Shown here piece after piece: positions 1-64,000 of a stretch of DNA of 64,000 nt. The stretch spans positions 1-64,000 of the forward strand of contig VXME01000160.1 in assembly GCA_009861545.1 (NCBI GenBank). The letters are read 5' to 3'. A program made the position numbers and the translations under genes. Every line of letters starts with the position of its first letter. Positions within the stretch are counted from its first letter, which is position 1. The notes below the pieces were generated by a model, which was given only the letters and a program-made list of their open reading frames with translations, had not been told where the DNA came from and searched no databases. The stretch comes from Acidobacteriota bacterium. Its GTDB lineage: Bacteria; Acidobacteriota; Vicinamibacteria; Vicinamibacterales; UBA8438.

Positions 1-853
1 GAATCACCGCCGGCTGTCCGTTGCGGGAACCCTCGCCCCGCTTGAGCGACTCCCCCACCCGCACGTCCGCGATGTCCCGTACCCGGATCGGACGGGTGTC
101 GCGCGTCGCGATCACCGTGGCGCCGATGCTCTCTGCGTCGTGTGCGCGGCCGGCCCCCTGGATGAGATACTCCTGACCGCCGGCGCGGCGGAACCCGGCC
201 GACGTATTGCGGCTGCCGCGCTCCAGGGCAACCTCCACCGCGCTCAGGGGCACGCCGTAGGCCGCGAGCCGCTCCGGCCGAACCAGCACCTCGAACTGCC
301 GCCGCTCGCCGCCGATCACCGTCACCTGCGCGACGCCCGGCGTCGCCAGCACCCGCCGGCGGACCAGCGTCTCCGCCGTCGTGCGCAGCTCCAGCGAGGT
401 ATGGGCGGGCGACTGCAGGGCGACGAACATGATCTCGCCCATGATCGACGACAGCGGGGCCATCATCGGCGCGGCGATGTCGTCGGGCAACGTCGCCGCA
501 ACCCTGGCCAGTCTCTCGCTCACCGTCTGCCGCGCAAGCCGCACGTCGGCGCTCCAGTCGAAGTCGACCCAGATGACCGCGATGCCGACGGCGGTCGACG
601 AGCGCACCCGCCGCACTCCCGCCGCGCCGTTCAGGGCCGCCTCGACGGGAAAGGTGACCAGCGCCTCCATGTCGGTCGGCGCCATCCCGTGCCCCTCGAC
701 CAGCACCGTCACGGTCGGGGCGGTGAGGTCGGGCAGCACGTCGACCGGCATCCGCACCGCCACGTAGCCGCCCCAGGCGAGAAACGCCGCGGCGGAGGCG
801 AGCACCGCCAGCCGGTTGCGCAACGACCACCGGATGAGCGCGTCGAGGAACAT
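1..853 (-). CDS. CusA/CzcA-type RND efflux pump, N-terminal part (cut by window edge)
   Basis: Inner-membrane permease of a tripartite heavy-metal efflux system, exporting metal ions by proton antiport. The visible 284 residues read MFLDALIRWSLRNRLAV, a first membrane helix, then MPVDVLPDLTAPTVTV, the N-terminal signature of the HAE-1/CusA family. The porter-domain segments DFDWSADVRLARQTV, TPGVAQVTVIGG and RPERLAAYGVPL follow. The frame stays open to base 1, so roughly the first quarter of a protein of about 1040 residues is present. The ATG at 851-853 follows a GGGAGA ribosome site. It is the last visible gene of the minus-strand operon that encodes the matching adaptor and channel, separated from them by a methyltransferase gene. 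Substrate (Cu/Ag versus Co/Zn/Cd) cannot be decided because the transmembrane metal-relay residues lie outside the window. Confidence 0.93.
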   Translation of the reverse strand, partial: MFLDALIRWSLRNRLAVLASAAAFLAWGGYVAVRMPVDVLPDLTAPTVTVLVEGHGMAPTDMEALVTFPVEAALNGAAGVRRVRSSTAVGIAVIWVDFDWSADVRLARQTVSERLARVAATLPDDIAAPMMAPLSSIMGEIMFVALQSPAHTSLELRTTAETLVRRRVLATPGVAQVTVIGGERRQFEVLVRPERLAAYGVPLSAVEVALERGSRNTSAGFRRAGGQEYLIQGAGRAHDAESIGATVIATRDTRPIRVRDIADVRVGESLKRGEGSRNGQPAVI

Positions 854-914
854 GGGTCTCTCCCATCACTCGTCCGTCGTCGACCCCGCCTCCGTCCCGA
901 CGTGCACGACGTCC

Positions 915-1652
915 TCAGCGCGTCGCGGCGAACCCGACGATCGGCGGCTGCGCCAGGAAGTCGTCCCAGAACGGATTGCCGCGCTCGGACGGCTGCAACT
1001 GCAGGTCGACCCAACGGAACTCGCTGAATCCGGTCGCGCGAAAGGCGTTCTCGTACGTCTCGCGCGTGAGATAGAAGTTCTCGAGATCGAACCGCCGGCC
1101 GTCGGGGTTGGTGATGGTCCACTGCACGACGTCCCCCTCGGACGGCGGTTGCGCGCAGGTCCTCAGCAGGCCGTACTTCTCCAACGAGCCGGTTCCCGGA
1201 GGAGGATTCCGCGCGTTGTCGTTGAGACCCACGAACCTCCCCCCGGGACGCAGCGCGTCATGACAGGACTGACAGAACCGCCCGAGCTCCTCGGCAGTCC
1301 GCGAGTAGCCCAGGGAGTAGACGGCCACGATCACGTCCACCGGTTCCGGCGGCCGGAACGCGGCGACTTCCGACTGCCGATACGCGCAGCCCAGCGGATC
1401 GCGTTTCTCCAGCTCCTCGGCCCGGCGCACCATCTCCGCGGAGACGTCCACGCCCGTCGCCTCCTTTGCCCCGGCCCGCTTGAGCAGGCGCGTGTAGTAC
1501 CCGTCGCCGCAGGCCATGTCCAGAGCCTTCGCGCCGGTGACGTCTCCCAGCATCTCCACCAGGGTGTACCTCTCGATGGCGTCCCGGAACGGGAGCCGCA
1601 TGGACTCCTGGTAGGCGTCGGCGATGGCTTCGTATTTCTCGATCTGATCCAC
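915..1652 (-). CDS. Class I SAM-dependent methyltransferase inside the metal-efflux operon
   Basis: A 245-residue Rossmann-fold methyltransferase. Motif I is LDMACGDGYYTRLL, near residue 41. Motif II is GVDVSAEMV, and the later motif PGGRFVGLNDN marks the post-IV strand. The substrate is unknown; the fold resembles the ubiE/toxin-resistance type class. I chose a GTG start at 1650-1652 because GGGAGGA lies directly upstream and the protein then begins with DQIEKYEAIADAYQ, the usual N-terminus of the family. An upstream ATG at 1733 would add 27 residues that look non-coding. It lies 93 nt after the adaptor gene and 61 nt before the RND pump gene, all on the same strand, so co-transcription is likely. 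A methyltransferase is not a standard component of Cus/Czc operons; a role in metal or metalloid methylation is possible but unproven. Confidence 0.85.
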   Translation of the reverse strand: MDQIEKYEAIADAYQESMRLPFRDAIERYTLVEMLGDVTGAKALDMACGDGYYTRLLKRAGAKEATGVDVSAEMVRRAEELEKRDPLGCAYRQSEVAAFRPPEPVDVIVAVYSLGYSRTAEELGRFCQSCHDALRPGGRFVGLNDNARNPPPGTGSLEKYGLLRTCAQPPSEGDVVQWTITNPDGRRFDLENFYLTRETYENAFRATGFSEFRWVDLQLQPSERGNPFWDDFLAQPPIVGFAATR

Positions 1653-1745
1653 AGCGTTTCCTCCCGGCTTCCGCCTGAATACTGCCTGCACGAAGCTCCT
1701 TGCAGTTGTCTTCGCGTATGCAGAATATTCCAAGCGGCCCAGGCT

Positions 1746-3296
1746 TCAGTGCGTATGCCCGTGCGCCGGACCCTGCGGCGACAACGCCGCCAGGCGAATG
1801 AGCGGGGCCCCCTGCACGACCACGCGCTCGCCCGGCGCGACGTCGCCGGCGATCTGCACTTGCCCCGCCTCGCGGTTGCCCAGCCGTACCGGACGGCGTT
1901 CGAAGCTCTCGCCCCCAACCTGCACGAAGACCACCGGCTGCCCGGCGTCGTCGACGACGGCGCTCTCCGGTACGGTCACCGCGTCGGTTGCGGCGGACGC
2001 GAAAATGCGCAGCGACACGGCCTGCCCCACGGCCAGCCGTCGGTCGGGATCGCGCAGCTCGTAGATGATCGGTACGGTTCGCGCCTCGGGCTCCAGGACG
2101 CGTCCGACCGAGACCAGCCGGTCGAGCGCGATGGGAGCGCCGAAGCCCGGCACCTCCAGCTCGGCCCCCGCCAGCTCGTCGATTCGCGCCAGGGCCGCCT
2201 CGGGCAAGGCGCCTTCCACGTGCACCCGATCGAGCGCGATCAGCCGGAACAGCCGCGCCCCCGCGTCGACGCTGGCTCCGGGTGTAGCGTCCGACGCGGC
2301 CACCACGCCGCTGATTGGCGCGCGGAGTACGAAACGGGTGTCGCGTCCACCCTCCCCCTCGCCGGTCCGCGTCAGGTCGAGCTGGGCCAGGTGCGCCTCG
2401 GCCGCGGCCAACCGCGCTTCGGCCGTCTGCTCGGCCACCCGCGCCTCCAGCCGCCGCCGCTCGGGCAGGGCCCCCGCCACCACCAGCCTGTCCGCCCGGG
2501 AGCGCTCCGCCCGCTCCAGCTCGAGCGCGTTGCGCGCCTCGGCCACGGCCAGCTCCAGTGCCGGGCGATCCTCCCCGTGCCCGCTGTGGGGAATGATCTC
2601 CGCCAGCGACTCGCCGCGGGTTACGTGGGATCCGACCGGATGCGCCGGCAGGTCGTCCGCCAGCCGGCCCGCGACCGGTGTCGTCACGTCGGCGCGGCCG
2701 CCGGTGCGCGGCTCGATCTCGGCGGCAATCACCAGGCTCTCGGCGATCTGCCGCGTCCCGGCCTCCGCCGTCGCGAAATCGAGTGTCCACTGCTGTTCCT
2801 TCAGGAACGTAATCGAGCTGTCGTCCTCCTCCTCGACCGCGGAGAGGGCCGCGCCCGCGGCGGGCGCAAGCACCGTGACCTCGCCCAGATCGTGGCGGTC
2901 CGCCAGCCCCGGCGCATCGAGGACCACCGAAAGACGGTAGCGCCCGGCGCGCGACGGCGCGACGTCGATCCCGAAGATGCCCGGGCGTCCCGGGGCATCC
3001 ACCGTGAAGGCCTCCTCCCGCCCTCCGGCCAGGCGGACCTCGGCACGGCCCGCCCGCAGGGGCTCGAACGTCGAGAGATCGGTGAAGTGGATGGCGAAGC
3101 GGCTCGTCTCGCCCTCGACCAGCGGGGGATATTCCATGAACAGCTCGCTCCGCCCGGTCCAGCGCGTCTCGACCACCGGAGGAATCTCCTCCGCGTCGAC
3201 CACCTCGATGGCGCCGGCTCCGCCGCCGCACGCAAGTGCGAGACAGGCCGTCAACGCCCAGCCGCCGCCGATCAACGTTCGGCTCATGATGCTCAT
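1746..3296 (-). CDS. RND efflux periplasmic adaptor (CusB/HlyD family) with extra N-terminal domain
   Basis: Membrane-fusion protein of 516 residues linking the RND pump to the outer-membrane channel. The N-terminus has a short hydrophobic segment ending in LTACLALAC, a plausible lipobox, so the protein is probably lipid anchored. An immunoglobulin-like region (about residues 45-130) precedes the biotinyl-lipoyl/barrel-sandwich halves (TTPVAGRLADDLPAHPVGS and FVLRAPISGVVAASDATPG). These flank an Ala/Glu-rich coiled-coil hairpin; a beta-barrel and C-terminal domain follow. The C-terminus ends in HGHTH, a possible metal-binding tail. The ATG at 3294-3296 overlaps the stop of the upstream TolC-type gene by four bases (ATGA), indicating translational coupling. 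A second in-frame ATG lies nine bases later. Confidence 0.9.
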   Translation of the reverse strand: MSIMSRTLIGGGWALTACLALACGGGAGAIEVVDAEEIPPVVETRWTGRSELFMEYPPLVEGETSRFAIHFTDLSTFEPLRAGRAEVRLAGGREEAFTVDAPGRPGIFGIDVAPSRAGRYRLSVVLDAPGLADRHDLGEVTVLAPAAGAALSAVEEEDDSSITFLKEQQWTLDFATAEAGTRQIAESLVIAAEIEPRTGGRADVTTPVAGRLADDLPAHPVGSHVTRGESLAEIIPHSGHGEDRPALELAVAEARNALELERAERSRADRLVVAGALPERRRLEARVAEQTAEARLAAAEAHLAQLDLTRTGEGEGGRDTRFVLRAPISGVVAASDATPGASVDAGARLFRLIALDRVHVEGALPEAALARIDELAGAELEVPGFGAPIALDRLVSVGRVLEPEARTVPIIYELRDPDRRLAVGQAVSLRIFASAATDAVTVPESAVVDDAGQPVVFVQVGGESFERRPVRLGNREAGQVQIAGDVAPGERVVVQGAPLIRLAALSPQGPAHGHTH

Positions 3297-4564
3297 GGCG
3301 CCGCCTCCCCTCCCATCGCCAGGTCGAGATCGATGGCGGCCCGGCGCGCGGCAGCGGACAGCTCCAGGAGCCGGAGCCCCGCGCCGACCACCACCCGACG
3401 CGCGTCGAGCAGCTCGAGAATCCCGTACTCGCCTTCCTCGTAGGCCGCCGTGGCGATCACGGCCAACTCCGCCGCGGGCTCGACCGACGCGACGCGGTAG
3501 CGGTCGGCCAGCGCGCGGTACCGCGAGGCGGCAACGTGCGCCGCGCGCACCTCGCTCCGAATCCGGGCGCGCAGCGCCCGCCGCTCGGCATCCGTTCTCG
3601 CCCGCGCCGCCTCGGCCCGCGCCACCTGCGCCTGCCCGCGATTGAAGAACGGGACCCCGACGGTCGCCGCCACCACGTAGCCCGATTCGCGGCCCCGCGC
3701 CGGGCCGCTCCACTTCAGCCCGGCGGTGACGGCCGCCGACGGCAGCCGCAACCGCTCGGCGGCGCGGCGTTCGGTCGCCCAACGCGTCTCCCGCGAGGCC
3801 AGCGCCCGGTAGTCAGCCCGCTGCGCCAGCGCCGACGCCACCAGCGCGGCCGGGTCCGGAACGGGCGCCGTATCCAGCAACCCGCCCACTGCCGAGAGCC
3901 CGCTCGGATCGGTCCCCGGCTCCAGATACGCCGCCAATCGCGCCTGCGCCGTCAGGCGCCCGATGACCGCCGCTTCGAGGTCGGTCTCGACGTCGGCCAC
4001 CTCCCGCTCGGTGCGCAGCCGGTCGAAGCGGGAGCCCTCGCCCTCCCGCTCGCGTGCGCGCAGCACTTCCACCAGGCGGGCGAGCTCCCGCAGTCCGCCC
4101 TCCAGCACCGCCACCCGTTCCTGGGCCAGCAGGAGGTCCGTGAAGGCCAGGCGCAACCGCGACTCGAACGCCAGCCGGGAGGCGTCGGCGCGCGCCTTGG
4201 CGCCCGCCCCGGTATGCCCGGCCGCCTCGCGGAGCAATCCCACGCGGCCCCGCACCGGCAACTCGTGGGAGAACAGGAGGAAATCGTCGCTGGCGAGACC
4301 GATGTCCTCCCGCGTGTAGCCAACCGTCGGATTGGCGAGCAGGCCCCGCTCCCGCGCCTCGGCCTCGGCCTCGCGCACGGCAAGGCGCAGCGCCAGCAGA
4401 TAGGGATGCCCGGCGCGCATCCGGTCGAGCGCCTCCTCCTCGGTCAGCGGCTGACCGGACGCCGCGGGAGCCGTCACCCCCAGGATCCCCGCCAGAAGCA
4501 GTGATCGCGAGATGCATCGCCGACCGAATGCAGCGCGAGTTGTGCCACGGCCTCCTGAACGCAT
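3293..4564 (-). CDS. TolC-family outer-membrane efflux channel (CusC/CzcC-like)
   Basis: A 423-residue outer-membrane efflux protein. A signal peptide (SLLLAGILGVTAPAASGQ) is followed by PLTEEEALDRMRAGHPYLLA, the typical mature start of CzcC-type channels. The rest is Ala/Arg/Glu-rich amphipathic helix with the internal duplication expected of TolC proteins (LANPTVGYTREDIG in the first half, VAATVGVPFFNRGQAQVARAE in the second). It heads the tripartite set in the order channel, adaptor, pump, with a four-base overlap into the adaptor. Transcription probably starts upstream of the His-rich gene 105 nt away or in the gap between them. Confidence 0.9.
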   Translation of the reverse strand: MRSGGRGTTRAAFGRRCISRSLLLAGILGVTAPAASGQPLTEEEALDRMRAGHPYLLALRLAVREAEAEARERGLLANPTVGYTREDIGLASDDFLLFSHELPVRGRVGLLREAAGHTGAGAKARADASRLAFESRLRLAFTDLLLAQERVAVLEGGLRELARLVEVLRAREREGEGSRFDRLRTEREVADVETDLEAAVIGRLTAQARLAAYLEPGTDPSGLSAVGGLLDTAPVPDPAALVASALAQRADYRALASRETRWATERRAAERLRLPSAAVTAGLKWSGPARGRESGYVVAATVGVPFFNRGQAQVARAEAARARTDAERRALRARIRSEVRAAHVAASRYRALADRYRVASVEPAAELAVIATAAYEEGEYGILELLDARRVVVGAGLRLLELSAAARRAAIDLDLAMGGEAAP

Positions 4565-4669
4565 GCGTTGCCCTCTCCTGATCCGTCCGCAAGAACGGTG
4601 GACGGCCTCCTTCGATCACGAAACGTCCACTCGCGGGCAGCGGTAGCCACACCCGCGGCGGACGGAGCG

Positions 4670-5101
4670 TCAGAAGCGGAGGGGAGGAGCGCGTGCGGCG
4701 AGGAGTATCAGAGGCGGGGGGTCGGGACCGGCGTCCGCTGCGACTCGGGCACGCAGGTCCCCGGGGCCGGCAGGGACGGCTGACGCCGGCGCATCGACCA
4801 CCGCGCGGGGTGCATCAAGCCCCGCCGACGCAGTCTCGACGGCCGCCGCCGACAGCGCGACCGCGGCGTGCCGGTGCGACGCGGCGCCGGTCGCTAACGC
4901 GCCGCCGGTGCGAGAAGCGGGGCTGCCGCCCAGGTGCCAGTGCGCACCCTCGGCGTGATGGTGCGCGCAATGCTCGTCGGCGCGCCCTGCGTGCGACGCA
5001 CCGTGGTGGGCGCCGTGCGCGTGTACGTGCAGGAAGGGTGCGGTCGCACCGGACGACACCAGCGCCACGACGAGCAGCAGGCGGGCGATGCAGTGAAGCA
5101 T
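4670..5101 (-). CDS. Small secreted His-rich protein, probable periplasmic metal binder
   Basis: A 143-residue protein of no recognised family. The ATG at 5099-5101 follows AGGATAGGAGTG, a good ribosome site. It begins with a clear signal peptide (MLHCIARLLLVVALVSSGA). A His-dense stretch follows (HVHAHGAHHG, then HCAHHHAEGAHWH, about residues 25-55), and the tail is Ala/Pro-rich. Position immediately upstream of the Cus/Czc-like channel, adaptor and pump suggests it binds metal in the periplasm for the efflux system. That is inference from composition and context, not homology. The C-terminal half is low complexity. Confidence 0.7.
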   Translation of the reverse strand: MLHCIARLLLVVALVSSGATAPFLHVHAHGAHHGASHAGRADEHCAHHHAEGAHWHLGGSPASRTGGALATGAASHRHAAVALSAAAVETASAGLDAPRAVVDAPASAVPAGPGDLRARVAADAGPDPPPLILLAARAPPLRF

Positions 5102-5242
5102 CACTCCTATCCTTACGGCCGCTTCGGGCGCTGTCAACCCCCGGATGCGAAGCGGAGCGCGAGCGTATCGCAACGGCGGGACCACGGCCGCGTCCGTTGC
5201 CCCACGCGCACCTGGGCGGTAGGATGGCGGACAGGCTCACCG

Positions 5243-5968
5243 ATGTCCGACAAGGCCCGTCCCGGCGCGCCGCGGTGGATCGCTTTGCACTCGTACAACG
5301 TCCGCATCTGCCATTGGATCAACGTTGTGGCCGGCGCCTATCTGCTGCTGAGCGGCATCCACATCTTCCTGGACTTCCCGGAGCTGTACTGGGGCCATAC
5401 CGGTTACCAGGGCTACCCGGCAATCTTCCGGCTCGCGGACTGGGGCATCTCCTGGGACGAGGCCGGCGCGCTGGGGAACCGGATGTGGGGGCGGAACTAC
5501 CATTTCACGTTCGCCTGGGTGTTTCTCCTGAACGGTCTCGTCTACGCCGGATGGAGCCTCGCGACCGGCCACTTTCGCGACCGCCTGCTGCCCCGCCGCG
5601 ATGAGCTCACGGCCCGCCACCTGCGCGCCGAGCTGCGCGATCATCTGCCCGGACGGGGGCAGGCGCGGGCCGCGGCCACCCGCTACGGGGTCCTGCAGAA
5701 GCTCTCCTATCTCCTGCTGCTCCTGCTCTTCGTACCGCTGATGACCCTGACCGGGCTGGCGCAGTCGCCCGGCTTCACTGCGGCGATGCCGTGGCTGCTC
5801 GACCTGTTCGGCGGGCGGCAGTCGGCGCGTACGCTCCACAGCATCGGCACCGTCGTGTTCGTCGTCTTCGTATTCGTGCACGTGCTGGAGGTTCTGGCGG
5901 CCGGTGCAGCCAACCGGATCCGCTCGATGATCACCGGCAAGTTCCTGTCAACGGGAGAGGGGCCATGA
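5243..5968 (+). CDS. b-type cytochrome membrane subunit (cytochrome b561/FdnI-HyaC type)
   Basis: A 241-residue integral membrane protein with about four or five hydrophobic helices. Histidines sit at positions expected for haem b: VRICHWINVVAG in the first helix, YHFTFAWVF in the middle and LHSIGTVVFV/FVHVLEVLA near the C-terminus. The ATG at 5243 was chosen because it begins just before the soluble lead-in to the first helix; longer versions lack plausible starts. Its stop overlaps the start of the molybdopterin protein (ATGA), so the two are co-translated. It most likely passes electrons between the quinone pool and that oxidoreductase. It is not a clear MsrQ (YedZ) sequence. Confidence 0.83.
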   Translation: MSDKARPGAPRWIALHSYNVRICHWINVVAGAYLLLSGIHIFLDFPELYWGHTGYQGYPAIFRLADWGISWDEAGALGNRMWGRNYHFTFAWVFLLNGLVYAGWSLATGHFRDRLLPRRDELTARHLRAELRDHLPGRGQARAAATRYGVLQKLSYLLLLLLFVPLMTLTGLAQSPGFTAAMPWLLDLFGGRQSARTLHSIGTVVFVVFVFVHVLEVLAAGAANRIRSMITGKFLSTGEGP

Positions 5969-6759
5969 GTATGCCGACTTCCGAAGCACCGCGAATCGTC
6001 GGTCCCCCCGGTCCGCGACCGATCTCGCGCCGCCGCCTCCTGGCGAGCGTTCCGGCCCTGGGAGGGCTGCTGGCCGGATGTACGCGAGAGCGATACATGC
6101 CGCCGAACGTCCGGGGAGGCCTGATCGGCGCGGCCGACGTGCTGACCATGAGCACGAACCGACTGCTGCTCAGGGACCAGCCGCTGGCGCGGGAGTACGG
6201 GCCGGACGACATCGCCCCGGAGTTTCCCACCTGGGGCCAGACCAATCCCGACGACGACGAGTACCAACGGCTGCGGCGGGACGGCTTCCGGGACTGGCGC
6301 CTGCCGGTGAGCGGCCTCGTGGAACGGCCGGCGTCGCTGTCGCTCGACGATATTCGGCGTCTGCCGTCGCGCACGCAGATCACCGCCCACGTGTGCGAGC
6401 AGGGCTGGTCGGCGATCGCCGAATGGACCGGCGCCCCGCTGCTGCGGGTACTCGAGGCGGCCGGCGGCGTGCGGGCCGAGGCGCGCTACGCGGTCTTCCA
6501 CACCTTCGACGGCTGGTACGAGAGCATCGACATGTTCGACGTCGTGCACCCGCAGACGATCCTCGCCTACGGCCTCAACGGCGAAGACCTGCCGCTGGGC
6601 AACGGTGCGCCGGTTCGGCTGCGGGTCGAGCGGCAGTGCGGCTACAAGAACGTGAAGTTCCTGAAGACGCTCCAGGTAGTCGACTCGATCGCCGGGTTCG
6701 GCCGGGGCCGCGGCGGACTGAGCGCGGACTACGGGTTCCACTGGTACGCCGGCGTCTGA
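5965..6759 (+). CDS. Molybdopterin-dependent oxidoreductase, sulfite-oxidase/MsrP (YedY) family
   Basis: A 264-residue Mo-cofactor enzyme of the sulfite-oxidase fold. The N-terminus carries a Tat-like motif (SRRRLLASVPALGGLLAGC) whose hydrophobic part ends in a lipobox, so the mature protein is probably exported folded and then lipid anchored at its Cys. The Mo-ligating cysteine is most likely the one in AHVCEQGWSAIAEW. The C-terminal segment VERQCGYKNVKFLKTLQVVD is typical of the MsrP/YedY subgroup. It overlaps the cytochrome b gene by four bases; the pair would form a membrane-bound redox module. Substrate could be oxidised methionine, sulfite or another S/N-oxide; sequence alone does not decide. 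Confidence 0.88.
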   Translation: MSMPTSEAPRIVGPPGPRPISRRRLLASVPALGGLLAGCTRERYMPPNVRGGLIGAADVLTMSTNRLLLRDQPLAREYGPDDIAPEFPTWGQTNPDDDEYQRLRRDGFRDWRLPVSGLVERPASLSLDDIRRLPSRTQITAHVCEQGWSAIAEWTGAPLLRVLEAAGGVRAEARYAVFHTFDGWYESIDMFDVVHPQTILAYGLNGEDLPLGNGAPVRLRVERQCGYKNVKFLKTLQVVDSIAGFGRGRGGLSADYGFHWYAGV

Positions 6760-6761
6760 AG

Positions 6762-6789
6762 GCCGGATCCGCGGCGCCACGGATCCGGC
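6762..6789 (+). terminator. Perfect 10-bp hairpin after the oxidoreductase gene
   Basis: GCCGGATCCG (6762-6771) and CGGATCCGGC (6780-6789) form a perfect inverted repeat with an 8-nt loop, starting three bases after the stop codon. There is no T-run after it, so it may act as a factor-dependent terminator or an mRNA 3' stabiliser rather than a classical intrinsic terminator. Confidence 0.5.
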
Positions 6790-6823
6790 GCGTTGCGGCG
6801 CGGGCGCCGCCATCGATCCGGAG

Positions 6824-6852
6824 TTGACAGACGGCGCGCGCCCCCGTAGCGT
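6824..6852 (+). promoter_or_regulatory. Candidate sigma70-type promoter
   Basis: TTGACA at 6824-6829 is a perfect -35 hexamer. A 17-bp spacer leads to TAGCGT at 6847-6852, which keeps the key T, A and final T of a -10 box. It lies 27 bases before the ATG of the secreted protein at 6880 and just after the hairpin ending the previous unit. Confidence 0.5.
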
Positions 6853-6879
6853 GAAAGGCGCCCTTGGTGAGGGAAACGC

Positions 6880-7281
6880 ATGCGAATTGCGCCGATGGCC
6901 TGCGTTGCGATGGTCGCCGTGCTGCTCGCCGCGCCGGCGGTCGCGGAGCAGCAGCCCGCATCCGTCGACGAGGCGACAATCGACACCCGCATTCCTACGG
7001 TCTCTCTCGATCGGATCAAGCGTCGCATGGCGGCCCTCCCCGCCGACGACGGGCGACTGCTGCTGCGTCTGACCGCGCGCGTCGACGTCTACGCCCGCGC
7101 CCAGGCCGTCGAGGTTCTCCAGGGGTTCAACGTGGAAAGCTGGACCTCGCTCCTCGGCGGGCGCACGGGGGGCGCGATCGCGTACGGCTCGCCTACCCAC
7201 AACGAGACGGTCAACGCCATGACGCCGGAGTTCTGGCGACAGCGGGCCTCCAGCCTCGCCGGGATCGGCGTCGGTTGGTAG
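6880..7281 (+). CDS. Secreted protein of unknown function
   Basis: A 133-residue protein not matched to a known family. It has a signal peptide (MACVAMVAVLLAAPAVA) and a polar mature region with SLDRIKRRMAALP and LTARVDVYARAQAVEVLQGF. A glycine-rich segment and TPEFWRQRASSLAG follow near the end. The ATG is preceded by GAGGGAAACGC, a good ribosome site, and by the promoter-like elements at 6824-6852. It is followed 48 nt later by the large DUF5916 gene. Periplasmic or secreted location is supported; function is not. Confidence 0.65.
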   Translation: MRIAPMACVAMVAVLLAAPAVAEQQPASVDEATIDTRIPTVSLDRIKRRMAALPADDGRLLLRLTARVDVYARAQAVEVLQGFNVESWTSLLGGRTGGAIAYGSPTHNETVNAMTPEFWRQRASSLAGIGVGW

Positions 7282-7329
7282 CCCCACCCCAACACGGATA
7301 GCTGAACTGCCGGTAGACTAGGCGCAGCA

Positions 7330-10300
7330 ATGCCCGACATCGAGCGGCGTCCAGGCCGCCGAGCCGGACCGAGCATGCGCCTGATCGCGCATGCCGCGAC
7401 GCGAATGCGTCGGCGCTCGGTCGCGGTTGCCCTGACCGGCGCGAGCCTCCTCGCTCCGGCGGTGCCGGCGGCGGCGCAAACGCCCGGCCCGATCATCGTG
7501 GTGCCGTTCGCGAACGTGAGCCGGCAACCGGCCGACGACTGGATCGGCGCCGGTCTCGCCGAAACCATCGCAGCCGATCTGCGGAACGCGGGGCTCAGCG
7601 TGGTCGGGCACGGCACGGTCGACGCCGCCGATGCCCCCGCAAGGTACGGAAACGGAAACGGAAACGGAAACGGCTGGTTCGACGGCACTGCGCTCGACAC
7701 CTACCACCGGCGCGGTGTCGCCTGGCTCGTCGACGGAACACTTCAGCGAGTGGGAGAACGGTTGCGGATCACGACCCGCCTCGTGGATGTCGCTACCGGC
7801 GCGACCGCGTTCGGCACCCGCGTCGACGGCGACTTCGGCGACCTGTTCGACATCCAGGACGAGCTGGGTGCGGCGCTCGCCGGGCACCTGTCGACCGACT
7901 CGAGAACGGCGGCCGGCAGGGCGCCGGCGGCAGGTGTGGCCCCGCCGGCATCCACCCCGCGACCCGAGAGCGTCGCGTCCGCGGCGCCGGCCCGCATCGT
8001 TCCGGCCGAGCCCGAACGGAACGTGACCGGTGCGCTCGCGTTCGGCGAAGCGGGGGCCGGCGCGCCGCCAGCCCGCCCCCAAGGCAGGCGTCCGGGCCGA
8101 GGCGGCGGATTCACTCCAACGCCCAGAACCCGCCCGACGGTCGTCATCGGGCGCACGAGCAACCCGCCGGACATCGACGGCCGCCTGGACGATTCGGTCT
8201 GGGAGACCGCCACCCACATCACGGACTTCATCCAGATCGCGCCCATCGAGGGCGCGCCCGGCACCGAGGAGACCGAGGTGTGGATGGCGTACGACAACGA
8301 CCATCTCTACTTCGCCTTCTATGCCCATTACACGCGGCCGGAGGTGATGCGCATCAACCGGGCCGACCGCGAGGAGATCCGCGGGGACGACCGGATGTCC
8401 GTGCTTTTCGACCCTTTTCTCGATCAGCAGCGCGCCTACCAGTTCGAAGTGAACGGCTACGGCGTGCAGTCCGACTCGCTCGTCAACGCGGACGGCAGCA
8501 CCGGCTTCTCGCGATCGAGCGGCAGCTCGTCGGCCTCACGGGGCGGCAGCGGACCGCGGCGGAGCGGCGGCAGCGGCATGAGCCAGTCCGGACAGTTCGG
8601 CATCCGCGGCGACCAGTCCTGGGACGCCCTCTTCGACACCGCCGGGCAGGTCGTCGACGACGGCTGGACGGCCGAGATGCGCATCCCCTTCAAGAGCCTC
8701 CGCTACCCGTCGCGCGCCGGCGGCGAGGATCACCGCTGGGGCTTCCAGATCACGCGCGTCATCCGGGACAAGTCGGAGGCGCAGTCGTGGTCGCCGATCT
8801 CGCGCGGCGTCGCGGGTCAGCTCACGCAGTTCGGGGTGCTCGAGGGCCTGTCGGACATGTCCCGGAGCCGCAACCTGGAGTTCCTCCCCGAGCTGACCGG
8901 GTTCCGCCTCGGTTCGCTCGACAGGGACACCGGCGTCTTCGATCGCGGCGACCCGGGCGGCGAGCCGGGGCTCGGCGTCAAGTACGGCATCACGCCCAAC
9001 CTGACTGCCGACATCACCTTCAACCCCGACTTCTCGCAGATCGAGTCGGACCGGCCGCAGATCGAGACCAACCAGCGCTTCCAGCTCTTCTATCCGGAGC
9101 AGCGCCCGTTCTTCCTGGAGGGACAGGAGATCTTCCAGACGGCGACGCCGCTGACCCTCGTCCATACCCGCACGATCGCCGACCCCGACTTCGGCGGGAA
9201 GCTGACCGGCAAGGTGGGCCGGACGACGCTGGGCGTGGTCGTCGCCGACGACGTGGCGGCGGGCCGGCTCGTCGACGATACGCACCCCGAGTACGGCGGC
9301 ACCGCGCAGACCGTCCTCGGACGCGCCCGCTACGACTTCTACGCCGAGTCGTACCTCGGCGCCATCATGACCGACCGCGAGTTCGGCAACGACCACAACC
9401 GGGTGGCCGGCGTGGACGGGCGTTTCCGCCTCGGGCGAACGCACCGCATCAGCTTCCTGGCCGCGGGATCCGAGACGCGGGACGCCGACCTCGGCGCGCT
9501 CTCCGGAGCGGCGGTCGAGGCGGACTTCTCGAAGCAGGGACGCAATCTCAGCTACAACGTCGCCTACAGCAGCATCGATCCGGGCTTCCACACCAACACC
9601 GGCTTCCTGCCGCGGGTCGATCTGCAGCAGACCAGCGGCACCGTGTCGTACCGCTGGTGGCCCGAATCGAACCTGATGACGTGGGGCCCGTCGGCCACCT
9701 ACCTGCGCCTCTACGACCACGCCGGCGTGCTGCAGGACGAGCAGCTCCAGGGCATGGCGAGCTTCTCGTTCCGCAACAACATGGCCATCACCGGCATGGT
9801 CAACCGGGATCTGGAGCGCTACGGGGCAATCGACTTCCGCAAGACCGGCTACGGCTTCTTCGGCGTCATGAGCGCGCGGATCCTCTCGATCTACGGCGGC
9901 TACAACTGGGGCGACGGCATCCTCTACGCGGACGACCCATACCTGGGCCGCTCGACCATCGGCAACGTGAACTTCCGCTTCCAGCCCACCTCGCGGCTGC
10001 GCACGGAGTTCAACATGGTCTCGAGCGACTTCGTGAATCCGATCGGCGGCGAAGGCATCTTCCACGTCAAGATCTTCCGCAGCCGCAACACCTACCAGTT
10101 CACCGACCGGCTGCTCGTGCGCCACATCGCCGAGCACAACACGCAGTCCGTGACGGTGGGCAACAACATCCTCTTCACCTACCGCATCAACGCCGGCACG
10201 GTCGTCTTCCTCGGCTACGATGACCGCTTCCAGCGCGGCACCGAAATCGACAGCCTGCTGTTCCCGTTCAACTCGCTGCAGCGGACGAACCGGGCGTTCT

Positions 10301-10332
10301 TCGGGAAGCTGTCCTACCTGTTCCGCTACTGA
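7330..10332 (+). CDS. CBM9-like/DUF5916 outer-membrane barrel protein with N-terminal FlgO/TolB-like domain
   Basis: A 1000-residue exported protein. After a signal sequence (VAVALTGASLLAPAVPAAAQ) comes an alpha/beta domain, PIIVVPFANVSRQPADDWIG, which resembles the FlgO/TolB N-terminal and CsgG-like domains. It is followed by a Pro/Ala linker. A carbohydrate-binding-family-9-like domain follows (about residues 270-470: DIDGRLDDSVWETATHITDF, DDHLYFAF-like strands, RIPFKSLRYPS). The C-terminal DUF5916 region has many aromatic beta strands (FNPDFSQIESDRPQIETNQR, FYPEQRPFFLEGQEIF) and ends in LSYLFRY, consistent with a barrel ending in an aromatic residue. Such proteins are common in Acidobacteriota and Gemmatimonadota; their substrate is unknown. 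A Ser/Gly-rich insert lies near residues 395-420. An alternative ATG lies at 7375. Confidence 0.85.
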   Translation: MPDIERRPGRRAGPSMRLIAHAATRMRRRSVAVALTGASLLAPAVPAAAQTPGPIIVVPFANVSRQPADDWIGAGLAETIAADLRNAGLSVVGHGTVDAADAPARYGNGNGNGNGWFDGTALDTYHRRGVAWLVDGTLQRVGERLRITTRLVDVATGATAFGTRVDGDFGDLFDIQDELGAALAGHLSTDSRTAAGRAPAAGVAPPASTPRPESVASAAPARIVPAEPERNVTGALAFGEAGAGAPPARPQGRRPGRGGGFTPTPRTRPTVVIGRTSNPPDIDGRLDDSVWETATHITDFIQIAPIEGAPGTEETEVWMAYDNDHLYFAFYAHYTRPEVMRINRADREEIRGDDRMSVLFDPFLDQQRAYQFEVNGYGVQSDSLVNADGSTGFSRSSGSSSASRGGSGPRRSGGSGMSQSGQFGIRGDQSWDALFDTAGQVVDDGWTAEMRIPFKSLRYPSRAGGEDHRWGFQITRVIRDKSEAQSWSPISRGVAGQLTQFGVLEGLSDMSRSRNLEFLPELTGFRLGSLDRDTGVFDRGDPGGEPGLGVKYGITPNLTADITFNPDFSQIESDRPQIETNQRFQLFYPEQRPFFLEGQEIFQTATPLTLVHTRTIADPDFGGKLTGKVGRTTLGVVVADDVAAGRLVDDTHPEYGGTAQTVLGRARYDFYAESYLGAIMTDREFGNDHNRVAGVDGRFRLGRTHRISFLAAGSETRDADLGALSGAAVEADFSKQGRNLSYNVAYSSIDPGFHTNTGFLPRVDLQQTSGTVSYRWWPESNLMTWGPSATYLRLYDHAGVLQDEQLQGMASFSFRNNMAITGMVNRDLERYGAIDFRKTGYGFFGVMSARILSIYGGYNWGDGILYADDPYLGRSTIGNVNFRFQPTSRLRTEFNMVSSDFVNPIGGEGIFHVKIFRSRNTYQFTDRLLVRHIAEHNTQSVTVGNNILFTYRINAGTVVFLGYDDRFQRGTEIDSLLFPFNSLQRTNRAFFGKLSYLFRY
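7648..7671 (+). repeat. Four GGAAAC units inside the DUF5916 gene
   Basis: Four perfect tandem copies of GGAAAC encode a Gly-Asn run in the N-terminal domain. Because the unit is six bases, slippage would change length by two residues without breaking the frame. Confidence 0.9.
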
Positions 10333-10451
10333 GCGCATCCCTGCGCGCCCCTTCCGGCGAGAGCGGCGGCAGGCCCGTCGACGCGGCGGCGTCGTTCGGG
10401 TCATGATGGTAGGGGACCGGCGAGATCTTCCGCCGTAACCAGGAGCACACC

Positions 10452-12659
10452 ATCCGCGAACAACTGGATTTCCGCGTAGAGGGCCTCGACTGCAACGAGG
10501 AAGCGACCCTGCTGCGCGACGCGCTCGGGGACCGCGACGGCGTTCACGGCGTCTCGTTCCACGTCGTCGACGCCCGCATGACCGTCGACGCCGACACGGA
10601 CGTGTTCGGCCCCGAGCGGGTCGCCGAGGCGGTGTCCCGGCTGGGAATGCGAGCCGAACCGTGGGACGCGGCGCCGCGGGCCGAGTCGTGGTGGGATGCT
10701 CACGGCCGCCACGCGCTGGTGGCGACAAGCGGACTGGCGCTCGTCGGCGGGCTCGTCCTGCACATCGCGGTGGCCGGCGGGAGCGTGCTGGAGACCCTGC
10801 TCGCGCACGCGCACGGGGCGCACGGCATAGACAGTTCCGTCCTCCTGCTGCTGCTGGTCGGTATCGTCGCGGGACTCTTCCACGCCACGCCGAAGGCGGT
10901 GGCGTCTCTCGTGCGCCTGCGGCCGGATATGAACGCGCTGGTGCTGGTCTCGGTCGTCGGCGCCCTGTTCCTGTCCGAGTGGGCCGAGGCGGCGGTACTG
11001 GCCTTCCTGTATGGGCTGTCGGGACTACTAGAGAACTGGAGCGCGCGGCGGGCGCGCAACGCCATCGGCTCGCTGCTGCGCATCACGCCGGCGACGGCGG
11101 CGGTGGTGCACGGCGACCACGAGCACCGGACGCCGGTGGACCGCGTGGCGGTGGGCGCGCACGTGCGGGTGCGACCGGGGGAACGGGTTCCGTGCGACGG
11201 GGTGGTGACCGACGGCAGCTCCTACGTCGACCAGGCGCTGGTCACCGGCGAATCCATACCCGCCTGGAAGACGGCCGGCGACGAGGTGTTCGCGGGCACG
11301 GTGAACGGCCACGGGGTGCTCGATCTGCGCACCACGCGGACCGCATCGGACACGATGCTGGCCCGCATCACCCGCATGGTCGGCGAGAGCCATCACCACC
11401 GGGCGCCGACCGAGCGCTTCATCGATCAGTTCGCCCGCTACTACACGCCGCTGATGTTCGCGGTAGCGTTCGCCGTGGGGGCGGCTCCCCCGCTGCTGCT
11501 CGGCGGCGACTGGCAGCACTGGTTCTACCAGGCGATGCTCATCCTGCTGATCTCGTGCCCCTGCGGCCTGGTGATCTCGACGCCGGTGACGATCGCCGCG
11601 GCCATCACGTCGGCCACGCGGCACGGCGTGCTGATCAAGGGCGGCTCGCACCTCGAGGAACTGGGACGGCTGCGGGCGGTCGCCTTCGACAAGACCGGGA
11701 TCATCACGCGCGGCGAGCCGGACGTGCGCGAACTGCGGCCCGCGAACGGCCGCTCGGAGGACGAGGTACTGTCCCGCCTGCTGGCCATCGAGCTGCGTAG
11801 CGAGCATCCGCTGTCGCGCGCCATCATCCGTCATGCGCGCAAGCGCGGGGTCGAGCCGGCCAAGCTGACCGACTTCGCGGCCGTCGAGGGGCGCGGCGCC
11901 GAGGCGGTAATCGACGGCAAGCGGTTCTGGGTGGGAAGCACGCGTTTCGCCCGCGAGCAGACCGCCCTCGAATCGTTCGAGCCGGAGCTCGCGCAGATGC
12001 AGCGGGCCGACGAGACCGTCGTCGTCTGCGGCGCCGGCGAGGATGTCTGGGCGCTCGTCGCGCTGGCGGACCCGGTGCGCCCGGAAGCGCCGTCCAGCGT
12101 GGAGCAGATCCACCGCCAGGACCTCCGGACCGCCCTGCTCACCGGCGACAACGCGGCGACGGCCCGCAGCGTCGGCGCCCGCGTTCACGTGGCGGACGTG
12201 CGCGCCGAGCTGCTGCCCGACGGCAAGGCGGACGCCATCCGGAAGCTCATGAAGCGCCACGGACCGACCGCGATGGTGGGCGACGGAATCAACGACAGCC
12301 AGGCGCTGCTGGCCGCCTCGGTCGGCATCGCGATGGGCGGCAACGCCACCGACGTAGCGGCCGAGTCGGCCGATGTCGTGCTGATGCAGGACGACCTGCA
12401 GAAGCTCCCCTTCCTGGTAAGCCACGCCCGCCGGGCTCGGCGGGTGATCATCGAGAACATCACGTTCGCCCTCGGCGCTAAGGCGCTCTTCCTCGCCTTC
12501 ATGGCCTTCGGCGCCGCGACCCTCTGGATGGCGGTGGCCGCCGACATGGGCGCGTCGCTGCTGGTCACGTTCAACGGCCTGCGGATGCTGCGATCGGGCG
12601 CGGTCGGCGGCCGGGCATCGCCGGAACCGGCGCTGGCGGGAGCCGGGCAGGAAGCGTAG
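10452..12659 (+). CDS. P1B-type Zn/Cd/Pb-exporting ATPase (ZntA/CadA type)
   Basis: A heavy-metal ATPase of about 735 residues. An N-terminal metal-binding domain (LDFRVEGLDCNEEA, Zn-type DC-x-x-E motif) precedes the membrane domain. The metal-site motif CPCGLVISTPV is near residue 369, the phosphorylation site DKTGIITRGEP near 413, the HP motif is SEHPLSRAI and the hinge is GDGINDSQALLA near 610. The last-helix motif VAADMGASLLVTFNGLR carries the Asp typical of ZntA rather than copper pumps. The frame is open from 10413, but no ATG, GTG or TTG occurs before 10578, which lies after the metal-binding Cys. The only ribosome site (AGGAG at 10441-10445) is six bases before an ATC codon at 10452, which I use as provisional start. 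The conservative start is ATG 10578. Confidence 0.9.
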   Translation: MREQLDFRVEGLDCNEEATLLRDALGDRDGVHGVSFHVVDARMTVDADTDVFGPERVAEAVSRLGMRAEPWDAAPRAESWWDAHGRHALVATSGLALVGGLVLHIAVAGGSVLETLLAHAHGAHGIDSSVLLLLLVGIVAGLFHATPKAVASLVRLRPDMNALVLVSVVGALFLSEWAEAAVLAFLYGLSGLLENWSARRARNAIGSLLRITPATAAVVHGDHEHRTPVDRVAVGAHVRVRPGERVPCDGVVTDGSSYVDQALVTGESIPAWKTAGDEVFAGTVNGHGVLDLRTTRTASDTMLARITRMVGESHHHRAPTERFIDQFARYYTPLMFAVAFAVGAAPPLLLGGDWQHWFYQAMLILLISCPCGLVISTPVTIAAAITSATRHGVLIKGGSHLEELGRLRAVAFDKTGIITRGEPDVRELRPANGRSEDEVLSRLLAIELRSEHPLSRAIIRHARKRGVEPAKLTDFAAVEGRGAEAVIDGKRFWVGSTRFAREQTALESFEPELAQMQRADETVVVCGAGEDVWALVALADPVRPEAPSSVEQIHRQDLRTALLTGDNAATARSVGARVHVADVRAELLPDGKADAIRKLMKRHGPTAMVGDGINDSQALLAASVGIAMGGNATDVAAESADVVLMQDDLQKLPFLVSHARRARRVIIENITFALGAKALFLAFMAFGAATLWMAVAADMGASLLVTFNGLRMLRSGAVGGRASPEPALAGAGQEA

Positions 12660-12788
12660 GCGGCGAGATGGGTCGTCTGTCGCACCCCCGGCGACCCTCC
12701 ACCGTGGGGCGCGTATGGATCCAGAGAACACCGCTCAATCCATCCGGCGGGCGCTCTCGCCGACATCGCGGTGTGTAGTTCCTGCGGT

Positions 12789-13397
12789 CTATTGCCCAAG
12801 CAGATTCCTGTAGGGGTAGCGCTCCGCGAGGACTTCCTGAAATCTGCGAAACGCCGGAACACCTTCGAGCGGCCTGTAGTCCGTAATGTAGGCAGCAACG
12901 CTGACGCGGCGCTTCGCTATCGAGCGCTTGAAGTTCCTGCCGCGGCGCCCGGCCGGCAACCCGGCGGCATGCAAGAGAAGCTCGTCCAGGCGCTCCTTGG
13001 GATTCGCGATGTTCTCGATCTCGGCGATCGCCGGAGCAATCACCTCGGCAGCCGGTGAGCCGGCTGCCTTCGCCACCGCCGCTCCGTCGAAGAGAATCCA
13101 GGCCTCCGACATCTGAACCGGTACGACAGGCACCACGTCTGCCCGGGTGACGCCATCGAACTCTGCCAGGCGATTCTCCAGCGTGAGGTTCTCCGCGTCC
13201 CGATGCACGAAGACGACCATTGCGCCGGAGTCATAGGTGCGAAGGAAGTCCTCGACACCTCCGCGTCGCTTCCGGAACTCGGGTTCCAGTATTTCGACGG
13301 CGGGATCCAGGCGGTGTATCGCCCACTGGATGACCGGGACGAGCATCAGGTCGGTTCCGCCATCGGCCACTATGGACCAGGTCAACTGTCGGCTCAC
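12789..13397 (-). CDS. TOPRIM/DUF4276-like protein, partner of the AAA ATPase
   Basis: A 202-residue protein. The pattern resembles DUF4276/OLD-type TOPRIM nuclease domains: an N-terminal strand with an acidic residue (WSIVADGGTDLMLVP), then VVFVHRDAENLTLE at the DxD position, then VPVQMSEAWILFDGAAVAKA, like the E-x-W-L-L motif of DUF4276. The GTG start (13395-13397) overlaps the stop of the upstream ATPase by four bases (GTGA), so the two are translated together. ATPase-TOPRIM pairs of this layout (OLD, Gabija, PARIS and relatives) act in phage defence, where the ATPase senses and the partner cuts nucleic acid. The exact family here is not certain, and the first motif has Asp where Glu is usual. 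Confidence 0.7.
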   Translation of the reverse strand: MSRQLTWSIVADGGTDLMLVPVIQWAIHRLDPAVEILEPEFRKRRGGVEDFLRTYDSGAMVVFVHRDAENLTLENRLAEFDGVTRADVVPVVPVQMSEAWILFDGAAVAKAAGSPAAEVIAPAIAEIENIANPKERLDELLLHAAGLPAGRRGRNFKRSIAKRRVSVAAYITDYRPLEGVPAFRRFQEVLAERYPYRNLLGQ

Positions 13398-14767
13398 TTG
13401 GCCGATCCGAACTGGAGCCTCAATTGATCGAACTCCGCATTGACCGGCGAGCCTCCGATGAAGTCGACGACCGCCTGCCGGTCAATCGGTTGTGTGGTCG
13501 ATTCCGTTCCGTCCGGCTGGTGCGTCCTCCACGCACCCGTGATGGGTCGGAACGTGCTGATTGGCCCGTCCTGCTTCGTGAGCGCCCGCTCGACGAATAC
13601 GAGCTCGTCGAAGGAGAGCTGTCGCGCCACCTCGGGAGAATGGGTGTTGAGAACGACCTGCCGCAAGGGATTGTCAGGGCCGACCGCATCGCCAACGTCG
13701 ACCGCGTAGTCCCGCAACAACTCGGCCAAGTTGGGCACCCGCGAGGGATGGATGCCGTTCTCGGGCTCCTCTATGCACAGGACCGCGCGATCCTGAACGT
13801 CCACCAACATCAGGACCAGGGCTATGTACCGCAGCGTGCCGTCCGAGAGAGAACGGCCGTACAGCCAGTTGTCCACGCCGGGAACCCGGGCGCGCAGAGC
13901 GAGCTGGTCTCGAATGTCATCGGCGTAGACTCCCACTTCGGCGATGTCCGAGTTGAGCTGGCGGAGGCGAAAGAGGATCTCGCCCTCCGCCGCCGGATCC
14001 CTCCCCACCAGCGCATGGAGCGTGGCCGGTATGTGGCCGCCCGACGCGGACACGTGGGTCGGCGCCGACCGGGTATCGGGGGTGCGCATCGCACTCGGTT
14101 CGAGGTGGAGTATGCGCCAGGATGACATCTCCCGCTTCGCGGCCAGGACGGTCGGGTAGTCGTAGGTGTTCGTGCCGCCGACTACTGTCAGCGGAGACCT
14201 GCCCACCGGCGAGGGTCTCCCCCGGCTCCCACCGTCGCCGTGGAGCTGAATCCTGTCTTCCCTGGTCGAGATCAGCGGCCCGCCGCGCCGCCCCCCCAGA
14301 GCGACCGACTTCCTGAAGTCCTTCGACGAGTCGAACCCGATGAACTTCCTGTAGTCCTCCAGCTTCGCGTGGGTCAGACTCTCGTGCTCTACCAGCAGGC
14401 GATCCGATTCCGGCTGATATCGCAGCCGGATCCTGTACGTGAGGAGCGTCGTGCTCGGTTTAGCGACTTGGCCGAAATCGTCCTCCACCTCCGGCGGCAC
14501 CACCATGTCTGCGCACAATTCGATCCTGCGGCTGGGATCCCGGCCGAACACCAGGTCGAGGGGCGAGTAGCCGCCGTCGCTCGTGCGCCGCACCTCGGTG
14601 GCCGCGTCAGCGATGTCCCGCTCGGTCAGTGCGCCGAGGAAGTGGATCGCGTCGAACAGGTTGCTCTTGCCGACGCCGTTGTGGCCGATGAAGCAGGTGA
14701 ACGGCCCGAAGCGGACGTGCGCTTCCCGGATGCTCTTGAAGTTCTTGACGGACAGGCTGACGAGCAT
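13394..14767 (-). CDS. AAA/ABC-type ATPase of the OLD/RecF-like class (defence pair)
   Basis: A 457-residue ATPase that begins LVSLSVKNFKSIREAHVRFG, the usual N-terminus of overcoming-lysogenization-defect and RecF-type ATPases. Walker A GHNGVGKS is at residues 28-35. The signature region is GRSLSDGTLRYIALVLML, Walker B is VLCIEEPENGIHPS near residue 330 and the switch motif is VVLNTHSPEVARQLSF. It probably dimerises on ATP and controls the downstream TOPRIM-like protein. The ATG at 14767 is used because longer versions add Arg/Pro-rich shadow sequence. It is divergent from the OsmC gene across 328 bases containing a perfect palindrome. A similar pair occurs at 54606-56556. Confidence 0.88.
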   Translation of the reverse strand: MLVSLSVKNFKSIREAHVRFGPFTCFIGHNGVGKSNLFDAIHFLGALTERDIADAATEVRRTSDGGYSPLDLVFGRDPSRRIELCADMVVPPEVEDDFGQVAKPSTTLLTYRIRLRYQPESDRLLVEHESLTHAKLEDYRKFIGFDSSKDFRKSVALGGRRGGPLISTREDRIQLHGDGGSRGRPSPVGRSPLTVVGGTNTYDYPTVLAAKREMSSWRILHLEPSAMRTPDTRSAPTHVSASGGHIPATLHALVGRDPAAEGEILFRLRQLNSDIAEVGVYADDIRDQLALRARVPGVDNWLYGRSLSDGTLRYIALVLMLVDVQDRAVLCIEEPENGIHPSRVPNLAELLRDYAVDVGDAVGPDNPLRQVVLNTHSPEVARQLSFDELVFVERALTKQDGPISTFRPITGAWRTHQPDGTESTTQPIDRQAVVDFIGGSPVNAEFDQLRLQFGSAK

Positions 14768-14867
14768 CGGTGGACGTTCGGTCGCGAGAATCCGGAAACC
14801 GATACAGCCTGTGCCGGGCGAGCGGCGGTCAGGCCGCCCGGCCGGCCAGGGCCCTGGCGGTCGATGC

Positions 14868-14882
14868 GTGTCATGTTGACAC
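14868..14882. promoter_or_regulatory. Perfect 6-3-6 palindrome between divergent genes
   Basis: GTGTCA-TGT-TGACAC is a perfect inverted repeat centred in the 328-base gap (14768-15095) between the AAA ATPase (minus) and OsmC (plus) genes. It has the size and symmetry of a repressor operator. The rest of this gap shows no gene; no convincing -35/-10 pair was found. Confidence 0.4.
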
Positions 14883-15095
14883 ACGAATCGGATGCACGCC
14901 AACACGCCGGCCGGCAGCAAATGCGGAGGCGTCAGCGACCCGCGACCTCCGGTGTTGCGCCACGCGAACCGGTCGATCTAGAGTCCAGTGCACTTCGGCT
15001 CCCGCGCTCCGGGTGCACCGCACACACCACAGTTGACAAAAGATGATGCCCGGCTCCGGGCCGCGCGGGCGGCGAGCGGGCAGCCAGGAGGCAGC

Positions 15096-15521
15096 ATGGA
15101 CAGCAAGGCATCGGCGGTCTGGAAGGGCGACCTGAAGGGTGGCAGCGGCACGATCTCGGCCAACAGCGGCGTCCTGTCCGACGCCGCGTTCACGTTCGCG
15201 ACACGGTTCGAGGGCAGCCCGGGGACGAACCCTGAGGAGCTCGTGGCAGCCGCGCACGCCGGCTGCTTCTCGATGGCGCTGTCGAACGAGCTCGCGAAGG
15301 GCGGCAACACGCCGGACCACGTGAGCACCACCGCGACGGTGACGATGGAGCCCGTCGAGGGCGGGGTCGCGGTCACGAAGATCCACCTCGAGTGCTCGGC
15401 CAGGGTGCCCGGCATCAGCCAGGCCGCCTTCGACGAGACGGCGAACGGCGCGAAGACCGGCTGCCCGATCTCGAAGCTGATGAACGCGGAGATCTCGCTG
15501 AACGCCGTCCTGGAGTCCTAG
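15096..15521 (+). CDS. OsmC-family peroxiredoxin
   Basis: A 141-residue OsmC/Ohr-fold thiol peroxidase that reduces organic hydroperoxides. The peroxidatic Cys is in EELVAAAHAGCFSMALSNEL (about residue 57) and the resolving Cys in TGCPISKLMNAEISL near the C-terminus. Length and motif spacing match the OsmC subfamily rather than Ohr. The ATG at 15096 follows CCAGGAGGCAGC, a strong ribosome site; an upstream ATG in frame at 14988 would add a non-conserved leader. Its TAG stop is embedded in a short sequence that recurs elsewhere in the window (see repeat at 15520). Confidence 0.92.
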   Translation: MDSKASAVWKGDLKGGSGTISANSGVLSDAAFTFATRFEGSPGTNPEELVAAAHAGCFSMALSNELAKGGNTPDHVSTTATVTMEPVEGGVAVTKIHLECSARVPGISQAAFDETANGAKTGCPISKLMNAEISLNAVLES

Positions 15522-15533
15522 GAGTCTGCGCCG
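15520..15533 (+). repeat. Dispersed AGGAGTCTGCGCCG element, copy 1
   Basis: AGGAGTCTGCGCCG begins on the A of the OsmC TAG stop codon. Near-identical copies occur at 34014 (again on a TAG stop) and at 62557. Only the 34014 copy has a facing inverted arm. Confidence 0.55.
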
Positions 15534-15638
15534 TAGTCGAGCGCGGCCGGTCCGACCCTCCGCGGGACGCTGCGGTGGCGTTCGGGCCCGGCCGGCCCGG
15601 CCCCGCGTGAAATCGGCGGCCGGTCGGCCCGGGCCGCG

Positions 15639-15644
15639 TATACT
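15639..15644 (+). promoter_or_regulatory. -10 box for a leaderless transcript (PDZ gene)
   Basis: TATACT ends 8 bases before the ATG at 15653, so transcription would begin at or next to the start codon. No ribosome site is present, as expected for a leaderless mRNA. Confidence 0.5.
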
Positions 15645-15652
15645 GTCTCGTC

Positions 15653-16111
15653 ATGCGCATGCGTAGCGCGGTTGCGCGGATCGTGAGGGCCGCCGGGTTG
15701 GCGTCGGCGCTCGCGCTGACCGCCGTAGCGGGGTCGGCCGCCGCTCCCTCGTCGTCCGACGCGCAGCCGGCCCAGGAGTCACTGTACCGATGCGCGGCCG
15801 GGGAACCGGTAGCGGTGGCGACGCTCGGGCTCGACCTGTGCGACGCGGAGCCGACGACGCTGCTGGCCCGGCGCGCCGAGCCGGACAATCTGCAGACCCG
15901 GGAGGGAGCGCTGGTCGTCGAGGTCGAGGACGACGGTATCGCGGCCGTCGCGGGCGTGCAGCCGGGGGACGTGATCTATCGCGTCGCGGGCGTCGACGTA
16001 GCCGGGGCCGAAGACGCCGGGGCCGGCCTGGCGAGCGTCGGCACGGACAGCGACACCCAGATCAACTTCCTGCGGCGGGGCCGCCCCTACCGAATCAAGC
16101 TGCGGCGCTGA
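15653..16111 (+). CDS. Exported small PDZ-domain protein
   Basis: A 152-residue protein with a signal peptide (GLASALALTAVAGSAAA) and a single PDZ domain in the C-terminal half. The PDZ core reads GALVVEVEDDGIAAVAGVQPGDVIYRVAGVDVAGAED, split here as GALVVEVEDDGIAAVAGV and QPGDVIYRVAGVDV. Two Cys residues (YRCAAGEP, LDLCDAE) could form a disulfide in the periplasm. There is no protease domain, so it is probably an adaptor or scaffold. The start appears leaderless (TATACT box 8 bases upstream). Confidence 0.75.
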   Translation: MRMRSAVARIVRAAGLASALALTAVAGSAAAPSSSDAQPAQESLYRCAAGEPVAVATLGLDLCDAEPTTLLARRAEPDNLQTREGALVVEVEDDGIAAVAGVQPGDVIYRVAGVDVAGAEDAGAGLASVGTDSDTQINFLRRGRPYRIKLRR

Positions 16112-16141
16112 CGCGGTCACGCGTTCGTCACGACTTGTCGC

Positions 16142-16147
16142 TAAACT
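16142..16147 (+). promoter_or_regulatory. -10 box for a leaderless transcript (PhoX gene)
   Basis: TAAACT lies 6 bases before the ATG at 16154, with no Shine-Dalgarno sequence between them. Confidence 0.5.
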
Positions 16148-16153
16148 GGTGTC

Positions 16154-17572
16154 ATGTCTACACAGCCTCACGGCGTGAATCGCCGGACTTTCCTGTCCCT
16201 GACCGGCGTCGCTCTCGGCGCCGCACCTTTTCACGCGCTCGCCGGCCGCGCCGCGGCGGCCACTCGTGGACAGTCGTCCGTCGGGGGCGGGACTCCGGCC
16301 GAGGTCGGCTACGGCCCGCTCCAGCCGGTCCGGGACGAGACGACGGGCCTTCCGTTGCTGCACCTCCCGGCGGGCTTCCGCTACCTGACATTCGGCTGGA
16401 CCGGCGACCCGCTGGCCGACGGACGGGCGACGCCGCCGGCACACGACGGCATGGCGGCCTTCGCGGCAACGGGCAGCCGCATCCGCCTCATCCGCAACCA
16501 CGAGATCCGTTCGGGCGGGGCGTTCGCGGACGACCCGCTCTACGACGCGATCGGCGGGGGCGGCACCACCACCATCGAGTTCGATACGGCGGCCGGGTCG
16601 GTCCACGAGGCATGGACGAGCCTGGCCGGAACGGCCGTCAACTGCGCGGGCGGCCCGACGCCGTGGGGCTCGTGGCTCACCTGCGAGGAGACCGTCCTCG
16701 GGCCGGGCGCCGAGCCCTCGTTTCTGGAGTCGTTGCGCCAGCGGCTCGCGACCCCGGACTACGAGAAGCCGCACGGGTACGTGTTCGAAGTCCCGGCCGA
16801 CGGATCCGCGTCGGCGGAGCCGTACCGGGCGATGGGCCGGTTCGTCCACGAGGCGGTAAGCATCGATCCGGCAACCGGCATCGTGTACGAGACCGAGGAC
16901 CAGGGAGCCTCGGGGTTCTATCGGTTCCTGCCCGAAGAGGCCGGCGTGCTCTCCGCCGGCGGGCGCCTCGAGATGCTCTGCATCGCGGACACGCCGCGAG
17001 CCGATCTTCGCACCGGCCAGTCGGCAGAACTGTGGCGGCCGGTGTCCTGGGCCCCAATCGACGATCCGGACCCGGCCGAGGTCGACCAGGGCAGCGTGTT
17101 CGGTCAGGGCGTCGCCGGAGGCGGGGCGGCCTTCGCGCGGCTCGAAGGAACCTGGTACGGCGACGGCCGGATCTACATCGTGTCGACCACTGGCGGCGAG
17201 GCCGCGGCGGGGCAGGTCTGGGAGTACGACCCGCGCGGCGAACGCGTGCGGCTGATCTTCGAGTCGCCCGGGAAGGACGTGCTGGACATGCCCGACAACC
17301 TCTGCGTGAGCCCGCGCGGGGGCCTCGTGCTGTGCGAGGACGGCGGCGTGGACAACTTCGTCCGGGGACTCACCGTCGACGGCTCGATCTTCTCCTTCGC
17401 CCGCAACAACGTCTTCCTCGACGGCGAGAAGAACGGCATCTCCGGCGACTTCCGCACCCGCGAGTTCGCCGGCGCCACGTACAGCCCGGACGGCCGCTGG
17501 CTCTTCTTCAACGCGCAGACGCCGGGCATCACGTTCGCGGTGACCGGCCCGTGGGCCGACGGTCCCCTGTGA
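16154..17572 (+). CDS. PhoX-family (DUF839) alkaline phosphatase, Tat-exported
   Basis: A 472-residue protein of the PhoX/DUF839 family, Ca- and Fe-dependent phosphatases with a beta-propeller fold. It has a Tat signal (NRRTFLSLTGVALGAAP). Family landmarks are IRLIRNHEIRSGGAF, GGTTTIEFD, CAGGPTPWGSWLTCEET (the metal and phosphate site region), HGYVFEVPADG and NLCVSPRGGLVLCEDG, ending in SPDGRWLFFNAQTPG. It would release phosphate from organic esters in the periplasm, though some family members have other roles. No Pho-box was recognised; the start looks leaderless. It is followed 73 nt later by the HupE/UreJ-type gene. Confidence 0.9.
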   Translation: MSTQPHGVNRRTFLSLTGVALGAAPFHALAGRAAAATRGQSSVGGGTPAEVGYGPLQPVRDETTGLPLLHLPAGFRYLTFGWTGDPLADGRATPPAHDGMAAFAATGSRIRLIRNHEIRSGGAFADDPLYDAIGGGGTTTIEFDTAAGSVHEAWTSLAGTAVNCAGGPTPWGSWLTCEETVLGPGAEPSFLESLRQRLATPDYEKPHGYVFEVPADGSASAEPYRAMGRFVHEAVSIDPATGIVYETEDQGASGFYRFLPEEAGVLSAGGRLEMLCIADTPRADLRTGQSAELWRPVSWAPIDDPDPAEVDQGSVFGQGVAGGGAAFARLEGTWYGDGRIYIVSTTGGEAAAGQVWEYDPRGERVRLIFESPGKDVLDMPDNLCVSPRGGLVLCEDGGVDNFVRGLTVDGSIFSFARNNVFLDGEKNGISGDFRTREFAGATYSPDGRWLFFNAQTPGITFAVTGPWADGPL

Positions 17573-17633
17573 GCACGCTCGGAGCCGCTCCCGGCTGCCT
17601 GTCGCGACCCGCCGGTACGGGGTGTCCGCGCGC

Positions 17634-17639
17634 TATCCT
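17634..17639 (+). promoter_or_regulatory. -10 box for a leaderless transcript (HupE-like gene)
   Basis: TATCCT lies 6 bases before tandem GTG codons at 17646 and 17649. This favours 17646 over the upstream GTG at 17622 as start. Confidence 0.45.
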
Positions 17640-17645
17640 CGCCCG

Positions 17646-18785
17646 GTGGTGAGTTATCCACGAAACGCGCTCGTCCGGGCCACGGCGCTTGCCGGCCTGT
17701 TCTGGCTGCCCGGCGCAGCAACGGCCCTCGCCCATCCAATCTCGTTCACGGAGGTGACGCTCACGCTGGGCGCCGACGGCGGCTTCGAAGCGGACGTCAT
17801 CTACGACCTCGACGCCCTCGCCCTCGGCGCCCCCATCGACACGGACGACGCGGAGTTGGCGGCGGCGCTGGAGAGTCTCCCGCCGGACGCCTTCGAGTCG
17901 CGTCTCGGGCGGCTGCGACGGCTGTTCGAACGGCGCGTGCGGGTCCGCTTCGACGGCGACCCGGTCCCGTTCGACGTCTCGTTCCCCGACCACGGCACCC
18001 CGCGTGCCACCGAGGCCGAAATCCCCACCGTGCTGGGCCTGACCGCCCGGCTCCGCGGCGCGATTCCGGCGGGCGCCGTCACCGTCGGGTTCTTCGCTTC
18101 CCGGGCGTTCGGCGAGGTCCACCTGACGATCCGCGACCCGGCGCGGGGCATCGAGGCCCGCGCCGTGCTCGAGGCCGGGGCCCGCAGCGATCCCCTGGAT
18201 CTGACGGTGCCGGTCACCCCGCCCGGTCGCGCGGCGGTGGCGGAAAGCTACCTGCGCCTCGGGTTCATCCACATCGTCCCGGAAGGGCTCGATCACATCC
18301 TGTTCGTGCTGGGGCTGTTCCTGCTGAGCGCGCGGCTCCGGCCGCTCGTCTGGCAGGTCACGGCGTTCACCCTGGCCCACGCGGTGACGCTGACCCTGGC
18401 GGCGCTCGACGTCGTGGCGTTGTCGCCGCGGCTGGTCGAGCCGTTGATCGCGCTGTCGATCGTCTACGTGGCGGTGGAGAACGTCCTGACCGACCGCATG
18501 ACCCGCTGGCGGCCGCCCGCCGTCTTCGGGTTCGGCCTGCTGCACGGGCTCGGCTTCGCCGGCGTGCTCGGAGAGCTCGGGATGCCGGAGCAGGAACGCC
18601 TGCTGGCGCTCGTCAGCTTCAACGCCGGGATCGAGTTGGGTCAACTCGCCGTAATCGCCGGCGCCGCGCTGGCGTGCGGCTGGTTCCGCTCCGAACCGTG
18701 GTACCGGACCCGGCTGGTGGTGCCGGCCTCGGCCGGCATCGCCCTGGTGGGACTGCTCTGGGCCGTCGAACGCGTGCTCCGGTGA
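17646..18785 (+). CDS. HupE/UreJ-family membrane protein
   Basis: About 379 residues. A signal-like hydrophobic segment (ALAGLFWLPGAATALAHP) is followed by a periplasmic beta-rich domain (ISFTEVTLTLGADGGFEAD) of about 170 residues. The C-terminal half is a HupE/UreJ_2-type membrane domain with conserved His/Glu/Asp residues: GFIHIVPEGLDHILFVLGLF, TLAHAVTLTLAALDV, GLLHGLGFAGVLGEL and FNAGIELGQLAV. The relatives are putative nickel or other metal permeases, but in this domain arrangement the substrate is not established. A TATCCT box six bases before the GTG at 17646 supports that start. It converges with the small membrane gene at 18800. Confidence 0.85.
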   Translation: MVSYPRNALVRATALAGLFWLPGAATALAHPISFTEVTLTLGADGGFEADVIYDLDALALGAPIDTDDAELAAALESLPPDAFESRLGRLRRLFERRVRVRFDGDPVPFDVSFPDHGTPRATEAEIPTVLGLTARLRGAIPAGAVTVGFFASRAFGEVHLTIRDPARGIEARAVLEAGARSDPLDLTVPVTPPGRAAVAESYLRLGFIHIVPEGLDHILFVLGLFLLSARLRPLVWQVTAFTLAHAVTLTLAALDVVALSPRLVEPLIALSIVYVAVENVLTDRMTRWRPPAVFGFGLLHGLGFAGVLGELGMPEQERLLALVSFNAGIELGQLAVIAGAALACGWFRSEPWYRTRLVVPASAGIALVGLLWAVERVLR

Positions 18786-18799
18786 CCCTGATCGGCGGG

Positions 18800-19108
18800 T
18801 CAGCCGGACACGCGGGCGGGCCTGCCGACGATCAGCCGGCCGACCGCCTTCAGCTTGCTCCAGAAGAAGTCGAACTGCCCGAGGAGCGTGCCGTAGGCGA
18901 GGAGCAGCACCTGATAGACGGGCAGCATTACGACCAGATACACCGCCCATTGCAGCCATCCGGGCGCCGTCGCGGGCATGATGAACCCCATCACCAGGCC
19001 CTTCAACTGCAGCGTGGTCATGCCGGCAAGGGAGAAGGCCAGCAGGATGGCGACCAGGCCCCAGAAGCCGACGCCCCACCGCTCCTTCATCCGGTGGAAG
19101 ACGCTCAA
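18800..19108 (-). CDS. Small two-helix membrane protein, DUF6787-like
   Basis: About 102 residues. The core MKERWGVGFWGLVAILLAFS is followed by a second membrane segment and QVLLLAYGTLLGQFDFFWSK. This matches the pattern of DUF6787 proteins (R-W-G at the start, Y-Q-v-l-l ... G-q-f-x-F-F-w near the end). Function is unknown. The start is uncertain: a TTG at 19106-19108 has GGAG nine bases upstream, the family-conserved Met is at 19090, and a GTG at 19252 would add a poorly conserved leader. It is convergent with the HupE gene and divergent from the PQQ-propeller pair. Confidence 0.65.
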   Translation of the reverse strand: MSVFHRMKERWGVGFWGLVAILLAFSLAGMTTLQLKGLVMGFIMPATAPGWLQWAVYLVVMLPVYQVLLLAYGTLLGQFDFFWSKLKAVGRLIVGRPARVSG

Positions 19109-19296
19109 CGGTCCGCGCTCCGAAGACCGGGTGTCGACGGCCCCGGCAAGCGGTCGATCCAAGATGACGTAGCCCTCAAGACGTGCAACCTCCTCGCTGA
19201 TGTGCTGCCCGATTGCGCACGGGAACTGCACGATACTACGGCATTGCGGCACGGACGGAGCTGCGCCGCGATCGCGGGAGCGCGGTCATGGCATTA

Positions 19297-19318
19297 TGAG
19301 AATGCGTCTCAGTCTCAT
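19297..19318. promoter_or_regulatory. Fur-box-like operator
   Basis: TGAGAATGCGTCTCA (19297-19311) has TGAGA/TCTCA arms and a TGAGAAT left half like Fur boxes of proteobacteria. GTCTCAT directly follows as a third half-site. It lies in an AT-richer patch between the divergent small membrane gene and the PQQ-propeller genes. The remainder of 19109-19449 holds no gene; a TAAAAT at 19399-19404 could be a -10 box for the propeller genes. Confidence 0.45.
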
Positions 19319-19449
19319 ATTTACGAGCCTATACCCGGCCGGATCGGTCGGTCAAGAGGAGCGGCGGAACGCAGTCCGACCGTTGCGGGGCGGCGTGATA
19401 AAATCTCTCGCCGCAGATCGAACACTCCATGTCAATGAAGGATTGCCGG

Positions 19450-21657
19450 ATGACCAAGACCGCTCACCGCGCCGCCCTGCGCGTGGCCGTCCTCGTTCCG
19501 TGCCTCGTGTTCCTGGCCGGCGCCGCGACGGCCCAGGACTGGCCGAGCTGGCGCGGCCGGCTGCAGACCGGCGTCTCGGACCAGACCGGACTCGTGTCGA
19601 GCTGGTCGGTGGACGGCGAGAACCTGATCTGGTTCCAGGAGTACATCGCCCGGTCGACCCCGGCCGTCTTCGACGGCCGGGTGTGCGCCAACGGCCGCAC
19701 CGGCGACGGCGTCGAGAAGAAGGAAATCGTCACCTGCTGGAACGCCGAGAACGGCTCGAAGCTGTGGGAGCACACCTTCAGCGTCCTCAACACCACCGTC
19801 CCCTTCAACCGGGTCGGCTGGGGCAGCGTGACCGGCGATCCCGAAACCGGCCACCTCTACGCGCTGAACGTCGACGGCCACCTGAACTGCTTCGATCGCG
19901 AAGGCGAAATCGTCTGGAGCTGGCGTCTCAGCGAGGATCTCGGGCGCGCCTCCGGCTACGGGGGACGCACGTCGACGCCGATCATCGACGAGGATCGGCT
20001 GATCCTGAGCGTGATCGGCTCGGCCTGGGGCAGCCTCGGCGGACCGCCGCGGCACCGCTACGTGGCGTTCGACAAGCGGACCGGCCGGGTGCGCTGGGTG
20101 TCGACGCCGGGCGGCCAACCGGCCGATATGAACACCCAATCGGTCCCCATCGTCGCCGTCGTCGACGGCCGGCGGCTGATCATCGACGGCAACGCCGACG
20201 GGCACATCTACGCGATTCAGGCGCGCACCGGCGTCAAGGTCTGGGAGTTCCACCTGAGCCAGCGCGGCATCAACGTGTCGCCCGTCATCGACGGCACCAC
20301 CGTCTATGTCTCCCACAGCGAGGAGAACATCGACCGGGGCACGATGGGCCGCGTGGTGGCTATCGACGCGACCGGCAGCGGCGACATCACGTCGACCGGC
20401 GAGCTGTGGCGCGTAAACGACCTCGCCGTCGGATTCTCGTCGCCCCTGATTCACGACGGCACGCTGTACGTCATCGACAACTCCGCGAACCTCGTCGCCC
20501 TGAACGCCGCGAGCGGCGAGATCCAGTGGGAGTACAGCGTCGGCAACGTCGGCAAGGCGTCGCCGGTCTGGGCCGACGGCAAGCTCTACGTGACCGAGAC
20601 CAACGGCAACGTGCACATCCTGCGGCCGGGTCCGGACGGTCCGACCGCTCTCGACCACGACGAGCTCGCGGTGGCGGACGGCCGCTACGCGGAGATCTAC
20701 GGTTCGTTCGCTCCGGCCTACGGGCGGCTCTACGTGACGGCGGAGTCGGGCATCTACTGCATCGGCGATCCGGACGCACCGTTCTCCGCCACGCCGGCCG
20801 CCAGTCCCGACCTCGGCGCCGAGACCGCGGCGACCGGCGCGGTGGCGAGCCTCCAGGTGGTGCCGGCCGAGGTGATCGCGGCCGCCGGCGAGACCATCAA
20901 CTTCCGCCTGCGGGCGTTCGACGAGAACGGGCAGCCGGTGTCCGCCCCCAATGCGGTCTGGACCCTCGACGGCCTGACCGGATCGCGGCTGCGCGTCAAC
21001 GGCGAGTTCCAGTCGAGTCCGCAGTCGACCAACCAGGCCGGGCAGGTGGTGGCGAGAATCGGCGACGTCTCCGCCGCGGCGCGTGTGCGCGTCTTCTCGC
21101 CGCTGCCCTGGACCGAGAACTTCGAGAACGGCCGCCCGCCGCATTGGATCGGCGGGGGCGGGAGCCTGGCCGCGGTCGAGCTCGACGGCGATCAGGTCTT
21201 CCGGAAGGGCGCGTCACGCACCGGCATCCACCGCCACGCCGTCTACGTCGGCCCGTCCTACCTGTCGGACTACACGGTACAGGCCGACGTGATGTCCACC
21301 GAGCGGGGCCGCCGGCGGCCGGACATCGGGCTCATCAACAGCGGCTACACCATGGACATGCAGGGCAACCACCAGCGGATCGAAGTCCGGTCGTGGGCGG
21401 CCGAACTGCGCATGGCCCAGCGCTTCCCGTTCGCGTGGGAGCCGAACGTCTGGTACACGATCAAGCTGCGCGTCGACACCGACGACGAGCGGGCGCTGAT
21501 TCGCGGAAAGGTCTGGCCGCGCGACGAGGCCGAGCCGGACGACTGGACGGTGACGGTCGAGGATCCGGAGCCGGTGCGCGAGGGAAGCCCCGGTCTCATC
21601 GGCTACTCGCCGATCGACATCTACTACGACAACGTCCGCGTGATGGAGAACCCATGA
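19450..21657 (+). CDS. Secreted PQQ-binding-like beta-propeller protein with C-terminal Ig-like and LamG-like regions
   Basis: About 735 residues. A signal peptide (VAVLVPCLVFLAGAATAQ) precedes an eight-bladed quinoprotein-type propeller with repeated A-x-x-G-x-x-x-W blades (LNAASGEIQWEYSVG, IQARTGVKVWEFHLS). It opens with DWPSWRGRLQTGVSDQTGL, the typical N-terminus of WD-like PQQ-repeat proteins in Acidobacteriota and Planctomycetota. After residue 470 come an Ig-like region (QVVPAEVIAAAGETINFRL) and a jelly-roll-like domain. No catalytic residues of PQQ dehydrogenases were recognised, so enzyme activity is not implied. ATG 19450 is preferred over ATG 19429 because AAGGA sits eight bases upstream. 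The next propeller gene overlaps by four bases. Confidence 0.85.
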   Translation: MTKTAHRAALRVAVLVPCLVFLAGAATAQDWPSWRGRLQTGVSDQTGLVSSWSVDGENLIWFQEYIARSTPAVFDGRVCANGRTGDGVEKKEIVTCWNAENGSKLWEHTFSVLNTTVPFNRVGWGSVTGDPETGHLYALNVDGHLNCFDREGEIVWSWRLSEDLGRASGYGGRTSTPIIDEDRLILSVIGSAWGSLGGPPRHRYVAFDKRTGRVRWVSTPGGQPADMNTQSVPIVAVVDGRRLIIDGNADGHIYAIQARTGVKVWEFHLSQRGINVSPVIDGTTVYVSHSEENIDRGTMGRVVAIDATGSGDITSTGELWRVNDLAVGFSSPLIHDGTLYVIDNSANLVALNAASGEIQWEYSVGNVGKASPVWADGKLYVTETNGNVHILRPGPDGPTALDHDELAVADGRYAEIYGSFAPAYGRLYVTAESGIYCIGDPDAPFSATPAASPDLGAETAATGAVASLQVVPAEVIAAAGETINFRLRAFDENGQPVSAPNAVWTLDGLTGSRLRVNGEFQSSPQSTNQAGQVVARIGDVSAAARVRVFSPLPWTENFENGRPPHWIGGGGSLAAVELDGDQVFRKGASRTGIHRHAVYVGPSYLSDYTVQADVMSTERGRRRPDIGLINSGYTMDMQGNHQRIEVRSWAAELRMAQRFPFAWEPNVWYTIKLRVDTDDERALIRGKVWPRDEAEPDDWTVTVEDPEPVREGSPGLIGYSPIDIYYDNVRVMENP

Positions 21658-23099
21658 CTCGACAGGCTCTTTTTCTCGCCACCGCCCTCCTGCTCGCCGG
21701 CACCGCCACCGCGGCGGCCCAGGATGTCGCGATGTTCGGCAACACGCCGTCCCGGAACATGGTGTCGGACGACACCGGCATCGTCAGCGAATGGGACGTC
21801 GACACCGGCAGGAACGTCCTCTGGTCGCAGCCGGTCGGCTCGCAGGCCTACGGCGGCCCGGTCGTCGCCAACGGCCGCGTCTACGTCGGCACCAACAACG
21901 AGGGGCGCCGCGATCCGGCGATCGAGGGCGACAAGGGCGTCGTGATGGCGTTCGACGCGGCGAGCGGTGACTTCATCTGGCAGATGGTCCATCCCAAGCT
22001 GTCGTCCGGGCGCGTGAACGACTGGCCGCTGCAGGGCGTCTGCTCGACCGCGTTCATGGAGGGCGACCGCATCTACTACATCTCGAACGAGGCGCACATC
22101 GTCTGCCTGGACGCCAAGGGGCTGGCCGACGGCAACGACGGGCCGTTCATGGACGAGATCGAGACCGGGCCCCTGGCCGGCGACGTCATCTGGTCGTACG
22201 ACATGATCAGCGAGCTGGACGTCTTCCCGCACAACCTCGCCACCGGCTCGCCGCTCGTCATCGGCGACGTGTTGTACACGGTGACGAGCAACGGCGTCGA
22301 CGAAGGGCACGTCAACGTCCCGTCGCCCTTCTCGCCCGACTTCATCGCCCTCGACAAGAACACGGGGGAGCTGCTGTGGGAGAGCACCCCGGTGGGCGAG
22401 GACGTGCTGCACGGCGCCTGGACGAACCCGGCCTACGCGGAGATCGACGGCCGCGGGCAGGTCATCTTCGCGGGCGGCAACGGCGTGGTCTACGCCCTCG
22501 ACGCCGAGACCGGCGAGCTCATCTGGGAGTTCGACTGCAACCCGGAGGACTCCGAGTGGATCCTCGGCGGCCGCGGCACGCGCAACAACATCCTCGCGAC
22601 GCCGGTGGTCTACGACGACAAGGTCTACATCGGAGTCGGCCAGGACCCGGAGCACGGCGAGGCGCCCGGCCACTTCTATGCGATAGACGCGACCGGCACC
22701 GGTGACGTGACCGACACGCACGTGGTCTGGCACCGCGGCGGCGAGGACTTCTACCGGACCATGTCGACCGCGGCCATCGCCGACGGCGTGCTCTACATCT
22801 CCAGCCTGTCCGGCTTCCTGCATGCGCTCGACCCGCAGACCGGCGAGCACTTCTGGACCTACGACACCTTCGCAGCCGTCTGGGGCTCGCCCTTCGTGGT
22901 CGACGGCAAGGTCTTCCTCGGCGACGAGGATGGCGACGTGGTGGTCCTGCGGGCCGGCCGGGAGATGGAGATGATCGGAGAGTACAACCTCGGCGCCGCC
23001 GTCTACTGCACGCCCGTCACGAAGGACGGGGTGCTCTACATCCTGACGCGGAACCGCATCTGGGCGTTCCAGGAGGGCGCGCAGTCGGAGCCGTTCTGA
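21654..23099 (+). CDS. Secreted PQQ-binding-like beta-propeller protein
   Basis: A 481-residue exported propeller. The signal peptide is ALFLATALLLAGTATAAAQ; the mature start DVAMFGNTPSRNMVSDDTGI is typical of outer-membrane-assembly BamB-like and PQQ-repeat proteins. Blade repeats include VMAFDAASGDFIWQM, VYALDAETGELIWEF and LHALDPQTGEHFWTY. The ATG overlaps the stop of the preceding propeller gene (ATGA), so both are made together; the thioredoxin-fold gene follows after four bases. A structural or quinone-dependent role is possible; function is not assigned. Confidence 0.85.
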   Translation: MTRQALFLATALLLAGTATAAAQDVAMFGNTPSRNMVSDDTGIVSEWDVDTGRNVLWSQPVGSQAYGGPVVANGRVYVGTNNEGRRDPAIEGDKGVVMAFDAASGDFIWQMVHPKLSSGRVNDWPLQGVCSTAFMEGDRIYYISNEAHIVCLDAKGLADGNDGPFMDEIETGPLAGDVIWSYDMISELDVFPHNLATGSPLVIGDVLYTVTSNGVDEGHVNVPSPFSPDFIALDKNTGELLWESTPVGEDVLHGAWTNPAYAEIDGRGQVIFAGGNGVVYALDAETGELIWEFDCNPEDSEWILGGRGTRNNILATPVVYDDKVYIGVGQDPEHGEAPGHFYAIDATGTGDVTDTHVVWHRGGEDFYRTMSTAAIADGVLYISSLSGFLHALDPQTGEHFWTYDTFAAVWGSPFVVDGKVFLGDEDGDVVVLRAGREMEMIGEYNLGAAVYCTPVTKDGVLYILTRNRIWAFQEGAQSEPF

Positions 23100-23103
23100 G
23101 CCC

Positions 23104-23682
23104 ATGGTCCTGACGCCATCGACGATGCTCGAGCTCGGGACGCGGGCGCCCGACTTCACGCTGCCCGACGCCTACGGCAACCCGGTGGCGCTGGCGGAGT
23201 TCGCCGGCGCGCCGGCCACCGTGGTCGTCTTCATGTGCAACCACTGCCCGTACGTGAAGCACATGAAGACGGCGCTGGCGGAGTTCGCGCACGAATACGC
23301 GACGCGCGAGGTCGCCGTCATCGGCATCAATTCGAACGACGCCGAGACCCATCCGGAGGACAGCCGCGAGGCGATGGCCCGGGACATCGCGAAGTTCGGC
23401 TATGCCTTCCCCTACCTGATAGACGCCAGTCAGGAGGTCGCCAAGGCCTATCGTGCGGCGTGCACGCCGGACTTGTATGTGTTCGACGCCGACCTGAAGC
23501 TCGTCTACCGGGGGCAGTTCGACGACAGCCGGCCCGAGAGCGACGCTCCGGTGACCGGACGCGACCTGCGCGCGGCGGTCGACACTGTGGTTGCCGGCCA
23601 GGCGCCCGCCGGCGAGCAGAAGCCGAGCATCGGCTGCAACATCAAGTGGAAACCGGGCAACGAGCCCGACTACTTCGGGTAA
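23104..23682 (+). CDS. Thioredoxin-fold (AhpC/TSA-redoxin type) protein
   Basis: A 192-residue redoxin with the start LELGTRAPDFTLPDAYGNPV. The active-site region is VVVFMCNHCPYVKHMKTAL, with CNHC in place of the usual CxxC. The cis-Pro region is AYRAACTPDLYVFDADLKLV, and a C-terminal Cys follows (SIGCNIKWKPGN). This matches the thioredoxin-family proteins found next to secreted propellers in many bacteria. No signal peptide is evident, so it is probably cytoplasmic. It starts four bases after the propeller gene and is likely co-transcribed. Confidence 0.88.
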   Translation: MVLTPSTMLELGTRAPDFTLPDAYGNPVALAEFAGAPATVVVFMCNHCPYVKHMKTALAEFAHEYATREVAVIGINSNDAETHPEDSREAMARDIAKFGYAFPYLIDASQEVAKAYRAACTPDLYVFDADLKLVYRGQFDDSRPESDAPVTGRDLRAAVDTVVAGQAPAGEQKPSIGCNIKWKPGNEPDYFG

Positions 23683-23847
23683 GCCGACGGGCCACGGCGT
23701 CCCTCCGCGCGGCGCCGACTCGCGTGCCGCGGTCGGCCTTGGTTTCCCCGACTGCAGCGTGCCGACTCAACGCGGCGGGCAGTCAGCATCCATCGCCACT
23801 TCGCTGGCAACCTGGCCAAGGCAGATCGATGATAGACTGGTTTGTAC

Positions 23848-23855
23848 GACTAGTC
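23848..23855. promoter_or_regulatory. Palindromic operator candidate before the toxin-antitoxin genes
   Basis: GACTAGTC is a perfect 8-bp palindrome 20 bases before the antitoxin ATG, preceded by a related half GACTGG at 23835-23840. The AT-richer context and position fit an autoregulated antitoxin operator. The rest of 23683-23875 shows no gene. Confidence 0.35.
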
Positions 23856-23875
23856 TAAATTCAGGCTTATCCGCG

Positions 23876-24121
23876 ATGGACAGCATCGGCGCCTACGAAG
23901 CAAAGACGCATCTGCCCCGCCTGCTGAACCGGATCGCGCGGGGTGAGAGCTTCACGATCACCCGTCACGGCCGTCCTGTAGCGCGGTTGGTACCGGTCGA
24001 AGAAGATGACCGCGACCGCGCCCGCCGGGCGGCGCGGCGTATCGTCGAACGTCGCCAACGTCTGAAGTCCGCTCCGCTGGCGGAGTTGATCGATTCGCTC
24101 CACGAGGGACACCGGTATTGA
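23876..24121 (+). CDS. Phd/YefM-family antitoxin
   Basis: An 81-residue antitoxin. It starts DSIGAYEAKTHLPRLLNRIA and continues GESFTITRHGRPVARLVPVE, the hallmark N-terminal DNA-binding domain of Phd/YefM proteins. An Arg-rich C-terminal helix would wrap the toxin. The ATG at 23876 is the first Met that gives the conserved start. Its stop overlaps the toxin start. It should repress its own promoter, probably through the palindrome just upstream, and neutralise the PIN toxin. Confidence 0.85.
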   Translation: MDSIGAYEAKTHLPRLLNRIARGESFTITRHGRPVARLVPVEEDDRDRARRAARRIVERRQRLKSAPLAELIDSLHEGHRY

Positions 24122-24522
24122 CGCCCATCGTCATCGACAATTCCATCGTCCTGTGCTGGTGCCTCACCGACGAATCGGATCCGATGGCAGACAAGGCCAT
24201 GCGGCGCGTTGTGGATGGCGGCGCGGTCGTACCAGGCATCTGGTGGTACGAGCTGCGAAACGCACTGATCGTCAACGAACGGCGGGGTCGACTCGATGCG
24301 GCGGATACTGTCGCAATCCTGACCGACGTTGAAGAGATGTCCATCTCGGTCGACCAGGAGCATGACGACGTGACGATCCTGTCGCTGGCGCGCCAGCATG
24401 CCCTGTCGGTCTACGACGCCGCCTACATCGAAGTTGCCCTGCGGCGCGGGCTGCCGATAGCGTCGCTCGACCGGCGCTTGGGTCAGGCTGCCGCCGCCCG
24501 CCACGTCGCGCTGTTCAACTGA
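24118..24522 (+). CDS. PIN-domain toxin (VapC-like ribonuclease)
   Basis: A 134-residue PIN nuclease. The acidic active site is visible in VIDNSIVLCWCLTDE (first Asp), VPGIWWYELRNALIV (Glu), LSVYDAAYIEVALRRGLPIA (Asp) and SLDRRLGQAA (last Asp). It would cleave RNA when freed from the antitoxin. The TTG start (24118-24120) overlaps the antitoxin stop, giving translational coupling; no other start restores the first catalytic Asp. It converges with the M28 peptidase gene only three bases away. Confidence 0.88.
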   Translation: MTPIVIDNSIVLCWCLTDESDPMADKAMRRVVDGGAVVPGIWWYELRNALIVNERRGRLDAADTVAILTDVEEMSISVDQEHDDVTILSLARQHALSVYDAAYIEVALRRGLPIASLDRRLGQAAAARHVALFN

Positions 24523-24524
24523 CC

Positions 24525-26507
24525 CTACTCGCGCACGCTGGGTATCATCTCCACGCTCATCCGCTCGCCGTCGCGGATGAAGATCACCTCGGCCGGCTCG
24601 CCCACCTTCAGCAGGTCGAGCGCGTACATGTAGTCGTAGATGTTCGTCACCGACTGCCCGGCGAGGCCCACGATGACGTCGCCGCCCTGCAGGCCGGCCT
24701 GCTCGGCCGGGCCGCCGCCGACCACGCCCGACAGCGACAATCCCTCCACCTCCTGCGTGTAGTCGGGAATCGTGCCGGTGAAGATGCGCATCGTCGCCGC
24801 ACCGCCGGTCCGTTGCTGCACCTCCTGCACCCGGATGAAGTCCGGCGCGTCCGGCCGGGTCACCAGGTTCGCGGTGACAGCGGTCCCCAGCTCGATGATG
24901 CTGTCGAGGCCCTCGTAGTTGATGGTATGCGCATCGTCGGTCGGCCGATGGTAGTCCTCGTGGCTGCCGGTGAAGAAGTTCAGGCTCGGCACGCGGGACG
25001 CATTGAGGCTGCGGACGTCGGTCGGCAGGTAGGGATCGGCGACGAACGTCAGGTTCAGGCCGATCGGCTGGTTCAGCTCCTCGGCCAGCCCGGTCCAGAT
25101 GGAGCTGCTCCCGACCGCCTGCAGGTTGAGCGTGTTGTCGCGCAGCCGGCCGACCATATCGAAGTTCAGGTACGCGGCAATCTGATCCATCGGCACCGGC
25201 GCCTGATCGACGAAGTCGGTGGACCCGAGCAGGCCCAGCTCCTCTCCGGACCAGAACGCGAGGATGATTCCCCGCCCGCGTTCCGCGCCCGCCAGGCTGG
25301 CGCCGGAGGCCAGCACGGCGGCCACCCCGGAAGCGTTGTCGTCCGCGCCGTTGTGGATCTCTCCCGCCTCGCTGCCGCGCGCCAGCGAGTCGCCGCCGCG
25401 TCCGCGACCGAGGTGGTCGTAGTGGGCGCCGAGCATCACGTAGGGCTTGTCGAGCGGGGCGGTCCCGGCCGGCGGCAGGTACCCGATGACGTTGTGGCCC
25501 GTCGACTCCCGCTTCGCGAGGCTCACCTCGAGCGAGCCCTCCAGCGGCAGATCGAAGCCGGCGGCGTGGGGATTGCCGGTGTCGAAAGAGGCCTGTACCG
25601 CCTCGATGGACTCTCCAGCGCTCTCGATGATCGCGGCGCCCAGCTCGCCGTTCACCGTGGCGGCCACGATGCCGGAGTCGCTGACCGCCGTGTCGAACCT
25701 CAGCGGCACCAGGGCGCCGGCGTTGGGCGACCGCGGCCCGGTGACGACGATGAGACCCGCCGCGCCCCGCTCGCGCGCGGCCAGCGCCTTGAAGCGCAGG
25801 CCCGAGTAGCGCGCCAGCATCGACCGCAACTCCCCTTGGGTGTCCTCCGGAAAGTAACGGAACACGACGACGATCTTGTCGGTGACGTCCAGCGTGGCAT
25901 AGCTGTCGTAGCTGAAATCATCGGTTTCCGGCACCGAGAGGCCGTAGCCGGCGAAGACGAGCTGTCCCTGCGCCCTGCCCGTATCCGAGAACGACAGCGC
26001 CCGGATGGACGCTGCGTCGGGATCATCCTGGGCCGGGGGCACGGCCGGCACAGCCGCGTCGGCGCCGGTCGACCCGGGTGCCTGGGGATCCGGCGGCGGA
26101 TCCCGCGGCAACGGCTGGAGGTTCGCCACCGGCGTCGCGCCTGACGAGGCGGTGAGCACGTTTGCCTCTTCACCATCCGACCGGCGAATGCGCGCCTCGT
26201 CGATGGCTTCGATGCGGAGCGCGGTGCCGGTGTCCGACACCCCCGCCGTGTAGGAGAATGCTTGCCGGAAGTCGCCGATCCCCGGCAGCGGCTCGGCGCC
26301 AACGGCCTCGAGCTGCTCGATGATGTAGTCGGCCGCCATGCGGATGCCGGGAGAACCGGTCAGACGCCCCTCGAGCTTGTCGTCGGCCAGGTACTCGACG
26401 ATCGCCCGCGTGTCGAGCGCTCCCGTCTCCTGCGCCGCGGCGCTCCCAGCCACGCCGAACGACAGAAGCAACATCGAAAGAACGAATCGACTGATATTCG
26501 ATGACAT
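24525..26507 (-). CDS. Secreted M28 zinc aminopeptidase with PA and PDZ domains
   Basis: A 660-residue exported metallopeptidase. It has a signal peptide (FVLSMLLLSFGVAGSAAAQ), a protease-associated (PA) domain around residues 190-330 and an M28 catalytic domain. The di-zinc site is seen in LGAHYDHLG, NGADDNASG, WSGEELGLLGS, NFDMVGR and SHEDYHRPTDD. A C-terminal PDZ domain (GLSLSGVVGGGPAEQAGLQG, GDVIVGLAG) ends the protein. It likely removes N-terminal residues from peptides outside the cytoplasm. A Pro/Asp/Ala-rich insert lies near residues 130-170. The ATG at 26507 follows GAGGAATCACCG. The smaller propeller-like gene lies 38 bases upstream on the same strand. Confidence 0.92.
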   Translation of the reverse strand: MSSNISRFVLSMLLLSFGVAGSAAAQETGALDTRAIVEYLADDKLEGRLTGSPGIRMAADYIIEQLEAVGAEPLPGIGDFRQAFSYTAGVSDTGTALRIEAIDEARIRRSDGEEANVLTASSGATPVANLQPLPRDPPPDPQAPGSTGADAAVPAVPPAQDDPDAASIRALSFSDTGRAQGQLVFAGYGLSVPETDDFSYDSYATLDVTDKIVVVFRYFPEDTQGELRSMLARYSGLRFKALAARERGAAGLIVVTGPRSPNAGALVPLRFDTAVSDSGIVAATVNGELGAAIIESAGESIEAVQASFDTGNPHAAGFDLPLEGSLEVSLAKRESTGHNVIGYLPPAGTAPLDKPYVMLGAHYDHLGRGRGGDSLARGSEAGEIHNGADDNASGVAAVLASGASLAGAERGRGIILAFWSGEELGLLGSTDFVDQAPVPMDQIAAYLNFDMVGRLRDNTLNLQAVGSSSIWTGLAEELNQPIGLNLTFVADPYLPTDVRSLNASRVPSLNFFTGSHEDYHRPTDDAHTINYEGLDSIIELGTAVTANLVTRPDAPDFIRVQEVQQRTGGAATMRIFTGTIPDYTQEVEGLSLSGVVGGGPAEQAGLQGGDVIVGLAGQSVTNIYDYMYALDLLKVGEPAEVIFIRDGERMSVEMIPSVRE

Positions 26508-26545
26508 CGGTGATTCCTCGGTATCGGTTCCAAGCGCGCGACGGC

Positions 26546-27211
26546 TCACGGGAGCCGAACCACGCGGGTTCCCAAGCGCAACGAGCGGGAATCGGCTCCC
26601 CACTCGAACTCGTAGATGTCCGGATCCGATGCGTAGCGGAGCGCCCCGGTGCGCGCGTCGACCACCTCCACCCAACCGGTCCGGCCGTTGGTGGCCACGA
26701 ACGCCAGCGCCGAAGCGTCCGGCGCCCACCCCGGCCCGCCGAGCGTGCGGTGCTCGAAGGCGCCGCGCGGCTCGTCCGTGTGGCGCACGTCGACGAGATG
26801 GGTCGTCCGGCGCAGGTCGGCCGACAGCACCCAGAGACCATCCGGGGTCACCACCGCCAAACGACGTCCGTCCGGCGACCAGGCCGGATCGCAGGCACCG
26901 GGACCCAGCCCTAGTTGTCCATCGCTCGTCCCGTCCCGCACCCAGACGCGCGTGCGCCGGATCGAACGCCCCGCCCGCTCCACCGCCGCGCCCGGCTCCT
27001 CCGCACAGATCGCGGCTCGTCCCTTGTGCCAGGCAACCTTGACGATCCGCAACGCGCCAGGAGGCACGGCCGGCATCCCGGGCTCGCCTACCGGACTCCC
27101 GGCGCGGTGCGCCGGCGGCTGGGCGGGCCTCGACACGGCCGGCGCGACCGCGATCGCCAACAGGATCGCTGCGGCAGCCGGACGCGCCAAGGGCCGGACG
27201 AGCGGATGCAT
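26546..27211 (-). CDS. Exported WD40-like/TolB-type propeller fragment protein
   Basis: About 221 residues with a hydrophobic signal segment (AAAAILLAIAVAPAVS). Repeats of the TolB/PD40 type include CDPAWSPDGRRLAVVTPDG, PGWAPDASALAFVATNG and EWGADSRSLRLGT. Only three or four blades are present, fewer than a closed propeller needs, so it may be a truncated or oligomerising form. The ATG at 27209-27211 has a TAGAGT box seven bases upstream, which suggests a leaderless start; a GTG nine bases earlier overlaps that box. It probably shares a transcript with the peptidase downstream. Confidence 0.7.
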   Translation of the reverse strand: MHPLVRPLARPAAAAILLAIAVAPAVSRPAQPPAHRAGSPVGEPGMPAVPPGALRIVKVAWHKGRAAICAEEPGAAVERAGRSIRRTRVWVRDGTSDGQLGLGPGACDPAWSPDGRRLAVVTPDGLWVLSADLRRTTHLVDVRHTDEPRGAFEHRTLGGPGWAPDASALAFVATNGRTGWVEVVDARTGALRYASDPDIYEFEWGADSRSLRLGTRVVRLP

Positions 27212-27218
27212 GCTGCCC

Positions 27219-27224
27219 ACTCTA
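27219..27224 (-). promoter_or_regulatory. -10 box for a leaderless transcript
   Basis: On the minus strand TAGAGT lies seven bases before the ATG at 27211, the same spacing as at three plus-strand genes in this window. Confidence 0.4.
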
Positions 27225-27250
27225 CCCGATGCGCGCCGGACGATGCCGAA

Positions 27251-31690
<4,440 letters not shown>

Positions 31691-32011
31691 TGCGCGGCGT
31701 CCATGGCGAGGGCGACAACTGTGCGCAGGGAACCGGTCCGGCGACGGGCTCCGCTCGACTCCAGCGTCCTGCCCTCCGGCTTGCGCAGCGTGTCCGCAAG
31801 CTCCACTACTCGGAAGTGTAACTCTGAAGCAGCCCGCCCGCCGGGCCGCCGAGCTCGCTTCCTCGTTGGCGTCCTGCTCGGCAGCGACAGGCGTGGGATC
31901 GGAACGTGGCGGTCGCACGCAGCTTCGCTGGCGATGGGGGGCAGGCGAAAATGCGATCCATCGGGCAGCACGCGCGGTAGGATGGAACTGCAAGGCAGCA
32001 CAGGAGCTCGC
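31691..32011. other. Intergenic region between divergent lhr and hybrid kinase genes
   Basis: A 321-base gap without a supported gene. It presumably carries both promoters, but no strong -35/-10 pair was identified. A short minus-strand stretch at 31787-31815 resembles the D-arm of tRNA-Leu without the rest of a tRNA. AGGAG at 32002-32006 is the ribosome site of the kinase. Confidence 0.6.
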
Positions 32012-34015
32012 ATGAGCCGCGAAGAGCACTATCTCAAGCAGGAGCTCTACGAGCTGGTCCGCAGCGATCCGGCGATCTTCGAGTTCCTGCAGGCCGGCTC
32101 GCTCGACGGCATCTGGTACTGGGACGTCGAGCGGCAGGACCAGGAATGGATGAGCCCCCGGTTCAAGGAGCTCTTCGGCTACCGCGACGACGAGATCCCC
32201 AACACGTCCGAGTGGTGGCAGGCCAACATCTTCCCCGAGGACCGCGACGTCGCCCTCGACAACTTCGCGAAGCACCTCGCCGACCCGCACCACCCGTACG
32301 ACCAGATCGTGCGCTACCGCCACCGCGACGGCAGCACCGTATGGGTGCGCTGCCGCGGGCTCGCGGTCCGCAACGAGCGCGGCGAGCCCATCCGCCTGCT
32401 GGGCTGCCACACCGACGTCACGGCCCTCAAGCGCGCGGAGGAGGACCTGCAACGCCAGGCGGCCGAGCTGCGGGACGCCCGGGACGCCGCCGAACGCGCC
32501 AACCGGGCCAAGAGCACCTTCCTGGCCAACGTCAGCCACGAGATTCGTACGCCGCTCAACGCCGTGATCGGCACGGCGGAGCTGCTCGCCGACACCGGCC
32601 TGACGCCTGAGCAGCACGACCACCTGGCCGCCGTCCGCGAATCGGCCGAGGCGCTGCTGGACATCATCAACGACATCCTCGACTACTCGAAGATCGAGGC
32701 GGGCAGGCTGCAGAGCGAGCAGCAGCCGTTCCAACTGCGCAAGCGGCTGGACAACCTGGTGATGTCGCTCGCGCCCCGTCTCCACGACAAGCCCGTCACG
32801 CTGTCGACCGACGTCGCCGACGACGCGCCGGACACGCTCGTCGGCGATGCCCGCCTGCTGCGGCAGGTGCTGGCCAACCTCCTTTCGAACGCGATCAAGT
32901 TCACGGCGCGAGGCACGATCGAGCTGCGGGTGCGGGCCGAGGAGCTGACCGGCGACACGGTGACGCTGCGGTTCGAGGTCGCCGACACCGGCATCGGCAT
33001 TCCGGCGGACAAGCAGCGGGTAATCTTCGAGGAGTTCGTGCAGGCCGACGCCTCGACGACGCGGCGCTACGGCGGCACCGGGCTGGGGCTGGCGATTGCC
33101 TCCCGGCTGGTGGACGCGCTGGACGGCCGGATCGGTCTGGTGAGCGAACCCGGAACGGGCAGCACGTTCCACTTCACGGCGCGGTTCGGACGCGCCGCGG
33201 CGGAAGCCGTCGAGGCGACGGGCGACCGCGGGCCGATCGTCGAGCTGCGACCGCTCCGCGTGCTCCTGGTCGAGGACAGCGTCGCCAACCAGCGCGTGGC
33301 CACGGGTATGCTGGAGAAGGCGAAGCACACCGTCCGTGTCGCGGCCGACGGGGCGGCGGCGGTGGAGGCGTGCGGTGCGGAGCGTTTCGACGTCGTGTTG
33401 ATGGATCTCCAGATGCCGCGGATGGACGGCTACGACGCGACCCGCGCCATCCGGCGGCGGGAGCGGGAACTGGGTCTCGCCAGGACGCCGATCGTGGCCC
33501 TGACCGCGCGCGCGTCGATGGGCAACGAAGCGCTGTGCCTGTCCGCCGGCTTCGACGGCTATCTGCCCAAGCCGTATCGTTCGCGAGAGCTGCTCGACGC
33601 GATCGCCGCGCAGGTCGGCGGGACGGAACCGACCGCGGCGCCCACGCCGCCGGCCGGCGGCCCGACGCCGGGTGCACGTCTCGACTGGGATGCCGCCCTG
33701 GCGGCCCTGGACGGCGACCCGGAGCTTCTGGCGACGGTGGTGGAGGGCTTTCTCGGCCAGCACCCGGCTCTGGTCGCCGAGTTGCGCGAGGCGCTCGGGA
33801 CCGGCGACCTGGCGGTGGTGAAGCGCGTGGCGCACACCGTCGGGGGATCGCTCCGATTGTTCCACGACGCTCGTGTCGTTGCACTCGCGCACGATCTGGA
33901 GGAGCGCTGCCACGGAGGAACACCGGATCAGGTGGCTGCGGCTTGGCGCACGCTCGAGCCGGAGTTGGCGACGGTCGTTATCGAGCTCCGGGATCGGGTC
34001 GGCAACCAGGCCTAG
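32012..34015 (+). CDS. Hybrid sensor histidine kinase: PAS-HisKA-HATPase-REC-HPt
   Basis: A 667-residue phosphorelay protein. A PAS domain of the PAS_3 type (SLDGIWYWDVERQDQEWMSP, with LGCHTDVTALKRAEEDL at its end) leads by coiled coil to the H-box FLANVSHEIRTPLNAVIG. The N-box is NLLSNAIKFTARG, with ATP-lid motifs DTGIGIPADK and GGTGLGLAIA. The receiver has its phospho-Asp in VVLMDLQMPRMDG, and the HPt domain has its His in KRVAHTVGGSLRLF. No membrane segment is evident, so it senses a cytoplasmic signal. The ATG at 32012 follows CAGGAGCTCGC. The next gene encodes a receiver-HATPase protein, a probable target. Confidence 0.93.
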   Translation: MSREEHYLKQELYELVRSDPAIFEFLQAGSLDGIWYWDVERQDQEWMSPRFKELFGYRDDEIPNTSEWWQANIFPEDRDVALDNFAKHLADPHHPYDQIVRYRHRDGSTVWVRCRGLAVRNERGEPIRLLGCHTDVTALKRAEEDLQRQAAELRDARDAAERANRAKSTFLANVSHEIRTPLNAVIGTAELLADTGLTPEQHDHLAAVRESAEALLDIINDILDYSKIEAGRLQSEQQPFQLRKRLDNLVMSLAPRLHDKPVTLSTDVADDAPDTLVGDARLLRQVLANLLSNAIKFTARGTIELRVRAEELTGDTVTLRFEVADTGIGIPADKQRVIFEEFVQADASTTRRYGGTGLGLAIASRLVDALDGRIGLVSEPGTGSTFHFTARFGRAAAEAVEATGDRGPIVELRPLRVLLVEDSVANQRVATGMLEKAKHTVRVAADGAAAVEACGAERFDVVLMDLQMPRMDGYDATRAIRRRERELGLARTPIVALTARASMGNEALCLSAGFDGYLPKPYRSRELLDAIAAQVGGTEPTAAPTPPAGGPTPGARLDWDAALAALDGDPELLATVVEGFLGQHPALVAELREALGTGDLAVVKRVAHTVGGSLRLFHDARVVALAHDLEERCHGGTPDQVAAAWRTLEPELATVVIELRDRVGNQA

Positions 34016-34047
34016 GAGTCTGCGTCGTGGAAACGGCGTAGACTCCT
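34014..34047 (+). terminator. Strong hairpin overlapping the kinase stop codon (dispersed element, copy 2)
   Basis: AGGAGTCTGCGTCG (34014-34027) pairs with CGGCGTAGACTCCT (34034-34047) across a six-base loop, with one mismatch and one G-U pair. It begins within the TAG stop of the kinase gene. There is no T-run. The left arm is the same element found at 15520 and 62557. Confidence 0.55.
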
Positions 34048-34117
34048 GGTCAGGCCCGGTTGGGCGGCAATCGGAGCCACCGGCGACGAATGTCGGGATA
34101 GCAGGGAGAGCGGCATC

Positions 34118-35017
34118 GTGGCGTGCATTCTGGTGGTGGACGACTCGGCCGCTGACCGCGAGCTGGCGGGGCGTCTGCTGGCGAAACAGCCGTGGCGCGT
34201 GATCCATGCCGGGGACGGCCGGCAGGCCCTGGCCCGGATGCAGGAAGACGACGTGGACCTGGTGCTCACCGACCTGGTCATGCCGGATCTGGACGGCCTG
34301 GGGTTCGTTCAGCAGGCGAAGATCGACTACCCGCTGGTCCCAGTGGTGCTGATGACCGCGCGCGGCAGCGAAGAGATCGCCGTGCGGGCCCTCGAGGCGG
34401 GCGCCTCCAGCTACGTCCCGAAGAAAGCGCTGATACGCGACCTCGTCGAGGTCGTGCAACGCATCCTCGACGCCTCGCGGGAGCACAAGAGCTATACGCG
34501 CCTGCTCGGGCGGCTGCAGGCGGCCTCGTTCACGCTGGAGAACGACCTGGAGCTGATATCGTCGCTCGTCAGCTATCTGACGCAGGTCCTGCGGGACTCC
34601 GGCATGTTCGGCGAATCCGACTGCCACGGAATTACCACCGCGCTAGACGAGGCGCTGACGAACGCGTACTACCACGGCAACCTCGAAGTGCGGTCCGAGA
34701 TACGCGAGCACGACGCGCGGGCCTACCGCGCGCTCGCCGAGCAGCGCCGGCAGAGCGCCCCGTACCGCGACCGCCGGATTCGCGTGAATGCAAACCTCTC
34801 CGCGGACGCGGTTCGCTTCGTCATCGCGGACGACGGCGGCGGATTCGACGTCGGCGCGGTCCCCGATCCCACCGCGCCGGAAAACCTGGCGCGGCCGAGC
34901 GGGCGCGGCATCTTCCTGATGAAGACCTTCCTCGACGAGGTGAGCTACAACCACACCGGCAACGAGGTGACGCTGTTGAAGCGGCGCCAGGAGTCCGTGG
35001 CGACGGCCCGCGACTGA
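34118..35017 (+). CDS. Response regulator fused to an RsbW-like ATPase domain
   Basis: A 299-residue protein. The N-terminal receiver is intact (ILVVDDSAAD, phospho-Asp in LVLTDLVMPDLDG, Lys in YVPKKALIRD). The C-terminal half is a GHKL ATPase of the anti-sigma/serine-kinase type: GITTALDEALTNAYYHGN is the N-box and VIADDGGGFD and SGRGIFLMKTF the lid. Such domains phosphorylate STAS proteins and hold partner proteins in general-stress circuits. The start is GTG with GGGAGAG upstream. A receiver directly controlling the kinase domain would let the hybrid kinase upstream set partner switching with the SpoIIE phosphatase and STAS protein on the opposite strand. Confidence 0.9.
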   Translation: MACILVVDDSAADRELAGRLLAKQPWRVIHAGDGRQALARMQEDDVDLVLTDLVMPDLDGLGFVQQAKIDYPLVPVVLMTARGSEEIAVRALEAGASSYVPKKALIRDLVEVVQRILDASREHKSYTRLLGRLQAASFTLENDLELISSLVSYLTQVLRDSGMFGESDCHGITTALDEALTNAYYHGNLEVRSEIREHDARAYRALAEQRRQSAPYRDRRIRVNANLSADAVRFVIADDGGGFDVGAVPDPTAPENLARPSGRGIFLMKTFLDEVSYNHTGNEVTLLKRRQESVATARD

Positions 35018-35041
35018 CGGTCCCGCCGGCGCGTCGCGGAT

Positions 35042-36184
35042 TCACCGCGAACGGATGACGACGACCGTCTTGTCGTCGCCGGGGTCCGGGCTTTCGCGCT
35101 CGAACTCCTCGGCGGCGTGACACAGGTCCCGCGCCAGCTCGACGGCCGGACGGTCCGGGCCCCCGGTCATCACCGCCCGGACGCCCTCCAGATCGAAGAA
35201 CCGGTCCGCGTCGTCCTGCGCCTCGGTCACGCCGTCGCTGTAGATCACGAGCCGCGCTCCGGCGTGGAGCGTCACCGTCTTCTCTTCCCAGGCGGCGTCG
35301 GCGAAGAGCCTGAGGGGAGGCCCGGTCGACACCAGGGTCGATTCGGTCGCGCCATCCAGCAGCAGGGCCCGGGGATGCCCGGCGTTCACGAACGTGAACC
35401 GCCCGGTCGGAAAGGCCAGCACGCCGTAGAAGAGCGTGACGAACCGGTCCTGGTCCTGGTCGTGCAGCAGGGCCCGGTTGAGCGTGCGCACGAGCTCGAT
35501 CGGAGTCGCGCACGACGCGGCCTCCGCCCGCAGGACGCCCTGCGTCTCCGCCATGAGGATTGCGCCCGGAATACCCTTGCCGGATGCATCGCCGACCGCG
35601 ATCGCCACGCGATCGGGCGGCAGATCGATGAAGTCGTAGAAATCGCCGCCCACCTGCCCGCTGCTGTGCAGGTGCGCGCCGATGTCGTGCCCGGGCACTT
35701 CCGGCACGCGTCCCGGAAGGAAGGACTGCTGCACGAACGCGGCGATCTTGAGCTCGTGCTCGAGCCGCCGGTTCTGCTCCGCGAGCAGGCGATGCCGCTC
35801 GCGGGCGTACCGGATGCTCCGAACCAGCAGGTCGACCGTCAAGCGATCCTTGACGAGGTAGTCCTGCGCGCCGCGCTGCACCGCCTTGACGGCGATGTCT
35901 TCGTCGTCGAGACGACTGAGCACGATGACGGGCGCGGTCTTTCCCAGCCGCCGGATCGCCTCGAAGCCGTCACCGTCCCCGATCTCCGCGCGCGCCAGCC
36001 CCAGCAGGACCAGATCGTACGAACGCGCGCCGAGCTCGGTCGCCGCGGCTCGTACTTCGGGCACCGCCCTGACGGCGAACGAGGCGGCAGCCTGGTCCAG
36101 AACGCCGTTGACGCGGGCGAGGTCGTTCGGCTCGTCCTCGACGAGCAGCACGCGCACGGGCCGCGATTCGGTTCGACTCGGCAA
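35042..36184 (-). CDS. RsbU-like SpoIIE (PP2C) phosphatase with degenerate receiver domain
   Basis: A 380-residue protein. The N-terminal receiver-like domain keeps the acidic pair (LLVEDEPND) and the Lys (YLVKDRL). It has Gly62 where the phosphorylated Asp should be (YDLVLLGLA), so it cannot be phosphorylated normally. After a short coiled coil comes a complete PP2C phosphatase domain: GGDFYDFIDLP, VGDASGKGIPGAILM, FVNAGHP, YSDGVTEAQDD and DDKTVVVIRSR. It should dephosphorylate the STAS protein encoded 23 bases upstream. The TTG start at 36184 is preceded by GAGG; no ATG is available nearby. Confidence 0.9.
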   Translation of the reverse strand: MPSRTESRPVRVLLVEDEPNDLARVNGVLDQAAASFAVRAVPEVRAAATELGARSYDLVLLGLARAEIGDGDGFEAIRRLGKTAPVIVLSRLDDEDIAVKAVQRGAQDYLVKDRLTVDLLVRSIRYARERHRLLAEQNRRLEHELKIAAFVQQSFLPGRVPEVPGHDIGAHLHSSGQVGGDFYDFIDLPPDRVAIAVGDASGKGIPGAILMAETQGVLRAEAASCATPIELVRTLNRALLHDQDQDRFVTLFYGVLAFPTGRFTFVNAGHPRALLLDGATESTLVSTGPPLRLFADAAWEEKTVTLHAGARLVIYSDGVTEAQDDADRFFDLEGVRAVMTGGPDRPAVELARDLCHAAEEFERESPDPGDDKTVVVIRSR

Positions 36185-36207
36185 CAGTTCCCAACCTCAC
36201 CCGCCGC

Positions 36208-36555
36208 TCAACGCGGCGCGAAGCCCTCCAGGGCGTCCGCCTCCGAGCTGAACGTCTCGAACACCAGCTCGAGCTTGGTCGTCACCATCAGGTCCCAGAC
36301 CCGCTCGGTCAGATTCAGGAGCCGGAGCTGTCCCCCGGCGTTCTTGACCGCCGCGCGTTTCGACAGCAGCGTGCCGAGGGCCGCGCTGTCGATGAACGCC
36401 ACGCCACGGAGATTCAGGATCAGCCTGGTGCGTCCGGTGTCGACAAGATCGTCGATGCGATCCGCGAGCGTCTCGCTCGCCTCGCCGGCCAGCTTTCCGG
36501 TGAGATCGAGAATCGTTGCGGAACCGACGTCCCGCTGGCCGATCCGCAGCGCCAT
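36208..36555 (-). CDS. STAS-domain anti-sigma factor antagonist
   Basis: A 115-residue single-domain protein: ALRIGQRDVGSATILDLTGK, then LNLRGVAFIDSAALGTLLSK containing the Ser that the cognate kinase would phosphorylate, then GQLRLLNLTERVWDLM. It is the antagonist element of a partner-switching module and lies 23 bases before the SpoIIE phosphatase gene on the same strand. The ATG at 36555 was chosen because GGGGGTG lies upstream and the domain starts there; the longer form adds 15 residues of no family character. Confidence 0.9.
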   Translation of the reverse strand: MALRIGQRDVGSATILDLTGKLAGEASETLADRIDDLVDTGRTRLILNLRGVAFIDSAALGTLLSKRAAVKNAGGQLRLLNLTERVWDLMVTTKLELVFETFSSEADALEGFAPR

Positions 36556-36653
36556 CGACACCCCCCGCTGCATGCTGACCGAAACAGCGCTGGAACGCAA
36601 CCGGAGGGACCGGGTCGTGCGGCAGCGAAGCGGAACGCGTCCCCGGGTCGGGC

Positions 36654-39600
36654 TCAGGCCGGATTCTCGCGAAAGACGCGGTCGCAGGCCCTCTGGAACC
36701 GCGCCTGCAGCGCGTCCGCCTCGGAGCCGGTCAACGTGCCGAGCCGGCGCCGCTCGGCCTGCAGCCGCTTGACGTCCTCACGCGCGGCCCGACGCTTCGC
36801 CTCCTCGTCGACGCGCACTCCCATCGTATTGGCGGCCAACTGCGTGCGCCACTTGCGCGCCAACAGCTCCGCGGGCGACACATCGGCGTCGCCGCGCGAC
36901 TGGGTGGAAACGAGCGCCTCGACCCGCTTGCACAGCCGCTCGAACTGCTTGAGACGCTGCGCCGGATCGTAGTCGGTGCCGCGGAACTGCTCCGCGTGCG
37001 TCTCGACGACGCGCGATATCGCGCGGCCGAAGCGCGCCGCGAGCTTCCGCTTGACGTCGGGCGGCACTTCGGGGGCGCGCCGCCACTTCTCCTGGATCTC
37101 GCGAACGGTCCTGACCAGATCTTCAGGAGCGGCAGGCACGGCTTCCGCGGCGGGCGCGACGGCCGTCTCCGCGCCCGCCCCTTGGGCGGGAGCCTCGCCC
37201 GACGGTTCGGCAGCAGCCGCGCCCGACGATTCGGCAGCAGCCTCGCCCGACGGTTCGGTAGGAGCCGCGCCCGCCGGTTCGGCAGCAGCCGCGCCCGACG
37301 ATTCGGCAGCAACCTCGCCCGACGATTCGGCAGCAGCCTCGCCCGACGATTCGGTGGTCTCGACGGCCGCGGACTCCGCGGTCCCGGCGTTCTCGACGAC
37401 GCCGCCCTCCGCGGATGCGCGTTTGTCGCCGCCGGTCGAGCCGCTCTCGGGCTCGGCCACGGCAGCAGCCGGCGGCGGCGCCAGGGCTTCCAGCTCGGCG
37501 CAGAGGGCCTCGCGCACCGCGATACGGTCGGCCGCGGCCCGGCGCGCGCCCTCGTTGAGCCGATCGAATACGCCGTCGCACGCCTGCCGGAACCGATGCC
37601 AGATCGCGTCCGACCGATTCCGCCGCACCGGACCTATCGTTTTCCATTCGCGCTGGACCTGCTTGACCTCCTCGATCGCGGCCTTCAGGTCCTCGGCCTC
37701 GAGCAAGGCCTCGACGCGCACGCACAGCGCTTCCTTCTTCTCGTAGTTGGCGGACCACTCCTGCTTGCGTCCGGCGAGGTCGGCCTTCCGGCGGGTGAAG
37801 AAACGGCTGCATGCCTGCCGGAGCCGCCCCCACAACGCCTGCTGTTCCCGGCGCGGCACCGGCCCGAGCGTCTTCCACTCCGCCTGCAGGGCGGTCAGAC
37901 GCTGGGCCGTCTTCAGCCAGTCGGTCGATTCGCTGAGCCTCTCCGCCTCCTCCACCAGCGCCGTGTAACGGGCCAGGCTCTGTTCCCGCTCCTGGCGCTG
38001 CGCCGCGAAGAACGGCTCACAACGCGGATAGACGGCGTCGTGCGCCTTCTTGAAGCGTTCCCACAGCGCCTGTCCCTTGTCCTGCGGCACGTCGGCCGCC
38101 TCGCGCCAGCGCTTCATCAGCTCGGTGAACCGCCGGACGACTTCCGCGTCGGTGGGCTCCGGCGCCCCTTCCGGCGGTGAGGCCAGGGCCTCCAGCGCCT
38201 GGCAGAGCTCCTCCTGAACTCCGAGATTCGCCCATCGTTGCCAGTCGGCGAAATCCCGCAGCTCGCGCACCTTGCCGAGCAACGTGCCGGCGCCCTCCTT
38301 GAGCCGCCGTGTCAGTTGGTCGTGATCCCGCCGCGAGGGGAGCGGCGGCAGTTTCTCCAGCGCCTGGCGCACGACCCGCAATTGCCTCTCGGCCTCGGCG
38401 AGCGTCAGCTTCTCGTTCGTGATCGCCGCCTCGACGCCGTCCGCCAGCTTGCCGACGCGCGCGAGATTCCTCTGGCGCTCCTTGTCGCGTGAAGCCTTCA
38501 GACCGACCTCGAGATCGCGATGCCGGGCGTCGGCTGCCGCCTTGCGCCGGGTAAGCTCGGCCAACGCCACGGTCGTCTCGGGGTCCGGCGGTGCGCCGTC
38601 GCCGGTCACCGCCGCAATCTCGCGCCGCCACGCCGCGTCGAGCGCCCGCCACCGAACGCGCCGTTCCGACTCGTCCTCGCCGGTGACGATCTGTTCGATC
38701 TCGGCCGCCAGGGCGTCGAGCTTGCGCAGTCTCTCATGGCGGCGCTGCAGCGCGGCGTGGCGCGCCTCGCACGCCGCCGCGGCCCTCTCGAACCGCGCGC
38801 CGAGCGACTCGATCACCGCCCGCGCCTCGCCGCTCGCGTCGGGATCGACGGCCAGCGCCTCCCACTCCGCCCGCGCCTGCCGCAACCCATCGAGCGCGGC
38901 GTCTCCCTCCAACGCTTCCACTCGCTCGCACAGGGCGGCCCGCGACGACTCCGCCGCGGTCCGCTCGGCCGCGGCGCGCTGGGCTTCGACCGCAGTGGCG
39001 TCGAGCGCGAGCAACCGGTCCTCCAGCGCCCGCCGGGCGGCGGCGAACCGTTCGGCCACCGCCGGCTCGATCGGCCCGTCGACGCCCGCCCACCGCTGCA
39101 CGGCGTCGTCCAGCGCCTTGCGGCCCTCCTCCAGCGAGGTGACCGCGGCCGCCCTCGTCTCGAGCGCGGCGCACAAGTCGACGCCCGGGACCGCCGCAAC
39201 ATCGGACGCGCGGTCCTCGGAGCGCGCCGCCAGCACCGCGCGCGCCCGCCGCGCCACACCCTTGTGACGGGCCTGACGGGACATCGTCTCCAGCGCGGCG
39301 TCATCGAGGCCACCGCCGTCCACCAGCCGCTCGCAAGCCGCCAGCGCCGCCGCCTTGTCGTCCGCCTTGACGGCCACCGAGAGCAGCTCGTCCCGATCCT
39401 TCAGCCGCGCGACGGCGTCCAGCGCGATTTCGGCGCGGCCCGCCCGCCGCGCGACGGCGGCGAGCATCTTGTCGCCGGACAGGCGCTCCAGCGCGGCACG
39501 GGCCACCGCCTCGAGCTCCGCCGCGCGGGCGACGGCGGCCAGATCGCGCTCGTCGACCAGCACATCCAGCGCGGCGACGGCAGCCGCGGCGTCGGCCGCT

Positions 39601-39878
39601 TCGATGAGCGTGTCGCGCACGGCGGCGATCGCCTCGACGCGCGCGTCGTCACTCGCATCGCCGGCCTCGCCGGCGTCCCGCAGGAAGGCAACCAGGGTTG
39701 CCAGATCCGGCATTCGCTCGACCGCCGCACGGCGCACTCCCGGGTCGGGGTCGCCCCTCGCGATCTCCAACAGCACGTCGCGCGCGTCCTCGGGGAGATC
39801 GCGCACGGCGCCGACCCGCACCGCGGGATCGTCACTCTGCCAAGCCGGTTGAGCGCGCAGTCGTTCGAGCAGCTTCAT
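36654..39878 (-). CDS. Large DUF349-repeat coiled-coil protein
   Basis: A 1074-residue cytoplasmic protein. The first 230 residues look like HEAT-type helical repeats (DLPEDARDVLLEIARGDPDP, RRAAVERMPDLATLVAFLRD). The rest carries repeated DUF349 units with the core WKxxGPVxRxxxxxLWxRFR, for example LTALQAEWKTLGPVPRREQQ and VQREWKTIGPVRRNRSDAIW. A low-complexity Glu/Ser/Ala linker made of 24-bp DNA repeats interrupts them. DUF349 proteins are widespread and of unknown function. No membrane segment or signal is seen. A minus-strand CATAAT at 39913-39908 might be its -10 box. Confidence 0.88.
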   Translation of the reverse strand: MKLLERLRAQPAWQSDDPAVRVGAVRDLPEDARDVLLEIARGDPDPGVRRAAVERMPDLATLVAFLRDAGEAGDASDDARVEAIAAVRDTLIEAADAAAAVAALDVLVDERDLAAVARAAELEAVARAALERLSGDKMLAAVARRAGRAEIALDAVARLKDRDELLSVAVKADDKAAALAACERLVDGGGLDDAALETMSRQARHKGVARRARAVLAARSEDRASDVAAVPGVDLCAALETRAAAVTSLEEGRKALDDAVQRWAGVDGPIEPAVAERFAAARRALEDRLLALDATAVEAQRAAAERTAAESSRAALCERVEALEGDAALDGLRQARAEWEALAVDPDASGEARAVIESLGARFERAAAACEARHAALQRRHERLRKLDALAAEIEQIVTGEDESERRVRWRALDAAWRREIAAVTGDGAPPDPETTVALAELTRRKAAADARHRDLEVGLKASRDKERQRNLARVGKLADGVEAAITNEKLTLAEAERQLRVVRQALEKLPPLPSRRDHDQLTRRLKEGAGTLLGKVRELRDFADWQRWANLGVQEELCQALEALASPPEGAPEPTDAEVVRRFTELMKRWREAADVPQDKGQALWERFKKAHDAVYPRCEPFFAAQRQEREQSLARYTALVEEAERLSESTDWLKTAQRLTALQAEWKTLGPVPRREQQALWGRLRQACSRFFTRRKADLAGRKQEWSANYEKKEALCVRVEALLEAEDLKAAIEEVKQVQREWKTIGPVRRNRSDAIWHRFRQACDGVFDRLNEGARRAAADRIAVREALCAELEALAPPPAAAVAEPESGSTGGDKRASAEGGVVENAGTAESAAVETTESSGEAAAESSGEVAAESSGAAAAEPAGAAPTEPSGEAAAESSGAAAAEPSGEAPAQGAGAETAVAPAAEAVPAAPEDLVRTVREIQEKWRRAPEVPPDVKRKLAARFGRAISRVVETHAEQFRGTDYDPAQRLKQFERLCKRVEALVSTQSRGDADVSPAELLARKWRTQLAANTMGVRVDEEAKRRAAREDVKRLQAERRRLGTLTGSEADALQARFQRACDRVFRENPA
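37185..37352 (-). repeat. Seven 24-bp tandem repeats inside the DUF349 gene
   Basis: Seven imperfect 24-bp units encode seven copies of an 8-residue unit (ESSGEAAA, ESSGEVAA, ESSGAAAA, EPAGAAPT and so on). The unit length keeps the frame, so copy number could vary without disrupting the protein. Confidence 0.9.
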
Positions 39879-40005
39879 GACTCGGATGGGTGGACAGGCT
39901 TGGGTGGATTATGCATACTCGGGACCGGAATCGGGGCAGCGAGCCGGCTCCCGGAAAATACCCGCATTCAGCCGCTCGACGCTGCGCTTCGTCACGCGAG
40001 CACCG

Positions 40006-40033
40006 TTCTGGATCCCGATTGTTGGATCCAGAA
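40006..40033. promoter_or_regulatory. Perfect 10-bp inverted repeat upstream of the first cyclophilin gene
   Basis: TTCTGGATCC and GGATCCAGAA flank an eight-base loop, followed at once by the near-palindrome CCCAGATCTTGG. The element lies in the 210-base gap between the divergent DUF349 and cyclophilin genes, 55 bases before the cyclophilin ATG. It could be an operator or a leader hairpin. Confidence 0.45.
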
Positions 40034-40088
40034 TCCCAGATCTTGGAAACCACTGCGCGGTCGGGAGCGATCGCAGGGAGCGAGGCCG

Positions 40089-40670
40089 ATGTCTTTTCGC
40101 ATGCTGGCCGGCATTCTCGGAATGGTAGGTGTCATGACGCCAGGAACACTCGGCGCGTCGGCGCAGGATAACCCGGTCGTGGTCATGGAGACCACCCAAG
40201 GGAGCATTACGATCGAGCTGCTGCAGGATGCGGCACCGGTCACGGTGGAGAACTTCCTGCAGTACGCCAACGACGGGTTCTTCGCGGGCACCGTCTTCCA
40301 CCGCGTGATCCCGGGGTTCATGATCCAGGGCGGCGGCCTGACGGCGAATCTCTCGGAGAAGGCCACGCGCCCGCCGATCCGGAACGAGGCCGACAACGGG
40401 CTGAGCAACGCGCGGGGCACGATCTCCATGGCGCGGACGAGCGTCGTCGACAGCGCCACCGCCCAGTTCTTCATCAACACGGTCGACAACGCGCGGAGCC
40501 TCGACCACCGGGGCACGTCTCCCCGCGACTACGGCTACGCCGTCTTCGGACGCGTGACCGCCGGCATGGACGTGGTCGACGCCATTTCCGGGGTGTCGAC
40601 AGGGCGGCAGGGACCGCATCAGAACGTCCCCGTCGAGCCGGTCGTCATCAACTCCGTCACGGTCCAGTAG
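40089..40670 (+). CDS. Exported cyclophilin-type peptidyl-prolyl isomerase
   Basis: A 193-residue cyclophilin with a signal peptide (MLAGILGMVGVMTPGTLGASA). The mature domain reads VVMETTQGSITIELLQDAAP, then GTVFHRVIPGFMIQGGG and TAQFFINTVDN. The catalytic FHR and the QFFIN motif are intact. The bacterial PpiA-type loop is short. The ATG at 40089 follows GGGAGCGAGGCCG. It would speed proline isomerisation in the periplasm. A second cyclophilin gene starts 13 bases after it. Confidence 0.92.
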   Translation: MSFRMLAGILGMVGVMTPGTLGASAQDNPVVVMETTQGSITIELLQDAAPVTVENFLQYANDGFFAGTVFHRVIPGFMIQGGGLTANLSEKATRPPIRNEADNGLSNARGTISMARTSVVDSATAQFFINTVDNARSLDHRGTSPRDYGYAVFGRVTAGMDVVDAISGVSTGRQGPHQNVPVEPVVINSVTVQ

Positions 40671-40683
40671 GGTGGGACGCGTC

Positions 40684-41277
40684 ATGCTGCGATCACTGGC
40701 CGCCGCCTCGGCCGTCGCCGTCCTGCTGGCCGCGCCCGGCGCGGTCCACGCGCAGGACCCGCCGCCCAATCCCCATGTCGTGATCGAGACGTCGATGGGC
40801 GATATCACGGTCGAGCTTTTCCGCACGCGGGCGGTGGTCTCGGTCGTCAACTTCCTGACCTACGTCCAGACCGGATTCTACGACGGCACGATCTTCCACC
40901 GGGTGATCCGCAACCTGATCATCCAGGGGGGCGGGCTCGAGGAGGACCACACCCCGCGCGTCGAGGGACTTCGAGGCCCCATCCTGAACGAGGCGACCAA
41001 CCGCCTGCAGAACCGGCGCGGCACCATCGCCATGGCGCGCCTCGGCGAGCCGAACACCGCGCGGGCGCAGTTCTTCATCAACGTCGGCCACAACGACATG
41101 TTCAATCACCGCAACACGACGCGGGACGGCTTCGGCTACGCCGTCTTCGGACGGGTCGTGGACGGCATGGACGTGGTCGACGACATCTCGCGCGTCCGCA
41201 CCACCCGGGTGGACCGCATGAACGACGTGCCCCGCGAGAGCGTCGTCATCCGCACGATTCGACGCATCGATCCCTGA
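40684..41277 (+). CDS. Exported cyclophilin-type peptidyl-prolyl isomerase, second copy
   Basis: A 197-residue paralogue of the preceding gene with signal peptide SLAAASAVAVLLAAPGAVHA. Active-site segments are GTIFHRVIRNLIIQGGGLEE and RAQFFINVGHNDMF. RNLIIQGGG replaces PGFMIQGGG of the first copy, so the substrate groove may differ. ATG 40684 is preferred to GTG 40672 because it gives a compact signal peptide and has AGGGTGGGA upstream. The tandem arrangement suggests local duplication and a shared transcript. Confidence 0.9.
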   Translation: MLRSLAAASAVAVLLAAPGAVHAQDPPPNPHVVIETSMGDITVELFRTRAVVSVVNFLTYVQTGFYDGTIFHRVIRNLIIQGGGLEEDHTPRVEGLRGPILNEATNRLQNRRGTIAMARLGEPNTARAQFFINVGHNDMFNHRNTTRDGFGYAVFGRVVDGMDVVDDISRVRTTRVDRMNDVPRESVVIRTIRRIDP

Positions 41278-41296
41278 GGGCCACAATAGGGGGGCG

Positions 41297-44082
<2,786 letters not shown>

Positions 44083-44086
<4 letters not shown>

Positions 44087-44319
44087 TGGCTGATGAGATT
44101 ATCGAGAAAGTGTTGCGGATCAAGGACGAGATCGCGCGTGAACACGGATACGACGTGGGCCGCTTGGGCGCGTACTTTCGGCGGTTGGGGAGGGAAAGGG
44201 CACAGCGGGAGGAAGATGGCGCGGCGGCGGGAGACAGGACGGCGGCGGAGGTTGCGGAATCGGTGACCTGGGTGGAGGCGGAGTTCGGATCGCGCCGGAG
44301 CGGTGGAGACGATCGGTAG
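44083..44319 (+). CDS. Small protein of unknown function coupled to the ligase-acyltransferase
   Basis: A 78-residue protein. ATG 44083 overlaps the stop of the fusion gene (ATGA). The segment ADEIIEKVLRIKDEIAREHG followed by YDVGRLGAYFRRLGRERAQ resembles the recurrent short family with a start like (P)IVEEVRxIRDExAxxxxYDL, often seen in toxin-antitoxin-like or regulatory small genes. That resemblance is from memory and not tested. The C-terminus is Glu/Asp/Ala-rich. Tight coupling argues it is a real gene. Confidence 0.6.
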
Positions 44320-44503
44320 GACAACGCCCACCTGATAGCGAGGGGCGCTGTGCCCGTGGCGGGGGCCGACCGGGCGGCATGCGTGGGCGAGGGCTCGGCG
44401 GGCCAGCGTGACGAGGAGCGACGCAATGACCCTCGCGAGCGGACTTCGACGGCGACGTCAGGGTGGTAGTGGCGTTCGGCGACCAGGTCCGAGTGCGCGC
44501 TTG

Positions 44504-44769
44504 CGGGAAGTCAGGCCCGCAGGACGACGCGGCCGATCACCCGTCCGGCTCGCAGGTCGTCGAGCGCCGCCTGTGCGGCGGCAAGAGGGCGTTCGTCGAT
44601 CGGCAGCTCGGGAATCGATCCGGAGCGGCCCAGGGCCAGCAACTCCCCCATCTCGGCCGGGCTGCCGACGTAGGAGCCGCGGATGGTCACCTGCTTGAGC
44701 GTCAGCAGGGGCAACGGGAGCTGCAACGCGCCGCCGAACAGCCCGACCACTATCAGCATGCCCCCCGCG
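44504..44769. repeat. Left direct repeat flanking the defence island
   Basis: This stretch matches 60082-60347 at a constant offset of 15,578 bp and in the same orientation. Bases 44586-44681 are identical to 60164-60259 over 96 bp, and the first 38 bases are also identical. It corresponds to the 3' end of the alcohol dehydrogenase gene and a few bases beyond its stop. Confidence 0.9.
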
Positions 44770-44990
44770 GCCGGGGCCCCAAAGGCGACAGCGCGGATGC
44801 GGCGGCAGCGCGTGGTCCGCGAATCCGCGGCCCGCCCCACTCCCACCGGCTGGCCGCCGGGACAGTGGTGCTCGTCGCCCGCCGCGCAACCGCGGGCAGG
44901 CGCCGCACCCGAGCGAGGGATAGACGACGCGCCGATCGCCGGCGCCTCGGCGCACGGACGCTCCCCGAACAACGCCCGCTCGATGTCCGC
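44511..44990 (-). pseudogene. Decayed copy of the GNAT - methyltransferase - alcohol dehydrogenase operon
   Basis: Relative to the intact genes at 60089-62393, three blocks remain in the same order. They are a 47-bp GNAT piece (44944-44990; encodes DIERALFGERPCAEA), a middle ADH piece (about 44798-44940; VVYPSLGCG, GQPVGVGRA) and the ADH C-terminal part (44511-44797; GSYVGSPAEMGELLALGRSG to GRVVLRA). One deletion of about 340 bp removes the nucleotide-binding fold, and another of about 1.35 kb removes the GNAT C-terminus, the methyltransferase and the ADH N-terminus. A frameshift separates the middle and C-terminal pieces. It is non-functional as an enzyme and marks the left edge of the island. 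Confidence 0.85.
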
Positions 44991-45139
44991 GAAGCTGTCA
45001 CTCTCGGAGACGGTGTCACGCGTTCCTGCATGTCGAATGAGCACGAGCCCGGCCTGACGGGCCTCGGTCGGCGCCGATTCCAAGTCGCGCGAAGCCTTCG
45101 ACAGCGAAAAATTCACGAATGTCGTTACTGAAACAACAT

Positions 45140-45167
45140 TTGATAGTAAAGTTCAAGGCGCTATGAA
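45140..45167 (+). promoter_or_regulatory. Candidate promoter of the defence operon
   Basis: TTGATA (45140-45145) and TATGAA (45162-45167) are separated by 16 bases in a distinctly AT-rich patch (45105-45185) that contrasts with the GC-rich flanks. The predicted transcript start lies about 15-20 bases before the GTG of the helicase gene. It is the only convincing promoter seen for the operon. Confidence 0.5.
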
Positions 45168-45191
45168 GATGTATCGTGCTAATCTCGATGC

Positions 45192-48100
45192 GTGGACGAG
45201 ATCGCAGACACCCCACCCGCTGCGGAGGGAGGCCTCGGCGTTCGGCGCATCCGGAGAGGAATGGGGCTGACGCAGATCCAGTTCGCGGAGCGCCTGGGGG
45301 TTACGCCGCTCACGGTCCATCGCTGGGAATCAGGCCAGTCCCGACCGCAACGCTTGGCGCAGAACCGCCTCCGCGAGTTGGAAGATGCGTTGGCCGGACA
45401 GTCCGCCGACCCGACGTCGGTAGCAGCAACGGCTTCCCTGCCGGCAGTTCCACTCGATTTCGCGGGCGACCCGAACGCCGTATCGGCCGTGGTGGAGGGC
45501 GTGCGCCTGTCCCACGGACACCAGTTCAACCCGGCGTTCGCCACGGAGATCTCGCGCATCGACCCGCTGCCCCACCAGCGCATCGCGGTCTACGAGCGGA
45601 TGATCCCGCAACAACCGTTGCGCTTCCTCCTGGCGGACGACGCCGGGGCCGGCAAGACGATCATGACCGGCCTCTACGTTCGCGAGATGCTGTCCCGCGG
45701 CCGGATTCGCCGGGTCCTCGTCGTGCCTCCGGCCGGCCTCGTGGGCAACTGGGAACGCGAGTTGCGGACACTGTTCCGCCTGCCGTTTCGCATCGTCTCC
45801 AGCGCGGGCGCGTCCCGATCCGCGGTGGATCGCGTGACGGCGGCCAACCCGTTCCGCGGACCGGGAAGCGACCTCGTGATCGTGTCCCTCGACACCCTTA
45901 CCAGCGAGCGCACGTTCGACGCGCTCCGGCAGCCCACCGTGCCGCCCTACGACCTCGTCGTGTTCGACGAGGCGCACAAGCTCAGCGTCGTCAGGCAGCA
46001 ACATGGCGTGCGCAAGCGCCGGCGGTACGAGCTCGCCGAGGCCCTGGCCGGATGCGCCGGTCCCGCGACCCGGTACGCCGGCCTCGGCTGGTCGGCGCTG
46101 CACCTGCTGTTGTTGACGGCGACGCCGCACATGGGCAAGGACACGCCGTACCACTACCTGTGGCGGCTGCTCGACCCGCGGGTGTTCGCCACCGGAGAAG
46201 CGTTCCGGCGTTTCCCTACGGAGGCGCGCGACCGTCACTTCATCCGCCGGACGAAGGAAGAGATGGTCGGTCTGGACGGAACACCGCTGTACCGGCGGCG
46301 CACGTGCGACACGTTCAGCTACGCCTTGAGCCCCGGCCCCGACGGCGAGCAGGCGCTCTACGACGCCACCACCGCCTACCTCCGGCACGCGTACAACCGG
46401 GCCCTCGACAACCGCCCGGCGGTACGGCTCGCGATGGGAGTCTTCCAGCGGCGGCTCGCCAGTTCGACGCTGGCTGTCCTGCGCTCGTTCGAACGGCGGA
46501 TCAGCAGGATCGAGCAGACCATCGACGACCTGCGTTCCGGGAGGGTCACCACTTCGGAGCTGCAGGGCCGGCAGAAACGGCTCGACCGCGAGCACCACGA
46601 GGATTTCTTCGACACGCACGGCGCCGAAGACGACGCGCGCGATACCGGCGACGGCGAGCGGCACGAAGACTACGAAGACGCGCTGCTCGGGGCGGTGGTC
46701 GCCGTCACGATCGAGGAATTGCAGCATGAACTCGACGTGCTCGCCGACCTCGGCGCGCGGGCGCGCCGGCTGGTCGCTTCCGGCCGGGAGTCGAAGTTCG
46801 AAGCGCTGCGCGAGGTCCTGGAAGATCCGCGCCATGCCGGCGAGAAGTGGCTCGTCTTCACCGAGCACCGGGACACGGCAGACTACCTGGTGCGCCGCCT
46901 GGAGGGATTCGGGTACTCCGGCCAGGTCGGGCAGATACACGGCGGCCTGGCCTGGCCTGCCCGAGAGATCGAGGTCGAGCGTTTCCGGCGCCCGGACGGC
47001 TCCCGCTTCCTCGTGGCGACCGACGCCGCCGGCGAAGGCATCAACCTCCAGTTCTGCCGGCTCATGGTCAACTACGACGTGCCGTGGAATCCGGCGCGCC
47101 TCGAACAGCGCATGGGCCGCATCCACCGCTATGGACAGCGGTGCGACGTGCACGTCTTCAACCTCGTCGCCGGCAGCACGCACGAGGGACGCGTGCTCGA
47201 GGTGCTGCTCGACAAGCTCGACGCCATCCGCACGGAGCTTCGATCCGACAAGGTGTTCGACGTCATCGGACGGCTGTTCGAGAACGGGTCCCTCCGCGAG
47301 CACATGATCGAAGCGCTGACCGACGACGGAGAACGCCGCGTCGTCGACCACGTCACGAGCCGGCTTACCGTAAGCCGCGTCGACGCGGTCGCCGACAACG
47401 AGGCGCGCATCTACGGCCGACCAGGGGAGGTGGCCGAGCGTCTCGGTGGATTGCGGATCGACGTGGAGCGCGAACGCTACCTGCAGCTCCTGCCCGGCTA
47501 CGTCCGGCGCTTCGTCCAGAAGAGCGCCTCGCTGCTCGACTTGCAGATCGACGGTGACCTCGACGGCGTCTTCTCCCTGGCCCCCGGCCGGGCCGGGGCA
47601 CTCGACGCGCTGTTGCCGGCGCTCGAACGCTACCCACCGCCGGCGCGCGAGAACCTGTGCGTCCGGCGGCCCACGACGGACGAGCCCTGCATCTGGCTCC
47701 ATCCGGGCGAACCGGTCTTCGACACGCTGATGGATCAGATCCTGCACACTTATAGGCGCGACGCGCTGCGCGGCGGCATCTTCACCGACCCCAAGGCGGA
47801 CGCCCCCTACCTGTTCCATCTAGGCCTGGCCTCGGTCGAACAGGAACCCGATGACGGCGGACGCTCGAACATGCAACCGACGGCCGGGGACCCGACGGAA
47901 CCGGGCACGTCCCGGATCCTGGAGCGGCGCCTGTTCGGACTGCGGCACGCGGGCGACGGCGCGTTGAATGAATCTCCCGTGGAGCATCTGCTGCTGCTGC
48001 ATGGCGCCCCCGGCGTCGCGCCGGGAGCGGTGTCGCTCGCTGGTCGGGGCATCGGCATGCGGGCAACGGCGGCCGCGTACGCCGAGCACGACCTCTCGAC

Positions 48101-48821
48101 ACGGATGGTCGAGGACCGCCGGGCCGCGTTGCGCACCGAATTGCCGGTGCGCTGCCACCGGATCGGTGCAGGTTTCGATCTGCGCGCCGCGGAGCTGGCT
48201 GGCCGGCGCGCGAAGCTGGCCGCCGGCACCGGACGCGATGCTACGGACGGCGAACTCGACGCGATCAAGCAGGAGCAGCGGGCGCTCTCCACGGAACGAC
48301 GGGAGGTCCTCGCCCGAACCGAGACCGCACCCGAACGGATCGTGGCTGGCGAAGTTCACTTTCTCGCCCATGCCCTCGTCGTGCCCGCCCGCGCCTCCGA
48401 CGAGCTGCAACGCTACGATGCTCGTGTGGAGGAGATCGCGGTGCGCATCGCCACCGCGTGGGAGCAGGAGCGGGGCGGCACCGTGCGCGACGTCTCCCGA
48501 CCCGCTGCCGCCCGTCTCGCCGGCCTGCCCGACTGGCCCGGGTTCGACCTGCTCGCCGCCCAGCCGAACGGCGACGTGCGGAACATCGAAGTCAAGGGGC
48601 GGGCCGGCGAATCGGCCATCCAGATGGAGCTCAACGAGTGGAAACAGGCGTGCCATCTGGAGGACCGCTACTGGCTATACGTGGTCTTCGACTGCGCGAC
48701 ACCCGACCCGCGCCTCGTCCGGGTGCGCGATCCGTTCCGCCGACTGCTGGCGAAGAGCCGCGAGTCGTCCGTCTACGTCATTTCCCCAAGGTCGTTGCTC
48801 GACGCCGCGGAGCCGGCTTGA
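45192..48821 (+). CDS. SNF2-type helicase with N-terminal HTH and C-terminal DUF3883 domain
   Basis: A 1209-residue protein, first gene of the island operon. Residues 15-60 are an Xre-type helix-turn-helix (MGLTQIQFAERLGVTPLTVH). The SNF2/DrmD-like ATPase has Walker A LADDAGAGKTIMTGL near residue 150, motif II VVFDEAHKLS near 258, motif III LTATPH, and helicase-C motifs TDAAGEGINLQFC and RLEQRMGRIHRYGQ. The C-terminus is a DUF3883-type domain (NGDVRNIEVKGRAG, near residue 1135) with a nuclease-like E-x-K signature and RYWLYVVFDC. SNF2 helicases of this type are core parts of DISARM and related systems that act on invading DNA. The GTG start has no clear ribosome site, and the HTH could also autoregulate the operon. 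An alternative ATG inside the HTH would damage it. Confidence 0.9.
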   Translation: MDEIADTPPAAEGGLGVRRIRRGMGLTQIQFAERLGVTPLTVHRWESGQSRPQRLAQNRLRELEDALAGQSADPTSVAATASLPAVPLDFAGDPNAVSAVVEGVRLSHGHQFNPAFATEISRIDPLPHQRIAVYERMIPQQPLRFLLADDAGAGKTIMTGLYVREMLSRGRIRRVLVVPPAGLVGNWERELRTLFRLPFRIVSSAGASRSAVDRVTAANPFRGPGSDLVIVSLDTLTSERTFDALRQPTVPPYDLVVFDEAHKLSVVRQQHGVRKRRRYELAEALAGCAGPATRYAGLGWSALHLLLLTATPHMGKDTPYHYLWRLLDPRVFATGEAFRRFPTEARDRHFIRRTKEEMVGLDGTPLYRRRTCDTFSYALSPGPDGEQALYDATTAYLRHAYNRALDNRPAVRLAMGVFQRRLASSTLAVLRSFERRISRIEQTIDDLRSGRVTTSELQGRQKRLDREHHEDFFDTHGAEDDARDTGDGERHEDYEDALLGAVVAVTIEELQHELDVLADLGARARRLVASGRESKFEALREVLEDPRHAGEKWLVFTEHRDTADYLVRRLEGFGYSGQVGQIHGGLAWPAREIEVERFRRPDGSRFLVATDAAGEGINLQFCRLMVNYDVPWNPARLEQRMGRIHRYGQRCDVHVFNLVAGSTHEGRVLEVLLDKLDAIRTELRSDKVFDVIGRLFENGSLREHMIEALTDDGERRVVDHVTSRLTVSRVDAVADNEARIYGRPGEVAERLGGLRIDVERERYLQLLPGYVRRFVQKSASLLDLQIDGDLDGVFSLAPGRAGALDALLPALERYPPPARENLCVRRPTTDEPCIWLHPGEPVFDTLMDQILHTYRRDALRGGIFTDPKADAPYLFHLGLASVEQEPDDGGRSNMQPTAGDPTEPGTSRILERRLFGLRHAGDGALNESPVEHLLLLHGAPGVAPGAVSLAGRGIGMRATAAAYAEHDLSTRMVEDRRAALRTELPVRCHRIGAGFDLRAAELAGRRAKLAAGTGRDATDGELDAIKQEQRALSTERREVLARTETAPERIVAGEVHFLAHALVVPARASDELQRYDARVEEIAVRIATAWEQERGGTVRDVSRPAAARLAGLPDWPGFDLLAAQPNGDVRNIEVKGRAGESAIQMELNEWKQACHLEDRYWLYVVFDCATPDPRLVRVRDPFRRLLAKSRESSVYVISPRSLLDAAEPA

Positions 48822-48832
48822 ACAGCAGAACG

Positions 48833-50110
48833 ATGGACACGCAGGCGCTCATGTCCTCCATTCGGGCCGGTGAAGACACTGATCTGGAATTGAAGGAGGT
48901 CGTCTTCCGGGGAGACCGGATCGCGTTCGGATCGGAAACCGGCCGCGCCGCGTCAAAGCTCGCGGAGGTCTTCGTCAGCATGGCGAACACCCGTGGCGGA
49001 ACTCTCGTCATGGGGGTCCGTGACGCCGACCGCGTCGTGGTCGGCGTCGATCCTCGAAAGCGCGATCTCCTGGAGCAGTTCGTGGTCAACGTCGCGACCA
49101 CCAACTGCAACCCGCTCATCGTCCCGGCGCTGAACTGGGAATACCTGCCAGGAGACGACGATGAACCGAAGCTCTGCCTGATCATCGACGTCCCGGTGTC
49201 GCGGTTCGACGTCCACCAGACCGGCGACGGGCGATTCCTGCAGCGCATCGGCAGCCACCGCCACCCGATTCCCCCCGAACGACTGTCGCGGATGTTCAGC
49301 GCACGGCGGATGATCGACCCGATCAAGGAGCGGCCGGTATTCGGCAGCCGCCTGGACGATCTGCACGAGTTGCGCCTCGAAACGTACTTCCGCAACCGTT
49401 TTCCGGAATGGACCAGGCCTGGAGACTGGACCTCGACGCTGCTGGCCCACAAGCTCGCCGCCACCACTGACGCCGGCGTGATTCCGACCCATCTGGGAGT
49501 ACTGCTGTTCGCGGAACGCCCCGAGCGGCACCTCCCCGGCGCCTACATCGACGTCGCGGCCTATCGGCATGGCGCGGCCGATGGGAATACCTCGGACAGC
49601 CGACAAGTCACGGGACCGCTGCCTGAACAGATAGGACAGGTTCTGACCTATTTCGGGTCTTCTCCCTTGATCCCGACCGCGTCCAGAAAGGACCGCGACG
49701 GCCGCCGCGATTTCCCGAGTTACGTGCACACGGCGCTGCAGGAAGCCGTGGTGAACGCCGTCGTGCATCGCGACTACGAAGTCAGGGGGTCCCAGATCAT
49801 CATCCGGCTTTTCCATGATCGCATCGAGTTCCAGAACCCGGGCGCGCTCTACAACACGCTGACGATCGAGAACGTCTACGCCGGTTGCCAGCCTGCCCGC
49901 CGCAACCAGTTCCTGGCCGGGTTCATGCGCGACTACAAGAGCGCGCTCACCGGGACCAGCTACATGGAAGCCCGCGGCGAAGGTTTTCTGAACCTGGTAC
50001 GGGACAGCCAGCGGCTGTCCGGGCGGCGACCCGAGCTCGAGCAGATCGGACAGGCTACGAAGTTGACGATCTACGCCGCGACGTACGAGGACGACCGCGA
50101 TGTCGTATGA
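48833..50110 (+). CDS. AlbA_2 (Schlafen-like) domain protein with HATPase_c_4 domain
   Basis: A 425-residue protein. The N-terminal AlbA_2 fold is seen in GEDTDLELKEVVFRGDRIAF and FVSMANTRGGTLVMGVRDAD. A middle linker follows, then a GHKL-type ATPase region of the HATPase_c_4 family (HTALQEAVVNAVVHRDYEVR and FHDRIEFQNPGAL). Such proteins are annotated as ATP-dependent helicase- or transcriptional-regulator-like and are frequent in defence islands; the AlbA_2 domain is related to the Schlafen nuclease core. The ATG at 48833 lies 11 bases after the helicase stop, and the ribosome site is weak, suggesting coupling. Confidence 0.87.
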   Translation: MDTQALMSSIRAGEDTDLELKEVVFRGDRIAFGSETGRAASKLAEVFVSMANTRGGTLVMGVRDADRVVVGVDPRKRDLLEQFVVNVATTNCNPLIVPALNWEYLPGDDDEPKLCLIIDVPVSRFDVHQTGDGRFLQRIGSHRHPIPPERLSRMFSARRMIDPIKERPVFGSRLDDLHELRLETYFRNRFPEWTRPGDWTSTLLAHKLAATTDAGVIPTHLGVLLFAERPERHLPGAYIDVAAYRHGAADGNTSDSRQVTGPLPEQIGQVLTYFGSSPLIPTASRKDRDGRRDFPSYVHTALQEAVVNAVVHRDYEVRGSQIIIRLFHDRIEFQNPGALYNTLTIENVYAGCQPARRNQFLAGFMRDYKSALTGTSYMEARGEGFLNLVRDSQRLSGRRPELEQIGQATKLTIYAATYEDDRDVV

Positions 50111-50122
50111 CAGGGACGACAC

Positions 50123-50309
50123 ATGACAGAATCACAAGTGGTCGCTGTCGTTGATCGTCGACCCTCTGAACCAGCAACTGAAGAAGCTGTCCGCCGACCG
50201 GCTGAGTGACTCGCGCAACGAATACGCAGTTCCAGATGAAAGCCATGTGGCAAGGCACGTGTGGAAGGACAGCAACCACTATTTATCACTATTTCAAAAG
50301 AGAGGTTGA
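50123..50309 (+). pseudogene. Small frameshifted gene between AlbA_2 and AbiJ-like genes
   Basis: ATG 50123 with GGGA just upstream starts MTESQ. Removing one base near 50138 would join it to an open frame running to TGA 50307-50309, with coding-like content (IVDPLNQQLKKLSADRL, ESHVARHVWKDSNHYLSL). As sequenced, the ATG frame ends early at 50216. The second frame has only a TTG (50151) as start, giving 52 residues. The stop lies one base before the next gene's GTG, as expected for a coupled small gene. It may be a real small gene with a frameshift, or one using TTG. No family recognised. Confidence 0.4.
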
Positions 50310-50310
50310 T

Positions 50311-51273
50311 GTGCCGATACTCGACATCTTCTCAAAACGACAGATGAAACTCCGGGGTGACGTGCCGGACGTGTACTCGTACGACGTTCTTCCTGAGCCG
50401 CTCAAGGTGCAGATAGTGCACATAGTGTTGGGCGCCCTTGGAAATCCACAGGAGTACTATTCCTCCGTCCAATATGAAGATAGTCAAGTACGAGCAACTT
50501 ATAAGGCTATCGTAGATATTCTGTGTCGAGAGTACGGGGTATTTCGACTTCCTGAAGAGCATCATGACCACGGGGAACGAATGTACCTGCAGGAACTCGT
50601 GAACTTCTTTCTTCAGGAAAAGAACGTCGAACGATCTCTGGACGTCGTCGAGTTGTGTTTTCGCGTCATTGATCAGGGAACCAGAGACTGGAGATACATG
50701 AGGAGGTCCAACGCGTCTGGTGTGGCGGACGACGCGTTGCGAGAGATCAATGAGCGGTTCCAGGAGCACGGCGTGGGGTACTGCTTCCAGAACGGACGAA
50801 TCGTCCGCATCGATTCACAACTGATCCATTCGGAAGTCGTCAAGCCGGCCCTCACACTTCTCAGCGGGAAACACTACGCTGGCGCACAACAGGAGTTCCT
50901 GAATGCTCATGAGCACTACCGGGCAGGCAAAGCCAAGGAGGCGCTCAACGAATGCCTGAAGGCGTTCGAGAGCACGATGAAGACCGTGTGCGACCGGCAA
51001 GGGTGGACCTACGAACAGAACGCAACCGCCAAAAAGCTACTTGACATTTGTTTCGACAACGGACTGGTTCCCGCGTTCTGGAAGCAGCATTTCTCTGCGC
51101 TGCGAAGCCTACTGGAGAGCAGCGTGCCGACCGGACGGAACCGACTCAGTGGTCATGGTCAAGGATCCGTGCCGACGTCCGTTCCCGCATTCCTGGTCGG
51201 CTACGTGCTGCACATGACGGCGGCGGCAATTGTCTTTATGGGAAAGGCTGAACAAAGCGGAGCGAAGAAGTGA
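50311..51273 (+). CDS. STM4504/CBY_0614-type protein with AbiJ N-terminal domain 4
   Basis: A 320-residue protein. The N-terminal half matches the AbiJ-NTD4 pattern: DIFSKRQMKLRGDVPDVYSY, DVLPEPLKVQIVHIVLGALG, CREYGVFRLPE, ELVNFFLQEKNVERSLDVVE. The C-terminal half is a helical region (HEHYRAGKAKEALNECLKAF) like those found with abortive-infection domains. Established knowledge links AbiJ-type domains to phage-induced cell arrest; the biochemical activity is unknown. GTG 50311 is chosen because AGAGG lies five bases upstream and it begins the conserved motif. Its stop overlaps the methyltransferase start (GTGA). Base composition is clearly less GC-rich than the neighbours, a sign of separate acquisition. 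Confidence 0.82.
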   Translation: MPILDIFSKRQMKLRGDVPDVYSYDVLPEPLKVQIVHIVLGALGNPQEYYSSVQYEDSQVRATYKAIVDILCREYGVFRLPEEHHDHGERMYLQELVNFFLQEKNVERSLDVVELCFRVIDQGTRDWRYMRRSNASGVADDALREINERFQEHGVGYCFQNGRIVRIDSQLIHSEVVKPALTLLSGKHYAGAQQEFLNAHEHYRAGKAKEALNECLKAFESTMKTVCDRQGWTYEQNATAKKLLDICFDNGLVPAFWKQHFSALRSLLESSVPTGRNRLSGHGQGSVPTSVPAFLVGYVLHMTAAAIVFMGKAEQSGAKK

Positions 51274-54200
51274 AAGACCGCCGCCTCATCGAAACCGCCT
51301 TCCCCCTGAAACAGGTTTCCCTGGACTCCGTCCACGAGAAGAACGTCCGGCACGGGCACATATCCACGCTGCACATCTGGCCCGCGCGGCGGCCGCTGGC
51401 AGCCAGCCGCGCGACGCTGCTGGCGACGCTGCTCCGCGATTCGGAGAACCAGGAGGAAGGCGACAAACTGCTCGCTCGGATGGCCGGAACCGTGGAGCCG
51501 GCGCCGTCCGGCCGGGTAGCAGGCCGCGGGAAACGGGACCGGAAGGAAACGCGAGGCGGAATCCTGCACTGGGGACGGGAGAGCGAGCCGGAGGGCGCAG
51601 CCGAACTCGACCGGTTTCGGTCCGAGATTCGAGCCGCGTTCGGCGGACGGGCGCCGCGGGTGCTGGATCCGTTCGCTGGCGGCGGGGCGATTCCACTGGA
51701 GGCGATGCGTCTCGGGTGCGAGACGGTAGCGGCGGACCTCAACCCCGTGGCATGGTTCATCCTCCGGTGCACGCTGCACTATCCGCGGCTGCTGGCCGGC
51801 CGGAAGCGACCGTTGCCGGCGTATGCCGCGGGCGACCGCGCGTTCGCCGAGGCGTTTCTGAAGGCGCAGGGCATTCGACGGACCGCGGCGTTGCGGGAAG
51901 CGTTGGCACGGCTGGGACACGGCGACGGCGAGCCGGTACAGGCGGCAACACTAGCCGACGGGGAGTCTCCGGCCTCGAACGCGGGCGCCGCGTGGCATCT
52001 GCGGGCCTGGGGACGACATGTGCTGGCGGCTGCTCGGCGTGAGCTGGCGACCCGCTATCCGACTTACGCTGAGTTCGAACCGGTGCGGCGGAAGGGGCGG
52101 CGGAAAGTCGGAGCGGTCGGAAACGTGCGCTGGCGGCGGCGGCCGCCGTTGCTGCTGGAACCGGACGCCGACGGGCGGGTATCGACCACATCGCTCAACA
52201 CCGAGTTCGACTCGCTCTATCTGGAAAACGAAGCCAATCCCCGCTGGATCGCCAAGCCGGCCGTCGCGTATCTGTGGGCGCGCACGGTCCGCTGCGGCGG
52301 CTGCCGGGCCGAGATTCCGCTGCTGAAGACCCGCTGGCTCTGCAAGAAGGCGAAGAAGCGGGTTCGGCTCATCCTGGAACCGCGGATGGACCGTAGCGGC
52401 GTGGACTTCGGCATCGAACGGGACGTTCCCGACGACAGCGGGAACGCCGCGCAGAAGCGCGAGCACGATCGGACGCTAGGCGCGGGCACCATGAGCGCGA
52501 GCGGCGCCCGCTGCCCCGCCTGCGGCGCGATCGCGACGACGAAGGACATCCGCGCGGAAGGACTGGCGGGACGGCTCGGGGAACGCATGACGGCAGTCGT
52601 CGTGGAGGGCCAGACGGGCAAGGAGTACCGCCTGCCGACGGCGGCGGAACTCGACGCGGCGCGCGTGGAGCGGGCGGAGATCGAAGCGCTCTACGCCGGC
52701 GTCCCGTTCGGCCTGCCGGACGAGTCCATCGTCGCGGAGCGGCCGTCCCCCAACTCGCGAGGCGCGTCCGGTCTCCCGCGCTACGGGTTCGACACGTGGC
52801 GCACGCTCTTCACGGACCGGCAGCTTCTGGCGCTCGGCACGTTCGTCCGCGCGATCCGCGGCTGCGCCGCGGCGATGGGTGACTACCCGGACGAGTGGCG
52901 CGAGGCAATCGTCGCCTGGCTGGCGCCTTCGATCAGTCGATTGGCCGACAGAGGCAGCGCGGTGGCCACCTGGACCAACAACCTCGAACAGATTCGCAAC
53001 ACCTTCGCACGCTTCGCCCTGCCGATGGTCTGGGACTTCGCGGAGTCCTGTCCACTGGCCGACACGACCGGCGGCTTCATCCAGGCCGTCGAGTGGATCG
53101 CCCGGGTGGTCGAGCACACGGAGACGGCCACCGCCGCGGCGCCCCCACCCCGCGTGGAGCAGCGGTCGGCGACCGAGGCGCGGCAGGATCGTTTCGACCT
53201 CGTGTGCACGGATCCGCCCTACTACGACGCCATCCCCTACTCCGACCTGATGGATTTCTTCCACGTCTGGCTGCGGCGCACGCTGCACGGGCTTTCGCCG
53301 GACGTCGACGCCGCCTTCGCCGCGCCGCTCGGACCGAAGTGGAACGCCGGCGCGAACGACGGCGAGCTGGTCGATCAGCCGGGCCGCTTCGGTACGGACA
53401 AGGCACAATCCAGGCAAGCGTACGAAGACGGCATGCTGCGCACGTTCCGCCGCTGCCACGACGCGCTTCGGGACGACGGGCGGCTGGTCGTCGTGTTCGC
53501 CAACAAGCAGCCCGCGGCCTGGGCGACGCTGGTGTCGGCGCTGATCCGGGCCGGCTTCGTCGTCGACGCCTCGTGGCCGATCCAGACGGAGCGGGACAGC
53601 AAGGTCGCGGGCGGTGCGCGCCTGTCGTCCTCCATCTGGCTCGTCTGCCGGAAGCGCGCCCCAACGGCCCGCCCCGGCTGGGACAACCGAGTGCTGGCCG
53701 ACATGCAGGCGAACGTCACCGAGCACCTGCGCGCCTTCTGGGACGCCGGCATTCGCGGACCGGACTTCGTCTGGGCGGCGACCGGGCCGGCGCTGGAGGC
53801 GTTCAGCCGGCATCCGGCGGTCAGGAAAGCCGACGCTCCGGGCCGGCTGCTGACCGTCGACGACTTCCTGCGCCGCGTGCGGCGGATGGTGGTCGGGTTC
53901 GTCGTCAGTCGGCTCCTTGACCAGCAGGCAGGCGCCACCGGCGAGCTCGACGATCCGACCACCTACTACCTGCTGCACCGCAAGGACTTCGGCCTCGCCC
54001 CGGCCCCCGCTGGCGCCTGCATCCTGTACGCCTTGTCGTGCAACGTGTCGGACGCCGACCTGGCCGGGCGGCTGGACCTGCTCGCCGGCGGACGATCTAC
54101 CTCCACGGACGAGGATGGCGACGAGAACGGTGACACATCGGGCAGCGACGTGCGCCTCAAGACGTGGAGCCAGCGCCGCGCCCGCGACCTGGGCGAGCCG

Positions 54201-54476
54201 TCGCCGGACGGCAGCCCGCCACCCCTCGTCGACTGCGTCCACAAGCTGATGCAGCTCTGGAGGTCCGGCGAGCAGAGTCGCGTGGACGCCTACCTCGAAG
54301 CGCGCGGGTTGTGGCGGCACGAGATCTTCGCCCGCGTCGTGCAGGCCGTCACCGAGCTGGCGGAACGGGGATCGGACGAACGCAAGTTGCTGGAGTCCAT
54401 CCAGACCCACGTCCGGACCCACGGCGGCGCCGCCGTTCCGCGTTCCATGAGGTTCGACTACGGAGACGCGTCATGA
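51270..54476 (+). CDS. DUF1156 DNA methyltransferase of defence islands
   Basis: A 1068-residue methylase. The N-terminal DUF1156 domain reads RRLIETAFPLKQVSLDSVHE and HIWPARRPLAASRATLLATL. The SAM-binding motif is DPFAGGGAIPLEAMRLGCE near residue 132, two Zn-ribbon-like Cys pairs are CGGC and CPACG, and the catalytic motif IV is CTDPPYYDAIPYSDLMDF near 645. DPPY motifs indicate N6-adenine or N4-cytosine methylation. Such methylases occur with DUF499 ATPases and SNF2 helicases in DISARM-related loci, marking self DNA. The GTG start overlaps the upstream stop and has GGAG in front. Confidence 0.92.
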   Translation: MKDRRLIETAFPLKQVSLDSVHEKNVRHGHISTLHIWPARRPLAASRATLLATLLRDSENQEEGDKLLARMAGTVEPAPSGRVAGRGKRDRKETRGGILHWGRESEPEGAAELDRFRSEIRAAFGGRAPRVLDPFAGGGAIPLEAMRLGCETVAADLNPVAWFILRCTLHYPRLLAGRKRPLPAYAAGDRAFAEAFLKAQGIRRTAALREALARLGHGDGEPVQAATLADGESPASNAGAAWHLRAWGRHVLAAARRELATRYPTYAEFEPVRRKGRRKVGAVGNVRWRRRPPLLLEPDADGRVSTTSLNTEFDSLYLENEANPRWIAKPAVAYLWARTVRCGGCRAEIPLLKTRWLCKKAKKRVRLILEPRMDRSGVDFGIERDVPDDSGNAAQKREHDRTLGAGTMSASGARCPACGAIATTKDIRAEGLAGRLGERMTAVVVEGQTGKEYRLPTAAELDAARVERAEIEALYAGVPFGLPDESIVAERPSPNSRGASGLPRYGFDTWRTLFTDRQLLALGTFVRAIRGCAAAMGDYPDEWREAIVAWLAPSISRLADRGSAVATWTNNLEQIRNTFARFALPMVWDFAESCPLADTTGGFIQAVEWIARVVEHTETATAAAPPPRVEQRSATEARQDRFDLVCTDPPYYDAIPYSDLMDFFHVWLRRTLHGLSPDVDAAFAAPLGPKWNAGANDGELVDQPGRFGTDKAQSRQAYEDGMLRTFRRCHDALRDDGRLVVVFANKQPAAWATLVSALIRAGFVVDASWPIQTERDSKVAGGARLSSSIWLVCRKRAPTARPGWDNRVLADMQANVTEHLRAFWDAGIRGPDFVWAATGPALEAFSRHPAVRKADAPGRLLTVDDFLRRVRRMVVGFVVSRLLDQQAGATGELDDPTTYYLLHRKDFGLAPAPAGACILYALSCNVSDADLAGRLDLLAGGRSTSTDEDGDENGDTSGSDVRLKTWSQRRARDLGEPSPDGSPPPLVDCVHKLMQLWRSGEQSRVDAYLEARGLWRHEIFARVVQAVTELAERGSDERKLLESIQTHVRTHGGAAVPRSMRFDYGDAS

Positions 54477-54605
54477 ACGACCCGCTCGACGGACATCCAC
54501 GATACGATCACCGTCGATCAGCGACATGCGAGGTTCATCCGTGCGAGCGGGCGGACACCCCACACTGCGACTGATGCGCCCAGACTACCGACCGCAGGAC
54601 ACCCG
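54473..54605 (+). pseudogene. Vestigial reading frame between methylase and AAA ATPase genes
   Basis: ATG 54473 overlaps the methylase stop (ATGA) but gives only 33 codons. After six codons the next frame becomes coding-like (DIHDTITVDQRHARFIRASG) and stays open, in phase with the ATPase ATG at 54606, with no start codon of its own. This looks like the frameshifted or truncated N-terminus of a lost gene, or an abandoned longer ATPase start. No family assigned. Confidence 0.3.
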
Positions 54606-55910
54606 ATGATTCGCCGCATACAAGCGCTGAACTACCGCTGTTTTCGGTATGTCGACGTCTCGCTCGACCGCTTCCACGTCCTGGTCGGCCCCAACGCGAG
54701 CGGCAAGAGCACGTTGTTCGACGTCGTCTCTTTCCTTGGGGACATGATGCGGGATGGACTCCGGGCAGCGATAGACAGCCGCACTCGAAACTTCCAGGAT
54801 CTGGCCTGGGGACGCCCAGGAGTCGATCCGCGATTCGAGCTGGCAGTGGAAATGACGATTCCGGAGCTGGTGAGAAGACAACTTCCAAAAGGACCAACTG
54901 GAGAAGATTTCCAGGCGTTTCGTTACGAAGTGGCGATCGAGGAGCGCGGCGGCGAGGTGAGCGTCGCACGCGAACGCGGACTCCTGGCAGGGGATCCAGC
55001 ACGGCCGACTCGGCGGCGCAGCCCCCGGTTTCCGGAGAATTCCAAGGTTCCCACTACGATAACGAACGGTGGCGGGAAGCGCGGGTCACGAACCGTGTTC
55101 AGTCAGGAGCGGCAAGGCGGACGCGTGTTCCGCCCGGAAACCACCCCACGGGCCAGAAAGAATCCGGTGACAGGTATTCCTTTCGGATCGTCAGGATTGG
55201 CGGCGTCACCCGGCAACATATCGAGCGCATTGTATCCTGCGGCCTCTCACGTCATATACATGCTCGCCGGCTTCGGCGGCGGAGTCGTACTCGATGGCTC
55301 GCGTCTGCGCCGCGCCAGCTCTCTCGACAGCGACCGGGCGTTCACCCGCGATGGAGCAAGTCTGCCGTGGAACGTACGGTACCTTCAGGAAATACAGGAA
55401 GACGACTACCGGGAATGGATCCGACACGTGCAGACAGTGCTTCCCGAGCTGGAAGGCGTCCGTGTGGTCGAACGCGAGGACGACCGTCACGCGTATCTCA
55501 TGCTGCGCTACGCAAACGGCGTCGAGGTCCCCTCCTGGATGACTTCCGACGGCACCCTCAAGCTTCTGGCTCTGACGCTGCTCGCCTACCTGCCCGTGGC
55601 GGACTCGTACCCGAGTGACCGGCGGTTCCTTCACGAAATCATCCTGGTCGAGGAGCCGGAAGACGGCGTTCATCCGCTGGCGCTCGATGCCATCTACGAC
55701 TCGCTGGCCTCGGTCTATGGCGGTCAGGTTCTCGTGACCACGCATTCGCCGACGCTCCTGGGGCTGGCCAAGCCGGAAGAGGCTCTCTGCTTTGCCAGGA
55801 CGGCCGACGGCGCCATAGACATCGTCCGGGGAACTGAGCACCCTCATCTGAAGGACTGGCACGGGACCGCGGACATGGACTTGCTCTTCGCCACGGGCGT
55901 GATCGGGTGA
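54606..55910 (+). CDS. AAA ATPase of the OLD/AriA-like class inside the island
   Basis: A 434-residue ATPase starting RRIQALNYRCFRYVDVSLDR. Walker A GPNASGKST is near residue 29, Walker B ILVEEPEDGVHPLALD near 347 and the switch QVLVTTHSPTLLGLAKPEE. The signature region is TSDGTLKLLALTLLAYLP. A basic, Gly/Arg-rich insert occupies residues 130-200. It resembles the ATPase at 13394-14767 and, like it, is followed by a small TOPRIM-like gene (13 bases later). By analogy with OLD, Gabija and PARIS-type pairs it may sense phage factors and activate the partner. Confidence 0.87.
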   Translation: MIRRIQALNYRCFRYVDVSLDRFHVLVGPNASGKSTLFDVVSFLGDMMRDGLRAAIDSRTRNFQDLAWGRPGVDPRFELAVEMTIPELVRRQLPKGPTGEDFQAFRYEVAIEERGGEVSVARERGLLAGDPARPTRRRSPRFPENSKVPTTITNGGGKRGSRTVFSQERQGGRVFRPETTPRARKNPVTGIPFGSSGLAASPGNISSALYPAASHVIYMLAGFGGGVVLDGSRLRRASSLDSDRAFTRDGASLPWNVRYLQEIQEDDYREWIRHVQTVLPELEGVRVVEREDDRHAYLMLRYANGVEVPSWMTSDGTLKLLALTLLAYLPVADSYPSDRRFLHEIILVEEPEDGVHPLALDAIYDSLASVYGGQVLVTTHSPTLLGLAKPEEALCFARTADGAIDIVRGTEHPHLKDWHGTADMDLLFATGVIG

Positions 55911-55923
55911 TCGTGGTCTCCAG

Positions 55924-56556
55924 ATGAAAGATCTACTTGTGCTCGTTCCCGACGCGGATATCGAGCAGGCAATGAAGGGCCTCCTCGTCCGCACCGACAA
56001 CATCGACATCGCACCCGTGGACTTCGAAATCCGACGACACGTCAACAGGGATAGCGGATGCAGGGCCAACGCGGCCAGTTACCTGCAGCCGTATTTGAGG
56101 GCGTATCGTTACGCACTGGTTACATTCGACCGTCACGGTTGTGGAAGCCGGGGGACACGTGAAGAAATCCAGGAAGAAGTCGAGAGCGATCTGACGCGCA
56201 ACGGTTGGGAGAACCGGTCGAAAGTCATCGTCATCGATCCAGAGATTGAGGTCTGGGTATGGAGTCGCTCACCGGTAGTGGCGGCAGTGCTGGGCTGGGG
56301 CAACGATTTCGAGGCGCTTCGACGCTGGTTGGTATCGGAGAATCTATGGGCTCCCAATCACCGCAAACCGCAAGACCCGAAGGACGCGATGCGGAAGGCA
56401 ATGGAACGGGCGAGGCTCCGGCCGAAGGCCCGCCGGTCTCCGAGCAAGTTTCGCGATCTCGCGACATTGGTGGACTTCACCGATTGTGAGGACCCGTCCT
56501 TTGTCGAGCTCACGCGCACCCTGCGCGCCTGGTTCCCGCCCGAGACAGAACGATGA
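55924..56556 (+). CDS. TOPRIM/DUF4276-like partner of the island AAA ATPase
   Basis: A 210-residue protein. Acidic positions fit a degenerate TOPRIM arrangement: LLVLVPDADIEQAMKGLL, then YALVTFDRHGCGSRGTRE, then KVIVIDPEIEVWVWSRS, like the E-x-W motif of DUF4276. The C-terminal part is Arg-rich and helical. It lies between the AAA ATPase and DUF499 genes; its stop overlaps the DUF499 start (ATGA). Sequence similarity to the partner at 12789-13397 is only at motif level. A nuclease role is inferred from the pair architecture. Confidence 0.65.
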   Translation: MKDLLVLVPDADIEQAMKGLLVRTDNIDIAPVDFEIRRHVNRDSGCRANAASYLQPYLRAYRYALVTFDRHGCGSRGTREEIQEEVESDLTRNGWENRSKVIVIDPEIEVWVWSRSPVVAAVLGWGNDFEALRRWLVSENLWAPNHRKPQDPKDAMRKAMERARLRPKARRSPSKFRDLATLVDFTDCEDPSFVELTRTLRAWFPPETER

Positions 56557-59500
56557 CCAAGACGAACCGCCTCCAGCCCTGGCACACAGTCGTTCGCCTT
56601 AAGGAAGAACTGCGGACTGGTGAGCTTGCGCTCGCCGAATTCGCCGCCGACCTGCACGAGGTCGCGCAGGCGCAGGGACGCCGGCCGGTCTACGAGGACC
56701 CGGCGAAGTTCTTCGCGCTGACCTATCCCACCCACGCGTTGCGCGAGTTGGTGAAGGACGTTGCGGCACGGCTCGCCGGACGGAGCGACAAGGCGGTGCG
56801 GCAGCTCGAGCTGACCTACGGCGGCGGGAAGACGCACACGTTGATCACGCTCCATCATCTGTTCCGCGATCCGCGCGCACTGCCGGATCTGCCCGCGGTG
56901 CAGGAGTTCCGCGAGCACGTCGGCATGGATCTGCCGGCGGCGTTCCCGGTAACGCTCTGTTTCGACAAGATCGACGCCGAGCGCGGTGTCGAGGGAGTGC
57001 GCGGTCCGGATGGGGAAACCCGCACTCTGCGCCATCCGTGGAGCGTGCTGGCGTTCCAGCTCGCCGGCGCGGATGGACTGCGCGCAATACACGCCGACGG
57101 GCTGGATGCGGAGCGGGAGACGCCGCCCGCGGAGCCGCTGCTGGCCGCACTGCTGGAGGTCCCCCGCCGGCGCGGGCTGGCGACCCTGGTTCTGGCCGAC
57201 GAGGTCTTGATGTACGCCCGCGAGAAGGCGGGCCTCGATCCCGTCTGGCGCGGGCGCATCGTCGATTTCTTCCAGTATCTGACACAGGCCGTGGGCAAGG
57301 TCGACACCGCGGCGATGGTCGCCTCGATACTCGCGACCGACCCGCACAAGCAGCGCGGCGAGCTGGGCAGCCGGCTGACCTCCGATCTGTCCGACGTGTT
57401 CCGGCGGCAACGCGAGGAGGGCGTGCAACCCGTACAAAAGGAAGACGTGCCGGTCGTGCTGCGCCGGCGCTTCTTCGAACCCGACGACATCCGCAGCCTC
57501 GATGGATTCCGTTCGCACGTCATCGGCATCGTGCGGGATCTGGCGAAGCTGGAAGAAACCACCGCCAGGAACCGATCGGCGGCCGAGGAGCGCTTTATCG
57601 CGAGCTTTCCCTTTCACCCCGACCTGACCGACGCTTTCTACAGCCGCTGGACCCAGCTCGAAGGATTCCAACGGACGCGCGGTATCCTGCGCACGCTGGC
57701 GACCGCACTGCGCGAGGCCGAGCGGTGGGATACCGCGCCGCTGATCGGTCCGTCGGCCCTGTTGGCCGCGCCTGACAAGCCGGGAATCTCGGAAGCGGTG
57801 CGCGAGCTCGCCGGCGTCGCCACGTCCGGAACGGTCGAGGGTAGCCACACCGACTGGAGCACGCTGCTCGAAGCCGAGCTGGAGAAGGCCCGCCAGATCC
57901 AGCACGAGTCGCCGGCCCTGCGTCCCGGCCGGGAGGCCGAGCAGGCGGTGGTCACCGTGTTTCTGCATTCGCAGCCGACCGGCAGGAAGGCATACACGCC
58001 GGAGTTGATTCGGATGGCCGGCAGCACCGCTCCCGACGGCATCGAGCTGGAGAAGGGGCTGCGCCGCTGGCGCGAGATTTCGTGGTTCCTCGACGACGAG
58101 GACGCGGACCTGGACGCGGGAAGCGCTACGCCGGCGCTGCCGAAGTCGTGGCGCCTCGGCAACCGCCCCAACCTGCGCCAGATGCACGACGAGGCGTGCC
58201 AGCAACGAGTCAGTCAGGAAAAGGTGGACGAGCGGCTCCGCGAAGAAATCCGCGGTGCACGAACGCTCACCGACGGCGCGAAGGCGGTGGGCGCCACCAT
58301 CCACCTGCTGCCGGGCTCACCCAGAGAGGTCGGCGACGACGGCAGTTTCCGCTACGTCGTCATGGACGCCGGCGCCGCGTCCGAGTCCGGGAAGCCGAGC
58401 AGTGCGGCGAAGCGGGTGCTGGACGAGACGACCGGACCCGACCGGCCACGCGTCCATCGCAACGCGGTGGTCCTGGCGGTCCCGTCGCGCGACGGCCTGG
58501 AAGCGGCGCACGCCGCCGTCCGGGCCCTCCTCGGCTGGGAAGACGTCGCGGGACAGCTCGAGGCCCACCAGGTCGACCCGTTCCAGGCGGAGCGCCTGCG
58601 ACGGCGGCTCCGGGAGGCCCGGGAGCGCGTTCCGGAGATCGTCCGCCAAGCGTATGCCGTGGTCGTGACGGTGAACGAGCAGAACGAGGTGCAGGCGTTC
58701 AAGCTGCCGGCGGGCGCCGGACCGCTCTTTCCCGCCATCAAGAACGACGAGCGGGCGCGCATCAAGGAGACGGCGGTGGACGCCGAGGCGCTGCTGCCCG
58801 ACGGTCCGTACGACCTGTGGCACGACGACGACGCCCGTCGCGTGACGGATCTGGTGGGCGCCTTCGCGCGTTATCCGCGCCTGCCGAAGCTGCTGCACCC
58901 GAAGGTCCTGCTCGATACGGTGCTGCAAGGCGTGGAGCGTGGCCTGTTCGTCGCGCGGCTGGTCCGTCCGGACGGCAGCGCCCGGACGTGGTGGCGTGAA
59001 GCCGTCGGCCCGGAAGCGCGCCAGGATCCGCTCCTTGAAGTCGTCCTGCCCGACAGATGCGAGCTCGGCGCCCTGTCCGGTGCCCTGCTCGGCCCCGGCG
59101 TCCTGCCGGAGTTGTGGAGCGACGGGCAGGTGACCATCAGCGCGCTCCGCGAGTACTTCGCGGGAGGGCGCACGGTGCGGGTTTCCCGAGAAGGCTACGA
59201 AGAAACGCAGGTCATCCCGGAATGCAATGAACAGGCCGTTCACGAAGCCGTGCGCGGCGCGGTCGAGCAGGGCGTGGTCTGGCTCACGAACGGTCCCGCC
59301 TCGGTCTGGAAGGAACAGATCCCCTACGGCGTGCTCGATGACGACGCCGTCCTGCACCCCCGACCGGATCCCATCGCCGCCCAGGAGCTCGCCGCGAACG
59401 CGCTGCCCGGCGCCTGGCGCGACGGCACGACCAACGGCGTCACGCTGGCGCGGGCGCTCTCGCAGTCCCGGCGCAGAACGCTGCCCTGGGGTCTCGTACG

Positions 59501-59858
59501 CGAAGGCATCAAGGCCGGTGTGGAGAGCCGCTGGATCGAAGTGGCCGACGGCAGCGTCGCCGTGCACTGCCGGTACGACGAAGCAGGGCAGTTGCGCCTG
59601 AAGCGCCCGGAAACGATAGTCGATCCCGCCACCCCGCCGCCCGTTCCGTCCGTTACGGGAGTGGTGCTCGAGGGCTCTCAGATCCAGGATCTCGCCGAAC
59701 TGATCCCGAAGTTGCTGGAGGCGAGCGCCGGCAACGACTTGCGCTTTCGTGTCGGCGCAACGCTGAACCAGGATGCTGACGGGCACGTCTCGGAGAGCGT
59801 CAGGGCCGCGCTGGACGCGCTGCTCGCCACGGTGTCCGCGGAACTGAAGATCGAATAG
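56553..59858 (+). CDS. DUF499-family ATPase
   Basis: An 1101-residue AAA-type protein, last gene of the island. The N-terminus reads KTNRLQPWHTVVRLKEELRT. Walker A is LTYGGGKTHTLITLHHLF near residue 89 and Walker B GLATLVLADEVLMYAREK near 211. The C-terminal half contains helical and winged-helix-like regions (LRRWREISWFLDDEDADLDA). DUF499 ATPases pair with DUF1156 methylases in phage-defence loci and are likely DNA-translocating or complex-assembling factors. ATG 56553 overlaps the upstream stop. The gene ends about 80 bases before the remnant that marks the right junction. No terminator hairpin was recognised. Confidence 0.9.
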   Translation: MTKTNRLQPWHTVVRLKEELRTGELALAEFAADLHEVAQAQGRRPVYEDPAKFFALTYPTHALRELVKDVAARLAGRSDKAVRQLELTYGGGKTHTLITLHHLFRDPRALPDLPAVQEFREHVGMDLPAAFPVTLCFDKIDAERGVEGVRGPDGETRTLRHPWSVLAFQLAGADGLRAIHADGLDAERETPPAEPLLAALLEVPRRRGLATLVLADEVLMYAREKAGLDPVWRGRIVDFFQYLTQAVGKVDTAAMVASILATDPHKQRGELGSRLTSDLSDVFRRQREEGVQPVQKEDVPVVLRRRFFEPDDIRSLDGFRSHVIGIVRDLAKLEETTARNRSAAEERFIASFPFHPDLTDAFYSRWTQLEGFQRTRGILRTLATALREAERWDTAPLIGPSALLAAPDKPGISEAVRELAGVATSGTVEGSHTDWSTLLEAELEKARQIQHESPALRPGREAEQAVVTVFLHSQPTGRKAYTPELIRMAGSTAPDGIELEKGLRRWREISWFLDDEDADLDAGSATPALPKSWRLGNRPNLRQMHDEACQQRVSQEKVDERLREEIRGARTLTDGAKAVGATIHLLPGSPREVGDDGSFRYVVMDAGAASESGKPSSAAKRVLDETTGPDRPRVHRNAVVLAVPSRDGLEAAHAAVRALLGWEDVAGQLEAHQVDPFQAERLRRRLREARERVPEIVRQAYAVVVTVNEQNEVQAFKLPAGAGPLFPAIKNDERARIKETAVDAEALLPDGPYDLWHDDDARRVTDLVGAFARYPRLPKLLHPKVLLDTVLQGVERGLFVARLVRPDGSARTWWREAVGPEARQDPLLEVVLPDRCELGALSGALLGPGVLPELWSDGQVTISALREYFAGGRTVRVSREGYEETQVIPECNEQAVHEAVRGAVEQGVVWLTNGPASVWKEQIPYGVLDDDAVLHPRPDPIAAQELAANALPGAWRDGTTNGVTLARALSQSRRRTLPWGLVREGIKAGVESRWIEVADGSVAVHCRYDEAGQLRLKRPETIVDPATPPPVPSVTGVVLEGSQIQDLAELIPKLLEASAGNDLRFRVGATLNQDADGHVSESVRAALDALLATVSAELKIE

Positions 59859-59941
59859 GAGCCTCCGCGATACAGTTCGCCGCCTCAGGATACGCGCTTC
59901 GTTGGCGTTCCGTTCGGACGCGGCTACCTATCCTGCACAGG

Positions 59942-60028
59942 TTATCCCGCGGCGTCGAGCGCCTGCTCGAGATCGGCGACGAGGTCGCCAGCGTCCTCGA
60001 TGCCGACGGACAGGCGCAACAAGCTCGT
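59942..60028 (-). pseudogene. C-terminal remnant of a PLP-dependent trans-sulfuration enzyme
   Basis: The minus-strand frame reads SLLRLSVGIEDAGDLVADLE then QALDAAG and a stop. This is the conserved C-terminus of cystathionine gamma-synthase / gamma-lyase / O-acetylhomoserine sulfhydrylase proteins (consensus GLxRLSVGIEDxxDLIxDLxQAL). Nothing of the rest of the enzyme is present in either direction. It sits between the end of the island and the intact ADH gene, so a gene was cut or replaced at this junction. Confidence 0.75.
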
Positions 60029-60081
60029 ACTGCACGGCCGGGTGGACGGGCGGCCCGAGCGCGACGGGCGGGGCGGCGCAA

Positions 60082-60347
60082 CGGGAAGTCAGGCCCGCAG
60101 GACGACGCGGCCGATCACCCGGCCCGCCCGCAAGTCGTCGAGCGCCGCCTGCGCCGCGGCGAGAGGGCGTTCGTCGATCGGCAGCTCGGGAATCGATCCG
60201 GAGCGGCCCAGGGCCAGCAACTCCCCCATCTCGGCCGGGCTGCCGACGTAGGAGCCGCGTATCGTCAGGTGCTTGAGCGGCAGCAGCGGCAACGAGAGCC
60301 TCAGGGCGCCCCCGAAGAGCCCCACCACGATGAGCGTGCCGCCCGGC
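60082..60347. repeat. Right direct repeat flanking the defence island
   Basis: Matches the left copy at 44504-44769 in the same orientation, including 96 identical bases at 60164-60259. It is the 3' end of the intact alcohol dehydrogenase gene. Confidence 0.9.
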
Positions 60348-61138
60348 GCCAGCGCACCGAGGGCGAAGGCGGCCGACCGCTCCGACCCCACGAAGTCGAT
60401 GGCCGCCGCCACCCCGCCGCCGGTGCGCCTTCGAACCTGCTTGACGGCATCGGGCGCCGACGTGTCGAACGTCTCGGCCGCACCGCGCGTGCGGGCAAGC
60501 TCCAGCCGCGCAGCGTCGACGTCGGCGCACAGCACCGGCGTATCCGTCAGCGCGGGGGCGAGGCCGACCGCGGCCATCCCGACACCGCCGAGGCCGACGA
60601 TCAACAGCTCTCCGGACGCCGCGCCCGACGCCGCCTTGCGGAGCGCGCCGTATGCCGTGAGGCCGGAGCATGAGTACGTCGCCGCGAGGGCCTCGCGCAG
60701 CGGCGCGTACTCGAACAGGCACCGCGGATGCGGCAACAGGACGTGGTCCGCGAAGCCCCCGGCGCGCCCGACGCCGACTGGCTGGCCGGTCGGGCAGAGG
60801 TGCTCGTCGCCGGCCGCGCACCGCGGGCAGTGGCCGCACCCGAGCCAGGGGTAGACGACGCGCCGGTCGCCCTCGGAGACGCCGGCCGCAGCGGGACCGG
60901 CCGCCACCACCTCGCCCGCGATCTCGTGGCCGAGGGTATGCGGCAGGTCCCTGCCCCGCGTCAGATCGAGCCGCTTTCCGTCGCCGAGATCGAATGCCCC
61001 CTCCCACAGGTGGATGTCGCTGTGGCAGACGCCGCACGCGCCGACCCGCAGGAGGACCTCCTCACCGCGCGGCTCCGGCAGCGCCGCTTCCGTCCGCTCC
61101 AGCGGCTCGCCGTACGCGGTCACCTGATGGCTCAGCAT
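60089..61138 (-). CDS. Zinc-dependent alcohol dehydrogenase (MDR superfamily)
   Basis: A 349-residue medium-chain dehydrogenase. The catalytic Zn site is in RVGACGVCHSDIHLWEG and HTLGHEIAGEVVAAG. The structural Zn loop is GCGHCPRCAAGDEHLC. The NAD(P) fold has LLIVGLGGVGMAAVGLAPAL, and the end is GSYVGSPAEMGELLALGRSG. It oxidises an alcohol or reduces an aldehyde; the substrate is not evident. The ATG at 61138 overlaps the methyltransferase stop by seven bases, so GNAT, methyltransferase and dehydrogenase form one operon. A decayed copy of this operon lies at 44511-44990. Confidence 0.93.
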   Translation of the reverse strand: MLSHQVTAYGEPLERTEAALPEPRGEEVLLRVGACGVCHSDIHLWEGAFDLGDGKRLDLTRGRDLPHTLGHEIAGEVVAAGPAAAGVSEGDRRVVYPWLGCGHCPRCAAGDEHLCPTGQPVGVGRAGGFADHVLLPHPRCLFEYAPLREALAATYSCSGLTAYGALRKAASGAASGELLIVGLGGVGMAAVGLAPALTDTPVLCADVDAARLELARTRGAAETFDTSAPDAVKQVRRRTGGGVAAAIDFVGSERSAAFALGALAPGGTLIVVGLFGGALRLSLPLLPLKHLTIRGSYVGSPAEMGELLALGRSGSIPELPIDERPLAAAQAALDDLRAGRVIGRVVLRA

Positions 61139-61890
61139 GGTCGATCACTCCGCCGGCCGGCCGCCGGCGGCGAGTCGTCACGCGTCGCCAGGCCGTGCAG
61201 GAAAAAGTTGGAGGTGCCGCGCACGACGGCAGACCAGCCGAGCGTACGCAACTGCGCCTCCAGCTCGTCCGGTCGGTGAAAGATCTTCACGATCTCGAAC
61301 TCGCGCCCGTCCCGCAGACGGCGGCGGCTGCGGGACGGCGGCGCGGCGGGAGCCCGGGCATCGTAGCCCCCCTCGCGGGCAGCCGGATGGTTGCGGCTGT
61401 CGACGAAGAAGACCCTCCCGCCCGGCGCCAGCGCCCGCGCCACCAGGCTCCAGAACGGGATGAACGCCCCCGCCGGCACGTGCGACAACCAGAAGCCGAA
61501 GAACACGAAGTCGTACCGCCGGACCGGCTCCCACGCGAACAGATCGGCGCAGACGTAGTCGATGTGCGCCGCGCCCGTACGCGCCCGGTTGAGGGCGATC
61601 ACCTCGGGCGAGGCGTCGACGCAGGTCAACGCCGCCGCCCGCGGGGCGAGCCGCTCGGTCCACAGACCCGTGCCGCAGGCCAGCTCCAGCATCCGGCCGG
61701 ACGGCTGCGCCGCGTCGAGGGCCCGCCGCAGCTCGCCGACCTCGTCGCGCCAGCGCCGATTCCACTCGGGACCGTGGTCGTACTCCCCACGGCGAAAGAA
61801 CCAGTCGTCGTACTCCGGCGCCCGCGCCCGGTAGTAGGCAACCTGCTCGGCGAGGACGCGCTGCTCCTCGCCGCCGTCCGCCGCACTCAC
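61132..61890 (-). CDS. Class I SAM-dependent methyltransferase
   Basis: A 252-residue methyltransferase. YYRARAPEYDDWFFRRGEYD leads to motif I MLELACGTGLWTERLAPRA, with VDASPEVIALNRAR and later DFVFFGFWLSHVPAG and APGGRVFFVDSRN. The pattern matches bacterial small-molecule methyltransferases of the Methyltransf_25 type. GTG 61890 overlaps the GNAT stop (GTGA) and begins SAADGGEEQRVLAEQ; the longer frame is shadow sequence. It is the middle gene of the operon and is absent from the decayed left copy. Confidence 0.88.
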   Translation of the reverse strand: MSAADGGEEQRVLAEQVAYYRARAPEYDDWFFRRGEYDHGPEWNRRWRDEVGELRRALDAAQPSGRMLELACGTGLWTERLAPRAAALTCVDASPEVIALNRARTGAAHIDYVCADLFAWEPVRRYDFVFFGFWLSHVPAGAFIPFWSLVARALAPGGRVFFVDSRNHPAAREGGYDARAPAAPPSRSRRRLRDGREFEIVKIFHRPDELEAQLRTLGWSAVVRGTSNFFLHGLATRDDSPPAAGRRSDRPC

Positions 61891-62393
61891 CGCGACACCG
61901 CCTCCGCCGCCAGGGCGCGCAACGGCTCCCCGGTCAGGCGGTACACCGTCCACTCGTCCATCGGCACGGCGCCGGCGCGGCGGTACGAAGCAATCGCCAG
62001 CTCGTTCCAGTCGAGCACCGACCATTCGAAGCGGCCGCAACCCCGCTCGACCGCAATGTGCGCCAGGTGCGCCAGCAGGCGCCGCCCGATGCCGTGGCCG
62101 CGATGCGGCGGCCGGACATACAGATCCTCCAGGTAGAGGCCGGGGCGCCCGACGAAGGTGGAAAAGCTCTGGAAGAACAACGCGAACCCGACCGCCTCGT
62201 CACCGATCCGTGCGATCACCGCCTCGGCGCACGGGCGCTCCCCGAAGAGCGCCCGCTCGATGTCCGCCTCGGTCGCCACCACTTGCGCGGACATCCGCTC
62301 GTAGTCGGCCAGTTCCCGGATCAACGCCAGGATGAGCGGCACGTCGGCGGGCGAGGCGGCGGAGATCGACAGGGGGGCCGGAGCGGAAGCCAT
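61887..62393 (-). CDS. GNAT-family N-acetyltransferase (diamine-acetyltransferase-like)
   Basis: A 168-residue acetyltransferase. It starts SISAASPADVPLILALIREL ADYE, split as SISAASPADVPLILALIREL and ADYERMSAQV, like the spermidine/thialysine acetyltransferase group. The acetyl-CoA loop is YVRPPHRGHGIGRRLLAHLA and the end is WTVYRLTGEPLRAL. It would acetylate an amine or amino acid. It is first in the operon with the methyltransferase and dehydrogenase; a minus-strand TAATCT box lies ten bases before the ATG. A 47-bp piece of this gene survives in the left pseudogene. Confidence 0.9.
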   Translation of the reverse strand: MASAPAPLSISAASPADVPLILALIRELADYERMSAQVVATEADIERALFGERPCAEAVIARIGDEAVGFALFFQSFSTFVGRPGLYLEDLYVRPPHRGHGIGRRLLAHLAHIAVERGCGRFEWSVLDWNELAIASYRRAGAVPMDEWTVYRLTGEPLRALAAEAVSR

Positions 62394-62792
62394 CGTGCGT
62401 TACAGATTACCTCATGGCTCCGTGCGTGCACGTCGGCGGCGGCTCGATCGGGACGTTTGCTCGTCCAGCAGCGATCACAAAAGGATATCCTGCGAAAAAA
62501 AGGTGATAAAGTAATGTCCAAGAATCCCACCACCTGACAATGCACTGCAGTTGTCCAGGAGTCTGCGCCGCAGGACGTATACGAAACGAGTTCTGCGACG
62601 CCGTGCGTGGTTCGACCGCTCGGTTCGCGCGCGCAACGGCGCGAGCATCCAATCATCGATGGCAAGCGGAGCGGACTGAGCGCGCTAATTTCGCGATTGC
62701 GCTGGGAAAGTTCGAGATATTTACGCGATTTTCGTGACCCTGTCCGTCTCGTTCCTGTCGAGCGGGCCGGTTGCGACCGAAAGACTGGACCT
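62394..62792. other. Intergenic region with AT-rich patch and third dispersed element
   Basis: A 399-base gap without a supported gene. It contains an unusually A-rich stretch (62475-62515), a perfect palindrome AGGATATCCT (62482-62491) and the third AGGAGTCTGCGCCG copy (62557-62570). A TTGCGC (62698-62703) and nearby AT-rich bases could be part of a promoter for the small genes that follow, but no clear -10 was found. Confidence 0.6.
62557..62570 (+). repeat. Dispersed AGGAGTCTGCGCCG element, copy 3
   Basis: Identical over 14 bases to the copy at 15520 and one base different from that at 34014. Here it does not overlap a stop codon of a recognised gene and has no matching inverted arm. Confidence 0.55.
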
Positions 62793-63011
62793 ATGGCGTT
62801 GTTCTCCGTGCACCGGCGCGAACACGTCCCTCTCGTGATTGAGGCGGAGACGGTCGTCGCCGAAGCCGGTTGGTGGGTGTTTCGGACCGTCGACGGCCAA
62901 CCGCTGGTGACGATCCCGACCACTGAGGTTCTCGGGATCGAGCCTGCGCCGGCCGGCGCAGGTACCTGGCGAAGCGGAGGGATGAACGAAGCCGGTTCGT
63001 CGAGGCGCTGA
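62793..63011 (+). CDS. Small protein of unknown function
   Basis: A 72-residue protein: MALFSVHRREHVPLVIEAET, then VVAEAGWWVFRTVDGQPLVT and IPTTEVLGIEP. The alternating hydrophobic pattern suggests a small beta-rich domain. The frame is open upstream, but ATG 62793 starts the coding-like part; the ribosome site is weak. The next small gene begins two bases after its stop, which supports a real two-gene unit. Confidence 0.5.
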   Translation: MALFSVHRREHVPLVIEAETVVAEAGWWVFRTVDGQPLVTIPTTEVLGIEPAPAGAGTWRSGGMNEAGSSRR

Positions 63012-63013
63012 CA

Positions 63014-63280
63014 GTGGACTCACCCAAGGAACCCGGAGCCGTGGTGCTCGGGGCACCTGCGCAGCGAGCGGTCGACGCGAGAACTGCGGCGGTGGACTTG
63101 TCCGTGGCGGTGGAGGAAGTCCTGCGGGGGCTCAACCGTCTCGAGGGCGTCGCCAGCGCGCAGGGCGCCGACGTACGCAGTCTTGGCCTGGTCCGTTGCG
63201 CGCGGGATGCGGTCCAGTCCGTGCGTGAGAGACATCGCCGCGGAGCGTTCAAGAACGAAGTCAGGCGGCGACCCCGTTGA
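63014..63280 (+). CDS. Small helical protein of unknown function
   Basis: An 88-residue, GTG-started protein following the previous small gene by two bases. The central part AAVDLSVAVEEVLRGLNRLE and GLVRCARDAVQSVRERHRRG is predicted helical and the end is very basic (VRRRPR). No family recognised. It converges with the CobW-type gene 71 bases away. Confidence 0.45.
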   Translation: MDSPKEPGAVVLGAPAQRAVDARTAAVDLSVAVEEVLRGLNRLEGVASAQGADVRSLGLVRCARDAVQSVRERHRRGAFKNEVRRRPR

Positions 63281-63351
63281 CTCGCGGGGCAACGGTCTTC
63301 GGCGTCGGGTACATCCGCCGGCCGTGCTGAGCGCCTTGCCGTTGCGCAGCA

Positions 63352-64000
63352 CTACGGCTCATCTTCTTCTTCTATCCACTCCGGCAGCGGGTCGTCCAAC
63401 AAAGCCCACCCGGAAGCTTCGGAGGCCATCTCGGCGTCGGTCAGCAGACAGCCGTCCAGCGCGGCCTCGATGGCCTCTTTCGGCATCTCGATTCCGATGA
63501 AGACGAGCTCCTGGCGGCGGTCGCCGTGGTCGGGCTCCCATACCTGGCCGACCCACTCCAGGGTCTCCGGGTCGCCGGCGAGCTCCGCCGGGTCCAGCGC
63601 GGCGAGCCAATGGCCTCCGGGCTCCAGGGTCAGCGAGTCTCCGGCGATCGAAAGCGCGCCGGCCACCTCATGGCGGGTGGCCAGCCAGACGACCCCCTTC
63701 GCCCGCAGCACGCCCTCGAAGCAACCTTCGAAGAGCGCCGCCAGCCGCGCTGGATGGAAGGGCCGTCGCCTCCGATAGACGAAGCTCCCGATGCCGTATT
63801 CCTCGGTCTCCGGCGTGTGACCGCCTTGCAGCTCCTGTTGCCAACCCGCTGTTTGCTCGACGCGTTCGAAATCGAACAGGCCCGTATCGAAAATCAGATC
63901 GAGCGGAATCCGCCCGTAGGTCGCCTGCACGAACGTCGCCGTCTGGTTGAGCTTGCGCAGGATCCCGGTCAACCGTGCGACTTCTTTCCCGCTCATCTTG
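63352..64000 (-). CDS. CobW/COG0523 GTPase metallochaperone, C-terminal part (cut by window edge)
   Basis: The last 215 residues of a G3E-family GTPase. It opens SGKEVARLTGILRKLNQTAT, the segment after the GTPase core, and continues into a CobW C-terminal domain (SFVYRRRRPFHPARLAALFE, GVLRAKGVVWLATRH, GHWLAALDP) with the YciC/ZigA-like end RRQELVFIGIEMPKEAIEAA. The N-terminal GTPase motifs lie beyond base 64000. Such proteins deliver zinc or other metals, often under Zur control. The acidic tail WIEEEDEP ends at a TAG. Confidence 0.88.
   Translation of the reverse strand, partial: KMSGKEVARLTGILRKLNQTATFVQATYGRIPLDLIFDTGLFDFERVEQTAGWQQELQGGHTPETEEYGIGSFVYRRRRPFHPARLAALFEGCFEGVLRAKGVVWLATRHEVAGALSIAGDSLTLEPGGHWLAALDPAELAGDPETLEWVGQVWEPDHGDRRQELVFIGIEMPKEAIEAALDGCLLTDAEMASEASGWALLDDPLPEWIEEEDEP

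Follow-up and report, generated by a model that had tools for sequence, protein, structure and literature searches.

A conserved AUC/AUU codon as the probable start of a ZntA-type Zn/Cd ATPase family in Acidobacteriota

Introduction

Initiation factor IF3 represses translation initiation at non-canonical codons, and very few start codons of this kind have been characterized experimentally (PMC5472188). Examples include the classic case, infC, which starts with ATT in E. coli and with ATC in Streptomyces, and sigR of Streptomyces, in which a GTC start is repressed by IF3 (PMC5472188). In S. aureus, ccpN starts with AUA and cvfC1 with AUU, and these starts are reported to hold expression down (PMC13009471 and PMC5472188); AUU and AUA starts gave about 10% of the AUG reporter output in poor medium, and ccpN gave up to 30% in rich medium (PMC13009471). 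The AUU start of E. coli pcnB is likewise reported to hold expression down (cited in PMC13009471/PMC5472188). In the portions of the open-licence literature that we searched, no non-canonical start was described for a metal transporter or for the ATPase family studied here.

Results and Discussion

An ATPase frame without an early canonical start

In this work, we analyzed a stretch of 64,000 nucleotides from an Acidobacteriota bacterium (hereafter the window). It contains an ATPase frame on the + strand that is open from 10413 to 12659, with an in-frame TAG at 10410-10412, and in which the earliest ATG/GTG/TTG is the ATG at 10578-10580. The Cys codon of the GLDCNEE motif lies at 10491-10493, thus 5' of this ATG. 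The sequence bears out an earlier note on this DNA, which held that there is no canonical start from 10413 to 10578, that a start at 10578 would remove the metal-binding Cys, and that AGGAG stands six bases before an ATC at 10452. Because the Pfam HMA match starts at about 10470, the region 5' of 10578 is coding. The features of the locus are as follows.

10402..10407, + strand: -10-like element CATGAT, putative promoter element about 45 nt 5' of the start codon (10-sequence alignment)
10441..10445, + strand: Shine-Dalgarno (SD) AGGAG, then CACACC (six bases), then ATC
10452..10454, + strand: putative non-canonical start codon ATC (homologue conservation, SD, third-position periodicity directly 3' of ATC)
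10452..12659, + strand: predicted CDS of a ZntA-type Zn/Cd-exporting ATPase, 735 aa from ATC (Pfam, NCBIfam, PDB 4umv)
10470..10646, + strand: N-terminal HMA metal-binding domain with GLDC-x-x-E (Pfam PF00403)
11244..11255, + strand: actuator motif TGES (sequence reading; motif check on the window copy, L001)
11556..11564, + strand: transmembrane metal site CPC (sequence reading; motif check on L001)
11688..11699, + strand: phosphorylation motif DKTG (sequence reading; motif check on L001)

The Pfam matches of the frame are HMA, E1-E2_ATPase, and Hydrolase, and the HMA match (PF00403; E 1.3e-5; 25.9 bits, cut-off 24.8) covers residues 20-78 of the 748-residue frame. The NCBIfam models TIGR01525 and TIGR01512 (heavy-metal and cadmium ATPase subfamilies) scored above cut-off and the ZntA models scored below (PRK11033, 532.4 bits, cut-off 1005; NF033775, 464.6 bits, cut-off 1240); the protein is therefore placed in the ZntA-type subfamily and not called a ZntA equivalog. 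The closest solved structure is a zinc-transporting ATPase (PDB 4umv; E 1.5e-118). The domains and motifs by which we defined the ZntA type were all found, namely, HMA, E1-E2 ATPase, and HAD together with TGES, CPC, DKTG, and GDGIND, and the catalytic motifs of the window copy, DKTG included, are intact. P1B-2 is the class name of ZntA-type ATPases, and TGES, CPC, DKTG, and GDGxND are the usual names of their motifs. From the motifs, we infer that zinc and cadmium are the substrates.

Among 10 aligned sequences, the -10-like element reads CATGAT in six, TATGAT in one, and CATAAT in one; it is treated here only as a putative promoter element because scanning 10320-10480 for sigma-70 promoters gave no match. 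The predicted RNA fold at the start (10413-10490) was no better than those of shuffled sequences (z 0.70). Rfam gave no match at gathering score in the whole window, and the only match in 10300-10600 was at chance level (E 0.64).

Conservation of the ATC/ATT codon

A start-less stretch alone is possible by chance, and we therefore placed the weight on codon conservation. Homologues were drawn from named genome contigs, relatives, a phylum sample, and the order to which a Bryobacterales genome belongs, as best matches and, for the order, also at places beyond these. In the window's family, matches were found at 1e-150 in 13 of 28 genomes; the phylum sample had matches at 1e-180 in 16 of 396 genomes, and the order had matches at 1e-110 in 77 of 257 genomes. 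The nearest named contigs belong to Vicinamibacterales/Acidobacteria MAGs. Among the matches listed, 206 loci (L numbers) have both HMA and CPC anchors and provide 161 distinct start regions. Left out of the counts were 19 loci without these anchors, L002-L006 (pieces of the own-genome copies), and two places from the order search (G436:C4 and G575:C5); G435:C288 was included as L063. A phylum search with the L087 protein, which had no matches at a strict threshold, was not used in the counts. Among the family matches, one (L018/L055) is without the N-terminus, and G027 (44% identity) falls outside the clade described below.

The homologous codon was defined as the one 13 triplets 5' of the HMA Cys codon, and ATH denotes ATT, ATC, or ATA. 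In a FastTree phylogeny of the 161 rows, drawn with a midpoint root, SD-preceded ATC/ATT codons are confined to one clade of 72 rows (support 96; 99 for 70 of its rows). The homologous codon in this clade is ATT in 27 members, ATC in 16, ATG in three, ATA in none, and some other codon in 26, such that 43 of the 72 distinct members have ATC/ATT. An SD core lies 4-10 nt 5' of the codon in 40 of the 43 ATH members versus none of the 26 "other" members, counts that are not independent events as the rows are related by descent. At the same spacing in an 89-row sister group, the SD core is found in 12 of 77 "other" and none of six ATH rows. The ATH codons of L146, L166, and L172 have no SD upstream, and a GTG at -36 could be the true start in L166 and L172. 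With at most 300 nt upstream scanned, 30 of the 43 ATH members have no ATG/GTG/TTG between the in-frame stop and codon -24; a canonical codon is present upstream or nearby in 13, including the own-genome paralogue. When these 72 rows were placed in a tree of their own, it required a minimum of seven ATC/ATT switches and nine changes among ATH, ATG, and other.

The earlier note had weighed rare non-canonical initiation against an ATG-to-ATC base error and had proposed aligning the N-termini of homologues. When aligned, the 12 distinct rows of the family subclade have ATC/ATT in 10, ATG in one (L051), and ACG in one (L017, with an ATG at -72). The 10 include a paralogue from the window's own genome (contig C63), in which ATC follows AAGGAG. 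The idea that the true genome has ATG where the assembly reads ATC could draw on the homologues with ATG at this codon: L013/L051, which is closely related, and the distant L150 and L224. However, ATC/ATT recurs across the clade in many assemblies, some with multi-megabase contigs (ATT in L216, 9.48 Mb; L226, 4.86 Mb; L227, 4.44 Mb), and the same-genome paralogue has ATC as well. The homologues exclude a base error for the family as a whole and leave it a nearly negligible probability at this locus; they support the note's suggestion of rare non-canonical initiation.

Onset of coding constraint

We compared six close ATPase sequences in pairs and counted substitutions separately at the first, second, and third codon positions. 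The rates are near-saturated and even across positions from -48 to -13 (0.65/0.68/0.65) and uneven yet unlike a coding pattern in the 12 nt 5' of the start codon, which include the SD (0.32/0.30/0.00). In codons 2-13, the rates are 0.044/0.044/0.30, and in codons 43-142, they are 0.083/0.071/0.256. In the DNA alignment and in the substitution counts of these six sequences, third-position constraint sets in right after the ATC/ATT codon.

These rates bear on where else translation might begin. Use of the downstream ATG at 10578, with no HMA domain made, is extremely unlikely. This ATG is common to all 10 aligned family sequences, as observed in a 26-kb synteny control whose other output was confused by antisense ORFs, but codons 2-13 and 14-42 show third-position constraint like the remainder of the gene, and the Pfam HMA match overlaps the region that would be lost. 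Furthermore, the sequence reads no SD upstream of 10578, and some distant homologues have Leu there, consistent with a position within the HMA fold.

We also consider it very improbable that initiation uses another non-standard codon nearby (CTG 10464) or, by way of a frameshift, the ATGATG that lies upstream at 10403. Nine of 10 aligned close sequences retain CTG/TTG (Leu) at the former, but it is 18 nt from the SD, and L017 has CTC for this Leu whereas L054 lacks the codon. The ATGATG is present in seven of the 10, but its ATG, which lies inside CATGAT, is an unlikely start because L051-L053 do not have it, and its spacing from the ATC varies. SD spacing tracks ATC/ATT. The start at ATC 10452 remains the preferred reading: its position, coding onset, conservation, and gene-specificity (see below) are supported by the sequence comparisons, and we infer actual initiation at this codon. 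The gene has no usable canonical start, has an SD-preceded near-cognate codon at the onset of coding, and keeps that codon in its orthologues.

Gene-specificity and infC

A codon-usage scan with thresholds fixed beforehand covered 449.5 kb of the window's genome (G000) and selected 246 genes. A coding signal of at least 4 nats 5' of the first canonical start was found in 11 genes; the ATPase stands out clearly with 22.5 nats, and the other 10 reach at most 7.8. The scan cannot place the start because the ATPase coding signal opens at the start of the frame, 10413. A scan of 400 kb of the Bryobacterales genome G639, in which ORFs containing N were skipped, flagged six of 253 genes, the highest at 5.4. 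The ATT-start ATPase of G639 itself was not flagged because an ATG sits inside its GMDC motif; the scan therefore measures rarity and not full detection.

As a positive control, infC was read in 12 genomes, six of the window's family and six of Bryobacterales. In the former (L271-L275 and L282), the stretch read contains no canonical start; the SD is followed by ATT in G000, G001, G003, and G026, by ATA in G008, and by ATC in G019. In Bryobacterales, an in-frame ATG is available to all six infC genes, which thus give no sign of AUU control of IF3 itself in that lineage.

Relatives, palindrome, and neighboring genes

There are 15 distinct Bryobacterales members of the clade without DKTG (L074, L077, L085, L087, L095, L103, L122, L123, L215, L216, and L223-L227), of which 14 have an ATT start and one has ATG. 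DKTG is replaced by DRQG, DRHG, DRAG, DRSG, GRAG, HGEG, or DKTA, and none of the 15 matches the GDG[IV]ND pattern; TGES, CPC, and the aspartate of TM8 are retained in all 15. Because dN/dS is low (about 0.06-0.19 in five pairs), these members are maintained by purifying selection, and, judged by their motifs, they would be catalytically dead pseudo-ATPases. Among the open-licence papers listed as matches, judged by title and abstract opening, none is about DKTG-less metal pumps.

The paralogue in the window's genome (L007:1745-2959, - strand, contig C63) has 405 aa from ATC. Three frame-keeping gaps have removed half of its HMA domain along with the TGES and nucleotide-binding regions. Its dN/dS versus L012 is higher, about 0.41. 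It lies downstream of and adjoining a Fur-family gene, for which the best NCBIfam match is Zur (99.3 bits, cut-off 167); the gene divergent to it is one that we take to be a probable GTP cyclohydrolase.

A palindrome, TTGAGAA-N4-TTCTCAA, occurs 32 bases 5' of the start in L060, 16 bases in L160 and the DKTG-less clade, and about 165 bases in L167/L174, and is likely an operator. For the Bryobacterales members, we also considered a GAGGA/TTCTC hairpin that would sequester the SD; the minimum-energy folds predicted for L122 and L087 contain it. However, the same palindrome precedes the SD in L060 and lies about 165 bases upstream in L167/L174, which favors a DNA operator.

An overlapping DNA element of this kind, and not weak initiation, could be what keeps ATT/ATC, a reading to which we give a low probability. 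In the 15 DKTG-less members and L160, a palindrome like TTGAGGA-N4-TTCTCA, matching 11-12 of the 14 arm positions of the searched motif, enters the start codon, which is ATT in 14 of the 15 and in L160. However, L060 starts with ATC although its palindrome (14/14) precedes the SD, the window's family is without the palindrome (best 7-9/14, scattered) yet keeps ATC/ATT, and L224 combines an 11/14 palindrome with ATG. Selection on the start codon itself remains the preferred reading.

Beside many clade members (among others, L087:9591-9938 on the - strand, L122, L077, L160, and L165-L167), there is a divergent gene for a small His/Cys-rich protein (HVHGxxCGHTA...DYLHDGxLH...); the two copies tested have no Pfam or NCBIfam match. 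In L132, an outgroup ATPase, there is no ATG/GTG/TTG before the HMA domain except the ATG of GMDC; AGGAGG precedes a CTG, a possible CUG start.

Proposed role of the start codon

Taken together, the evidence makes it quite probable that the gene encodes a ZntA-type Zn/Cd exporter starting at AUC 10452, with AUC/AUU kept by selection for weak, IF3-sensitive initiation. The AGGAG six bases upstream would set AUC 10452 in the P site, and the initiator tRNA would read it, such that the protein would begin fMet-Arg-Glu-Gln-Leu; a start here would therefore retain the whole HMA domain. Because IF3 discriminates against AUC/AUU, the pump would be made at a low level that tracks IF3. By analogy with the described cases, a low yield from ATC is plausible, and IF3 probably represses the pump, a dependence that would parallel that of infC in the same genome. 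Selection for weak initiation would then hold the codon as AUC/AUU across the Acidobacteriota pump clade, and the simplest interpretation of the codon is that it acts as a built-in brake, limiting the amount of pump.

A broader and rather unlikely idea is that the whole pump clade, pseudo-pumps included, is wired to start-codon fidelity, such that synthesis of the zinc pump reads out the state of IF3 or of the ribosome. The translation machinery is a major zinc store, and if the idea is true, metal export would be coupled to that machinery. The family offers natural ATC, ATT, and ATG versions in which codon and IF3 effects are directly testable. Gene callers limited to ATG/GTG/TTG would be expected to trim the metal-binding domain off such pumps.

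Comparison with known systems

A conserved weak start codon is a known kind of feature, and, within the literature searched, its presence in this ATPase family appears to be new. Judged by the comparisons made here, the ATPase is a new, deeply conserved addition to the small class of genes with non-canonical starts. Like infC of E. coli (AUU) and Streptomyces (ATC), it has an AUU/AUC start with an SD; however, infC autoregulates its own repressor, whereas the ATPase, as a transporter, is not known to feed back on IF3. The genes pcnB, ccpN, cvfC1, and sigR also have non-canonical starts, but none is homologous to the ATPase and none encodes a metal pump. Compared with ZntA, a P-type ATPase that exports Zn, Cd, and Pb (PDB 4umv), the ATPase has the same domain order, HMA domain, and TGES, CPC, DKTG, and GDGIND motifs, and differs in its HMA loop, which is GLDC-x-x-E and not C-x-x-C, and in its putative AUC/AUU start.
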